The notes under the pieces: generated by a model
What the model was told of the DNA's origin: nothing
Seen by the model: the letters and a program-made list of their open reading frames with translations, nothing else
Database searches by the model: none
Origin: Deltaproteobacteria bacterium
GTDB lineage: Bacteria > Desulfobacterota > Desulfobulbia > Desulfobulbales > Desulfurivibrionaceae
Length of the DNA: 40,508 bases
NCBI GenBank assembly: GCA_021822005.1
Contig: JAJZSH010000004.1
Coordinates: 1 to 40,508 of the forward strand
Reading direction: 5' to 3'
Made by a program: the position numbers and the translations under genes
In this document: in pieces, positions 1-40,508 of the stretch
How positions within the stretch are numbered: position 1 is the first letter of the stretch
Layout: the number at the start of each line of letters is the position of its first letter

Positions 1-2301
1 GCCGGACATGCCGGTGGCGTTAGCCGTGGCGGTGGTGCCGCCGTACTCGGTGAACAGCGCGGTGATGTTGGCATCGGTTACGCCGCTGGTCAATGCCATG
101 GCGCCCGTCAATGTGCCGTTGCCGATGTTGCCGGCAAAGGCGGCCAGGGCGGTCAATGCTGCCGCGTCCAGGCCGTCCAGAGCACCGGTGATGCCGGTGG
201 CGGAGATCTTGCCAGTGACCAGGGCGCCAATCTGGGCAGCGGACATGCCGCTGATGACGGCGGTGACGGTAGTGCCGGTGTACTTGGCGAACAACGCCGC
301 GATGTCGGCAGTGGCAACGGCGCTGGTCAGTGGCAAAGCACCGCTAATGCCACCTGCCGCTATGTTGGCAATGTTGGTCACCAGATGACCCACTTCGGTT
401 GCCGTAGCACCCGTGGCCACTACGGTAGCGCCAGTGGCCTTGCTCAGCAGACCCGAGGTCACGGCGTCAGTGATGGCAGCATCGTTCAGCGCCAGAGACG
501 TCAGGTTGGTGATGCCTCCCGCCGCGACTTTGGCAATACCCGTATTAACTGTTGCCAAATTGGCAGTCGAAGCACCGGTGGCATTAATTGTTGCCGAAGC
601 ATCAGCCAGTTTCGTGGACAGGCCTGCTACTGCAAACGTGGCAGCGGTTAGCGTTACAGCTGGAACACCACCCGCAGCGACAGTGGCTATTGCAGGACTG
701 GGCGTTGCCACGATCCCGCCACGGGTGAAGGTCAGGTTTGTCCCATCAGTTGTCAATGTAACAGCGCCCGTCGCTGTACCGCCGAAGCTCAGAACACCGC
801 CAGTGTTAGTCACCGTAAAAGTCGTGACCGGGGTACTATCGGCCGGCGGTGTGACAGGTGTAGTCATTACCGGCACCGTCGCGGTCAAATCCCCCCCCAC
901 CGCTGCCGTAACCGCCGTATCAAGAGCCGTGCCGGTAAAACTGCTCACCGTACTGGCGATGCTGCCTGCAGCCATTCCGGTCTGCAGCGAATCCGCCATC
1001 GCGCCCTGCACCACGATCTGCACCCTGGCGATCTGCGACAAAGCTGCGGTGAAGTCGGTGGGGTTGGCTGCCATGGCGGCATCGACCTTGGTGTTGGCGC
1101 TGGACATGACGCTGGCGATGTTGTCCAGGGAGGCGTTTACCGCCGTGGTTGCGCCGGTCGAGGTGGCCGTGGCGGCTTCGGTCATCACGCTTTTCAGGGT
1201 CGCGGTCTGCGTCAGGTCGACGGTGGTGGTCGCGGCGGCAAAATTGTTGGCCAGAGCCGTGGCCATCGTGGCCATGGCGTCCGTGGCCGAGGTGGCGCTC
1301 GATGCGCCCTGAATGACGGAGACGCCCTGCACCAGGATGTTGGCGACCTTAGCCGCAGCGGCCTGCACTTGCGCGGCAACGGTCTTGTCCGCCGTGGTGC
1401 CGCTGCCGACCGCAACGCTGATGGCATCCAGGGTTTGAAGATTAACCGTGGCGGGCAGCCCCAGCGCGGTCAGCACTTGGGTTTGCGCTGCCGCAATGGA
1501 AGTCGCCTTGCCCGAATCCACCATGGATTGCATCACGGTGGTGAGGGGGTTGACCATTCCCGATCCGTCGGGGGCGGTCATCATGCCGGTGAATGCCAGA
1601 TTGGTGGCGATATCGGTGCCGCCGCTGGCGATGAGTTTGCCGGTGGCGCCTTGCAAGGTGAAGGCGCCATTGGCATCGGTGGTGGCCTTGGCTTCGCCCG
1701 CGTTCCAGACGCCGTTGCCGTTGGCGTCGGCGAAGACAGTGGCATCCTTGATGTAGCCGTCGGCCAGTTTGCCGGTGGTGGTGCTGGCGGCCACCACAGA
1801 GGCAACGGAAGTGGCCATGGCCGCATTGGCAGCGCTCATAGAGGTCGTGGTATGGAGAACCGCGGATACGGCGGTGCGGGCGGCGGTAGCCGCGGCGGTT
1901 CCAACGTAGCCGGCAACCTCCGCCGGAGTATCCAGGGCAGCGGTGAAGTCCGTGGCGTAGGATACCCGGTTGTTGATGGTGGTGATATCATCGTTCAGGG
2001 CGTTGGCCTGCATGGTATCGACCAGCGAGCTCACGGTTTCGCGGCCGGCGTTGAATTCCGCCACCCAGTAGGCCTTGCCGACCGTATCCGAGGCGCGGCC
2101 AAGGAGGTTCTGGTAGACCTGCTCGACCCGCTGGTCAGCGGTCATGCCGGAGTAAAGCGTCGCATATTCGTTGCTGGCGGCAAAACCGGCTTTCATGGTT
2201 GCGGCATCCTGAGTCTGCCAGTAGGCAAGCCCTGCGGTATCGGCAGGACGGCCAAAATATGCCAGATATGCCTTTTGTACATCAGCAGAAGAAACAGCCA
2301 T
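1..2301 (-). CDS. Large repetitive surface/secreted protein with N-terminal DUF4214-like domain; partial, runs off the left edge
   Basis: ATG at 2301 on minus strand. The frame was hand-translated in sampled blocks without finding a stop and is still open at position 1. N-terminus MAVSSADVQKAYLAYFGRPADTAGLAYWQTQDAATMKAGFAASNEY. The rest is Ala/Thr/Gly-rich with repeats. Absent from the ORF track because it is open-ended. Confidence 0.88.
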   Translation of the reverse strand, partial: MAVSSADVQKAYLAYFGRPADTAGLAYWQTQDAATMKAGFAASNEYATLYSGMTADQRVEQVYQNLLGRASDTVGKAYWVAEFNAGRETVSSLVDTMQANALNDDITTINNRVSYATDFTAALDTPAEVAGYVGTAAATAARTAVSAVLHTTTSMSAANAAMATSVASVVAASTTTGKLADGYIKDATVFADANGNGVWNAGEAKATTDANGAFTLQGATGKLIASGGTDIATNLAFTGMMTAPDGSGMVNPLTTVMQSMVDSGKATSIAAAQTQVLTALGLPATVNLQTLDAISVAVGSGTTADKTVAAQVQAAAAKVANILVQGVSVIQGASSATSATDAMATMATALANNFAAATTTVDLTQTATLKSVMTEAATATSTGATTAVNASLDNIASVMSSANTKVDAAMAANPTDFTAALSQIARVQIVVQGAMADSLQTGMAAGSIASTVSSFTGTALDTAVTAAVGGDLTATVPVMTTPVTPPADSTPVTTFTVTNTGGVLSFGGTATGAVTLTTDGTNLTFTRGGIVATPSPAIATVAAGGVPAVTLTAATFAVAGLSTKLADASATINATGASTANLATVNTGIAKVAAGGITNLTSLALNDAAITDAVTSGLLSKATGATVVATGATATEVGHLVTNIANIAAGGISGALPLTSAVATADIAALFAKYTGTTVTAVISGMSAAQIGALVTGKISATGITGALDGLDAAALTALAAFAGNIGNGTLTGAMALTSGVTDANITALFTEYGGTTATANATGMSG

Positions 2302-2402
2302 GACTTTTTCTCCTCATTTCAATTATTGAATAAACATACCACTATGCCGTTCAGCAATAGTGGAGACCAAATCGTTCACGCCGCAAGTTGTTTTTCGTAG
2401 TT

Positions 2403-2548
2403 AGTGTCCGTCCGGAAACGAGCAATTTCGTTCGAGAGCAAGGCGCGAGGGAGACGAAAAAGCGGAGCGTACATTATGGTACGTGAGCATTTTTCGACGA
2501 CTGAGCAACGCGGCAATCGGGCGAAAGGGCCGTTTCCGGATGGACACT
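2403..2548 (+). mobile_element. 146-bp MITE-like element, copy 1
   Basis: Terminal inverted repeats AGTGTCCGTCCGGAAAC / GTTTCCGGATGGACACT; flanked by AGTT direct repeats; near-identical inverted copy at 26061-26206. Confidence 0.85.
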
Positions 2549-2728
2549 AGTTATGGTACGTGGCCATCTCCAATACTTATGATAATAGATCTTTAAAAAT
2601 ATCTTATGCATTCAGTTTTATTGTCAATACGTAAAAAATACGGATACCGAAAAATAATATTAGGGCCATCGTTTTCCGGCTAGTTTTTTGCATTCTGCAA
2701 TTTTCTAACCGGACAACGCGGACGAACC

Positions 2729-3034
2729 TTACTCGTCAAGCTCGGGCAACGGCTCCCCCCAATCGTCATCCTCCGGATTTTCTGTCTGGCAACAGGCCTG
2801 GGCATCATCGTCCTGATCAGCCAGATCATCGAACAGCCTCACTTCGTCTGGTGGGGCAATGGCGGCAAGATCGGCCTCGTGCCAGGCTTCAAGGGTGATT
2901 TCTTCTGTTGCCCCATCGTCATGCTGGAGTTCCACAATCCCTTCATCCTCGTCAACGGTAACCACGAAGAAGCGGGCGCCATCCTCGATGGCCTCGTACC
3001 AGTTTCCCTCAACGGGTTCAGTGTCGGTCGGCAT
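2729..3034 (-). CDS. DUF6763-like small acidic protein
   Basis: MPTDTEPVEGNWYEAIEDGARFFVVTVDEDEGIVELQHDDG...; internal Met preferred over the longer ORF start at 3085. Confidence 0.7.
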   Translation of the reverse strand: MPTDTEPVEGNWYEAIEDGARFFVVTVDEDEGIVELQHDDGATEEITLEAWHEADLAAIAPPDEVRLFDDLADQDDDAQACCQTENPEDDDWGEPLPELDE

Positions 3035-3069
3035 GGGTTTTTCCGTCCGGGCCGGGGAGGAGCAAGGTG

Positions 3070-3252
3070 TTACATGAACAGGCAATCCTCCCGCCAGCAG
3101 CAGTCTTCCTGGCTGCAGTGTTCCAGGGCCGAGCCAAAACAGGGGAAGTTGCCTTCTTTTTCCTGGATGGCGCGGATGAGATCCTCTTTTTTCATCTTGC
3201 CGGGCCTGATGCCAAGATCTTGTGCCTTTGCTTTGATGTCGAGCATTTTCAT
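3070..3252 (-). CDS. Small SAP/Rho-N-like domain protein with Cys-rich C-terminus
   Basis: MKMLDIKAKAQDLGIRPGKMKKEDLIRAIQEKEGNFPCFGSALEHCSQEDCCWREDCLFM. Confidence 0.75.
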   Translation of the reverse strand: MKMLDIKAKAQDLGIRPGKMKKEDLIRAIQEKEGNFPCFGSALEHCSQEDCCWREDCLFM

Positions 3253-3298
3253 GGAAAACCTCCGTGGGTATTGGGAATGATGCTGGGAATCCGTATCG

Positions 3299-3745
3299 TC
3301 AAATGCAGGGATTCATGCTGAGCACAGGGCATTTGGCGGTTTTGATCACCCGCTCGGTAACGCTGCCGAACAGGGCTTTTTCCACCCCTTTGCAGGTCTG
3401 GGTGCCGATCATGATCAGGTCGCAGCCTTCGGCCTCGGCGTGGCGGACGATCTCTCGAGGGACATTGCCGTTGAGCACCGCGCTTGCATGGGGGATGTCC
3501 TTTGCCATGTTCTCGTCGATGAATTCCGCCATCTTGCGTTTGGCCCGCTCGAGCAGGTCTTTTTCCAGATTTTCCAGCGGCAGGTGGGGCACCGCAAAAC
3601 CAGCATAGGCATCAAGGCTTTCCACCACAAAAACCACTTCGATGGCCGCCCCGAATTTGCGGGCGATCATGGTGGCGGATTGCAGAACTCTGTTTGAATG
3701 TTCGGAAAAATCCGTGGGGACCAGAATTTTTTTGATGCCGTTCAT
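3299..3745 (-). CDS. Universal stress protein (UspA family)
   Basis: MNGIKKILVPTDFSEHSNRVLQSA...DLIMIGTQTCKGVEKALFGSVTERVIKTAKCPVLSM. Confidence 0.93.
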   Translation of the reverse strand: MNGIKKILVPTDFSEHSNRVLQSATMIARKFGAAIEVVFVVESLDAYAGFAVPHLPLENLEKDLLERAKRKMAEFIDENMAKDIPHASAVLNGNVPREIVRHAEAEGCDLIMIGTQTCKGVEKALFGSVTERVIKTAKCPVLSMNPCI

Positions 3746-4011
3746 GGACGAGCCTCCCTTGGAAAGAAATGTTGGAACAGTCTGGCGGATGCCTCATGTT
3801 TACAGGGAAAAGCATGATGCGTGCCATGGCGGATGGAGAGTCTGGTTTTTCAATAGGGGCAGCGCCTTTCTCTCATCCTGGTTCCGAGGGCCGCGCAACC
3901 GGTTCGCAAAAAATCGAAAAAAAATGGCAAAATCCAAAAACAGAAAACAGGCGCCCGAAAAAAAGCTTTTCCTTTTTGCCGGGCCAAGGGCGGGAATTCC
4001 GGGGGGTAGCC

Positions 4012-4350
4012 TCATGGCCTGGTGTTTTCCACCACAAAGGGGGTGCTGCGTATGGCAATGCTTTTCTTCTTGACCCAGATTCTGGCCGTGGGAATCACCT
4101 CGCCGTCCATGGTGACGATGTTGGCCAGCTCCTCAACGTAGGAGATATCCGGGGTGTTGAATTCATAATAAAAGGTGTTGTCGCTGTAGGGATCGACCAC
4201 CAGAATGATTTTCTGCGGGTTGGCCGGATGTTTCTGGGGCGCGCCGGAAAAGGCGATGTGGGTGTCGCGCAACCGTTTTTCATCGTTGGGGCGCTGGTAC
4301 ACCTGGAGTTCAAAACGAATTACCGCCTGGGGGAAATTGGAGAGGGGCAT
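4012..4350 (-). CDS. Conserved hypothetical protein
   Basis: MPLSNFPQAVIRFELQVYQRPNDEKRLRDTH...; AGAGGT Shine-Dalgarno upstream of the Met at 4350. Confidence 0.6.
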   Translation of the reverse strand: MPLSNFPQAVIRFELQVYQRPNDEKRLRDTHIAFSGAPQKHPANPQKIILVVDPYSDNTFYYEFNTPDISYVEELANIVTMDGEVIPTARIWVKKKSIAIRSTPFVVENTRP

Positions 4351-4485
4351 GGCTGACCTCTGCACCGTATGTTGATCGCCTTGTCGGCAACAACCGTATC
4401 GAAGCGCTTACTTCATAGTATACAGATTCTCCGGGGTGAATCAAAAAATAATCTGATTACCACTAATCTTCAGCCAGTTTTTTCC

Positions 4486-4511
4486 GTCATTCCGGCTTTC
4501 GCCGGAATGAC
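4486..4511. repeat. Short palindromic repeat GTCATTCCGGC-TTTC-GCCGGAATGAC
   Basis: Perfect 11-bp stem; related sequence at 17020-17124. Confidence 0.8.
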
Positions 4512-4613
4512 TTATTCGCAAGTGAGCCATTGATACAAAGCACGCATGATCAACTGGTTGACGCATGGCACCCGCGTGCTGGCTGAAATTCGATGGCAAT
4601 CAGATTCTTCATT

Positions 4614-5120
4614 CTACATTCTTAACTTTTCACTCTCTTCCCCTACCCACTCCTCGACCTCCGCCGGGGATGGCATCCGTCCGGCGCATTTCACCGTGCC
4701 GTTGATGATCAGGGCCGGGGTTTTTGTTACCCCGAACCGCCAGATCTCATCCAGATCGTGCACCGACTCCATGTCGGCGGCCAGACCGAATTTCTGCAGG
4801 GCCTCAAAGAGCATGGCGCTGAGTGTGTTGCAGGTCACGCAACCGGAGCCCAGCACCCGGATGGTGAGGATTCCCGGCTCGGCGCCCTGTATCCCCTGGC
4901 GACGGCGGTATTCGGCGCGCAAGGCCTCGCGGTAGACCGGTTCCGCCGTCAATGGGACGTAATTTTTTCTGGCAATGGCGGCAAAAAGAAAATCCACCGC
5001 CTCCTCTTCCTGCATCTGTCCGGTCAGGGCCTTGTTCAGGGCCTGGTCGAGGCCGATCAGCCCGACATTGGCCGCGCCGATTCGGATGGTCCGGGGCGTG
5101 GGTCTGTCCTGGTTTTGCAT
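4614..5120 (-). CDS. Thioredoxin-fold protein with N-terminal extension
   Basis: ILTIRVLGSGCVTCNTLSAMLFEAL...GVTKTPALIINGTVKCAGRMPS; CxxC and cis-Pro region as in redox-active-disulfide thioredoxins. Confidence 0.8.
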   Translation of the reverse strand: MQNQDRPTPRTIRIGAANVGLIGLDQALNKALTGQMQEEEAVDFLFAAIARKNYVPLTAEPVYREALRAEYRRRQGIQGAEPGILTIRVLGSGCVTCNTLSAMLFEALQKFGLAADMESVHDLDEIWRFGVTKTPALIINGTVKCAGRMPSPAEVEEWVGEESEKLRM

Positions 5121-5151
5121 GGGATTTCTCTTTTTAAAAGATCAGGCGCAC

Positions 5152-8100
5152 TTAAAAAAGTTGCAGCTGCCGACCGCCGGCATTCCGTCGTTTGGCCAGG
5201 GGCTGGTCAGCCTCGCTCAGCAGGGAGGCCGGAATTTCCTGGATAAACCGGGAGGCGCGGCGGTCGGCTGTCCGGTTGAAGATGGTGCGGCTTGCGGCAC
5301 CGCTTAAAACCAGGCTTTCCCGCGCCCTGGTCATGGCAACATAGAGGAGGCGGCGTTCTTCTTCCACATCGCTGTGCAGGTTGGCAATGGTGCAGGGGAG
5401 GATATCCTCTTCAAGTCCGGCCAGAAAGACCACCGGGAACTCCAACCCCTTGGCGGCATGCATGGTCATGAGGGCCACGGCTTCGGCCCGTTCATCGTAG
5501 ATGGTGGCCCGGGCGTTTTGTCTGAGGTGTTCGCAAAAAGCCTGGAGATTGTTGCCAAAGGCGTTGGCCAGGTGGAGCAGGCGCAAGGCCTCTGGTCCCT
5601 GGGGATTGATGCCCAGTCCGGGCATGGCCTCGGCCAGGGGGTGGGCAAGGCCCTGTTCCGCCGCCTTGCGGAAATTTTTGAGGGTTTCGCCCATCGCCCG
5701 GATGGTTGTTGCCGTGCTGGCTGGGAGGGCAAGGGTGAGCGCCTCGCCATAAAAATCAGGGCAACGCAAGGGGAGTTTTTTTTCCAGGAGGGAGATGGTT
5801 GCCGCTCCGACCCCCGGAAGGGTTGCAATCAGCAGGAGATGCTCGCTTAAGCTCGCGTCCGCCGCGCCGGCCAACAGAAAATGGCAGGCGATTTTCAGGG
5901 CGGGCTTCAGGTAAAAGGGAGTGGCGCCAACGAGCTGGAAGGGGATGCCTTTGCGGTGCAAGGCTTCGGCAATGGGTTCGGCCATCTGGCTGAGCCGGTA
6001 GAGAACGGCGAAGTCGGCAAAGCTTCGGGCCTGGCCGCCGCTCCGGCCCGTATGCCGGGAAAGGCTGCTGATGCCGCCCAACCCCTCTTCGATGCGCCGC
6101 ACGATAAATTCCGCCTCGGCCTGGGCGCTTGGAGCCTGATGCCATTCGATGGGAGCCGCGCTGGTGCTTTCGGCAACAAGCTGGGTGTCGCCGCTCTGCC
6201 GGTTGTGGCGGATGAGGGCGGCCGCGCCATCGATAATGGCCGGGGCTGAACGGTAGTTGCGGATCAGGGCCAGGGTGGTGACGCCCGGCTTTTCGCGGAA
6301 CCGCTGAAACAAGGTGAGGTCGCTGCCGCGAAAGCCGTAAATGGCCTGGTTGGGGTCGCCGATGGCGAATACCCGCGCCTGAACGCCAAGCAGCAGGACC
6401 AGCTGGTACTGGGGATGGTTGAGATCCTGAAATTCGTCAACAAAGAGATGGGCCACCCGGCCACTGACCTGCCCGGCAAAGGCGGGGTCGCGGCTAAGGC
6501 GCTCCACACACCGGGGGATGACCAGATCAAGATCAATAGCCTGGTTCGGCGTAAGCGAGGCGAGATAGCGCTGGAGGAGATCCGGCAGGGCGGCGCCGGT
6601 GGGGAGCGTCCCCCGGTTCAGCTGGTCAACGTGGGCGGCCAGTTGTTTTTTGAGGATATGGTGATCGGCCCGGGGCAAAGCAGGGAAGGCCTTGCGCAGA
6701 TAGAGGTCGCGGTCATCCTCGCCGATGACCATGAGATCGGGGTTTTCTTTGCGCAACAGGGCCAGGCAATAGCCATGGAAGGTGCCCACGAAGATGGGTT
6801 GGGCTGCCTCGCCGAGATCACGCTCCAGTCGTGCGTGCATCTCACGGGCTGCCCGGTTGGTGAAGGTGATGGCCACCATCTCTTCGGGACGGGCATTTTC
6901 CGCGGCCAGCAGATGTTCGATCCTGGCCACCAGGGTAAAGGTCTTGCCGGTGCCCGGCCCGGCAGCCACCAGGATGGTTTCGGCCCTGCTGGTGATGGCG
7001 GCCAGCTGTTCCGGATTGGGATTTCTCGGGGCCTGGGGCCTGTCTGCGGGCGGAGAAGGCTTTTTTTCAAGGGGCAGCGGGCCGCGTTCCTGTTTTCTGG
7101 GGGGCGGGCCTGTCTTTTTCCCGGCAAACAGGCTGATCTGTCCGGCCAGCTCCTCCCGCTCTCCTTTGGCAAAGACCCGGATCACGCCGAATTCTCCATC
7201 GTAGCCAGGGGTGCGGATGACCCTGCCCGCGCGGATGCGGGCCACCGCCTCGCCCAGCACCGGGGACATCCGGTTGATTTCGTCCACCGGCGTGTTGAGC
7301 AGCAGGTTGAACTCCGAACCGAAGCGGGCAATGACCCTGGAATACAGGGCCATCACCCCCTTGGTGGCAGGGCCTGCGCCGAGAATCTCGCCCAGCACCT
7401 CGGGCAGCGGGATAAGGCTGTGCACTGCGGGCGAGCCTGGCGGGTAGTACGGCTCTGTCCGTTCGGCCAGCTCCATGACCCGGTGCAGCACCCCCACGGT
7501 GAGGGGCTTGGAGCAGACCGGGCAGGTTGCCCCGATTTTTCTGGTTTCGGCCGGCTCAAGGCAGACCCGGCAGTTCCGGTGGCCGTCGCAATGGTATTTT
7601 CCCTCTTCCGGGTAGAATTCTATCGTTGCGGCAAAGGCCTCGGTCAGGGGATTTTTCAGGGCCTGCCTTAGAGCGAAAAAGTTGAAACCGGTGTCGAAGA
7701 TATTGGCCTCCCGGCCCAGCTTGCCGGGAGAATGGCAATCGGAATTGGAGATCAGGGCGAAGCGGTCCAGGGGTGGGATGAGCCGGTTCATGTCCGGGTC
7801 CGAGGAGAGGCCGGTTTCCAGGGCGAAGACATGCGGGCTGAGATCGCCGTAGCATTCCTCAATGGTGTCAAAGCCGGAGCGGGAGCCGAACAGGGAGAAC
7901 CACGGCGTCCAGATGTGGGCCGGAACCAGAAAGCCCTCCGGCGCCTTTTCGAGCAGGATTTCGAGCAGGTCGCGGGAGTCGAGGCCCAGGATGGGGCGGC
8001 CGTCGGACTCGATATTGCCGATGCCGGCCAGGACGCTGTTGATCCGTTCCGCCGAGGCGAAATCGGGCACATAGAGCAGGTTGTGAACCTTGCGCACTGC

Positions 8101-8403
8101 GCCATGCCGTTTATAGATGCTGCTGATTTCGGCGGTGAGCAGGAAGCGGCTGGGAAGAGCAACTGGTGTCACCTGCGGCAGGGCCGGCGGGATCGCCTCA
8201 TCCTTGAGCTTATAAAATCCCGGTTCGGCAGGGACAAGCTGCTCCTTGAGCTGACTGAACCAGCCGGGGTGGGTGAAGTCGCCGGTGCCGAGCAGATGGA
8301 TGCCCTTGACCCTGGCCCAGGCGGCGAGGCCTTGCAGGTTGCCGGCCTTGCTGGTCGCCCGGGAGAAGGGGGAATGGATGTGAAGATCAGCGATATAGCG
8401 CAT
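5152..8403 (-). CDS. EndoQ-like PHP nuclease domain fused to UvrD/Rep SF1A helicase
   Basis: N-term MRYIADLHIHSPFSRATS..., YHCDGHRNCRVCLEPAETRKIGATCPVCSKPL zinc region; C-term Walker A AAGPGTGKT, FVDEFQDLNHPQ, GDPNQAIYGFRGS, MHAAKGLEFPVVFLAG, RRLLYVAMTRAR. Confidence 0.92.
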   Translation of the reverse strand: MRYIADLHIHSPFSRATSKAGNLQGLAAWARVKGIHLLGTGDFTHPGWFSQLKEQLVPAEPGFYKLKDEAIPPALPQVTPVALPSRFLLTAEISSIYKRHGAVRKVHNLLYVPDFASAERINSVLAGIGNIESDGRPILGLDSRDLLEILLEKAPEGFLVPAHIWTPWFSLFGSRSGFDTIEECYGDLSPHVFALETGLSSDPDMNRLIPPLDRFALISNSDCHSPGKLGREANIFDTGFNFFALRQALKNPLTEAFAATIEFYPEEGKYHCDGHRNCRVCLEPAETRKIGATCPVCSKPLTVGVLHRVMELAERTEPYYPPGSPAVHSLIPLPEVLGEILGAGPATKGVMALYSRVIARFGSEFNLLLNTPVDEINRMSPVLGEAVARIRAGRVIRTPGYDGEFGVIRVFAKGEREELAGQISLFAGKKTGPPPRKQERGPLPLEKKPSPPADRPQAPRNPNPEQLAAITSRAETILVAAGPGTGKTFTLVARIEHLLAAENARPEEMVAITFTNRAAREMHARLERDLGEAAQPIFVGTFHGYCLALLRKENPDLMVIGEDDRDLYLRKAFPALPRADHHILKKQLAAHVDQLNRGTLPTGAALPDLLQRYLASLTPNQAIDLDLVIPRCVERLSRDPAFAGQVSGRVAHLFVDEFQDLNHPQYQLVLLLGVQARVFAIGDPNQAIYGFRGSDLTLFQRFREKPGVTTLALIRNYRSAPAIIDGAAALIRHNRQSGDTQLVAESTSAAPIEWHQAPSAQAEAEFIVRRIEEGLGGISSLSRHTGRSGGQARSFADFAVLYRLSQMAEPIAEALHRKGIPFQLVGATPFYLKPALKIACHFLLAGAADASLSEHLLLIATLPGVGAATISLLEKKLPLRCPDFYGEALTLALPASTATTIRAMGETLKNFRKAAEQGLAHPLAEAMPGLGINPQGPEALRLLHLANAFGNNLQAFCEHLRQNARATIYDERAEAVALMTMHAAKGLEFPVVFLAGLEEDILPCTIANLHSDVEEERRLLYVAMTRARESLVLSGAASRTIFNRTADRRASRFIQEIPASLLSEADQPLAKRRNAGGRQLQLF

Positions 8404-8460
8404 TTTTTCGTTGCCGTTTTGAAAGCATATTCCGCAAAATCTGTGGGCAGAGGGTCAGTG

Positions 8461-8666
8461 TTGTCCGGTTGGGAAATTGCAATATCAATTAAAACGTCCA
8501 AATCCCCCTCAATCCCCCTTTTTCAAAGGGGGAAGCATGAGTTTCCCTCCCCCTTGCTAAAGGGGAAGTATAAGTTTCCCCCCCTTTTTTTCGCAAAGGG
8601 GGGTTAGGGGGGATTTATTAAGCGGTGATACAGCATTTTACCCGGATGCAATTTCTTAACCGGACA
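8461..8666. repeat. Inverted-repeat-bounded segment containing C-rich palindromic repeats
   Basis: TTGTCCGGTTgggAAATTGCA at 8461 and TGCAATTTcttAACCGGACA ending at 8666; possible 3-bp GTG flanks. Confidence 0.55.
8500..8616. repeat. C-rich palindromic repeats (AAATCCCCCT..CCCCCTTTTTCAAAGGGGG)
   Basis: AAATCCCCCTCAATCCCCCTTTTTCAAAGGGGGAAG and AAGTTTCCCCCCCTTTTTTTCGCAAAGGGGGGTTAGGGGGGATTT. Confidence 0.8.
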
Positions 8667-8718
8667 GTGCAGGCAGAGGGTGATAAAAAAGAGGAGGTTG
8701 AGTCCACTCGTTGTTGTT

Positions 8719-8752
8719 CCCCACTTTGAAAAAGGGGGGCTAGGGGGGATTT
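8719..8752. repeat. C-rich palindromic repeat at 3' end of the DUF559 gene
   Basis: CCCCACTTTGAAAAAGGGGGGCTAGGGGGGATTT; contains the DUF559 stop codon. Confidence 0.8.
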
Positions 8753-9120
8753 GAATTTACTCTCATCCGTTCCTTCACTGTTTTATCTATTACTTCCAGC
8801 ACCGCATCCGTCTCCAATAAAATCTGCCTATTATCAAAGCGCAATACACGCAAGCCTGATCCGGTCAATGCTGCATTACGTTCTTGGTCTTTGGTCTGAT
8901 GTTCTTCTGCAAAATGTTGGCTTCCGTCGAGTTCGATCACCAGTTTCGCTGCCGGGCAATAAAAATCCACGACGAATGCGAACAATGGCTTTTGCCGATA
9001 AAACTGCACACCTTGTATCTGCTTGCGTCGAATGCGCTGCCATAGCACCTGTTCCGCATCGGTCATGTTGGTTCTGAGTGAGCGGGAGTTTTGCTTGAGT
9101 TTTAGGCTGTAGCGTTCCAT
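8740..9120 (-). CDS. DUF559 (Vsr/restriction-endonuclease-like) protein
   Basis: MERYSLKLKQNSRSLRTNMTDAEQVLWQRIRRKQIQGVQFYRQKPLFAFVVDFYCPAAKLVIELDGSQH...RVLRFDN; start set at internal Met because upstream residues are encoded by the repeat. Confidence 0.88.
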   Translation of the reverse strand: MERYSLKLKQNSRSLRTNMTDAEQVLWQRIRRKQIQGVQFYRQKPLFAFVVDFYCPAAKLVIELDGSQHFAEEHQTKDQERNAALTGSGLRVLRFDNRQILLETDAVLEVIDKTVKERMRVNSNPP

Positions 9121-9128
9121 AAATCTCA

Positions 9129-9164
9129 AAATCCCCCTCTGTCCCCCTTTTTCAAAGGGGGAAG
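9129..9164. repeat. C-rich palindromic repeat at 5' end of the DUF559 gene
   Basis: AAATCCCCCTCTGTCCCCCTTTTTCAAAGGGGGAAG. Confidence 0.8.
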
Positions 9165-9348
9165 CCATCATCAACCGCCATTTTTCTTAAAAAAGAGAAA
9201 AATCGACGTGAATCGATGAATCTTACACAGATTCTATCTTGCTGTCCACGCCCTATTTCTCTACGGAAAATGGGTGGCCTTCCTGTAGAAAAATCGCTAT
9301 ATATTGAGGACTGCATTCCGAATGATTTTAAAGAAAGGGAGCCAGAAA

Positions 9349-10272
9349 ATGGTTGAACAGATAACAGACGTGGTGATTATCGGCGCGGGCCCGGCAGGGT
9401 TGCAGGCCGCCGTGCACGCGGTGCGGAAAAAGGCTTCGGTGCTTGTCTTGGGCCGCTTGGAAAACAGCAGTATTTACCGGGCCCATGTTGAGAATTATCT
9501 CTGCGTCGATGGCGTGACCGGCGGGGCGGAGCTGATGGGGATCGCCCTGGCCCAGGCAACCCGTTTTGGCGCGGAGGTGTGGCCGGAGGATGTCCTGCAT
9601 CTTGACCAGGAAGGCGAGCGGTTCACGGTCAACGTGGAAAGCGGGCGGCGGGTTACGGCCCGGACCCTGATCCTGGCCACCGGCATTTCGCGCAAAAAGC
9701 TTAAGGTGCCGGGCGAGAAGGAGCTGCTGGGGCGTGGGGTCAGTTACTGTGTGGATTGCGACGCCAACTTTTATCGCAACGCCAGGGTGGCGGTGGCGGG
9801 CAACGAATCCGCCGCGGTGGACGGAGCCCTGACCCTTACCAGGTATGCCTCCGAGGTCCATCTGGTCTGCAAGGACATGGCGGTCACGAAAGAGCTTGGC
9901 GAAAAGCTGGCCGCCAGCTCCGTTGTGGTTCATAAGGGAGTATGGGTCAAGAAGATTCTTGGAGAAAAGGCGGTGAGCGGACTCCTGCTGGACAGCGGCG
10001 AGACCCTTGCGGTGGACGGGGTCTTTGTCGAACTCGGGGCCAAGGGGGCCATGGAGCTTGCCACCAGCATCGGCGTCATGCTCGACACGGAAACCTTCTC
10101 CTTTATCGAGACCAACAAGAAGCAGGAGACCAACATCCCCGGCATCTACGCGGCGGGCGACATCGCCGGGCCTCCCTGGCAGATGGCCAAGGCGGTGGGG
10201 GAAGGGTGCGTGGCCGGCTGGGAGGCCGCCAACCATGCCAACCGGCTCAAGCGTGCGCCGGAAAGCGCGTAG
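9349..10272 (+). CDS. Thioredoxin-reductase-like FAD oxidoreductase
   Basis: MVEQITDVVIIGAGPAGLQAAVHA...ATGISRKKL...SYCVDCDANFY...GIYAAGDIAGPPWQMAKAVGEG. Confidence 0.85.
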   Translation: MVEQITDVVIIGAGPAGLQAAVHAVRKKASVLVLGRLENSSIYRAHVENYLCVDGVTGGAELMGIALAQATRFGAEVWPEDVLHLDQEGERFTVNVESGRRVTARTLILATGISRKKLKVPGEKELLGRGVSYCVDCDANFYRNARVAVAGNESAAVDGALTLTRYASEVHLVCKDMAVTKELGEKLAASSVVVHKGVWVKKILGEKAVSGLLLDSGETLAVDGVFVELGAKGAMELATSIGVMLDTETFSFIETNKKQETNIPGIYAAGDIAGPPWQMAKAVGEGCVAGWEAANHANRLKRAPESA

Positions 10273-10291
10273 CGTGCCGGGTTTTTTGTCG

Positions 10292-10750
10292 ATGGACTCC
10301 CCCGGGCAGTACATGGCAGTCGCCCTTGCCGAGGCGCGGCTTGCGGCGGCGCGGGGCGAGGTGCCCATCGGCGCGGTGCTGGTGGACAGCGCCGGACAGA
10401 TCATCGCCCGGAACGGCAACCGCACCGTCGAGCTGTGCGACCCCGGAGCGCACGCGGAAATGCTGGTGCTGCGGCAGGCGGGCCGGTTGCAGGGCAATTA
10501 CCGATTGCCCGGCACCACCCTCTATGTTACCCTTGAACCCTGCGTGATGTGCGCCGGCGCCCTGGTGCACGCCAGGGTGAGCCGCCTGGTCTATGGGGCC
10601 GTTGACCCCAAGGCCGGCGGGGTTGTCTCTCTTTTTCAGGTCGGGCAGGACACGCGGCTCAATCATCTGCTGGCCGTGGAAGGTGGCCTGCTGGCCGCAG
10701 AGAGCGCCACCCTGCTGCGGGATTTTTTCCGGAAGAGAAGGGGCGGGTAG
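10292..10750 (+). CDS. tadA: tRNA-specific adenosine deaminase
   Basis: Deaminase motifs HAEM and TLEPCVMCAGAL; MDSPGQYMAVALAEARLAAARGEVPIGAVLV. Confidence 0.93.
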   Translation: MDSPGQYMAVALAEARLAAARGEVPIGAVLVDSAGQIIARNGNRTVELCDPGAHAEMLVLRQAGRLQGNYRLPGTTLYVTLEPCVMCAGALVHARVSRLVYGAVDPKAGGVVSLFQVGQDTRLNHLLAVEGGLLAAESATLLRDFFRKRRGG

Positions 10751-10807
10751 GGGAAGGCAAAAGGCAAAAGACAGGGGCGGCTTCAGCCGCGATAATGTGC
10801 TTGAAAC

Positions 10808-10900
<93 letters not shown>

Positions 10901-11094
10901 TGAGACAGCAGTGTATACATGTGGAGACGGGCGGTTATCTTGCTCAAACAACTTGCGGGATTTGAACGGGATTCCAGTGGCAACTGCAAAAAACAGAAGC
11001 ATGGGGTTTCGGCAATTGAGGTCGAGAAGGTCTTCTTCAGTAAGCCGATTTCGTTACTCTTGATGCGATATCCTGCGTTTGGTGCTCAGGCTTG

Positions 11095-12171
11095 ATGGTG
11101 GAATGGGTATTGCCAGCCATAGTCGCGGTAGTTGTTTCGTGGACAGTTACGGCCTGGGTGTGCAGCCAGGCCGAACATTTGCGGCTGGTTGACGCACCCA
11201 ATCACCGTTCCTCGCATGTGCAGCCAACACCCCGCAGCGGCGGCCTGGGGATTGTTTCGGCGGGGCTGGTTTCCGGGGGCTGGCTTGTGTTGGAACAGGC
11301 CCCCGTCGATGCGCGGCTCTGTGTCGTGATCGCGCTTTCCCTGCTGATTGCCGTGGTGGGGCTGTGGGACGACATTCGCCCTCTGTCGGCCACGGTGCGT
11401 TTTGGTGTGCAAGTAGCCGTGTGCGGCGGCTTGCTGGTCGTGCTGGGCGATATGACGCCCGCCCTCAACCCTCTCTCTCTCACGGAGAAAGAGGGAGTTG
11501 CCTTCGGGGCCTGGATTTTCCCGGCGTTGTTGCTGCTGGCGGGTGTGTGGTGGATCAATCTGTTCAATTTCATGGATGGCATTGATGGCCTTGCCGGACA
11601 ACAGGCGGTGTTCATGCTCGTTGCGGCTGCCGTTGGGGTCGCAATTGGGCACCCGGAGGCGATGTCGCACCCCGTTTGGTTATGGATGCTCTGTCTGGCC
11701 GCGGCCACTGTCGGATTCTTGTTCCTCAACTGGCCGCCGGCCCGGATTTTCATGGGCGATGTGGGCAGCACCTACCTTGCGTTCATGATTGTTTTTTTCA
11801 GTCTGGCCTCAGTATTTGCAGGTTGGCTGAGCTACCCGGTCTGGCTGATTCTGGCCGCGCTGTTTGTTACGGATGCAACAGTGACCTTGGTCAGGCGCAT
11901 GGTGCAAGGCGAGCGCTGGCATGAGGCGCATCGAACCCATGCCTACCAGCGTCTGGCCAGGCGTTTGGGAGGGCATCGGCCGGTGACTTTTCTTGCGGCT
12001 GGGATTAATATCTTCTGGTTGGCGCCGCTGGCCTGGGTCTGTCTCGATTATCGTCCAGCATGGGAATGGTGGATGGTGGGGCTGGCCTATGCCCCCCTGG
12101 TTTCAGGGGTTGTCTTCGCAGGCGCCGGGAGGCGCGAACAGGATAACAGGAGCTCGCAGGAAACCGCATGA
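11095..12171 (+). CDS. WecA/TagO/MraY-type polyprenyl-phosphate glycosyl-1-phosphate transferase
   Basis: DAPNHRSSHVQPTPRSGGLGI, NLFNFMDGIDGLAGQQA, FLFLNWPPARIFMGDVGSTYLAF. Confidence 0.9.
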   Translation: MVEWVLPAIVAVVVSWTVTAWVCSQAEHLRLVDAPNHRSSHVQPTPRSGGLGIVSAGLVSGGWLVLEQAPVDARLCVVIALSLLIAVVGLWDDIRPLSATVRFGVQVAVCGGLLVVLGDMTPALNPLSLTEKEGVAFGAWIFPALLLLAGVWWINLFNFMDGIDGLAGQQAVFMLVAAAVGVAIGHPEAMSHPVWLWMLCLAAATVGFLFLNWPPARIFMGDVGSTYLAFMIVFFSLASVFAGWLSYPVWLILAALFVTDATVTLVRRMVQGERWHEAHRTHAYQRLARRLGGHRPVTFLAAGINIFWLAPLAWVCLDYRPAWEWWMVGLAYAPLVSGVVFAGAGRREQDNRSSQETA

Positions 12172-14084
12172 AATACCAGTTTCGTAAACTGAATTTTTGG
12201 ATTGTGCTCGGGGTTGACCTGCTGCTGCTGGTCGCCGCGCATCTGCTGGCCTACGTAATTCGTTTCGATGGCGCTGTGCCCCAGGAACAGCGGGCCAACA
12301 TCTCCGCCGTCCTCGGTTTTCTTCTTCCCGCCAAGCTGGTGCTGTTTCATTTCTTTGGGTTGTATCGCGGGATGTGGAGGTACACCTCCCTGGCGGACCT
12401 GCTGAACATCCTCAAGGCCTGCGTGGTTGCGGGGTTTATTACTTTGGGCGGCATTCTGTTGTTGAACCGTTTTGCGGGGTTTTCCAGGTCGGTCTTTGTG
12501 CTCGATGCTCTGTTGACCTTCCTTTTCATCGCCGGGTTTCGTATCAGCCTCAGGCTCTCTTGCCAGAATGCTTTCTGTCTGCCATTTTTTCGGGAGGATG
12601 CCAGCAAACGGCTGCGCCGCAAGCGGTTGCTCATCATCGGGGCCGGAGACGCGGCCGAGAAGGTGACGCGGGAAATCAACGACAACAAGGCCTTGCCCTA
12701 CATGGTGGCCGGGTTTCTGGATGATCATGCCGCCAAGATCGGCCAGCGGATTCACGGTATTCCGGTTCTCGGCCCCATTGCGGATCTTTCGGAGTATGCG
12801 TTTAAAACCAAGGCCCAGGAGGTGCTCATTGCCATTCCCTCGGCCAGCCGTGACCAGATGCAGAGGATTGTCGAGCTGTGCCGGGCTTGCGAAATTCCGT
12901 TCAAGACCCTGCCGGGGCTGGGGGAGCTGATCAGCGATCGGGTTTCCATCAAGGCCATCCGGGATGTCTCGTACAAGGATCTCCTGGGTCGACCGCCGGT
13001 GCGGCTTGCGCTGCAGGAGATCGGTGGGATCCTGGCGGGGAGGACTATTCTCATTACCGGGGCCGGGGGTTCCATCGGCTCTGAACTGTGCCGTCAGATC
13101 GTCCGTTTCCAGCCCGGGAGTCTCATCCTCATGGACATCAGCGAACAGAATCTCTACCAGATCGAGATGGAGCTGCGTCACGAATACGGCTACCCTGACT
13201 ACGTGGCGGTGCTCGGCAAGGTACAGGACAAGGCTTTGCTGGAGGCGCTGTTTCAGCAGTATCGACCGGTCGTGGTTTTTCATGCCGCAGCCTACAAGCA
13301 TGTGCCCATGGTCGAGCGCAATCCCTGGGAGGGGGTGTACAACAATATCTTTGCCTCCAAGCGGTTGATGGAGGTTTCGGCGCGGTATGGGGTGGAGCGT
13401 TTTATCCTGATCTCCACCGACAAGGCGGTGCGGCCCACCAATGTCATGGGCGCCACCAAGCGGATGACCGAGATCCTCATGCAGGGTTTTTGCGAGAGGG
13501 GCAAGGACTCCGCGTCAGGAACCCGGTTCATGGCGGTGCGTTTCGGCAACGTCCTCGGTTCCTCGGGCTCGGTCATCCCCCTGTTCCGGCGGCAGATCGA
13601 GTTGGGCGGCCCGGTCACCGTCACCCACCCGGATATGACCCGCTACTTCATGTCCATCGAGGAGGCGAGCCAGCTTATTCTCCAGGCCGCGGCCATGGGC
13701 GAGGGCGGGGAGATTTTCATCCTGGAGATGGGGACGCCGGTGCGGATCGGTCAGATGGCCCGCGATTTGATCCAGCTCTGCGGCAAGGAGCCGGATACGG
13801 AGATCGAGATCAGGTACACCGGGCTTAGGCCCGGCGAAAAGATGTACGAGGAGTTGATCACCGAGGGCGAGGGGATCGTGAGCACCGGTCATGAGAAGAT
13901 CATGGTGCTGCGCGGGAACGGCGCTTCCCTGGAGGGCTTGCAGGAATCGCTGGAAAACCTCAAGCAGTTCGCTTCAACCCATGACGCAGAGGGGATCAAA
14001 GCCGAGCTTGGCAAGGTGATCCCCGAGTACACATCCCAGGCCAGTGAATCCGTCCTGCCTAATTCCGAGTTGTTTTCAAGGTGA
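12168..14084 (+). CDS. CapD/WbpM/FlaA1-family nucleotide-sugar epimerase/dehydratase
   Basis: N-terminal TM region; ILITGAGGSIGSELCRQIV, STDKAVRPTNVMGATKR, MAVRFGNVLGSSGSVIPLF. Confidence 0.93.
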   Translation: MKYQFRKLNFWIVLGVDLLLLVAAHLLAYVIRFDGAVPQEQRANISAVLGFLLPAKLVLFHFFGLYRGMWRYTSLADLLNILKACVVAGFITLGGILLLNRFAGFSRSVFVLDALLTFLFIAGFRISLRLSCQNAFCLPFFREDASKRLRRKRLLIIGAGDAAEKVTREINDNKALPYMVAGFLDDHAAKIGQRIHGIPVLGPIADLSEYAFKTKAQEVLIAIPSASRDQMQRIVELCRACEIPFKTLPGLGELISDRVSIKAIRDVSYKDLLGRPPVRLALQEIGGILAGRTILITGAGGSIGSELCRQIVRFQPGSLILMDISEQNLYQIEMELRHEYGYPDYVAVLGKVQDKALLEALFQQYRPVVVFHAAAYKHVPMVERNPWEGVYNNIFASKRLMEVSARYGVERFILISTDKAVRPTNVMGATKRMTEILMQGFCERGKDSASGTRFMAVRFGNVLGSSGSVIPLFRRQIELGGPVTVTHPDMTRYFMSIEEASQLILQAAAMGEGGEIFILEMGTPVRIGQMARDLIQLCGKEPDTEIEIRYTGLRPGEKMYEELITEGEGIVSTGHEKIMVLRGNGASLEGLQESLENLKQFASTHDAEGIKAELGKVIPEYTSQASESVLPNSELFSR

Positions 14085-14331
14085 CCTCTCCGTTCGTCCC
14101 GAGCCTGTCGAAGGGCGGCATAAACGCCGTTAACACTGCCGCCATCTTGATGGCAAACCGGAATAAGGGGTGAGCGTTGCTTTCGGCAGGGCATCTTTCC
14201 GGAATCGTTGATAAAGTTATCGAATGAGGCTGGTATCTTGTCCTCTTGGCCATTTTGTTCTTTGCAAGAGGGAACAGGTATTGTAAAGTGGTGCCCCATC
14301 GGCCAGCGTGCCTGTGTGTCCTGAAAACGCT

Positions 14332-14417
14332 GGAGAGGTGACCGAGTGGCTTAAGGTGCACGCCTGGAACGCGTGTGTACGAGAGTACCGTGGGTTCGAA
14401 TCCCACCTTCTCCGCCA
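14332..14417 (+). tRNA. tRNA-Ser(GGA)
   Basis: GGAGAGG acceptor, long variable arm, anticodon loop CTGGAAC, encoded CCA. Confidence 0.93.
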
Positions 14418-14432
14418 GATATTTTCCGGTTT

Positions 14433-14534
14433 GATAGCCGGGTCCTGCGCAACAGAGACTTGCGAACCCCGCCAGGTCCGGGAGGAAGCAACGGTAGTGA
14501 GTTACTCTGTGTGCCGCAGGGGCGCCTGGCTATC
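14433..14534 (+). ncRNA. ffs: Bacterial small SRP RNA (4.5S)
   Basis: GGGTCCTGCGCAACAG...GAACCCCGCCAGGTCCGGGAGGAAGCAACGGTAG; closing helix GATAGCC/GGCTATC followed by T-run; between tRNA-Ser and dnaX. Confidence 0.93.
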
Positions 14535-14541
14535 ATTTTTT

Positions 14542-14663
14542 TATAAATGTTCAGCAGCACCACATCTGCTTTGTCATCGGTTGATTCGCATACTGAAGTA
14601 TAGCGAATCAGCCTCTTTCGCGCATCTGTGGCAGCAGTGAAGCGGCGCTGCTGAACATTTATA
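14542..14663. repeat. Palindromic structured repeat family P, copy 1
   Basis: Perfect 17-bp terminal arms TATAAATGTTCAGCAGC...GCTGCTGAACATTTATA; internal hairpin TGATTCGC-ATAC-TGAA-GTAT-A-GCGAATCA. Confidence 0.85.
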
Positions 14664-14806
14664 TTTCTTGGTTGATGTGATCTATTAGGCATCAATCTGG
14701 ATTGTTACATTTTTTACGCCTCCGGGAGGCGGCCTGGGTGTCCAGACCTTCGCCACCCCCTTCCATTTCCCCAGAAACACCGGTGTCTGACACCTGAGGA
14801 CTGAAA

Positions 14807-16555
14807 ATGTCCTACCTGGTTTTAGCCAGAAAATGGCGTCCCCAGAATTTTGCTGAGGTTGTCGGTCAGCAGGCCGTGGTGCGCACCTTGCGCAATGCGC
14901 TCACCCGCAACCGGGTGGCCCATGCCATGCTTTTTTCCGGGGTGCGCGGGGTTGGCAAAACCACCCTGGCGAGACTCATGGCCAAGGCGCTCAACTGCCG
15001 GCAGGGCGAGCCGGACGTGCCCTGCAACCAGTGTGAGTCATGCATGGAGATCATGGCCGGCAACGCCATGGATCTGCATGAGATCGACGGCGCCTCCAAT
15101 CGCGGCATCCAGGAGATCCGCGAGCTCAAGGAAAACATCCGCTTTTTCCCCGCCAAGGGGCGCTACAAGATCATCATCATCGATGAAGTGCACATGCTCA
15201 CCACCGAGGCCTTCAACGCCCTGTTGAAGACCCTGGAAGAGCCCCCGGCCCACGTCTATTTCATGTTCGCCACCACCGAGCTGCACAAGATCCCGATCAC
15301 CATCCTCTCCCGTTGTCAGCGCTATGAGCTCAAGCGTGTTCCCTTTGCCGAGCTGGTTGCGTTTTTTGCCAGGATCGCCGGGGCGGAAAAGGTTGCTATT
15401 TCCCAGCCTGCCCTGGAGATGATCGGTCGGGAGGCTGAAGGCAGTGTGCGGGACGGCTTGAGTCTTCTTGATCAGATCTTTTCCTTTGGCGGAGAGGAGA
15501 TCAGCGATGGGGATGTGGCGGAGGTCCTGGGCCTGGTTGACCGCCGGATCTATGAAAATCTGGCCCGGGCGCTCCTGGCTGCTGATCTGGCCGCATGCCT
15601 TGATATCTTTGCGCAGAGCCATGCCGCAGGCATGGACCTCAAGCGTTTTGCCAACGATCTGCTGGGATTTTTCCGGGCCTTGCTGATTGCCAAGGTCAAG
15701 GCCAGGCCCGAGGAACTGCTGGATCTTTCCGACCAGGAGCTTGCGGCCATCAAGGATATTGCCGCGGGCGCCAGCCAGGAAACACTCTACCAGTATTTTT
15801 CCCTGCTGTTGAAGGGAAGCGAGGAGATGCAGTACTCGTCCCGCCCCCGCCTTGCGCTGGAGATGGCCTTTGTCCGGGCAACCCAGGCCGGCCAGATCGT
15901 GCCGGCGGCCGCCCTGCTGGCCCATCTTGACGGATTGCTGGCCGGAGCCGTCCCCCTGCCGCAGAGTGCAGGGAGGCCGGGTTCCCCGTTGATTTTCACG
16001 GCGGAACCGGAGCCAGCCGCGCCCAGGTCTATGCCCCGGTCATCGGTATCCGCCCCTTTTTCCGGAGCGCTGCCGGAACAAAAAAAAAATGAAATAGCGG
16101 ACACGCCAAGGCCCTTGCCGGAGCAAGGCGGGCAATCGCCTTCTGCGACAACCGCTCCCCCTCCTGGTCGGGAGGTAAAAAGACACTGGGAGGCATTTAT
16201 TGAGTATGTCAAGGAGCGTAAGCGCTGGATGGCTCCTGTGCTGCAACTGTGCGCCATGGCCCGTGACGAAGGGGGCGAGCTGGTCCTGAAGTTTGATGAC
16301 CCCTCCGACTGCAAGCTGTTGCAGGAGCATGACAATCTGAAGCTCCTGCAGGCCTTTGCCCTGGATTTTTTCCAGCATGATTTCCGGGTCGTTTTCAAGG
16401 TGCGCGGCGCACAACAGGCAGCCGAGGATGGCGGGGGCGATGAGGCGGAGAGCCTTCTTGCCGAGCGGCGGGTTCTGGCCAATGACCCCATGGTGCAGAT
16501 GGCCACCGAGATTTTTGGCGGCCAGGTCGGCAGTATCCGGACCGGGCCCAGGTAA
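14807..16555 (+). CDS. dnaX: DNA polymerase III subunit gamma/tau
   Basis: MSYLVLARKWRPQNFAEVVGQ, GVRGVGKTTLARLMAKALNC, IIDEVHMLTTEAFNALLKTLEEPP. Confidence 0.97.
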   Translation: MSYLVLARKWRPQNFAEVVGQQAVVRTLRNALTRNRVAHAMLFSGVRGVGKTTLARLMAKALNCRQGEPDVPCNQCESCMEIMAGNAMDLHEIDGASNRGIQEIRELKENIRFFPAKGRYKIIIIDEVHMLTTEAFNALLKTLEEPPAHVYFMFATTELHKIPITILSRCQRYELKRVPFAELVAFFARIAGAEKVAISQPALEMIGREAEGSVRDGLSLLDQIFSFGGEEISDGDVAEVLGLVDRRIYENLARALLAADLAACLDIFAQSHAAGMDLKRFANDLLGFFRALLIAKVKARPEELLDLSDQELAAIKDIAAGASQETLYQYFSLLLKGSEEMQYSSRPRLALEMAFVRATQAGQIVPAAALLAHLDGLLAGAVPLPQSAGRPGSPLIFTAEPEPAAPRSMPRSSVSAPFSGALPEQKKNEIADTPRPLPEQGGQSPSATTAPPPGREVKRHWEAFIEYVKERKRWMAPVLQLCAMARDEGGELVLKFDDPSDCKLLQEHDNLKLLQAFALDFFQHDFRVVFKVRGAQQAAEDGGGDEAESLLAERRVLANDPMVQMATEIFGGQVGSIRTGPR

Positions 16556-16651
16556 AAGGCGGAAGGTAAAAGGTAAAAGGCGAAAGGACAGCGGGGGCAG
16601 GCAGCCGCTCCTGCTGTCGGCGCAGTGTGTCGGAAAGTCAATGCCGGAGAT

Positions 16652-16966
16652 ATGCGGATGGATATGAAACAGATGGTGAAACAGGCGCAGCAGTTCCAGC
16701 AACGCCTGACGGAGATGCAGGGGGAGTTGGCGGGCAGGCAGGTCAGCGCCTCGGTGGGCGGCGGCATGGTGAGCGCCACGGTGAATGGCAGGCATGAGCT
16801 CGTCAGCCTGACCATTGACAAGGAAGTGGTGGACCCGGCGGACCCGCAAATGCTCCAGGACCTTGTGGTCTCCGCGGTGAATGAGGCCATGCGCAAGGCC
16901 CAGGCGATGAGCGAGGCCGAGATGGCCAAGCTCACCGGCGGCATCAAGATTCCTGGAATGTTTTAA
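16652..16966 (+). CDS. YbaB/EbfC nucleoid-associated protein
   Basis: MDMKQMVKQAQQFQQRLTEMQGEL...GGIKIPGMF; between dnaX and recR. Exact start uncertain (16652 or 16658). Confidence 0.92.
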   Translation: MRMDMKQMVKQAQQFQQRLTEMQGELAGRQVSASVGGGMVSATVNGRHELVSLTIDKEVVDPADPQMLQDLVVSAVNEAMRKAQAMSEAEMAKLTGGIKIPGMF

Positions 16967-17019
16967 GGTGAAAGTTTAAAGGCGAGTCTCTTGAAAAAAT
17001 CCTACGATGTGCAATTGCC

Positions 17020-17124
17020 GTCATTCCGGCGAAAGCCGGAGGTAAGCGAGCTACGCGAGACTCCGATCCAGTAGTTTCTGGAGGTTGTGTCAAATCTGGA
17101 CCCCGGTCTTCGCCGGGGTGACGA
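17020..17124. repeat. Composite intergenic palindromic repeat
   Basis: GTCATTCCGGCGAAAGCCGGAG ... CCCCGGTCTTCGCCGGGGTGAC; related to 4486-4511. Confidence 0.65.
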
Positions 17125-17219
17125 CTTTCGCAAGAGGCTCAGGTGCAAGGTGAAAAAATGAAGAGTGTAACATCTCGTTTGTACGTTCCTTTAACCTTTA
17201 ACCTTGAGCCTTTTTTTAT

Positions 17220-17825
17220 ATGAACGTCGTTCCTCCGGCCCTGAGCCGTCTCATTGCAGACCTGAACCGTCTGCCGGGGATCGGCATGAAAACCGCGACC
17301 CGGCTGGCGCTCCATATCCTGCGGCGGCCCGCCAGCGAGGCCCAGAGTCTGGCCAGGGATCTGGGGGAACTGCACCGGAGTATCAGGCTGTGCAGTGGCT
17401 GTTTTGCCTTTGCCGAAAGCGATCCCTGCGCCATCTGTCAAGACTCCGGACGTGATGGGGGGCTGGTCTGCGTGGTGGAGGAATCCGCGGACCTCATGGC
17501 CATCGAGAAAACCGGGGCCTTCAAGGGCAAGTATCATATTCTCCATGGGGTTCTTTCTCCCATGGACGGGATCGGTCCTGAGGAAATCAAGGCCGATGCC
17601 CTGCTGGAGCGAGTCCGGAAGCAGCAGGTGCGGGAGGTGCTGATCGCCACCAGTTCCACGGTGCCGGGGGAGGCGACGGCCGCCTATCTCATCAAGCGGT
17701 TGCAGGAGGCCGCGGTCAAAGTGACCAGGCTGGCCTGCGGGATTCCCATGGGCATGGACATCAAGTATGCCGATGAGCTCACGCTCAGCCGGGCCATTGA
17801 ATCCCGGAAGGACACTTTTTCCTAG
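17220..17825 (+). CDS. recR: Recombination mediator RecR
   Basis: MNVVPPALSRLIADLNRLPGIGMKTATRLALHIL; Cys4 zinc motif; TOPRIM CVVEESADLMAIE. Confidence 0.97.
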   Translation: MNVVPPALSRLIADLNRLPGIGMKTATRLALHILRRPASEAQSLARDLGELHRSIRLCSGCFAFAESDPCAICQDSGRDGGLVCVVEESADLMAIEKTGAFKGKYHILHGVLSPMDGIGPEEIKADALLERVRKQQVREVLIATSSTVPGEATAAYLIKRLQEAAVKVTRLACGIPMGMDIKYADELTLSRAIESRKDTFS

Positions 17826-18004
17826 GGTGAGAGTTGTGTCTGGGCAGGGAGATTTGCCTGCTTTTTTTCGTGGCTGACGGCAGGCAGGGTAAACTATTTG
17901 TCCTTGACACCCGGGTGAATTGTTGGTATTTGGTTGCCGTTTGGAAGATTTGTCTTAAGAAACAACGGACTGTCGCCATGGGCGGCGTGCTCTTTGTTTT
18001 TTTT

Positions 18005-18081
18005 AGGCGCGTAGCTCAGTTGGTTAGAGCGCTTGCCCGACACGCAAGAGGTCGGCGGTTCGAATCCGCCCGCGCCTACCA
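18005..18081 (+). tRNA. tRNA-Val(GAC)
   Basis: AGGCGCG/CGCGCCT acceptor, loop CCGACAC, GGCGGTTCGAATCCGCC T-arm, CCA. Confidence 0.93.
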
Positions 18082-18221
18082 GAGAACCTTCACGATATCT
18101 TGGCGTCGCGAGGCTTCGCAGAGAGTATTTTTTTTGCTGGGCCCTATTGTGCAGGCAGATTGACCCCGGTCAATGTGCTTGTTTTTGTTTGTGCATTTGC
18201 GGAAAGGCTGATCCAACAACC

Positions 18222-20162
18222 ATGACGGAAATATCCCTCACCCTTCCTTCCGGGGAGCAGAAAACGGTCCCTGCGGGGATCACGGTGGCCGAGTCTCTGA
18301 AAGAGCTGGTTTCCAACAAGGAGCGCAAGCAGACCATCGCCGCCCGGTTGGATGACAGACTGGTGGATCTTTCCACACCCATCGAAGCCGATGCGGCCTT
18401 TGCGCCCATAACCGTTGACAGCCCCGAGGCATTGGAAATTCTACGGCACAGCGCGGCCCATGTCATGGCCGAGGCTGTTGTTGCCCTGTTCGGCAAGGAG
18501 GTGCAGGTTGCCATCGGGCCGGCCATCGCCGATGGATTCTACTATGATTTTGACCGCGCGGAGCCGTTTACCCCTGACGATCTTGAGCGGATTGAAGCAA
18601 AAATGCAGGAGCTTGTCGCTGTGGCCGCTCCTTTTTGCCGGGAGACCATGTCTGCCGCCCAGGCGATTGAACTTTTTGAAAAGAGTGGTCAGTCCTACAA
18701 GGTTGAGTTGCTAAAGGATCTGGCCGCTGAGACCGTGTCGCTTTACAGGCAGGGAGATTTTGTTGATCTCTGCCGTGGCCCGCACCTGCCGCATGCGGGC
18801 TGGCTGAAGGCCTTCAAGGTTGTCAAGCTGGCCGGCGCCTACTGGCGTGGCGATGAAAACCGGAAGATGCTCCAGCGGATCTATGGCACGGCGTTTTTTG
18901 ACGCCAAGGATCTGAAGGGTTATCTCCTTCAGCTGGAAGAGGCAAAGAAACGCGATCACCGGAAGCTTGGCAAGGAACTGGAGTTGTTTGCCGTTTCCGA
19001 TCAGGTCGGACCGGGCCTGATCCTCTGGCAGCCCAAGGGCGCTCTGCTCCGGAAGATCATCGAGGACCACTGGCGCGAGGAACATTACAGAAACGGCTAC
19101 GAGCTGCTGTTCACCCCGCACATTGCCAGGCGCGACATGTGGCAGACCAGCGGCCATCTCGATTTTTATGGGGAGAACATGTTTTCCGCCATGGAGATCG
19201 AGGAGGTGAGCTATCAGCTCAAGCCGATGAATTGCCCGTTTCATATCGCCATCTATAATACGCGCAAGCGCAGCTACCGGGAGTTTCCCCTGCGCTGGTG
19301 CGAGCTGGGCACGGTGTACCGTTTCGAGAAAACCGGCGCCCTGCATGGGTTGATGCGGGTTCGCGGCTTTACCCAGGACGATGCCCATATCTTCTGCCGG
19401 CCCGACCATCTGGAAGAGGAGATCTTCAATATCCTTGACCTGAACCTGCACATCCTCAAGACCTTCGGGTTTGAGAACTATGATATCTACCTCTCCACCA
19501 GGCCGGAGAAGTACGTGGGCAATGACGAACATTGGGAGCAGGCCACCACCGCCCTGAAGCTGGCCCTGGAGAAAAAGGGTCTGGCCTACGAGATTGACCC
19601 CGGCGAAGGGGTGTTTTACGGGCCGAAGATCGATATCAAGATCAAGGATGTTTTGGGGCGGAGCTGGCAGTGCTCCACCATCCAGGTGGATTTCAACCTG
19701 CCCGAACGTTTCGGGATGACCTATACCGGGGAAGACGGCAAGGAGCATCAGCCGATCATGATCCATCGGGCGCTCATGGGCTCGCTGGAGCGTTTCTTCG
19801 GGGTGCTCATCGAGCATTATGCCGGAGCCTTTCCGGTGTGGCTTGCTCCGGCCCAAGCCAGGATCATGAATATCACCGACGCACAGACCGGTTATGCGGA
19901 GGAGGTGTATGCCCAGTTGCGCCGGGCCGGAGTGCGGGTTGAAAAGGATATCCGCAACGAAAAGCTCAATTACAAGATCCGTGAAGCCCAGATGCAGAAG
20001 ATTCCGTACATGCTGATCATCGGCGACAAGGAAGTGGAAGCACGCCAGGTCACGGTGCGGCTGCGCAACGGCGATAACCTGCCGGCCATGTCAATCCCCG
20101 AGTTTACGGCGCTGATTGCCGGGGAAAACGAAGCCGGCCGAACTGGCGCTTGCAATAGCTAG
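18222..20162 (+). CDS. thrS: Threonyl-tRNA synthetase
   Basis: MTEISLTLPSGEQKTVPAGITVAESL...LKPMNCPFHIAIYN...VRGFTQDDAHIFC; start moved from the ORF-track start, which lies inside tRNA-Val. Confidence 0.97.
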   Translation: MTEISLTLPSGEQKTVPAGITVAESLKELVSNKERKQTIAARLDDRLVDLSTPIEADAAFAPITVDSPEALEILRHSAAHVMAEAVVALFGKEVQVAIGPAIADGFYYDFDRAEPFTPDDLERIEAKMQELVAVAAPFCRETMSAAQAIELFEKSGQSYKVELLKDLAAETVSLYRQGDFVDLCRGPHLPHAGWLKAFKVVKLAGAYWRGDENRKMLQRIYGTAFFDAKDLKGYLLQLEEAKKRDHRKLGKELELFAVSDQVGPGLILWQPKGALLRKIIEDHWREEHYRNGYELLFTPHIARRDMWQTSGHLDFYGENMFSAMEIEEVSYQLKPMNCPFHIAIYNTRKRSYREFPLRWCELGTVYRFEKTGALHGLMRVRGFTQDDAHIFCRPDHLEEEIFNILDLNLHILKTFGFENYDIYLSTRPEKYVGNDEHWEQATTALKLALEKKGLAYEIDPGEGVFYGPKIDIKIKDVLGRSWQCSTIQVDFNLPERFGMTYTGEDGKEHQPIMIHRALMGSLERFFGVLIEHYAGAFPVWLAPAQARIMNITDAQTGYAEEVYAQLRRAGVRVEKDIRNEKLNYKIREAQMQKIPYMLIIGDKEVEARQVTVRLRNGDNLPAMSIPEFTALIAGENEAGRTGACNS

Positions 20163-20251
20163 GTGGTTCAGGGTATTATGATATATTTCAGCGTGCGGAT
20201 GCGCAGCATCGTGTGCGGTGTTTTAAGAATCAGGTGTGCGGAGGTATGAGT

Positions 20252-20794
20252 ATCAAAGGGAAAAAAGTTGGCGACCGACCAGAGCGGGAAGTGCGGGCCA
20301 GAATCAACCAGGAGATTGATTGCAAGGAAGTCCGTCTCATTGATGAGGAAGGGAAACAGGTAGGGGTTGTGCCTGTCCGCGAAGCTCTGGCAAGGTCCGA
20401 AGCGGCAGGGCTGGATCTTGTTGAGCTGTCGGCTGCGGCCGATCCTCCGGTCTGCCGGATCATGGATTTTGGAAAATTTCGTTACGAGCAGAGCAAGAAA
20501 CAGCAGGAAGCCAAGAAGAAACAGACGGTTATCGAGGTCAAGGAAATCAAGCTCCGGCCCAAGACCGAAAAGCATGATCTCGAATTCAAGATCAAGAATA
20601 TCAAGAAGTTTCTGCAGCAGAAGAACAAGGTGAAGATCACCCTGCGTTTCCGTGGCCGCGAGATCGTCTATGCCGACACCCTCGGCATGGAGGTCATGAA
20701 CAAGGTGGTCGAGGAGTTGAAGGAAGACGCGGTTATCCTGCAGCCTCCCAAGATGGAAGGGCGGCAGATGGCCATGTTTGTAGGACCGAAATAA
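20252..20794 (+). CDS. infC: Translation initiation factor IF-3 (probable ATC start; alternative ATG at 20246)
   Basis: (I/M)KGKKVGDRPEREVRARINQEIDCKEVRLIDEEGKQVGVV; GGAGG at 20240-20244. Confidence 0.93.
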   Translation: MKGKKVGDRPEREVRARINQEIDCKEVRLIDEEGKQVGVVPVREALARSEAAGLDLVELSAAADPPVCRIMDFGKFRYEQSKKQQEAKKKQTVIEVKEIKLRPKTEKHDLEFKIKNIKKFLQQKNKVKITLRFRGREIVYADTLGMEVMNKVVEELKEDAVILQPPKMEGRQMAMFVGPK

Positions 20795-20795
20795 C

Positions 20796-20978
20796 GTAAC
20801 CGTCCAGCAGCACCGCATCTGCTTCGCAGTCTCGCTGCGCTCGCTTAGCTGTCATCGGCTTGGTCCGCATGCCATGTGTATAGCGGGCAGGCCTCTTGGT
20901 CGGCACTGCTGCTGCCGCCGATGATTGACAGACACGCGCATCTGCGGCAGCAGCGAAGCGGCGCTGCTGAACGGTTAC
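20796..20978. repeat. Palindromic structured repeat family P, copy 2
   Basis: Arms GTAACCGTCCAGCAGC / GCTGCTGAACGGTTAC; shares GCATCTGyGGCAGCAGyGAAGCGGCGCTGCTGAAC with copy 1. Confidence 0.85.
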
Positions 20979-21038
20979 AATTGGGATGTTTAAGCCTTTT
21001 TTTGGGTTTTAGCTGAATAGTTACAAAGGGAGAACACC

Positions 21039-21236
21039 ATGCCGAAGATGAAAACAAACAGAGGGGCTGCCAAGCGGTTCAAGTGTACCGGCACCGGCAA
21101 GATTGTCCGCCGCAAGGCCTTTACCAGCCATATCCTCACCAAGAAGAGCACCAAGCGGAAAAGAAATTTGCGACAGGCCGGGATTGTTGACGACACCAAT
21201 CTCAAGGGGATCAAGCGTCTGTTGCCCTATCTGTAA
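21039..21236 (+). CDS. rpmI: Ribosomal protein L35
   Basis: [37 protein letters not shown]. Confidence 0.97.
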
Positions 21237-21335
21237 AAAAACGGCAGGATTGACAGTTCGCCCCAAGACCATATACCAGTGTAAAAACTGCCGACGTCCA
21301 GAAAACGTCGGAGAATGTCAATAAGGAGAAGTACG

Positions 21336-21689
21336 ATGCCTCGCGTAACACGTGGATTTAAAGCGCGCCGGAGAAGAAAAAAGGTTTTGAAGTTGGCCAG
21401 TGGCTTTATCGGTGGCCGGAACAGCCTGTACAGAACGGCAACGGAAGCCGTGGACCGGGCTCTGTGCTATGCCTACCGGGACCGTCGCCAGAAGAAGCGC
21501 GATTTCAGGAAATTGTGGATTGTGCGGATCGGCGCGGCTGCCCATGAAAACGGCAGCACGTACAGCCGGATGATGGGCGGCCTGAAGAAAGTGAATGTGG
21601 AGCTGGACCGCAAGGTTCTCGCCAATCTGGCGGTTCTTGATCCGGGGGCCTTTACCCAGGTTGCCAAGCTGGCTGGCGTTAGCAACTGA
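21336..21689 (+). CDS. rplT: Ribosomal protein L20
   Basis: [35 protein letters not shown]. Confidence 0.97.
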
Positions 21690-21709
21690 TTGTTGCCGTG
21701 CCCTCCGCC

Positions 21710-22729
21710 ATGCCCAGCATGCACGAAGAGCTTCTTCGCCTGAAAGCCGCTGCCGGTGAAGAGCTCGCCGCAATCTCCCGGATCGGCGAACTCGAGCCGT
21801 TTAGGGTCAAATATCTGGGCCGGAAAGGGGAGTTTACCCTTGTTCTGCGGCAATTGGGCCAGGCCCCTCCGGGGGAGCGCCCACGGCTCGGACAACTGGC
21901 AAACGAGATAAAGCAGGAGCTGGAATCTGCTTTTGTCGAGCGGGAAGCCCGGCTTGCCGAGGCTGGCGCCGGCGCAACCCAGGCCAGCCTCGATCTGACT
22001 CTGCCCGGGCGGACAACGCCTTTTGGCAAGTTGCATCCGGTGACTCAGGTTATGGCTGCGGTCTGCGCCATCTTCGAGGGCTTAGGCTTTGCGGTGGCCG
22101 AGGGACCGGATGTCGAGGTCGATTTCTATAATTTCGAGGCCTTGAACATCCCGCCGCATCACCCGGCCCGGGCCATGCACGACACCTTCTATATCAGCGA
22201 CAGCCTGCTGCTCAGAACCCATACCTCGCCCATGCAGGCCAGGATCATGGAGAAGGAGCAGCCGCCTCTGCGGATGATCGCGCCGGGCAAGGTCTACCGC
22301 TGCGATTCGGACATTACCCATACCCCCATGTTCCATCAGGTGGAAGGGTTTCTTGTTGACCGTCACATCTCTTTTGCCGACCTCAAGGGCGTGCTTTCGG
22401 TGTTCATCACCAGGATGTTCGCTGAAAATACCCCCATCCGTTTTCGCCCCAGTTTTTTTCCCTTTACCGAGCCCAGCGCCGAGGTGGATATCGGCTGTGT
22501 GATCTGTGGCGGCAAGGGCTGCCGGGTGTGCAAACACACCGGCTGGCTTGAGATTTTAGGCGCCGGGATGATCGACCCGGAGGTCTTTAAAAAGGTCGGC
22601 TATGATCCGGAAGAGTACAGCGGCTTTGCCTTTGGCCTTGGGATCGAGCGGATTGCCATGTTGAAGTACGGCATCACCGATATCCGGCTTTTCTACGAAA
22701 ACGACCTGCGTTTTCTTTCCCAGTTCTAG
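21710..22729 (+). CDS. pheS: Phenylalanyl-tRNA synthetase alpha subunit
   Basis: FNFEALNIPPHHPARAMHDTFY, FRPSFFPFTEPSAEVD, GFAFGLGIERIAMLKYGI. Confidence 0.97.
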   Translation: MPSMHEELLRLKAAAGEELAAISRIGELEPFRVKYLGRKGEFTLVLRQLGQAPPGERPRLGQLANEIKQELESAFVEREARLAEAGAGATQASLDLTLPGRTTPFGKLHPVTQVMAAVCAIFEGLGFAVAEGPDVEVDFYNFEALNIPPHHPARAMHDTFYISDSLLLRTHTSPMQARIMEKEQPPLRMIAPGKVYRCDSDITHTPMFHQVEGFLVDRHISFADLKGVLSVFITRMFAENTPIRFRPSFFPFTEPSAEVDIGCVICGGKGCRVCKHTGWLEILGAGMIDPEVFKKVGYDPEEYSGFAFGLGIERIAMLKYGITDIRLFYENDLRFLSQF

Positions 22730-22857
22730 GAGCCGTTACGGAATAACCATTGCCGTGGCCGCTGATGCTGCCACGGCTCTTTGGGCTGTTAACACTGCTG
22801 CCGTTTTTGTTACAACGGCTTAAGCCCTTCAGGGGCGACGACCATAAGACACGATCC

Positions 22858-25281
22858 ATGAAGTTTACGCTCAACTGGCTGCGCGAATATATTGACACGG
22901 ACCTGGAACCGGCGCGGATTGCCGACCACCTCACCATGCTTGGTCTTGAGGTGGACGCCTGTGTGCCGTGTTATCCGGAGCTGACCGGGGTTGTGGTGGC
23001 GAGGATCGAAACGGTTCAACCCCATCCCAACGCGGACAAGCTGGTGCTCTGTGACGTTACCGTGGGCCAGGAGCTGAAAAGGGTGGTGTGCGGCGCTCCC
23101 AACGCGCGCGCCGGACTGGTCACGGCCCTTGCCTTGCCCGGCGCGGTTTTGCCTGGGGGATTCACCATCAAACCGGCAAAGATTCGCGGGGAGGAGTCCT
23201 GCGGCATGCTCTGTTCGGCCAAGGAGCTTGGGATCACCGAGGACCAGGCCGGGATCATGGAGCTGGCCGCGGATCTCCAGCCGGGGCAGGAACTCAGCCA
23301 GGCCCTGGGTCTGGTGGATACCATGATTGAGGTCGATCTCACCCCGAACCGGCCCGATTGTGCCAGTGTGTTGGGGATTGCCCGGGAGGTGGGCGGGGTG
23401 ATCGGCAAGCGGATCAAGCCGCCGGTGGTGGTTCCCCCTGTGCTGACCGGCGAGAATCTGCCCTTCAGCGTGGAGGTGGAATCCGGTGGTGATTGCCCGC
23501 GCTATGCCGCCCGGCTTGTCAAGAATGTAAAAATCGGGCCTTCGCCCTGGTGGCTGCAGCAGCGATTGCTGGCCGTGGGCATGCGTCCGATCAGCAACAT
23601 CGTCGATATTACCAATTTTGTCATGCTGGAATACGGCCAACCCCTGCACGCCTTTGATTTCAACAAGCTGGCCGGGGGCAGGATCGTGGTCCGGCGGGCG
23701 AGGCCTGGCGAGACGCTTGCCACCCTGGACGGGAGCGAACACCAGCTTGACAATCAGATGCTGATGATCTGCGATGCCGAGAGGCCGGTGGCCGTGGCCG
23801 GGATCATGGGCGGGGCCAATTCCGAGGTTGACGCCCAGACCTGCGACATTCTTCTGGAAAGCGCCTGTTTTGCCGCCATCGGCATCCGGCGCACCGCGGG
23901 CAGGCTCAACATGAGCACGGAGGCGTCCTACCGTTTCGAGCGGGGCGTTGATCCGCAAGGCGTGCCCATGGCCATGGAGCGGGCGGTTCAGCTCATGGCC
24001 GCCCTGGCCGGCGGGGAGATTGTCGCGGGCGGCGTTGATTACCGGGACGGGGTTGTCGCCCCGGCGCCCATCACTCTGCGGGGAAAGCGGACGCGCGCCC
24101 TGCTGGGCATGGATCTTGATCTTGCCCGGATTGGTGGCGCCCTGACCGGCATTGAAATTGAAGTGGAAAAGATTGATGACGATACCCTGCGGGTGACGCC
24201 CCCGAGTTTCCGGGTTGATCTTGAGCGGGAGGTTGACCTCATTGAAGAGGTTGCCCGGATCGTGGGCTACAACCTGCTGCCCACCACCCTGCCCATGGTG
24301 CCCATGAGTTTTTCCGAGCCCGATGCTCTCCGGGAGCTGCGAAAAAAGGTGGCCCAGACCCTTATTGCCCTCGGGTTTTATGAGGCAATCAACTACAGTT
24401 TCGTGGCTCCGCAGCATCATGATCTGCTGGGTCTGGCTGCGGACGACGCCAGGCGGCAGACCGTGCATCTGTTAAACCCTCTGGCGGAAGATCAGAGTGT
24501 TTTGCGGACCACGCTTTTGCCCGGGCTTCTTGAAAACCTGCGGCGCAATGTGAATCACCAGAGCCATGATGTCCGGCTTTTTGAAGTAGGCAAGGTCTTT
24601 CGCCCCCAGGGGAGCCGGCAGCCCGAGGAGCCTTTTCGTCTGGCCGCGGTTATTTCCGGACGCCGGAACCCGGGGGCGCCCGTGCTCCATGCCGGGGAAA
24701 CCCCGGCGGACATCTTCGATGTCAAAGGGGTTATGGCGCAGATTCTTGACCGTCTGCGGCTTGGCGCGGCAATCGCCTGCCAGGCGGGCGTTACTAGGCA
24801 GGAACTTCCCTTTGCCGAACCGGGCAGTGTCCTGGCCGTCATGGGAGGGGAGAAAATCTTGGGCTGGTGCGGGGCTTTCAGCCAGAAAACCCTGAAGGGT
24901 TTTGGCATCAAGCAGCAGGCCTTCTTTGTGGATCTTGATCTTGCCGCGCTCGGCGGTTTTTCGCCCCAGGCAAAGACCTTTGCTCCGTTGCCCAAGTTTC
25001 CCTTTGTGAAATGGGACATGGCCCTCATCGTGCCGGAGGGGGTTGCCGCCGGGGAAATGCTTTCCGCCATTCATGGTTGCGGGGAGAGGCTCATCGAACA
25101 GGCTGAAATTTTTGATGTATTCCAGGGGAAGAATATTGAGGCCGGAAAAAAGAGTGTCGCAATTTCCATCACCTATCGGGCGCTTGATCGAACCCTGGAT
25201 GACGAAACAGTTGGCAAGGTCCACCAAAAAATTATCGAGATGATGATTTCCCGTTTTAACGGTCAGTTACGTGAGGCATAA
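22858..25281 (+). CDS. pheT: Phenylalanyl-tRNA synthetase beta subunit
   Basis: MKFTLNWLREYIDTDLEPARIADHLTMLGLEVD; PheT architecture. Confidence 0.97.
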   Translation: MKFTLNWLREYIDTDLEPARIADHLTMLGLEVDACVPCYPELTGVVVARIETVQPHPNADKLVLCDVTVGQELKRVVCGAPNARAGLVTALALPGAVLPGGFTIKPAKIRGEESCGMLCSAKELGITEDQAGIMELAADLQPGQELSQALGLVDTMIEVDLTPNRPDCASVLGIAREVGGVIGKRIKPPVVVPPVLTGENLPFSVEVESGGDCPRYAARLVKNVKIGPSPWWLQQRLLAVGMRPISNIVDITNFVMLEYGQPLHAFDFNKLAGGRIVVRRARPGETLATLDGSEHQLDNQMLMICDAERPVAVAGIMGGANSEVDAQTCDILLESACFAAIGIRRTAGRLNMSTEASYRFERGVDPQGVPMAMERAVQLMAALAGGEIVAGGVDYRDGVVAPAPITLRGKRTRALLGMDLDLARIGGALTGIEIEVEKIDDDTLRVTPPSFRVDLEREVDLIEEVARIVGYNLLPTTLPMVPMSFSEPDALRELRKKVAQTLIALGFYEAINYSFVAPQHHDLLGLAADDARRQTVHLLNPLAEDQSVLRTTLLPGLLENLRRNVNHQSHDVRLFEVGKVFRPQGSRQPEEPFRLAAVISGRRNPGAPVLHAGETPADIFDVKGVMAQILDRLRLGAAIACQAGVTRQELPFAEPGSVLAVMGGEKILGWCGAFSQKTLKGFGIKQQAFFVDLDLAALGGFSPQAKTFAPLPKFPFVKWDMALIVPEGVAAGEMLSAIHGCGERLIEQAEIFDVFQGKNIEAGKKSVAISITYRALDRTLDDETVGKVHQKIIEMMISRFNGQLREA

Positions 25282-25284
25282 TAG

Positions 25285-25578
25285 ATGAAACGATCCAACC
25301 TTACCAGAAAAGAACTCTCGCAGACCATCAACGAGAAGATGGGCTTTTCGCAGCGGAGCGCCGGAGAAATGGTTGATGCTGTTTTTGATGCGCTCAAGAA
25401 AACCCTGCTGCAGGGCGAGGCCATCAAAATCGTGCAGTTCGGCACCTTCACCGTGCGGAAGAAATCCTCGCGGGTGGGACGCAACCCCCGGACCGGCGAA
25501 ACCATGGAGATCTCCAGGCGGCACATGGTATCCTTCAGGCCCAGCAAGGTGGTTCGGGAGAATTTGAACAAGGAATAA
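25285..25578 (+). CDS. ihfA: Integration host factor alpha subunit
   Basis: HU/IHF fold, ...FGTFTVRKKSSRVGRNPRTGETMEISRRHMVSFRPSKVVRENLN; downstream of pheT. Confidence 0.94.
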   Translation: MKRSNLTRKELSQTINEKMGFSQRSAGEMVDAVFDALKKTLLQGEAIKIVQFGTFTVRKKSSRVGRNPRTGETMEISRRHMVSFRPSKVVRENLNKE

Positions 25579-25587
25579 AGGAACAGT

Positions 25588-26010
25588 GTGACCAAAACAT
25601 CTTGCCAGAGTTTTGACGAGGGTCAAGGAACAGCAGGCGCCAGCCTGCCGGAGATTCCTGACAAGCGGTACTTCAAGATTGGCGAGGTGTGCGCGATAAC
25701 CGGGGTGAAGCAGCATGTGCTCCGGTACTGGGAGTCGGAATTCAGGATCCTCCACCCGCAGCGGGCTCAGTCCAAACAGCGGCTCTATCGCCGGGCGGAC
25801 GTGGAAACGGTCCTGGCGATCAAAAGGCTGCTCAAGGACGACGGCTTTACCATCAGCGGCGCCCAAAAAGCCCTGGCAAGGGATGGCGGCGGGCAGGAGC
25901 AGGACGCCATAGCGCCCGAAGCGGAGCAGGAGCTGCCAGGGAAACCGGCGGATATTTTTGTGCAGGTCAAGGCGGAGTTGCTGGCTCTGCAGAAAATTCT
26001 CGAGGAATAA
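25588..26010 (+). CDS. MerR-family regulator
   Basis: [55 protein letters not shown]. Confidence 0.9.
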
Positions 26011-26032
26011 CGGTCGTTGGGGTGAGTCCAGC

Positions 26033-26061
26033 TTGACAGGCGCCCCGGGCCATGCTAAATA
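26033..26061 (+). promoter_or_regulatory. Putative sigma70 promoter for tRNA-Pro, at the MITE junction
   Basis: TTGACA-N17-TAAATA. Confidence 0.6.
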
Positions 26062-26206
26062 GTGCCCATCCGGAAACGGCCCTTTCGCCCGATTGCCGCG
26101 TTGCTCAGTCGCCGAAAAATGCTCACGTACCCTATGTACGCTCCGCTTTTTCGTCTCCCCTCGCGCCTTGCTCTCGAACGAAATTGCTCGTTTCCGGACG
26201 GACACT
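26061..26206 (-). mobile_element. 146-bp MITE-like element, copy 2 (inverted)
   Basis: Near-identical reverse complement of 2403-2548; flanked by AAAT direct repeats. Confidence 0.85.
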
Positions 26207-26244
26207 AAATATGGCCAACCTGTTGAGTGGAGATATATTTTTGT

Positions 26245-26321
26245 CGGGATGTAGCGCAGTCTGGTAGCGCACTTGAATGGGGTTCAAGGGGCCGGAGGTT
26301 CGAATCCTCTCATCCCGACCA
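26245..26321 (+). tRNA. tRNA-Pro(GGG)
   Basis: CGGGATG/CATCCCG acceptor, anticodon loop ATGGGGT, CCA. Confidence 0.93.
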
Positions 26322-26330
26322 GTAATAGCA

Positions 26331-26364
26331 AGGAGTTACGATTTTAGAATCGTAGCTCCTTTTT
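26331..26364. terminator. Putative Rho-independent terminator downstream of tRNA-Pro
   Basis: AGGAGTTACGATT-TTAG-AATCGTAGCTCCT hairpin (one wobble) followed by T-run. Confidence 0.8.
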
Positions 26365-26837
26365 CATTTGTCCAGCTTTTGTCCAGCTTTTAAGAGCAGC
26401 GCAGAAATCAATTCGGGGCTTTTGGCCTTTATAATCTCATCAAATTTAATTGTCCTGCCTGTCTCTCGTTCTGTCCTCCTAATCAGCGTCCAGCACGTTT
26501 CATTCCACTTTGAAAAAATTAGATCCTGTAGGATGCGGGCGGGTGGTTGTCCTGTCCACTCCGAGAGCTGGTAGAGCTCATCAGCGGTTTTGCCGTCTAG
26601 CGTGACGGATATACTTTTTTTCCGGTCACGATTCCGGGTTTGGCGGATTGCGCCATGAAGCCGGCGGCGTTGTGCCGCGCTGAAAAATAGATCGACAACG
26701 CTCTGGAGGTCTGCTGGGGAGGATGCCCCTCTGAGTGCCTGGGCTGCCTCGGGGGGCAGCTCGAGCAAATGACGGCCAATCCAGCCCTCTGCGGCTAAGT
26801 GATCCTCTTCGCTGATCTCATATCGCGGTCTTCCCAT
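26364..26837 (-). CDS. Hypothetical protein, possible RHH-like DNA-binding segment
   Basis: MGRPRYEISEEDHLAAEGW...RDRKKSISVTLDGKTADELYQLSEWTGQPPARILQDLIFSKW...; convergent with tRNA-Pro. Confidence 0.6.
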   Translation of the reverse strand: MGRPRYEISEEDHLAAEGWIGRHLLELPPEAAQALRGASSPADLQSVVDLFFSAAQRRRLHGAIRQTRNRDRKKSISVTLDGKTADELYQLSEWTGQPPARILQDLIFSKWNETCWTLIRRTERETGRTIKFDEIIKAKSPELISALLLKAGQKLDK

Positions 26838-27054
26838 TTCCTTTCCTTTACGTTCGCACTCAATTTGTTACACCATAACATAAAAAGCAAAACCCGCCAA
26901 CACGAAGGGATTCCAGCGGTAAAGTTTTTATGCTGACCATAACATACTGAAATAATTAAAAAAGTATTGCAGCGGCAGAAAAATGAAAGCAAAATCAAGG
27001 GAAACCAAGGCGGTTTGTGCAATCGCTTGAAAGAATCTGAAGGGAGAAAACGGC

Positions 27055-27243
27055 ATGCAAAAAATATTGAGGAAAAAGGAGGTCAGGGAAATAACTGGTC
27101 TGAGCGACACGACCCTCTGGCGGCTTGAGCGCGCGAGTAAATTCCCGAGGAGACTTCGGCTTGGCGCCGGCGCAATCGGCTGGCTGCAAGAAGAGGTTGA
27201 GGGCTGGATTGAGGAAAAAGCGGCCGAGCGTGGGGCGGCCTAA
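27055..27243 (+). CDS. AlpA-like excisionase/regulator
   Basis: ILRKKEVREITGLSDTTLWRLERASKFPRRLRLGAGAIGWLQEEVEGWIEEKAAER. Confidence 0.9.
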   Translation: MQKILRKKEVREITGLSDTTLWRLERASKFPRRLRLGAGAIGWLQEEVEGWIEEKAAERGAA

Positions 27244-27245
27244 AA

Positions 27246-28346
27246 ATGGTTTTCGGTGGCCAACGACAAATAGATACCAGATCGGCGGCTAAGCTTGTGG
27301 CGTCTTTGGTGGGCCATGACAATGTCATCAGCCTTTCCCGTTTGATACTAAAATTATTGGGCGGGGACTACCCTGCTGCAGTCTTGCTCTGTCAATCAAT
27401 ATATTGGCAGAGCAAGGTGGAAGCGGGGAAGGGAGGCACGAAAGACGGTTATTTTTGGAAATCGATGGCCGACTGGCATAGGGAAACAGCTCTTAGCGAG
27501 TATCAAGTCCGATCTGCCACTAAACGTCTGTTGAAAGCCGGATTTTTGAAGACCACGGTCAGAAAGGCATGGTCAGATCAGTCCCGTGACATGGTGCCCA
27601 CCGTGCATTACCTCGTTTATATGGATAATATATTAGAATCATTGCTTTCTTTAGTTTCCGCAGATTCAATTCCGAAAAAAATCAATTTTCAAATCAAAGA
27701 AAAGTGCAGAATCGACTCCGAGGAAATTGATGCGACTTTATATACAGAGACTACTAAAAAAACAAAAACTACCACCACCCTCTCCCCCTCATCATTTCCT
27801 GTAGCCCGGCTGAAGCCGGCGGCCCAAGACGCCGGTGGTGGTAGTGAGGATGTGAAAGAGTACATCAGGCTTGCCGCTGAAGATTACTGCCGAAGCAAAA
27901 ATCTTGGACCTGAAGGGCTGGCCGGGACAATCAACTCGATACAGAAACGGCTGGCATCCCAGGGAGGCATGACAGAGATTGATCAACAGCAGCTCTCGGC
28001 CTTCCGTAAGAGAAAGCAGGAGGTCCAGGTTATGCGAGCCCGGAGGGCCGTCCATGCAGAAATCATCCACCTGCCTTTGCCTGATGAGCCGCCTGTTTGG
28101 CGGCAGGCCAAAGAACATTTGCGGGACACCCTGCCCACCGACACTTACTTCCTGTGGATCGAACCCTTGATCTGCATAGCTCAAGAGGGCAACACCCTGG
28201 ATCTGGCCGGTACGGACCCGTATTTCTGCTCTTGGGTCAAAAATAACTGCCTGGCGGATATTCAGGACGCCTTGCAGGATGTAGGCCTGATGGGCGCCAA
28301 GGTGCGGCTGACAGTGGCCGTGGTTGACGCCGTGGAGATGCGGTGA
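27246..28346 (+). CDS. Replication-type protein: winged-helix-like N-terminus and DnaA-N-like C-terminus
   Basis: ISLSRLILKLLGGDYPAAVLLCQSIYWQSK...DWHRETALSEYQVRSATKRLLKAGFL; C-term VWRQAKEHLRDTLPTDTYFLWIEPLICIAQEGNTLDLAGTDPYFCSWVKNNCLADIQDAL. Confidence 0.7.
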   Translation: MVFGGQRQIDTRSAAKLVASLVGHDNVISLSRLILKLLGGDYPAAVLLCQSIYWQSKVEAGKGGTKDGYFWKSMADWHRETALSEYQVRSATKRLLKAGFLKTTVRKAWSDQSRDMVPTVHYLVYMDNILESLLSLVSADSIPKKINFQIKEKCRIDSEEIDATLYTETTKKTKTTTTLSPSSFPVARLKPAAQDAGGGSEDVKEYIRLAAEDYCRSKNLGPEGLAGTINSIQKRLASQGGMTEIDQQQLSAFRKRKQEVQVMRARRAVHAEIIHLPLPDEPPVWRQAKEHLRDTLPTDTYFLWIEPLICIAQEGNTLDLAGTDPYFCSWVKNNCLADIQDALQDVGLMGAKVRLTVAVVDAVEMR

Positions 28347-28513
28347 TGGTTTTACTCTGTCCAGGCTGAACATGACCATGGCCAGCCTCGGCCTGATAGA
28401 GAAAAATGTCATCAAGGGTAGTAGTGGCGAAGATAACACGATCCGACCAAAAGCGGCCCGGGCGGGAGTAGTGTTCAGTCGTCATGATCACATGGTGGCA
28501 GGGAGCGAGAGCT

Positions 28514-28559
28514 AACTTTCTTCCAGAAAGTTTTATTCCCGCCCTCGCCCCAGCGAGGG
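28514..28559. promoter_or_regulatory. Candidate oriT region (two perfect hairpins upstream of mobC)
   Basis: AACTTTC-TTCCA-GAAAGTT and CCCTCGC-CCCA-GCGAGGG. Confidence 0.45.
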
Positions 28560-28614
28560 TTTCGGGTGACTTGACTCCCTTCGGTCGTAGCTTAAAAATG
28601 TTAGGGGTTTCTGC

Positions 28615-28989
28615 ATGAATACCGAAAACAAAAAAAGAAAATATGGACCCACCCCGAAGCCGGCGTCAGAGCTGCGAAGGATAAGAGTTTCTTCTTTTTT
28701 CACCAAGGGAGAATTCGAGGAACTTTTACGCCGATCCGCCGGCGCAAACCCCCCTGCGTTTTTGCGCAAAGCAGCGTTGGGGACACTGGAATCGCGAGTG
28801 CCAGAGATCAATAAAAAGGCTTGGGAGTCGTTGGCCAGAGCGTCGGCAAACCTTAATCAAATTGCCGCATCCCTGAACACGATGTGGCAGGAAGGTGTAC
28901 TTCCTGGGCTACCTGAAATCGAAAACATAAAAATAGAGCTAGCTGATTTCAGAAATCAAATTTTAGGGATCTCAATTTCCCTTAGGTGA
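28615..28989 (+). CDS. MobC-like relaxosome accessory protein
   Basis: ELRRIRVSSFFTKGEFEELLRRSAGANPPAFLRKAAL...ASANLNQIAASLNTM; directly upstream of relaxase. Confidence 0.78.
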   Translation: MNTENKKRKYGPTPKPASELRRIRVSSFFTKGEFEELLRRSAGANPPAFLRKAALGTLESRVPEINKKAWESLARASANLNQIAASLNTMWQEGVLPGLPEIENIKIELADFRNQILGISISLR

Positions 28990-29002
28990 GAGGAAGCGGC
29001 AA

Positions 29003-30715
29003 ATGAAAGCGATGAAAAATGTGAGCCGCGGCAAAGGATTCCGAGGTTGCCTCGATTATGTTTTTCTGCGAGATGAAAAGGCACGTCGAGCCGGAAAGAA
29101 GCCCGGAATCTTGATCGGCGGAAACATGTCAGGGCATGATCCGCGGACACTGGCCGCAGAATTTGGCATAACCCGTAAAGTTTTAACCAAACGAAAAATT
29201 GAAAAACCTGTTTGGCATCAAACCTTGAGATTACCTGCCGGAGAAAAATTACCCACTGAAAAGTGGATTGAAATCGCCGATGAATATATGTCGCTGATGG
29301 GGTTCACAGGCCTGCACATGCGGTCTTATGTGCTCCATGATGATGAAGATGGTCAACACATTCATATCGTTGCAAGTCGAGTGGGACTAGATGCTGATGT
29401 CTATAAGGGGCAAAACGATAATTACAGATCCACAAATATCGTACGTGGACTTGAAAAAAAGCATGGGTTGCGGGTGACATCTGAAGAAAAAAGGGACAAG
29501 GCGCAGCCCAGCAAAAATGAACTTGAAAAAGCTTTACGTACAGGCAAGCAGCCGCCCAAAATGGTGATCCAGAACACTATCGATCAGATCATGGCCTGTG
29601 GTTCGCTTGGTACCTCTGATTTTGTATTTCTCTTAGGCGAATACGAGATAACCGCCAAAGCCAATATCGCGTCAACAGGCAAACTCAGTGGCTTTTCTTT
29701 CTCTTTGGCCAGCCACACCGACAAGTCCGGCCAACCTATTTTTTTTAAAGGTAGCACACTAGGCAAGGCATTCACTGCTACAGGCCTGGAGTCACGCGGC
29801 CTTCAGTACAACCCAATCAGGGACATGCCAATACTCACCGGCCGCCACCCCCAGGCTGCACCAGATTATTCCGGTGCCCCGAAGATCCGAAAGAAAAACG
29901 GCGGCCGCGAGTTTTCCCTGATTGTTTTTATGCGTTTCGAGCCCTCCCCGGGCGGCCAGCTTTATCGCTGGCAATCCGGCGCTCCGGCGTTCATCGATCG
30001 GGGGAACGAAATCATTTGTGTAGGGAAAGCCACTGGCGCCAAGGTAAGGGGCATGCTAGACCTTGCCCGCGAAAAAGGTTGGTCACGAATTGAGCTATCC
30101 GGCCCGCGAGAGTTCCAGATGGCAGCCGCCAGGGAAGCCGCAATCCGGGGTATTTCTGTGTCGGGCGATAACAAAGAAATTCAAGAAATTTGGAGGCAAG
30201 AATATGACCGAACAGCAGATGCACGCAATGGTCTGGGGATCGATGAGCAAAACGTCGGAGATTCTGACCTGCGGCGGGAGGACGTAATCGATGGAATCGA
30301 AACTCGCCCAAGTTCAACGATTACCACCACCCCCGAAGCCTCCGATACTGCACGAAATAGAGCAAGCGAGACAGGAGATCCAGGGGCTCCGCCAAGATTT
30401 GACGGAGATAAAAAGAGCCATCGGGAACCTAAGCCTTCTGGTCAAGATGTCTGCAACCCTGTGGCCGGAGGAGATTTTCAAAACGATCGATCCTGGCTTA
30501 CAGACAATGAAAAGGGGAATCGAGGAGGACTTGCTAAAAATGGAAAAAAAGATTCTAAGCGAGACACAGGGTATGATCCAAGAGGTCTTGCGTCGCTTGA
30601 TCAAACGCATCGGCAGCCTGCCAGTCCAGATAGCCGAAGCGATGCCGAAGAAAGGTCTCTTCAACAGATAGAGCCAAAGCCACCCCTCAATCACCACCCT
30701 TCCCCTGGTGGATGA
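29003..30715 (+). CDS. MobA/VirD2-like relaxase with LPD7-like domain and polar tail
   Basis: SRGKGFRGCLDYVF..., SYVLHDDEDGQHIHIVASRV, then FIDRGNEIICVGKATGAKVRGMLDLAREKGWSRIELSGPREFQMAAAREAAIRGISVSG. Confidence 0.88.
   Translation: MKAMKNVSRGKGFRGCLDYVFLRDEKARRAGKKPGILIGGNMSGHDPRTLAAEFGITRKVLTKRKIEKPVWHQTLRLPAGEKLPTEKWIEIADEYMSLMGFTGLHMRSYVLHDDEDGQHIHIVASRVGLDADVYKGQNDNYRSTNIVRGLEKKHGLRVTSEEKRDKAQPSKNELEKALRTGKQPPKMVIQNTIDQIMACGSLGTSDFVFLLGEYEITAKANIASTGKLSGFSFSLASHTDKSGQPIFFKGSTLGKAFTATGLESRGLQYNPIRDMPILTGRHPQAAPDYSGAPKIRKKNGGREFSLIVFMRFEPSPGGQLYRWQSGAPAFIDRGNEIICVGKATGAKVRGMLDLAREKGWSRIELSGPREFQMAAAREAAIRGISVSGDNKEIQEIWRQEYDRTADARNGLGIDEQNVGDSDLRREDVIDGIETRPSSTITTTPEASDTARNRASETGDPGAPPRFDGDKKSHREPKPSGQDVCNPVAGGDFQNDRSWLTDNEKGNRGGLAKNGKKDSKRDTGYDPRGLASLDQTHRQPASPDSRSDAEERSLQQIEPKPPLNHHPSPGG
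30204..30287 (+). CDS. Nested small ORF in relaxase gene (27 aa)
   Basis: TTGGAGGCAAGAATATG start context; MTEQQMHAMVWGSMSKTSEILTCGGRT*; +1 frame relative to relaxase. Confidence 0.5.
   Translation: MTEQQMHAMVWGSMSKTSEILTCGGRT
30291..30671 (+). CDS. Nested overlapping ORF in relaxase C-terminal region (126 aa)
   Basis: GGGAGGACGTAATCGATG start context; MESKLAQVQRLPPPPKPPILHEIEQARQEIQGLRQDLTEIKRAIGNLSLLVKMSATLWPEEIFKTI.... Confidence 0.7.
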   Translation: MESKLAQVQRLPPPPKPPILHEIEQARQEIQGLRQDLTEIKRAIGNLSLLVKMSATLWPEEIFKTIDPGLQTMKRGIEEDLLKMEKKILSETQGMIQEVLRRLIKRIGSLPVQIAEAMPKKGLFNR

Positions 30716-30760
30716 TTGCTCTTTCTTCTGTTGGCTCAGGCTAAAATTTTTTGGTTGCCT

Positions 30761-31404
30761 AGTGTCCGTCCGGAAACCCCGGTTTTAAATTGAGGGCTGT
30801 TGACATGCAGTAGCTGAGGGCGGCAAGGCGTTAAAGGAAAAATCCCGGACTGGATCGGCAAGTCAGCTTGGCCTTACCCGCATCCCGTTTGAGAAACTGG
30901 GGGCGTCCCTAACTTCCTCCGTGAGCGAGAATTTTGTGGCCCTGGAAACTGAGCAGCCGGCCGCCGAAAGAACTTTGCCACAGCAGCAGCCCAAGAGGGG
31001 CTGACTATCGTCTCTTTCTTTCATAACCTGCTGCAATTTGGGCTTCATGCGTAGGGCAGCATTGGCCGAGATCCCCATAGTTCTGGCCATATTAAGGGAA
31101 GAAATTCCGTCCTTGGCTCGGGTTATGAGGTAGATACCGAGAAACCATATCTTGAGCGGGAGTTTGGTGGCGACAAATATGGTCACCCTGATCAGAGATG
31201 TTTGAGAATGGCACCGGTGGCACTGGTAGACTTTGCTGCTATGGATTTCGCAATATTCAGTATGGCCGCATTCTGGACACTCAAAGCCTTGCGGTCAGCG
31301 CATCTTGAACAGAACGGATCGGCACTGCTCTTCAGTGTCGTATTGGGAGAGAAATTGTGTCAAACTCAACCCTCGTTGGAATTGGACCTTGTTTTTAGCC
31401 ATGG
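30761..31404 (-). pseudogene. IS1595-like (ISXO2-type) transposase remnant
   Basis: Minus strand from ATG at 31404: MAKNKVQFQRGLSLTQFLSQYDTEEQCRSVLFKMR*PQGFECPECGHTEYCEIHSSKVYQCHRCHSQTSLIRVTIFVATKLPLKIWFLGIYLITRAKDGISSLNMARTMGISANAALRMKPKLQQVM; in-frame TGA and loss of the catalytic region. End at 30761 is AGTGTCCGTCCGGAAAC. Confidence 0.85.
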
Positions 31405-31517
31405 GATTCTCCTTTCAAGTGTGCTTTTGGAGAAGTATCCCATGCGACCTGGGACAAATAGCGTCCTATGCCTCGAAAAAGTAGCTGAAGATTAGTGGTA
31501 ATCAGAAAAAATATGAC

Positions 31518-31587
31518 GATTGGTAGCGTTATCCCTCGGAGTGTAACGCTGCCAATTGGATTTTTATTATGCTCGGAAGCATAATAA
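31518..31587. terminator. Tandem hairpins, terminator-like
   Basis: GATTGGTAGCGTTA...TAACGCTGCCAATT then TTTTT; then TTATTATGCT-CGGA-AGCATAATAA. Confidence 0.6.
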
Positions 31588-31645
31588 ATTAGCTTTCCTT
31601 CGAATGTCCCAAGTCTTCTTTCTGAAATTCAGGCCCAAGACTCCA

Positions 31646-31689
31646 TTGACGTGACTTTGTAAATAAGTAAAATATAAATTTAACTTATT
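31646..31689 (+). promoter_or_regulatory. Putative promoter/operator of first tetR gene
   Basis: TTGACG-N16-TAAAAT with AATAAGT-N14-ACTTATT overlapping the -10. Confidence 0.55.
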
Positions 31690-31706
31690 CGGAATGGGGG
31701 TGAATC

Positions 31707-32465
31707 ATGAGAAAACAACGAAGCGATGGACAGGAAACACGTCGAAACCTGTTGGGGTCCGCATGCAAGGTTTTTGCAAGCAAAGGCTTTCGCCAGGCGA
31801 CAATCGCCGAGATTTGCAAAAAGGCCAAGGTCAATAACGCCGCGGTCAGTTATCATTTCGGCAGCAAGGAGGACTTGTATGTGGAGTGCTGGCGTTACGC
31901 TTTCGCTCAGGCATCGAAGGCCTATCCCCTTAATGGCGGAATTCCGGCAGAAGCTCCGGCGGAAGCGCGGATGCGCGGTTTGATATTTTCAATTATGCAG
32001 AGGATCACCAATCCGAAAAGTCATGCTTTTGACATCTTTTATAAGGAGGCGGCAAACCCTTCCGGCTTGCTGACCAAAGTCATGTGGGAATCGGTGGAAC
32101 CAATCGTCCGCGGTTTTGACCTTCTGGTCAGTGAACTACTGGACAAAGAGCTCAACGAGCAAGAGGTGCAACTCTGCTCTATGAGTATCCGATCCCAGTG
32201 TTTGGGCCCATTGCTTTATGCCCGTCGCCGCAAGAGTGTACAGGATCCCTCTCAAAACGGCCTTGAGCCGCTGATCGAAGATGTGGAGCAGTTGGCGGAC
32301 CATATTACTCGCTTTAGCCTTTCCGGTATCCAGTGTTTCGCCTCCAAGATACATAATAATCAGAAAACTAGATTAGCTCATGAATTGCATGGGTCTGTAA
32401 AAAAACAATTTGACAAGAAAGGGGCAACCACCTATTTTAGGAGTGAACGTTCACTCTTAAAATAG
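31707..32465 (+). CDS. TetR-family regulator
   Basis: FASKGFRQATIAEICKKAKVNNAAVSYHFGSKEDLYVECW. Confidence 0.92.
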   Translation: MRKQRSDGQETRRNLLGSACKVFASKGFRQATIAEICKKAKVNNAAVSYHFGSKEDLYVECWRYAFAQASKAYPLNGGIPAEAPAEARMRGLIFSIMQRITNPKSHAFDIFYKEAANPSGLLTKVMWESVEPIVRGFDLLVSELLDKELNEQEVQLCSMSIRSQCLGPLLYARRRKSVQDPSQNGLEPLIEDVEQLADHITRFSLSGIQCFASKIHNNQKTRLAHELHGSVKKQFDKKGATTYFRSERSLLK

Positions 32466-32469
32466 GTGG
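32428..32469. promoter_or_regulatory. 42-bp near-perfect palindrome, TetR operator candidate O1
   Basis: CCACCTATTTTAGGAGTGAACGTTCACTCTTAAAATAGGTGG. Confidence 0.8.
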
Positions 32470-32475
32470 TCCGGT

Positions 32476-33051
32476 ATGGCGACTTCTGAAAAACGACAAG
32501 AGATATTACAAGCGGCATTGGAACTGATTGCCGAGCATGGATTCCATGGTGCCCCAATCGCCAGCATCGCCGATCGAGCCGGCGTAGGGGCGGGGACCAT
32601 CTATCGTTATTTCGTAAATAAAGACGTGCTTATCACAGACTTATTTCAAGATCTCCACGATAAAATCCAGACGGGACTCATGGAGGGTTATAAGCTGGAC
32701 AAATCACTTAGGGATAGATTTATCCATATCAGTACCGAGCTGCTTCGTTATTTTATCACACACCCTTTGGAGTTTCGTTTCCTGGAGCAGTATCTCAACT
32801 CGCCTTATGGTGTGGCTTTTCGGAGAGATAGAATTCTGGGGCAGGGCGGTGATGGAGATATGTATCGTACACTTCTTGAAGAAGGAGGAGTCAGGAAGAT
32901 CGTGAAGGATCTCCCACTGGTCGTGTTGTTTGCCCTGGCGATCGGCCCTCTTTTGACTGTGGCTCGTGACCATATTCTTGGTTTTGTTGAATTGGATGAT
33001 GTTTTGCTTGTGCAGACCGTTCAGGCCTGCTGGGATGGCATCAAAAGGTGA
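32476..33051 (+). CDS. TetR-family regulator (AcrR-like)
   Basis: MATSEKRQEILQAALELIAEHGFHGAPIASIADRAGVGAGTIYRYFVNKDVLI. Confidence 0.93.
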   Translation: MATSEKRQEILQAALELIAEHGFHGAPIASIADRAGVGAGTIYRYFVNKDVLITDLFQDLHDKIQTGLMEGYKLDKSLRDRFIHISTELLRYFITHPLEFRFLEQYLNSPYGVAFRRDRILGQGGDGDMYRTLLEEGGVRKIVKDLPLVVLFALAIGPLLTVARDHILGFVELDDVLLVQTVQACWDGIKR

Positions 33052-33093
33052 ACCGTAGTGTCTCGGCAGGGGGATTTTTTAATACTTTATTGA

Positions 33094-33111
33094 GGAGTGA
33101 ATGTTCACTCC
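33094..33111. promoter_or_regulatory. TetR operator candidate O2
   Basis: GGAGTGAATGTTCACTCC, same core as O1. Confidence 0.78.
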
Positions 33112-33139
33112 TGATTTTGGTTGTAAATTTCTTCCCGGT

Positions 33140-33166
33140 GCTGTCGCATCAGTTTGATGCGACAGC
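33140..33166. promoter_or_regulatory. Perfect hairpin in RND operon leader
   Basis: GCTGTCGCATCA-GTT-TGATGCGACAGC. Confidence 0.65.
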
Positions 33167-33209
33167 GATCAAGCTAGGAAGTCGCTCAACTCCTTTGAGG
33201 TAAATTTTG

Positions 33210-34409
33210 ATGGACACCACTGACAAATTCAAACTGATCGCTCTGACGGGACTCTTAATCAGCATGTTCGCGATAACCGGTTGCAAGCAAAATACCTCGG
33301 GAGGACCGCCAGCCAGCAGTCCTCCCGAGGTAGGGATCGTGGCCATAACTACTGCGCCAATCACCTTGACCATGGAGCTTTCAGGCAGGACATCGCCCTA
33401 CATGATTGCCGAAGTGCGTCCCCAGGTGGGGGGGATTATCCAGAAAAGGCTGTTTACCGAGGGAACAGACGTGAAGGCCGGGCAGGTGCTTTATCAGATT
33501 GATCCCGCAACCTATCAGGCCGCTTACGCCAATGCCAAAGCAGCCCTGGCCCGAGCCGAGGCCAACCTTATCCCGATCCGACTCAAGGCGGAACGTTTTC
33601 GGGAGTTGGTAGCTATAAATGCCGTGAGCCGACAGGATTACGATGATGCAAGCTCAATGCTCAAACAGGCTGAGGCCGAGGTGGCGGCCAACCAGGCGGT
33701 TGTCGAGGCCGCTCGCATCAACCTGGATTACACCAGTGTGAAGGCGCCGATATCGGGTCGGATCGGCCGCTCGACCGTGACCGATGGGGCGTTGGTAACA
33801 GCGAGTCAAGCGGAGCCTATGGCCACGATTCAGCAACTTGATCCAGTCTACGTGGATGTGACACAGTCCAGCGCAGAGTTGCTCCGTCTGAAGCGGAATC
33901 TTGCTAATGGCGAAATTACGGGGAAAGATGCCGGCAAGGCAAAAGTCAAGCTGCTGCTGGAAGACGGCAGCTCTTATCCGCAAGAGGGAACCCTGAAATT
34001 CAGCGAAGTGACTGTCGACCAGAGTACCGGTTCCGTCACCCTGCGGGCGCTCTTTCCCAACCCAAATCAACTGTTGCTGCCCGGCATGTTTGTCCGCGGC
34101 ATTGTGCAGGAAGGGGTCAGCGAACAGGCTATCCTGGTTCCGCAGCGTGGGGTTAGCCGTAATCCGAAAGGTGAGGCCCTGGTCATGGTGGTCGGCGCCG
34201 AAGAAAAGGTGGAACCGCGTGTCATCAAGGTTTCCAGAACGGTTGGCGACAACTGGCTGGTGACTGAAGGGTTGAAGGCTGGAGACCGCGTAATCTTGGA
34301 AGGGATCCAAAAGGCGCGTCCTGGAACTCCGGTCAAAGCCGTCCCGTTCAGCAGCAAGCCGGATGCACCCCCAGCTGGCATTCCAACGTCAGCAGCAGCT
34401 AAAAAGTAA
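33210..34409 (+). CDS. RND efflux periplasmic adaptor (AcrA/MexA family), lipoprotein
   Basis: Signal/lipobox ISMFAITGCKQ; IAEVRPQVGGIIQKRLFTEGTDVKAGQVLYQIDPATY. Confidence 0.95.
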   Translation: MDTTDKFKLIALTGLLISMFAITGCKQNTSGGPPASSPPEVGIVAITTAPITLTMELSGRTSPYMIAEVRPQVGGIIQKRLFTEGTDVKAGQVLYQIDPATYQAAYANAKAALARAEANLIPIRLKAERFRELVAINAVSRQDYDDASSMLKQAEAEVAANQAVVEAARINLDYTSVKAPISGRIGRSTVTDGALVTASQAEPMATIQQLDPVYVDVTQSSAELLRLKRNLANGEITGKDAGKAKVKLLLEDGSSYPQEGTLKFSEVTVDQSTGSVTLRALFPNPNQLLLPGMFVRGIVQEGVSEQAILVPQRGVSRNPKGEALVMVVGAEEKVEPRVIKVSRTVGDNWLVTEGLKAGDRVILEGIQKARPGTPVKAVPFSSKPDAPPAGIPTSAAAKK

Positions 34410-34421
34410 AGGAGACGCTCC

Positions 34422-37400
34422 ATGTCCAGGTTTTTCATCAATCGCCCTATCTTTGCCTGGGTGATCGCCATCATGGTCATGCTGGCCGGATTGCTGGCGA
34501 TCAAGACTCTGCCGGTCTCCCAGTATCCGCCCATCGCGCCGCCCCAGATAACCATCAATGCCGTGTATCCGGGCGCCTCCGCCCAGACCGTGCAGGATAC
34601 CGTTACCCAGGTCATCGAACAGAAGCTGAACGGCATTGATAATCTGATTTATATGTCTTCCACCAGCGATTCAGCCGGGGCGGTGGCCATCAATCTGACC
34701 TTCAAAGCCGGTACCGACCCGAACATCGCCCAGGTGCAGGTGCAGAACAAGCTGCAACTGGCTACGCCGCTGCTGCCCCAAATCGTGCAGCGACAAGGGG
34801 TTTCGGTGGTTAAATCCACCAAGAACTTCTTGCTGATCTTCGGGTTGGTTTCGGAAGATGGGTCCATGGACCGTAACACCCTGACTGACTACATGGTCTC
34901 CAATCTTCAGGACATCATCAGTAGGGTGGAGGGAGTAGGAGAATTGCAGGTGTTCGGCACCCAGAATGCCATGCGAATATGGCTGAACCCGGTTAAGCTG
35001 AACAACTTCCACCTAACCACAAATGATGTAATTGCGGCGCTACAGGCCCAGAACGCCCAGGTTTCAGCTGGTCAGTTCGGCGGAACCCCTGCTGCGCAGG
35101 GGCAACAACTCAACGCCACCATCACGGCCCGGACCTTACTCCAGACTCCGGAGCAGTTCGATGCAATCATCCTGCGGACCAACAGCGATGGTTCCACGGT
35201 CAGGTTGAAGGATGTAGCCGAAAGCAAGATAGGCACCGAAAACTACGATATTCAGTCGTTCTACAAAGGGAAGCCGATGGGTGGTATGGCAATCCGTCTG
35301 GCAGCCGGCGCCAATGCCCTGGATACGGGCAATCGCGTCAAGGCCAAGTTGGAGGAATTGTCGAAATACTTCCCTGCCGGCGTGAAGGTGGTTTATCCCT
35401 ACGACACCACTCCTTTTGTCAAAATATCAATAGAAGAGGTGGTTCAGACCCTGTTTGAGGCGGTCCTCCTTGTTTTTGTCATCATGTTTCTTTTCCTACA
35501 GAACTTCAGGGCCACATTGATACCCACCATTGCGGTACCGGTCGTTTTGCTTGGCACCTTCGGAGTGCTGTCGGCCAGCGGTTTTTCCATAAACACTCTG
35601 ACCATGTTCGCCTTGGTTATCGCCATCGGTTTGCTCGTAGATGACGCAATCGTGGTTGTAGAGAACGTGGAGCGGATTATGTCCGAGGAGGGGTTGTCGC
35701 CACGGGAGGCGACCATCAAATCCATGGGTCAGATCACCGGCGCACTATGGGGTATCGCCACCGTGCTGACAGCGGTTTTCGTGCCCATGGCCTTTTTTGG
35801 TGGATCTACCGGGGTCATCTATCGCCAGTTTTCTATCACCATCGTTTCCTCTATGATTCTTTCGGTGCTGGTGGCTATGATTCTTACACCAGCCCTGTGC
35901 GCCACCCTGCTCAAACCGGTGGAAAAGGGGCACGAGCCGGGGGAATCGGGTTGGTTCAGGAGGTTTTTTCACTGGTTCAACACGTTGTTCGACCGCGGCA
36001 GGGAGCAGTACGAAGGGATCGTCGGTCGCTCCTTTGGTAAACCGGTACGTTACCTGGTTGTCTATGGCGCTATTGTGGCGGCTATGGTTTTCTTTTTCAT
36101 GCGGCTTCCTACCGCCTTCCTGCCGGACGAGGACCAGGGATTCATTATTTGCCAGGTGCAATTGCCTGCCGGCGCCACCGAGGAACGGACGATTCAGGTG
36201 ATACGACAGATGGAGCAGCATTTTTTGGAGCGGGAGTCCAAAGCAGTTGAATCCATAATCACCGTGGCCGGGTTCAGTTTTGCCGGTCGAGGGCAGAACA
36301 TGGGACTGGCCTTTGTCAAGCTCAAGGACTGGAATCTGCGCAAGTCCACCGAGTTGAAGGCACCGGCCATTGCCGGCCGGGCTATGCAGGCCTTCTCAAA
36401 GGTTCGTGACGGTATGGTTTTTGCCTTCTCGCCACCGGCGGTGGTGGAGTTGGGGCAGGCCAACGGCTTCGATTTCCAGCTGCAGGATCGTGGCGGCTTG
36501 GGACACGATAAGCTGATGGAGGCACGCAACCAGTTGTTGGGTCTGGCCAGGAAAAATCCCAAGCTGATTGCGGTGCGCCCGAACGGTCAGGATGACTCAC
36601 CCCAGTTCAAGCTCGATATTGATGATGTCCGGGCAGGAGTCCTGGGGATCTCCCCGGCCGACATCAATAATATTCTGACAACAGCCTGGGGCGGTTCCTA
36701 CGTTAACGACTTCATTCAGAACGGCCGGGTCAAGAAGGTCTATCTCCAGGCCGACGCCAAGTACCGAATGCTGCCGGAGGATATTAAAAGCTGGTATGTC
36801 CGAAACGAAAGGGGCGAGATGGTGTCATTCTCGGCCTTTGCGACCGCCCACTGGCAGTATGGATCGCCCCGCCTGGAACGATATAACGGGATTCCATCCG
36901 TGGAGATTATGGGGCAGGCAGCCCCTGGCGTGAGTACCGGGGAGGCGATGGACGAAATGGAGAAAATGGCTGCTGGGCTGTCGTCGGGGATCGGTTACGA
37001 GTGGACCGGTCTCTCCTATGAGGAGAAGCAGGCAGGCAAACAGGCGCCGGCCCTGTATGCCATCTCGCTTTTGGTGGTGTTTCTGGCTGTGGCTGCGTTG
37101 TACGAGAGCTGGACTATCCCCTTTGTCAACCTGTTGATGTTGCCGCTGGGATTGGTGGGTGCAGTTGTGGCAGTTACAATGCGGGGGCTGCCCAACGATG
37201 TCTATCTCCAGATCGGGCTGTTGACTACGGTGGGGCTTTCCACCAAGAACGCCATCCTGATCATCCAGTTCATCAAGGAGCAGATGCATCAGGGCCATGA
37301 ACTGGTTGAGGCCACTCTGGCCGCGGTTAAGATCAGATTGCGTCCGGTCATCATGACCTCCCTGGCTTTCTTCTTCGGCACCCTGCCGCTGGCTTTGACC

Positions 37401-37583
37401 CGCGGGGCAGGCGCCGGGGCTCAGAACGCCATCGGCACCGCCGTCACCGGCGGGCTGCTTTCGGCTACTTTCATCGACTTGATTTTTATCCCGTTTTTCT
37501 TTGTCCTGATTTCTCGACGCTTTGCCGGAAAAAAGCCGACACCACAGTCCTCGGCTGATCCCAACGCTCAGGAGGTGCATTGA
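34422..37583 (+). CDS. RND efflux permease (AcrB/MexB, HAE1 family)
   Basis: [43 protein letters not shown]...[18 protein letters not shown]. Confidence 0.97.
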
Positions 37584-37584
37584 T

Positions 37585-39030
37585 ATGAAATCGAAGATCG
37601 CAGCCCTGTGTTTGCCCATGGCAGCATTGCTTTGCCTGGAGGGCTGTACCATGGCCCCCAGGTATGTCCGCCCCGAGGCACCGACGGCGGCCGTTTGGCC
37701 AAGCGGCTCGGCATATCAAGAGCGAGGAGAAAGCCAATCCGCCAAAGAAGTGGCCGATATCCCCTGGCAGGAATTCTTTGTTGATCAGCAGTTGCAGAAA
37801 TTGATTATTCTCGCCCTCGAAAATAACCGCGACCTGCGCATCGCCGCTCTCAATATCGAGAGGTCACGGGCTCAGTACCGAATCCAACGTGCCGAGCTGT
37901 TTCCGCAGATCGACGCCACCGCTGCCGGCAGCAAACAACGGATCCCTGAGACCCTTTCGACCACAGGTCAGGCCGAAACCGTTCATCAATATAACGTAGG
38001 TGTTGGGGTCAGCGCTTACGAACTTGATCTGTTCGGTCGCGTGCAAAGTCTGAAGGATCAGGCGTTAGAACAATATCTTGCTACCGAGCAGGCGCGACGC
38101 ACTGTCCAGATCAGCTTGGTCGCAGAGGTAGCTACGCAATACTTGACCCTGGCTGCCGACCGTGAACTGCTTGCACTGGCCCAAAATACTCTGGACGCCC
38201 AACAGAGCACCTACCAATTAATTCAGCGTCGCTTTGAAATGGGCGCTTCTTCAGAGTTGGATTTGCGGCAGGCGCAAACACGGGTGGATGCAGCGCGGGT
38301 GGATATCGCCCGCTACCTTGCTCTGGTGGCCCAAGACGAAAACGGTCTCAACTTGGTAGTCGGGTCGACGGTCCCAGCCGAATTACTTCCCCAGACATTA
38401 TCCGAAACACTTACAGCAATGAAGGACATCTCCCCCGGTTTGCCGTCCGAGGTGCTGTTGCGGCGTCCCGATGTCCTGCAGGCTGAGAATCAGCTTAAGG
38501 GTTTCAATGCCAATATAGGCGCGGCAAGGGCGGCGTTTTTCCCACGCATCACTCTGGTCAGTTCTATCGGTGTCGGAAGCGATGAGTTATCCGGTCTCTT
38601 CAAATCAGGCTCGGGCGCCTGGGCTTTCGCACCACAAATAGTTCTCCCGATTTTCGATGCCGGCAGCAGATGGGCTAGTTTAAAGGTGGCGGAGGTGGAT
38701 CGGAACATCGCCGTTGCCCGGTATGAGAAGGCGATTCAGACGGCCTTCCGAGAAGTGGCCGACTCCCTTGCCCAGCGGGGAACCATCGACGACCAGGTGG
38801 CTGCGCAGCAGTCGCTCACCGATGCCACCGCCATGAGTTACCGCCTCTTTCAAGCTCGCTATGAAAAAGGGGTGGACAGCTATCTGAATGCGTTGGATTC
38901 CCAGCGTTCGCTCTATGACGCCCAAAAGGGGTTGATTGCCACCCGGTTAACGCGGCTGCAGAACCTGGTGACATTATATAAAGTGTTGGGTGGCGGTGGA
39001 GAAATCGCGTCTGCGCCACAAACTCCGTGA
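37585..39030 (+). CDS. RND outer-membrane factor lipoprotein (OprM/NodT family)
   Basis: Lipobox [18 protein letters not shown]; TolC-like repeats; SD AGGAGG upstream of ATG 37585. Confidence 0.95.
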
Positions 39031-39074
39031 TCCGCTGCTGAGGTGAAGCACCAAACACGTAACCGGAGGGATTC

Positions 39075-39206
39075 ATGAAACCATCCAGGTTGGCTTTGTA
39101 TATCGTGATCGCATTACTCTCTCTTGCGGTGGCATTTTACGTTTTGGCCAAGGAACCACCGCCGGGCTGGCCGATCAATCTGATTCACCTGCTTTGCAAA
39201 TACTGA
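39075..39206 (+). CDS. Small single-TM protein (43 aa)
   Basis: GGAGGGATTC-ATG; MKPSRLALYIVIALLSLAVAFYVLAKEPPPGWPINLIHLLCKY*. Below ORF-track size cut-off. Confidence 0.55.
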   Translation: MKPSRLALYIVIALLSLAVAFYVLAKEPPPGWPINLIHLLCKY

Positions 39207-39445
39207 TTTTTCAGATGTTGGTCTTAGCCTGGCTTTACCGGGTAACTAACAATGAGACTCTCTGCAAGGTGCTTGGAGAAGGGTTGCTCGCGGACTGGCG
39301 CCCAATGCATGCTGTTGTCACGGGGGGATTCTTCATGCTTACCATGTGGAGTGCCTCTCCATATGGTCATTAACATGGAGTGGAGGCCAGAAGAGAGAGG
39401 ATTGAATTCAGGAAACGCATGACATGGGACTGAAGAGGTGTGTGG

Positions 39446-40036
39446 ATGAATCAGCAAAAAAATATTCCCACTGGCAAGAGCAGCTTCGATTTAATCGACA
39501 AGGAAAAATTTTTTCGGGAACTAGAAATCAAGGAGGACACAATTTTTCTTGATGCTGTCTGTGGTTGCGGCGACTATGCCCTGGCCGCGGCCAGCCGGAT
39601 TAGGGAGCAGGGACGGATATATGCCTTTGATTTGCAGGAGGGGATAATTGATCGGTTGACCGATAAAATTTTGGCTGAAGGTATCACCAATGTCGTCCCA
39701 AGGGTCGCTGGCCCGCTTTCACTTCCTTTGGGTAACAACACAATAGATATTTGCCTCATGGTCACGGCATTTTATGACTTGGTGCCGCAGGGCGACGATG
39801 AGAAAGCATTGAGTGAAATTACGAGGGTCTTGAAGCCAAGCGGCGTTCTGGCTGTGATTGAATTCAAGAAAATATCCGGTCATCTCGGCCTGCCGATCAA
39901 TATTCGTATCAAATCGGCGGAGCTGGACGAGACGCTCCGTTTTCACGGGTTCACTTCAGTGAAACCCCGAGAGATTGAAGTTGGTGAATATAGTTACCTC
40001 TCGCTTTATCGTAAAGATAACGTGCAACCCTACTGA
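39446..40036 (+). CDS. Class I SAM-dependent methyltransferase
   Basis: IFLDAVCGCGDYALAAASRIREQGRIYAFDLQEGIIDRL...EITRVLKPSGVLAVIEFKK. Confidence 0.88.
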   Translation: MNQQKNIPTGKSSFDLIDKEKFFRELEIKEDTIFLDAVCGCGDYALAAASRIREQGRIYAFDLQEGIIDRLTDKILAEGITNVVPRVAGPLSLPLGNNTIDICLMVTAFYDLVPQGDDEKALSEITRVLKPSGVLAVIEFKKISGHLGLPINIRIKSAELDETLRFHGFTSVKPREIEVGEYSYLSLYRKDNVQPY

Positions 40037-40304
40037 CTACGAACTCTATAATGCTTGCTCCTTATAAGTGCGAATAACAAAAAATATAGTCAAGGGAAAG
40101 ACGAGAAAATTAGTCAAAGAGGGGCAATCAAGCATCACGATTTTGCACACATGACGAACGCTGCCAAGATTCAGGAATTTTTATCACCGGCAGCCCCGTC
40201 GCCCACCGATCAGGAATTGCGACATATATTCGTTCCTCTGCTTAGGGGCTGACTCAGGTCACAGACTAACCTCTGCTGTAGGTTGATAAAAGGAGAAGCA
40301 AAAC

Positions 40305-40508
40305 ATGTGTAAAGTGTTAATCGTTCATTACAGTATGTATGGGCACATTTACAAGATGGCCGAAGCTGTGGCGGAAGGTGTTCGGGCGGTAGCCGGGTGC
40401 GGGGCGGTGATAAAAAAAGTTCCGGAGACCCTTCCCTCAACAGTGATGGAGAAGATGGGAGCGCTTGATGCCCAGAAAGGAATGCAACATATCCCGGCTG
40501 CCACGATG
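40305..40508 (+). CDS. WrbA-like flavodoxin / NAD(P)H:quinone oxidoreductase (partial, runs off right edge)
   Basis: [51 protein letters not shown].... Confidence 0.85.

Follow-up and report, generated by a model that had tools for sequence, protein, structure and literature searches.

Genes nested in a second frame of a relaxase gene have been described in two groups of plasmids. In RSF1010 (IncQ), mobB lies in another frame of mobA/repB, and MobB is essential for mobilization (PMC2200642). In RP4 (IncP), TraH is encoded in another frame within traI and stabilises the TraI-TraJ-oriT complex (PMC7314908). The TraH of R751, also IncP, is listed with a length of 130 as a "relaxosome stabilizing protein" (PMC3614916), and the matching +1 ORF that we found in R751 traI is exactly 130 codons long, counted from its ATG. 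The gene-within-gene arrangement of traH/traI and mobB/mobA is thus already known; the tandem form of it reported here is new.

The DNA analysed (the window) is a 40,508-nucleotide stretch of contig JAJZSH010000004.1 from a Deltaproteobacteria bacterium. It carries the following genes of a presumed mobilizable element, together with a relaxase gene. L007 denotes the corresponding relaxase locus of Desulfobulbaceae bacterium UBA2273 (genome G194), which belongs to the same genus as the window genome.

27055-27243, plus strand: AlpA-type regulator of the presumed mobilizable element (Pfam Phage_AlpA, 1.5e-14)
27246-28346, plus strand: protein with a DnaA N-terminal-like domain, same presumed element (Pfam DnaA_N, 4.3e-06)
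28615-28989, plus strand: MobC/NikA-like accessory gene immediately upstream of the relaxase gene (below the Pfam cut-off; L007 counterpart 47% identical)
29003-30715, plus strand: relaxase gene, 570 aa, MOBP-like (nuclease domain at residues 32-156, LPD7 at residues 320-399, polar tail over the nested ORFs)

The relaxase matches the Pfam families Relaxase (2.7e-23) and LPD7 (7.1e-16), and its nuclease domain is of the MobA/VirD2 type. Together with its IncQ/IncP-like relatives and the MobC/NikA-like gene upstream, this nuclease domain places the host gene among the MOBP mobilization relaxases. Att repeats were sought beside tRNA-Pro within the window and none were found. Between the relaxase and TetR genes (30863-31402) there are short antisense ORF fragments, one of which matches phrog_25593 (E 5.5e-9); these may be the remains of an insertion element. 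In the counterpart element of G194 (L033:1437-13959), a tyrosine recombinase gene is found beside the mob genes, which also adjoin an Eco57I-type restriction-modification methylase and a ResIII-domain protein. In the window, none of these three genes was noticed alongside the mob genes.

Directly past LPD7, two consecutive ORFs begin in the +1 frame of the relaxase gene. A sequence-only reading of this DNA had called both of them nested genes, each with a good Shine-Dalgarno sequence. Their positions, frame and signals were borne out, and ORF2 does prove to be a conserved nested gene in the tail of an LPD7 relaxase. ORF1, by contrast with that reading, is a remnant of traH.

30192-30196, plus strand: Shine-Dalgarno of ORF1, GGAGG, inherited from traH (identical in L007)
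30204-30287, plus strand: ORF1, 27 codons, remnant of a TraH-type gene (TraH family alignment; 138 bp missing relative to L007)
30215-30219, plus strand: approximate junction of the 138-bp in-frame deletion, with CAG flanks (DNA alignment with L007)
30276-30282, plus strand: Shine-Dalgarno of ORF2, GGGAGGA, within the end of ORF1 (conserved in L007)
30291-30671, plus strand: ORF2, 126 aa, nested in the relaxase gene in the +1 frame (L007 identity, dN/dS, predicted helices)

Both nested ATGs are preceded by a well-spaced GGAGG core. Among the 1258 ATGs on the two strands of the window, 30 have such a core (GGAGG or AGGAG) in front, as does one of 47 out-of-frame ATGs within coding sequences. 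The stop codon of ORF1 (TAA, 30285-30287) sits three bases before the ATG of ORF2 at 30291, a spacing that is consistent with translational coupling. A 127-aa open frame also runs antisense to ORF2 (30314-30697, minus strand), probably as a by-product of composition.

The origin of ORF1 is apparent from L007, where the same position encodes a 73-aa, Cys-rich, acidic protein (pI 5.2). This protein is 35% identical to R751 TraH over 66 residues and shares its pattern of Cys and Trp residues. Five Cys and two Trp are common to seven aligned TraH-type proteins, whose invariant columns include C30, C33, C47, C49, C69, S36, W38, M52, W57 and G71. The Cys-rich core of TraH (CxxCxxSxW...CxC...W...C) is present in the L007 homologue and absent from ORF1 of the window. 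Relative to L007, the window has lost 138 bp (46 codons) in frame, and with them four of the five conserved Cys; the Shine-Dalgarno sequence, the start, the first codons and the C-terminal end (QMHAMVWGS..ILTCGGR) remain. Since it is full-length TraH that is widespread, we take the window copy to have lost this segment, rather than L007 to have gained it. Searches by tblastn with the TraH-type proteins of L007 and of a second relaxase locus of the window genome (L016) picked up relatives from 776 and 953 plasmid records; most of these relatives lie beneath relaxase genes. The match in pRSB223 (L023) is the annotated traH, in the +1 frame of traI; the TraH-type ORFs of R751, L007 and the window share this +1 placement within a relaxase gene. 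A comparison of the TraH profile with solved structures returned a single insignificant match. On these alignments, ORF1 is the broken remnant of a TraH gene, neither a gene of its own nor a functional TraH. The precedent that the sequence-only reading had named, IncQ mobB, is not the right one for ORF1; the precedent is traH within the traI of IncP plasmids.

The resemblance to IncP is not complete. While ORF1 of L007 is homologous to TraH and, as in RP4 and R751, is found in the +1 frame within a relaxase gene, the host relaxase here is IncQ-like with an LPD7 domain instead of TraI, TraH is placed after LPD7, a second nested gene stands behind it, and the window copy of TraH is broken. Two further TraH-type genes were observed. 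The second relaxase of the window genome (L016:1492-2943, contig C288) has an intact one nested at 2255-2452, between the nuclease/TraI-middle region and LPD7, unlike its position in the L007 relaxase. In plasmid p643bA (L025), a TraH-type gene at 2432-2710 lies in the +1 frame of mobQ (1627-3450), a relaxase annotated as MobQ and outside the MOBP class; this TraH-type gene is absent from the plasmid's gene list.

ORF2 encodes a basic protein (pI 9.7) with a Pro-rich start and no membrane helix. Its AlphaFold2 model, of moderate confidence (mean pLDDT 70), has two long predicted helices at residues 18-57 and 68-108, in agreement with the helical character and Pro-rich start that had been proposed from the sequence. 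The only close relative is found in L007. The two proteins are 88% identical across all 126 residues, the Shine-Dalgarno sequence, ATG and stop are shared, and there is no internal stop; hence neither of the signs of a spurious frame that the sequence-only reading had named (stops, or loss of the start signals) appears in the sole close homologue. Beyond L007, no ORF2 relatives were detectable in plasmids (tblastn), in viral contigs or in 258 genomes of the class. Four further genomes of the order gave weak partial matches (E 0.002-0.005), which were dismissed as chance, two having internal stops and two lying within much longer open frames. Comparison with Pfam, NCBIfam and PHROGs gave only weak chance matches of the coiled-coil type, and a structure search with the low-confidence ORF2 model gave no match below E=4.7. 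Among eleven plasmid and two same-order relaxase loci that carry TraH, no convincing ORF2-like gene was found behind TraH, where open stretches reach only 45-70 codons.

An open +1 frame could be a by-product of the relaxase tail, whose composition would leave the frame open while only the relaxase frame is used. The length of ORF2 agrees with this idea. When synonymous codons were permuted across the whole relaxase gene, a +1 ORF of 127 codons was reached in 28% of permutations; over the ORF2 stretch, with the relaxase protein held fixed, the +1 frame was open every time. ORF length was accordingly rejected as evidence for the nested genes. We instead judge the nested frame to be real because of homology, the conserved Shine-Dalgarno and ATG, and the pattern of substitutions. 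At the position of ORF1 there is homology to TraH, which IncP plasmids carry as a real gene. Over ORF2, the 40 substitutions between the window and L007 (a single pair, from two genomes of one genus) fall 9/10/21 at nested codon positions 1/2/3, an excess at position 3 (P=0.0096). The excess at nested position 2 that would be expected if the relaxase frame were constrained is absent. Substitutions thus track the phase of the nested codons and not that of the relaxase, and we regard the by-product explanation as very improbable.

Counts of dN/dS (Nei-Gojobori, window vs L007) agree. Over ORF2 DNA, the nested frame gives 0.19 and the relaxase frame 0.90, the latter inflated by the bias of such counting in overlapping frames; the value for the single-coding part of the relaxase is 0.10. 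The bias alone does not produce an excess at nested third positions. Four other relaxases of the genus (L010, L011, L012 and L015, one of them in the window genome) share the order of Relaxase and LPD7 followed by a +1 nested gene, here with a membrane helix, that is under purifying selection. In these genus mates, dN/dS is 0.25-0.41 in the nested frame and 1.10-1.64 in the relaxase frame, and the synonymous rate of the nested part (0.17-0.54) is well under that of the single-coding part (0.90-2.25). By these estimates, ORF2 is under purifying selection whereas the relaxase frame on the same DNA is not, and ORF2 is almost certainly a real gene. Over ORF2, the relaxase frame is probably the unconstrained and derived one, as had been supposed from its low-complexity polar sequence (mean hydropathy -1.43, hydrophobic residues 13.5%).

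Should the relaxase frame carry no constraint at all, only the nested genes would matter: the relaxase may once have ended after LPD7, lost its stop, and come to run passively through what were downstream genes. Such a history would fit the dN/dS of the relaxase frame, which is near 1 over ORF2 and exceeds 1 in the genus mates, and also a polar tail with few hydrophobic residues. However, in none of the relatives examined is the relaxase frame interrupted over the nested ORF, and the 138-bp deletion is in frame. With the ORF2 protein held fixed, chance alone leaves the relaxase frame open with P=0.034-0.036 in the window and 0.006-0.007 in L007, so that both frames seem to be kept; this evidence is modest, the same figure being 1-29% for the other nested proteins, with L020 an exception at 80%. 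There is thus a modest indication that the relaxase tail, too, is maintained as an open frame, and we consider its passive origin by stop loss unlikely.

Part of the similarity in the tail may have a more recent cause. Upstream, the relaxase is saturated at silent sites between the window and L007 (dS 3.2). DNA identity, about 75% before the ORF1 region, reaches 90% there and remains elevated as far as about 50 bases past the relaxase stop, with 45 of 50 bases identical beyond that stop. A recent exchange of the tail segment between the two elements is therefore probable. It would agree with the notion of a modular tail, but would also mean that part of the tail's conservation is youth. Extending this, the tail could be a cassette whose recombination brought in the ORF2 segment and removed most of TraH, with ORF2 perhaps on its way out. 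Yet the Shine-Dalgarno sequence, ATG and next codons of ORF1, 5' of the junction, are also near-identical, as a simple deletion predicts, and low synonymous rates are general in nested parts. We hold the cassette account to be possible but somewhat doubtful; it is compatible with the explanation that we prefer.

To place ORF2 among other nested genes, the relatives of the relaxase were compared. The nearest plasmid relaxases are IncQ-like (pGXY040, pGNB2 and pWES-1) and those of two Pseudomonas plasmids. A long +1 nested ORF is present in each of these five and in each of the four genus relaxases, and all nine nested ORFs have a hydrophobic helix near the C-terminus; from position and architecture we infer that they are of the MobB type. 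A tenth relative, L016, has its nested TraH in place of the membrane-helix ORF. A nested +1 gene is thus the rule in this relaxase clade as sampled here, nearly every close relative examined having one. Given that the nearest plasmid relaxases (IncQ-like MOBP) already hold nested +1 ORFs, the window is not clearly the "independent" example that it had been taken for. Gene tables treat these loci unevenly. In pGXY040 and pWES-1 the nested +1 ORF is listed as a hypothetical protein and the overlapping relaxase is dropped or split; for pHSL3 only fragments of the relaxase are listed, and the relaxase, which seems to shift frame, may be decayed or contain sequence errors (L020:3249-3734, L022:3773-4456 and L024:2228-2994).

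Like the MobB of RSF1010 and the nested ORFs of pGNB2 and other relatives, ORF2 is a helical protein of accessory type that a related relaxase gene carries in another frame, but it has neither their membrane helix nor any detectable sequence similarity to the MobB-like nested proteins. It could still be a highly diverged MobB that has lost its membrane helix. It shares the location after LPD7 and the +1 phase with the membrane-helix ORFs of the genus mates, in which a Pro-rich N-terminal part likewise precedes helical-looking sequence. Those ORFs encode 236-249 aa, about twice the length of ORF2, and are not preceded by TraH. Furthermore, the maximum 19-residue hydropathy of ORF2 is 0.76, compared to at least 1.99 in all nine MobB-like proteins, and profile comparison with these proteins gave a probability of 0.3% (from a query profile of two sequences only). 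Descent from MobB is in our judgement quite improbable. We regard ORF2 as a conserved helical protein outside the recognised families; the TraH+ORF2 tandem and ORF2 itself are what is new.

Taken together, we think it likely that the window holds a dual-coding relaxase tail with a decayed traH and a functional ORF2 of relaxosome-type role. The DNA behind LPD7 would have been dual-coding, its +1 frame first holding a TraH-type gene and ORF2 in tandem. A 138-bp deletion that kept both frames would then have destroyed TraH in the window copy, leaving the traH start signal and a 27-codon stub as a leader that ends three bases before the ORF2 ATG. ORF2 would remain a functional gene, as its conservation supports. 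Its product is most likely synthesised on the relaxase mRNA, in parallel with the relaxase, and its translation may be coupled to that of the ORF1 stub. Over ORF2, the relaxase frame would encode a polar and probably disordered tail, maintained as an open frame but with a largely unconstrained sequence. ORF2 has no detectable homology to MobB or TraH, and therefore its role rests on position. Judging from position and class, it is most likely an oligomeric coiled-coil auxiliary of the relaxosome, which would, like TraH and MobB, either stabilise the complex of relaxase and oriT or deliver it to the type IV coupling protein. We are more confident that ORF2 is under selection and that ORF1 derives from traH than we are of this role.

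What is known of nested relaxosome genes comes from a few model plasmids, and annotation often misses such genes. The cases described here extend this record to relaxases on Desulfobulbaceae genomic contigs, with selection visible in the nested frame, and the window captures one nested gene, traH, in decay. Location within the relaxase gene guarantees co-transfer and matched expression. We tentatively suggest that the +1 frame of relaxase tails may be an exchangeable niche, occupied singly or in tandem by TraH, by MobB-type membrane proteins or by the unrelated helical ORF2 family, which would come, go and replace one another through in-frame changes that leave the relaxase uninterrupted. Should ORF2 be a relaxosome protein, no fewer than three kinds of helper would use the same dual-coding slot, and relaxase tails would be good places to study the origin, exchange and decay of overlapping genes.
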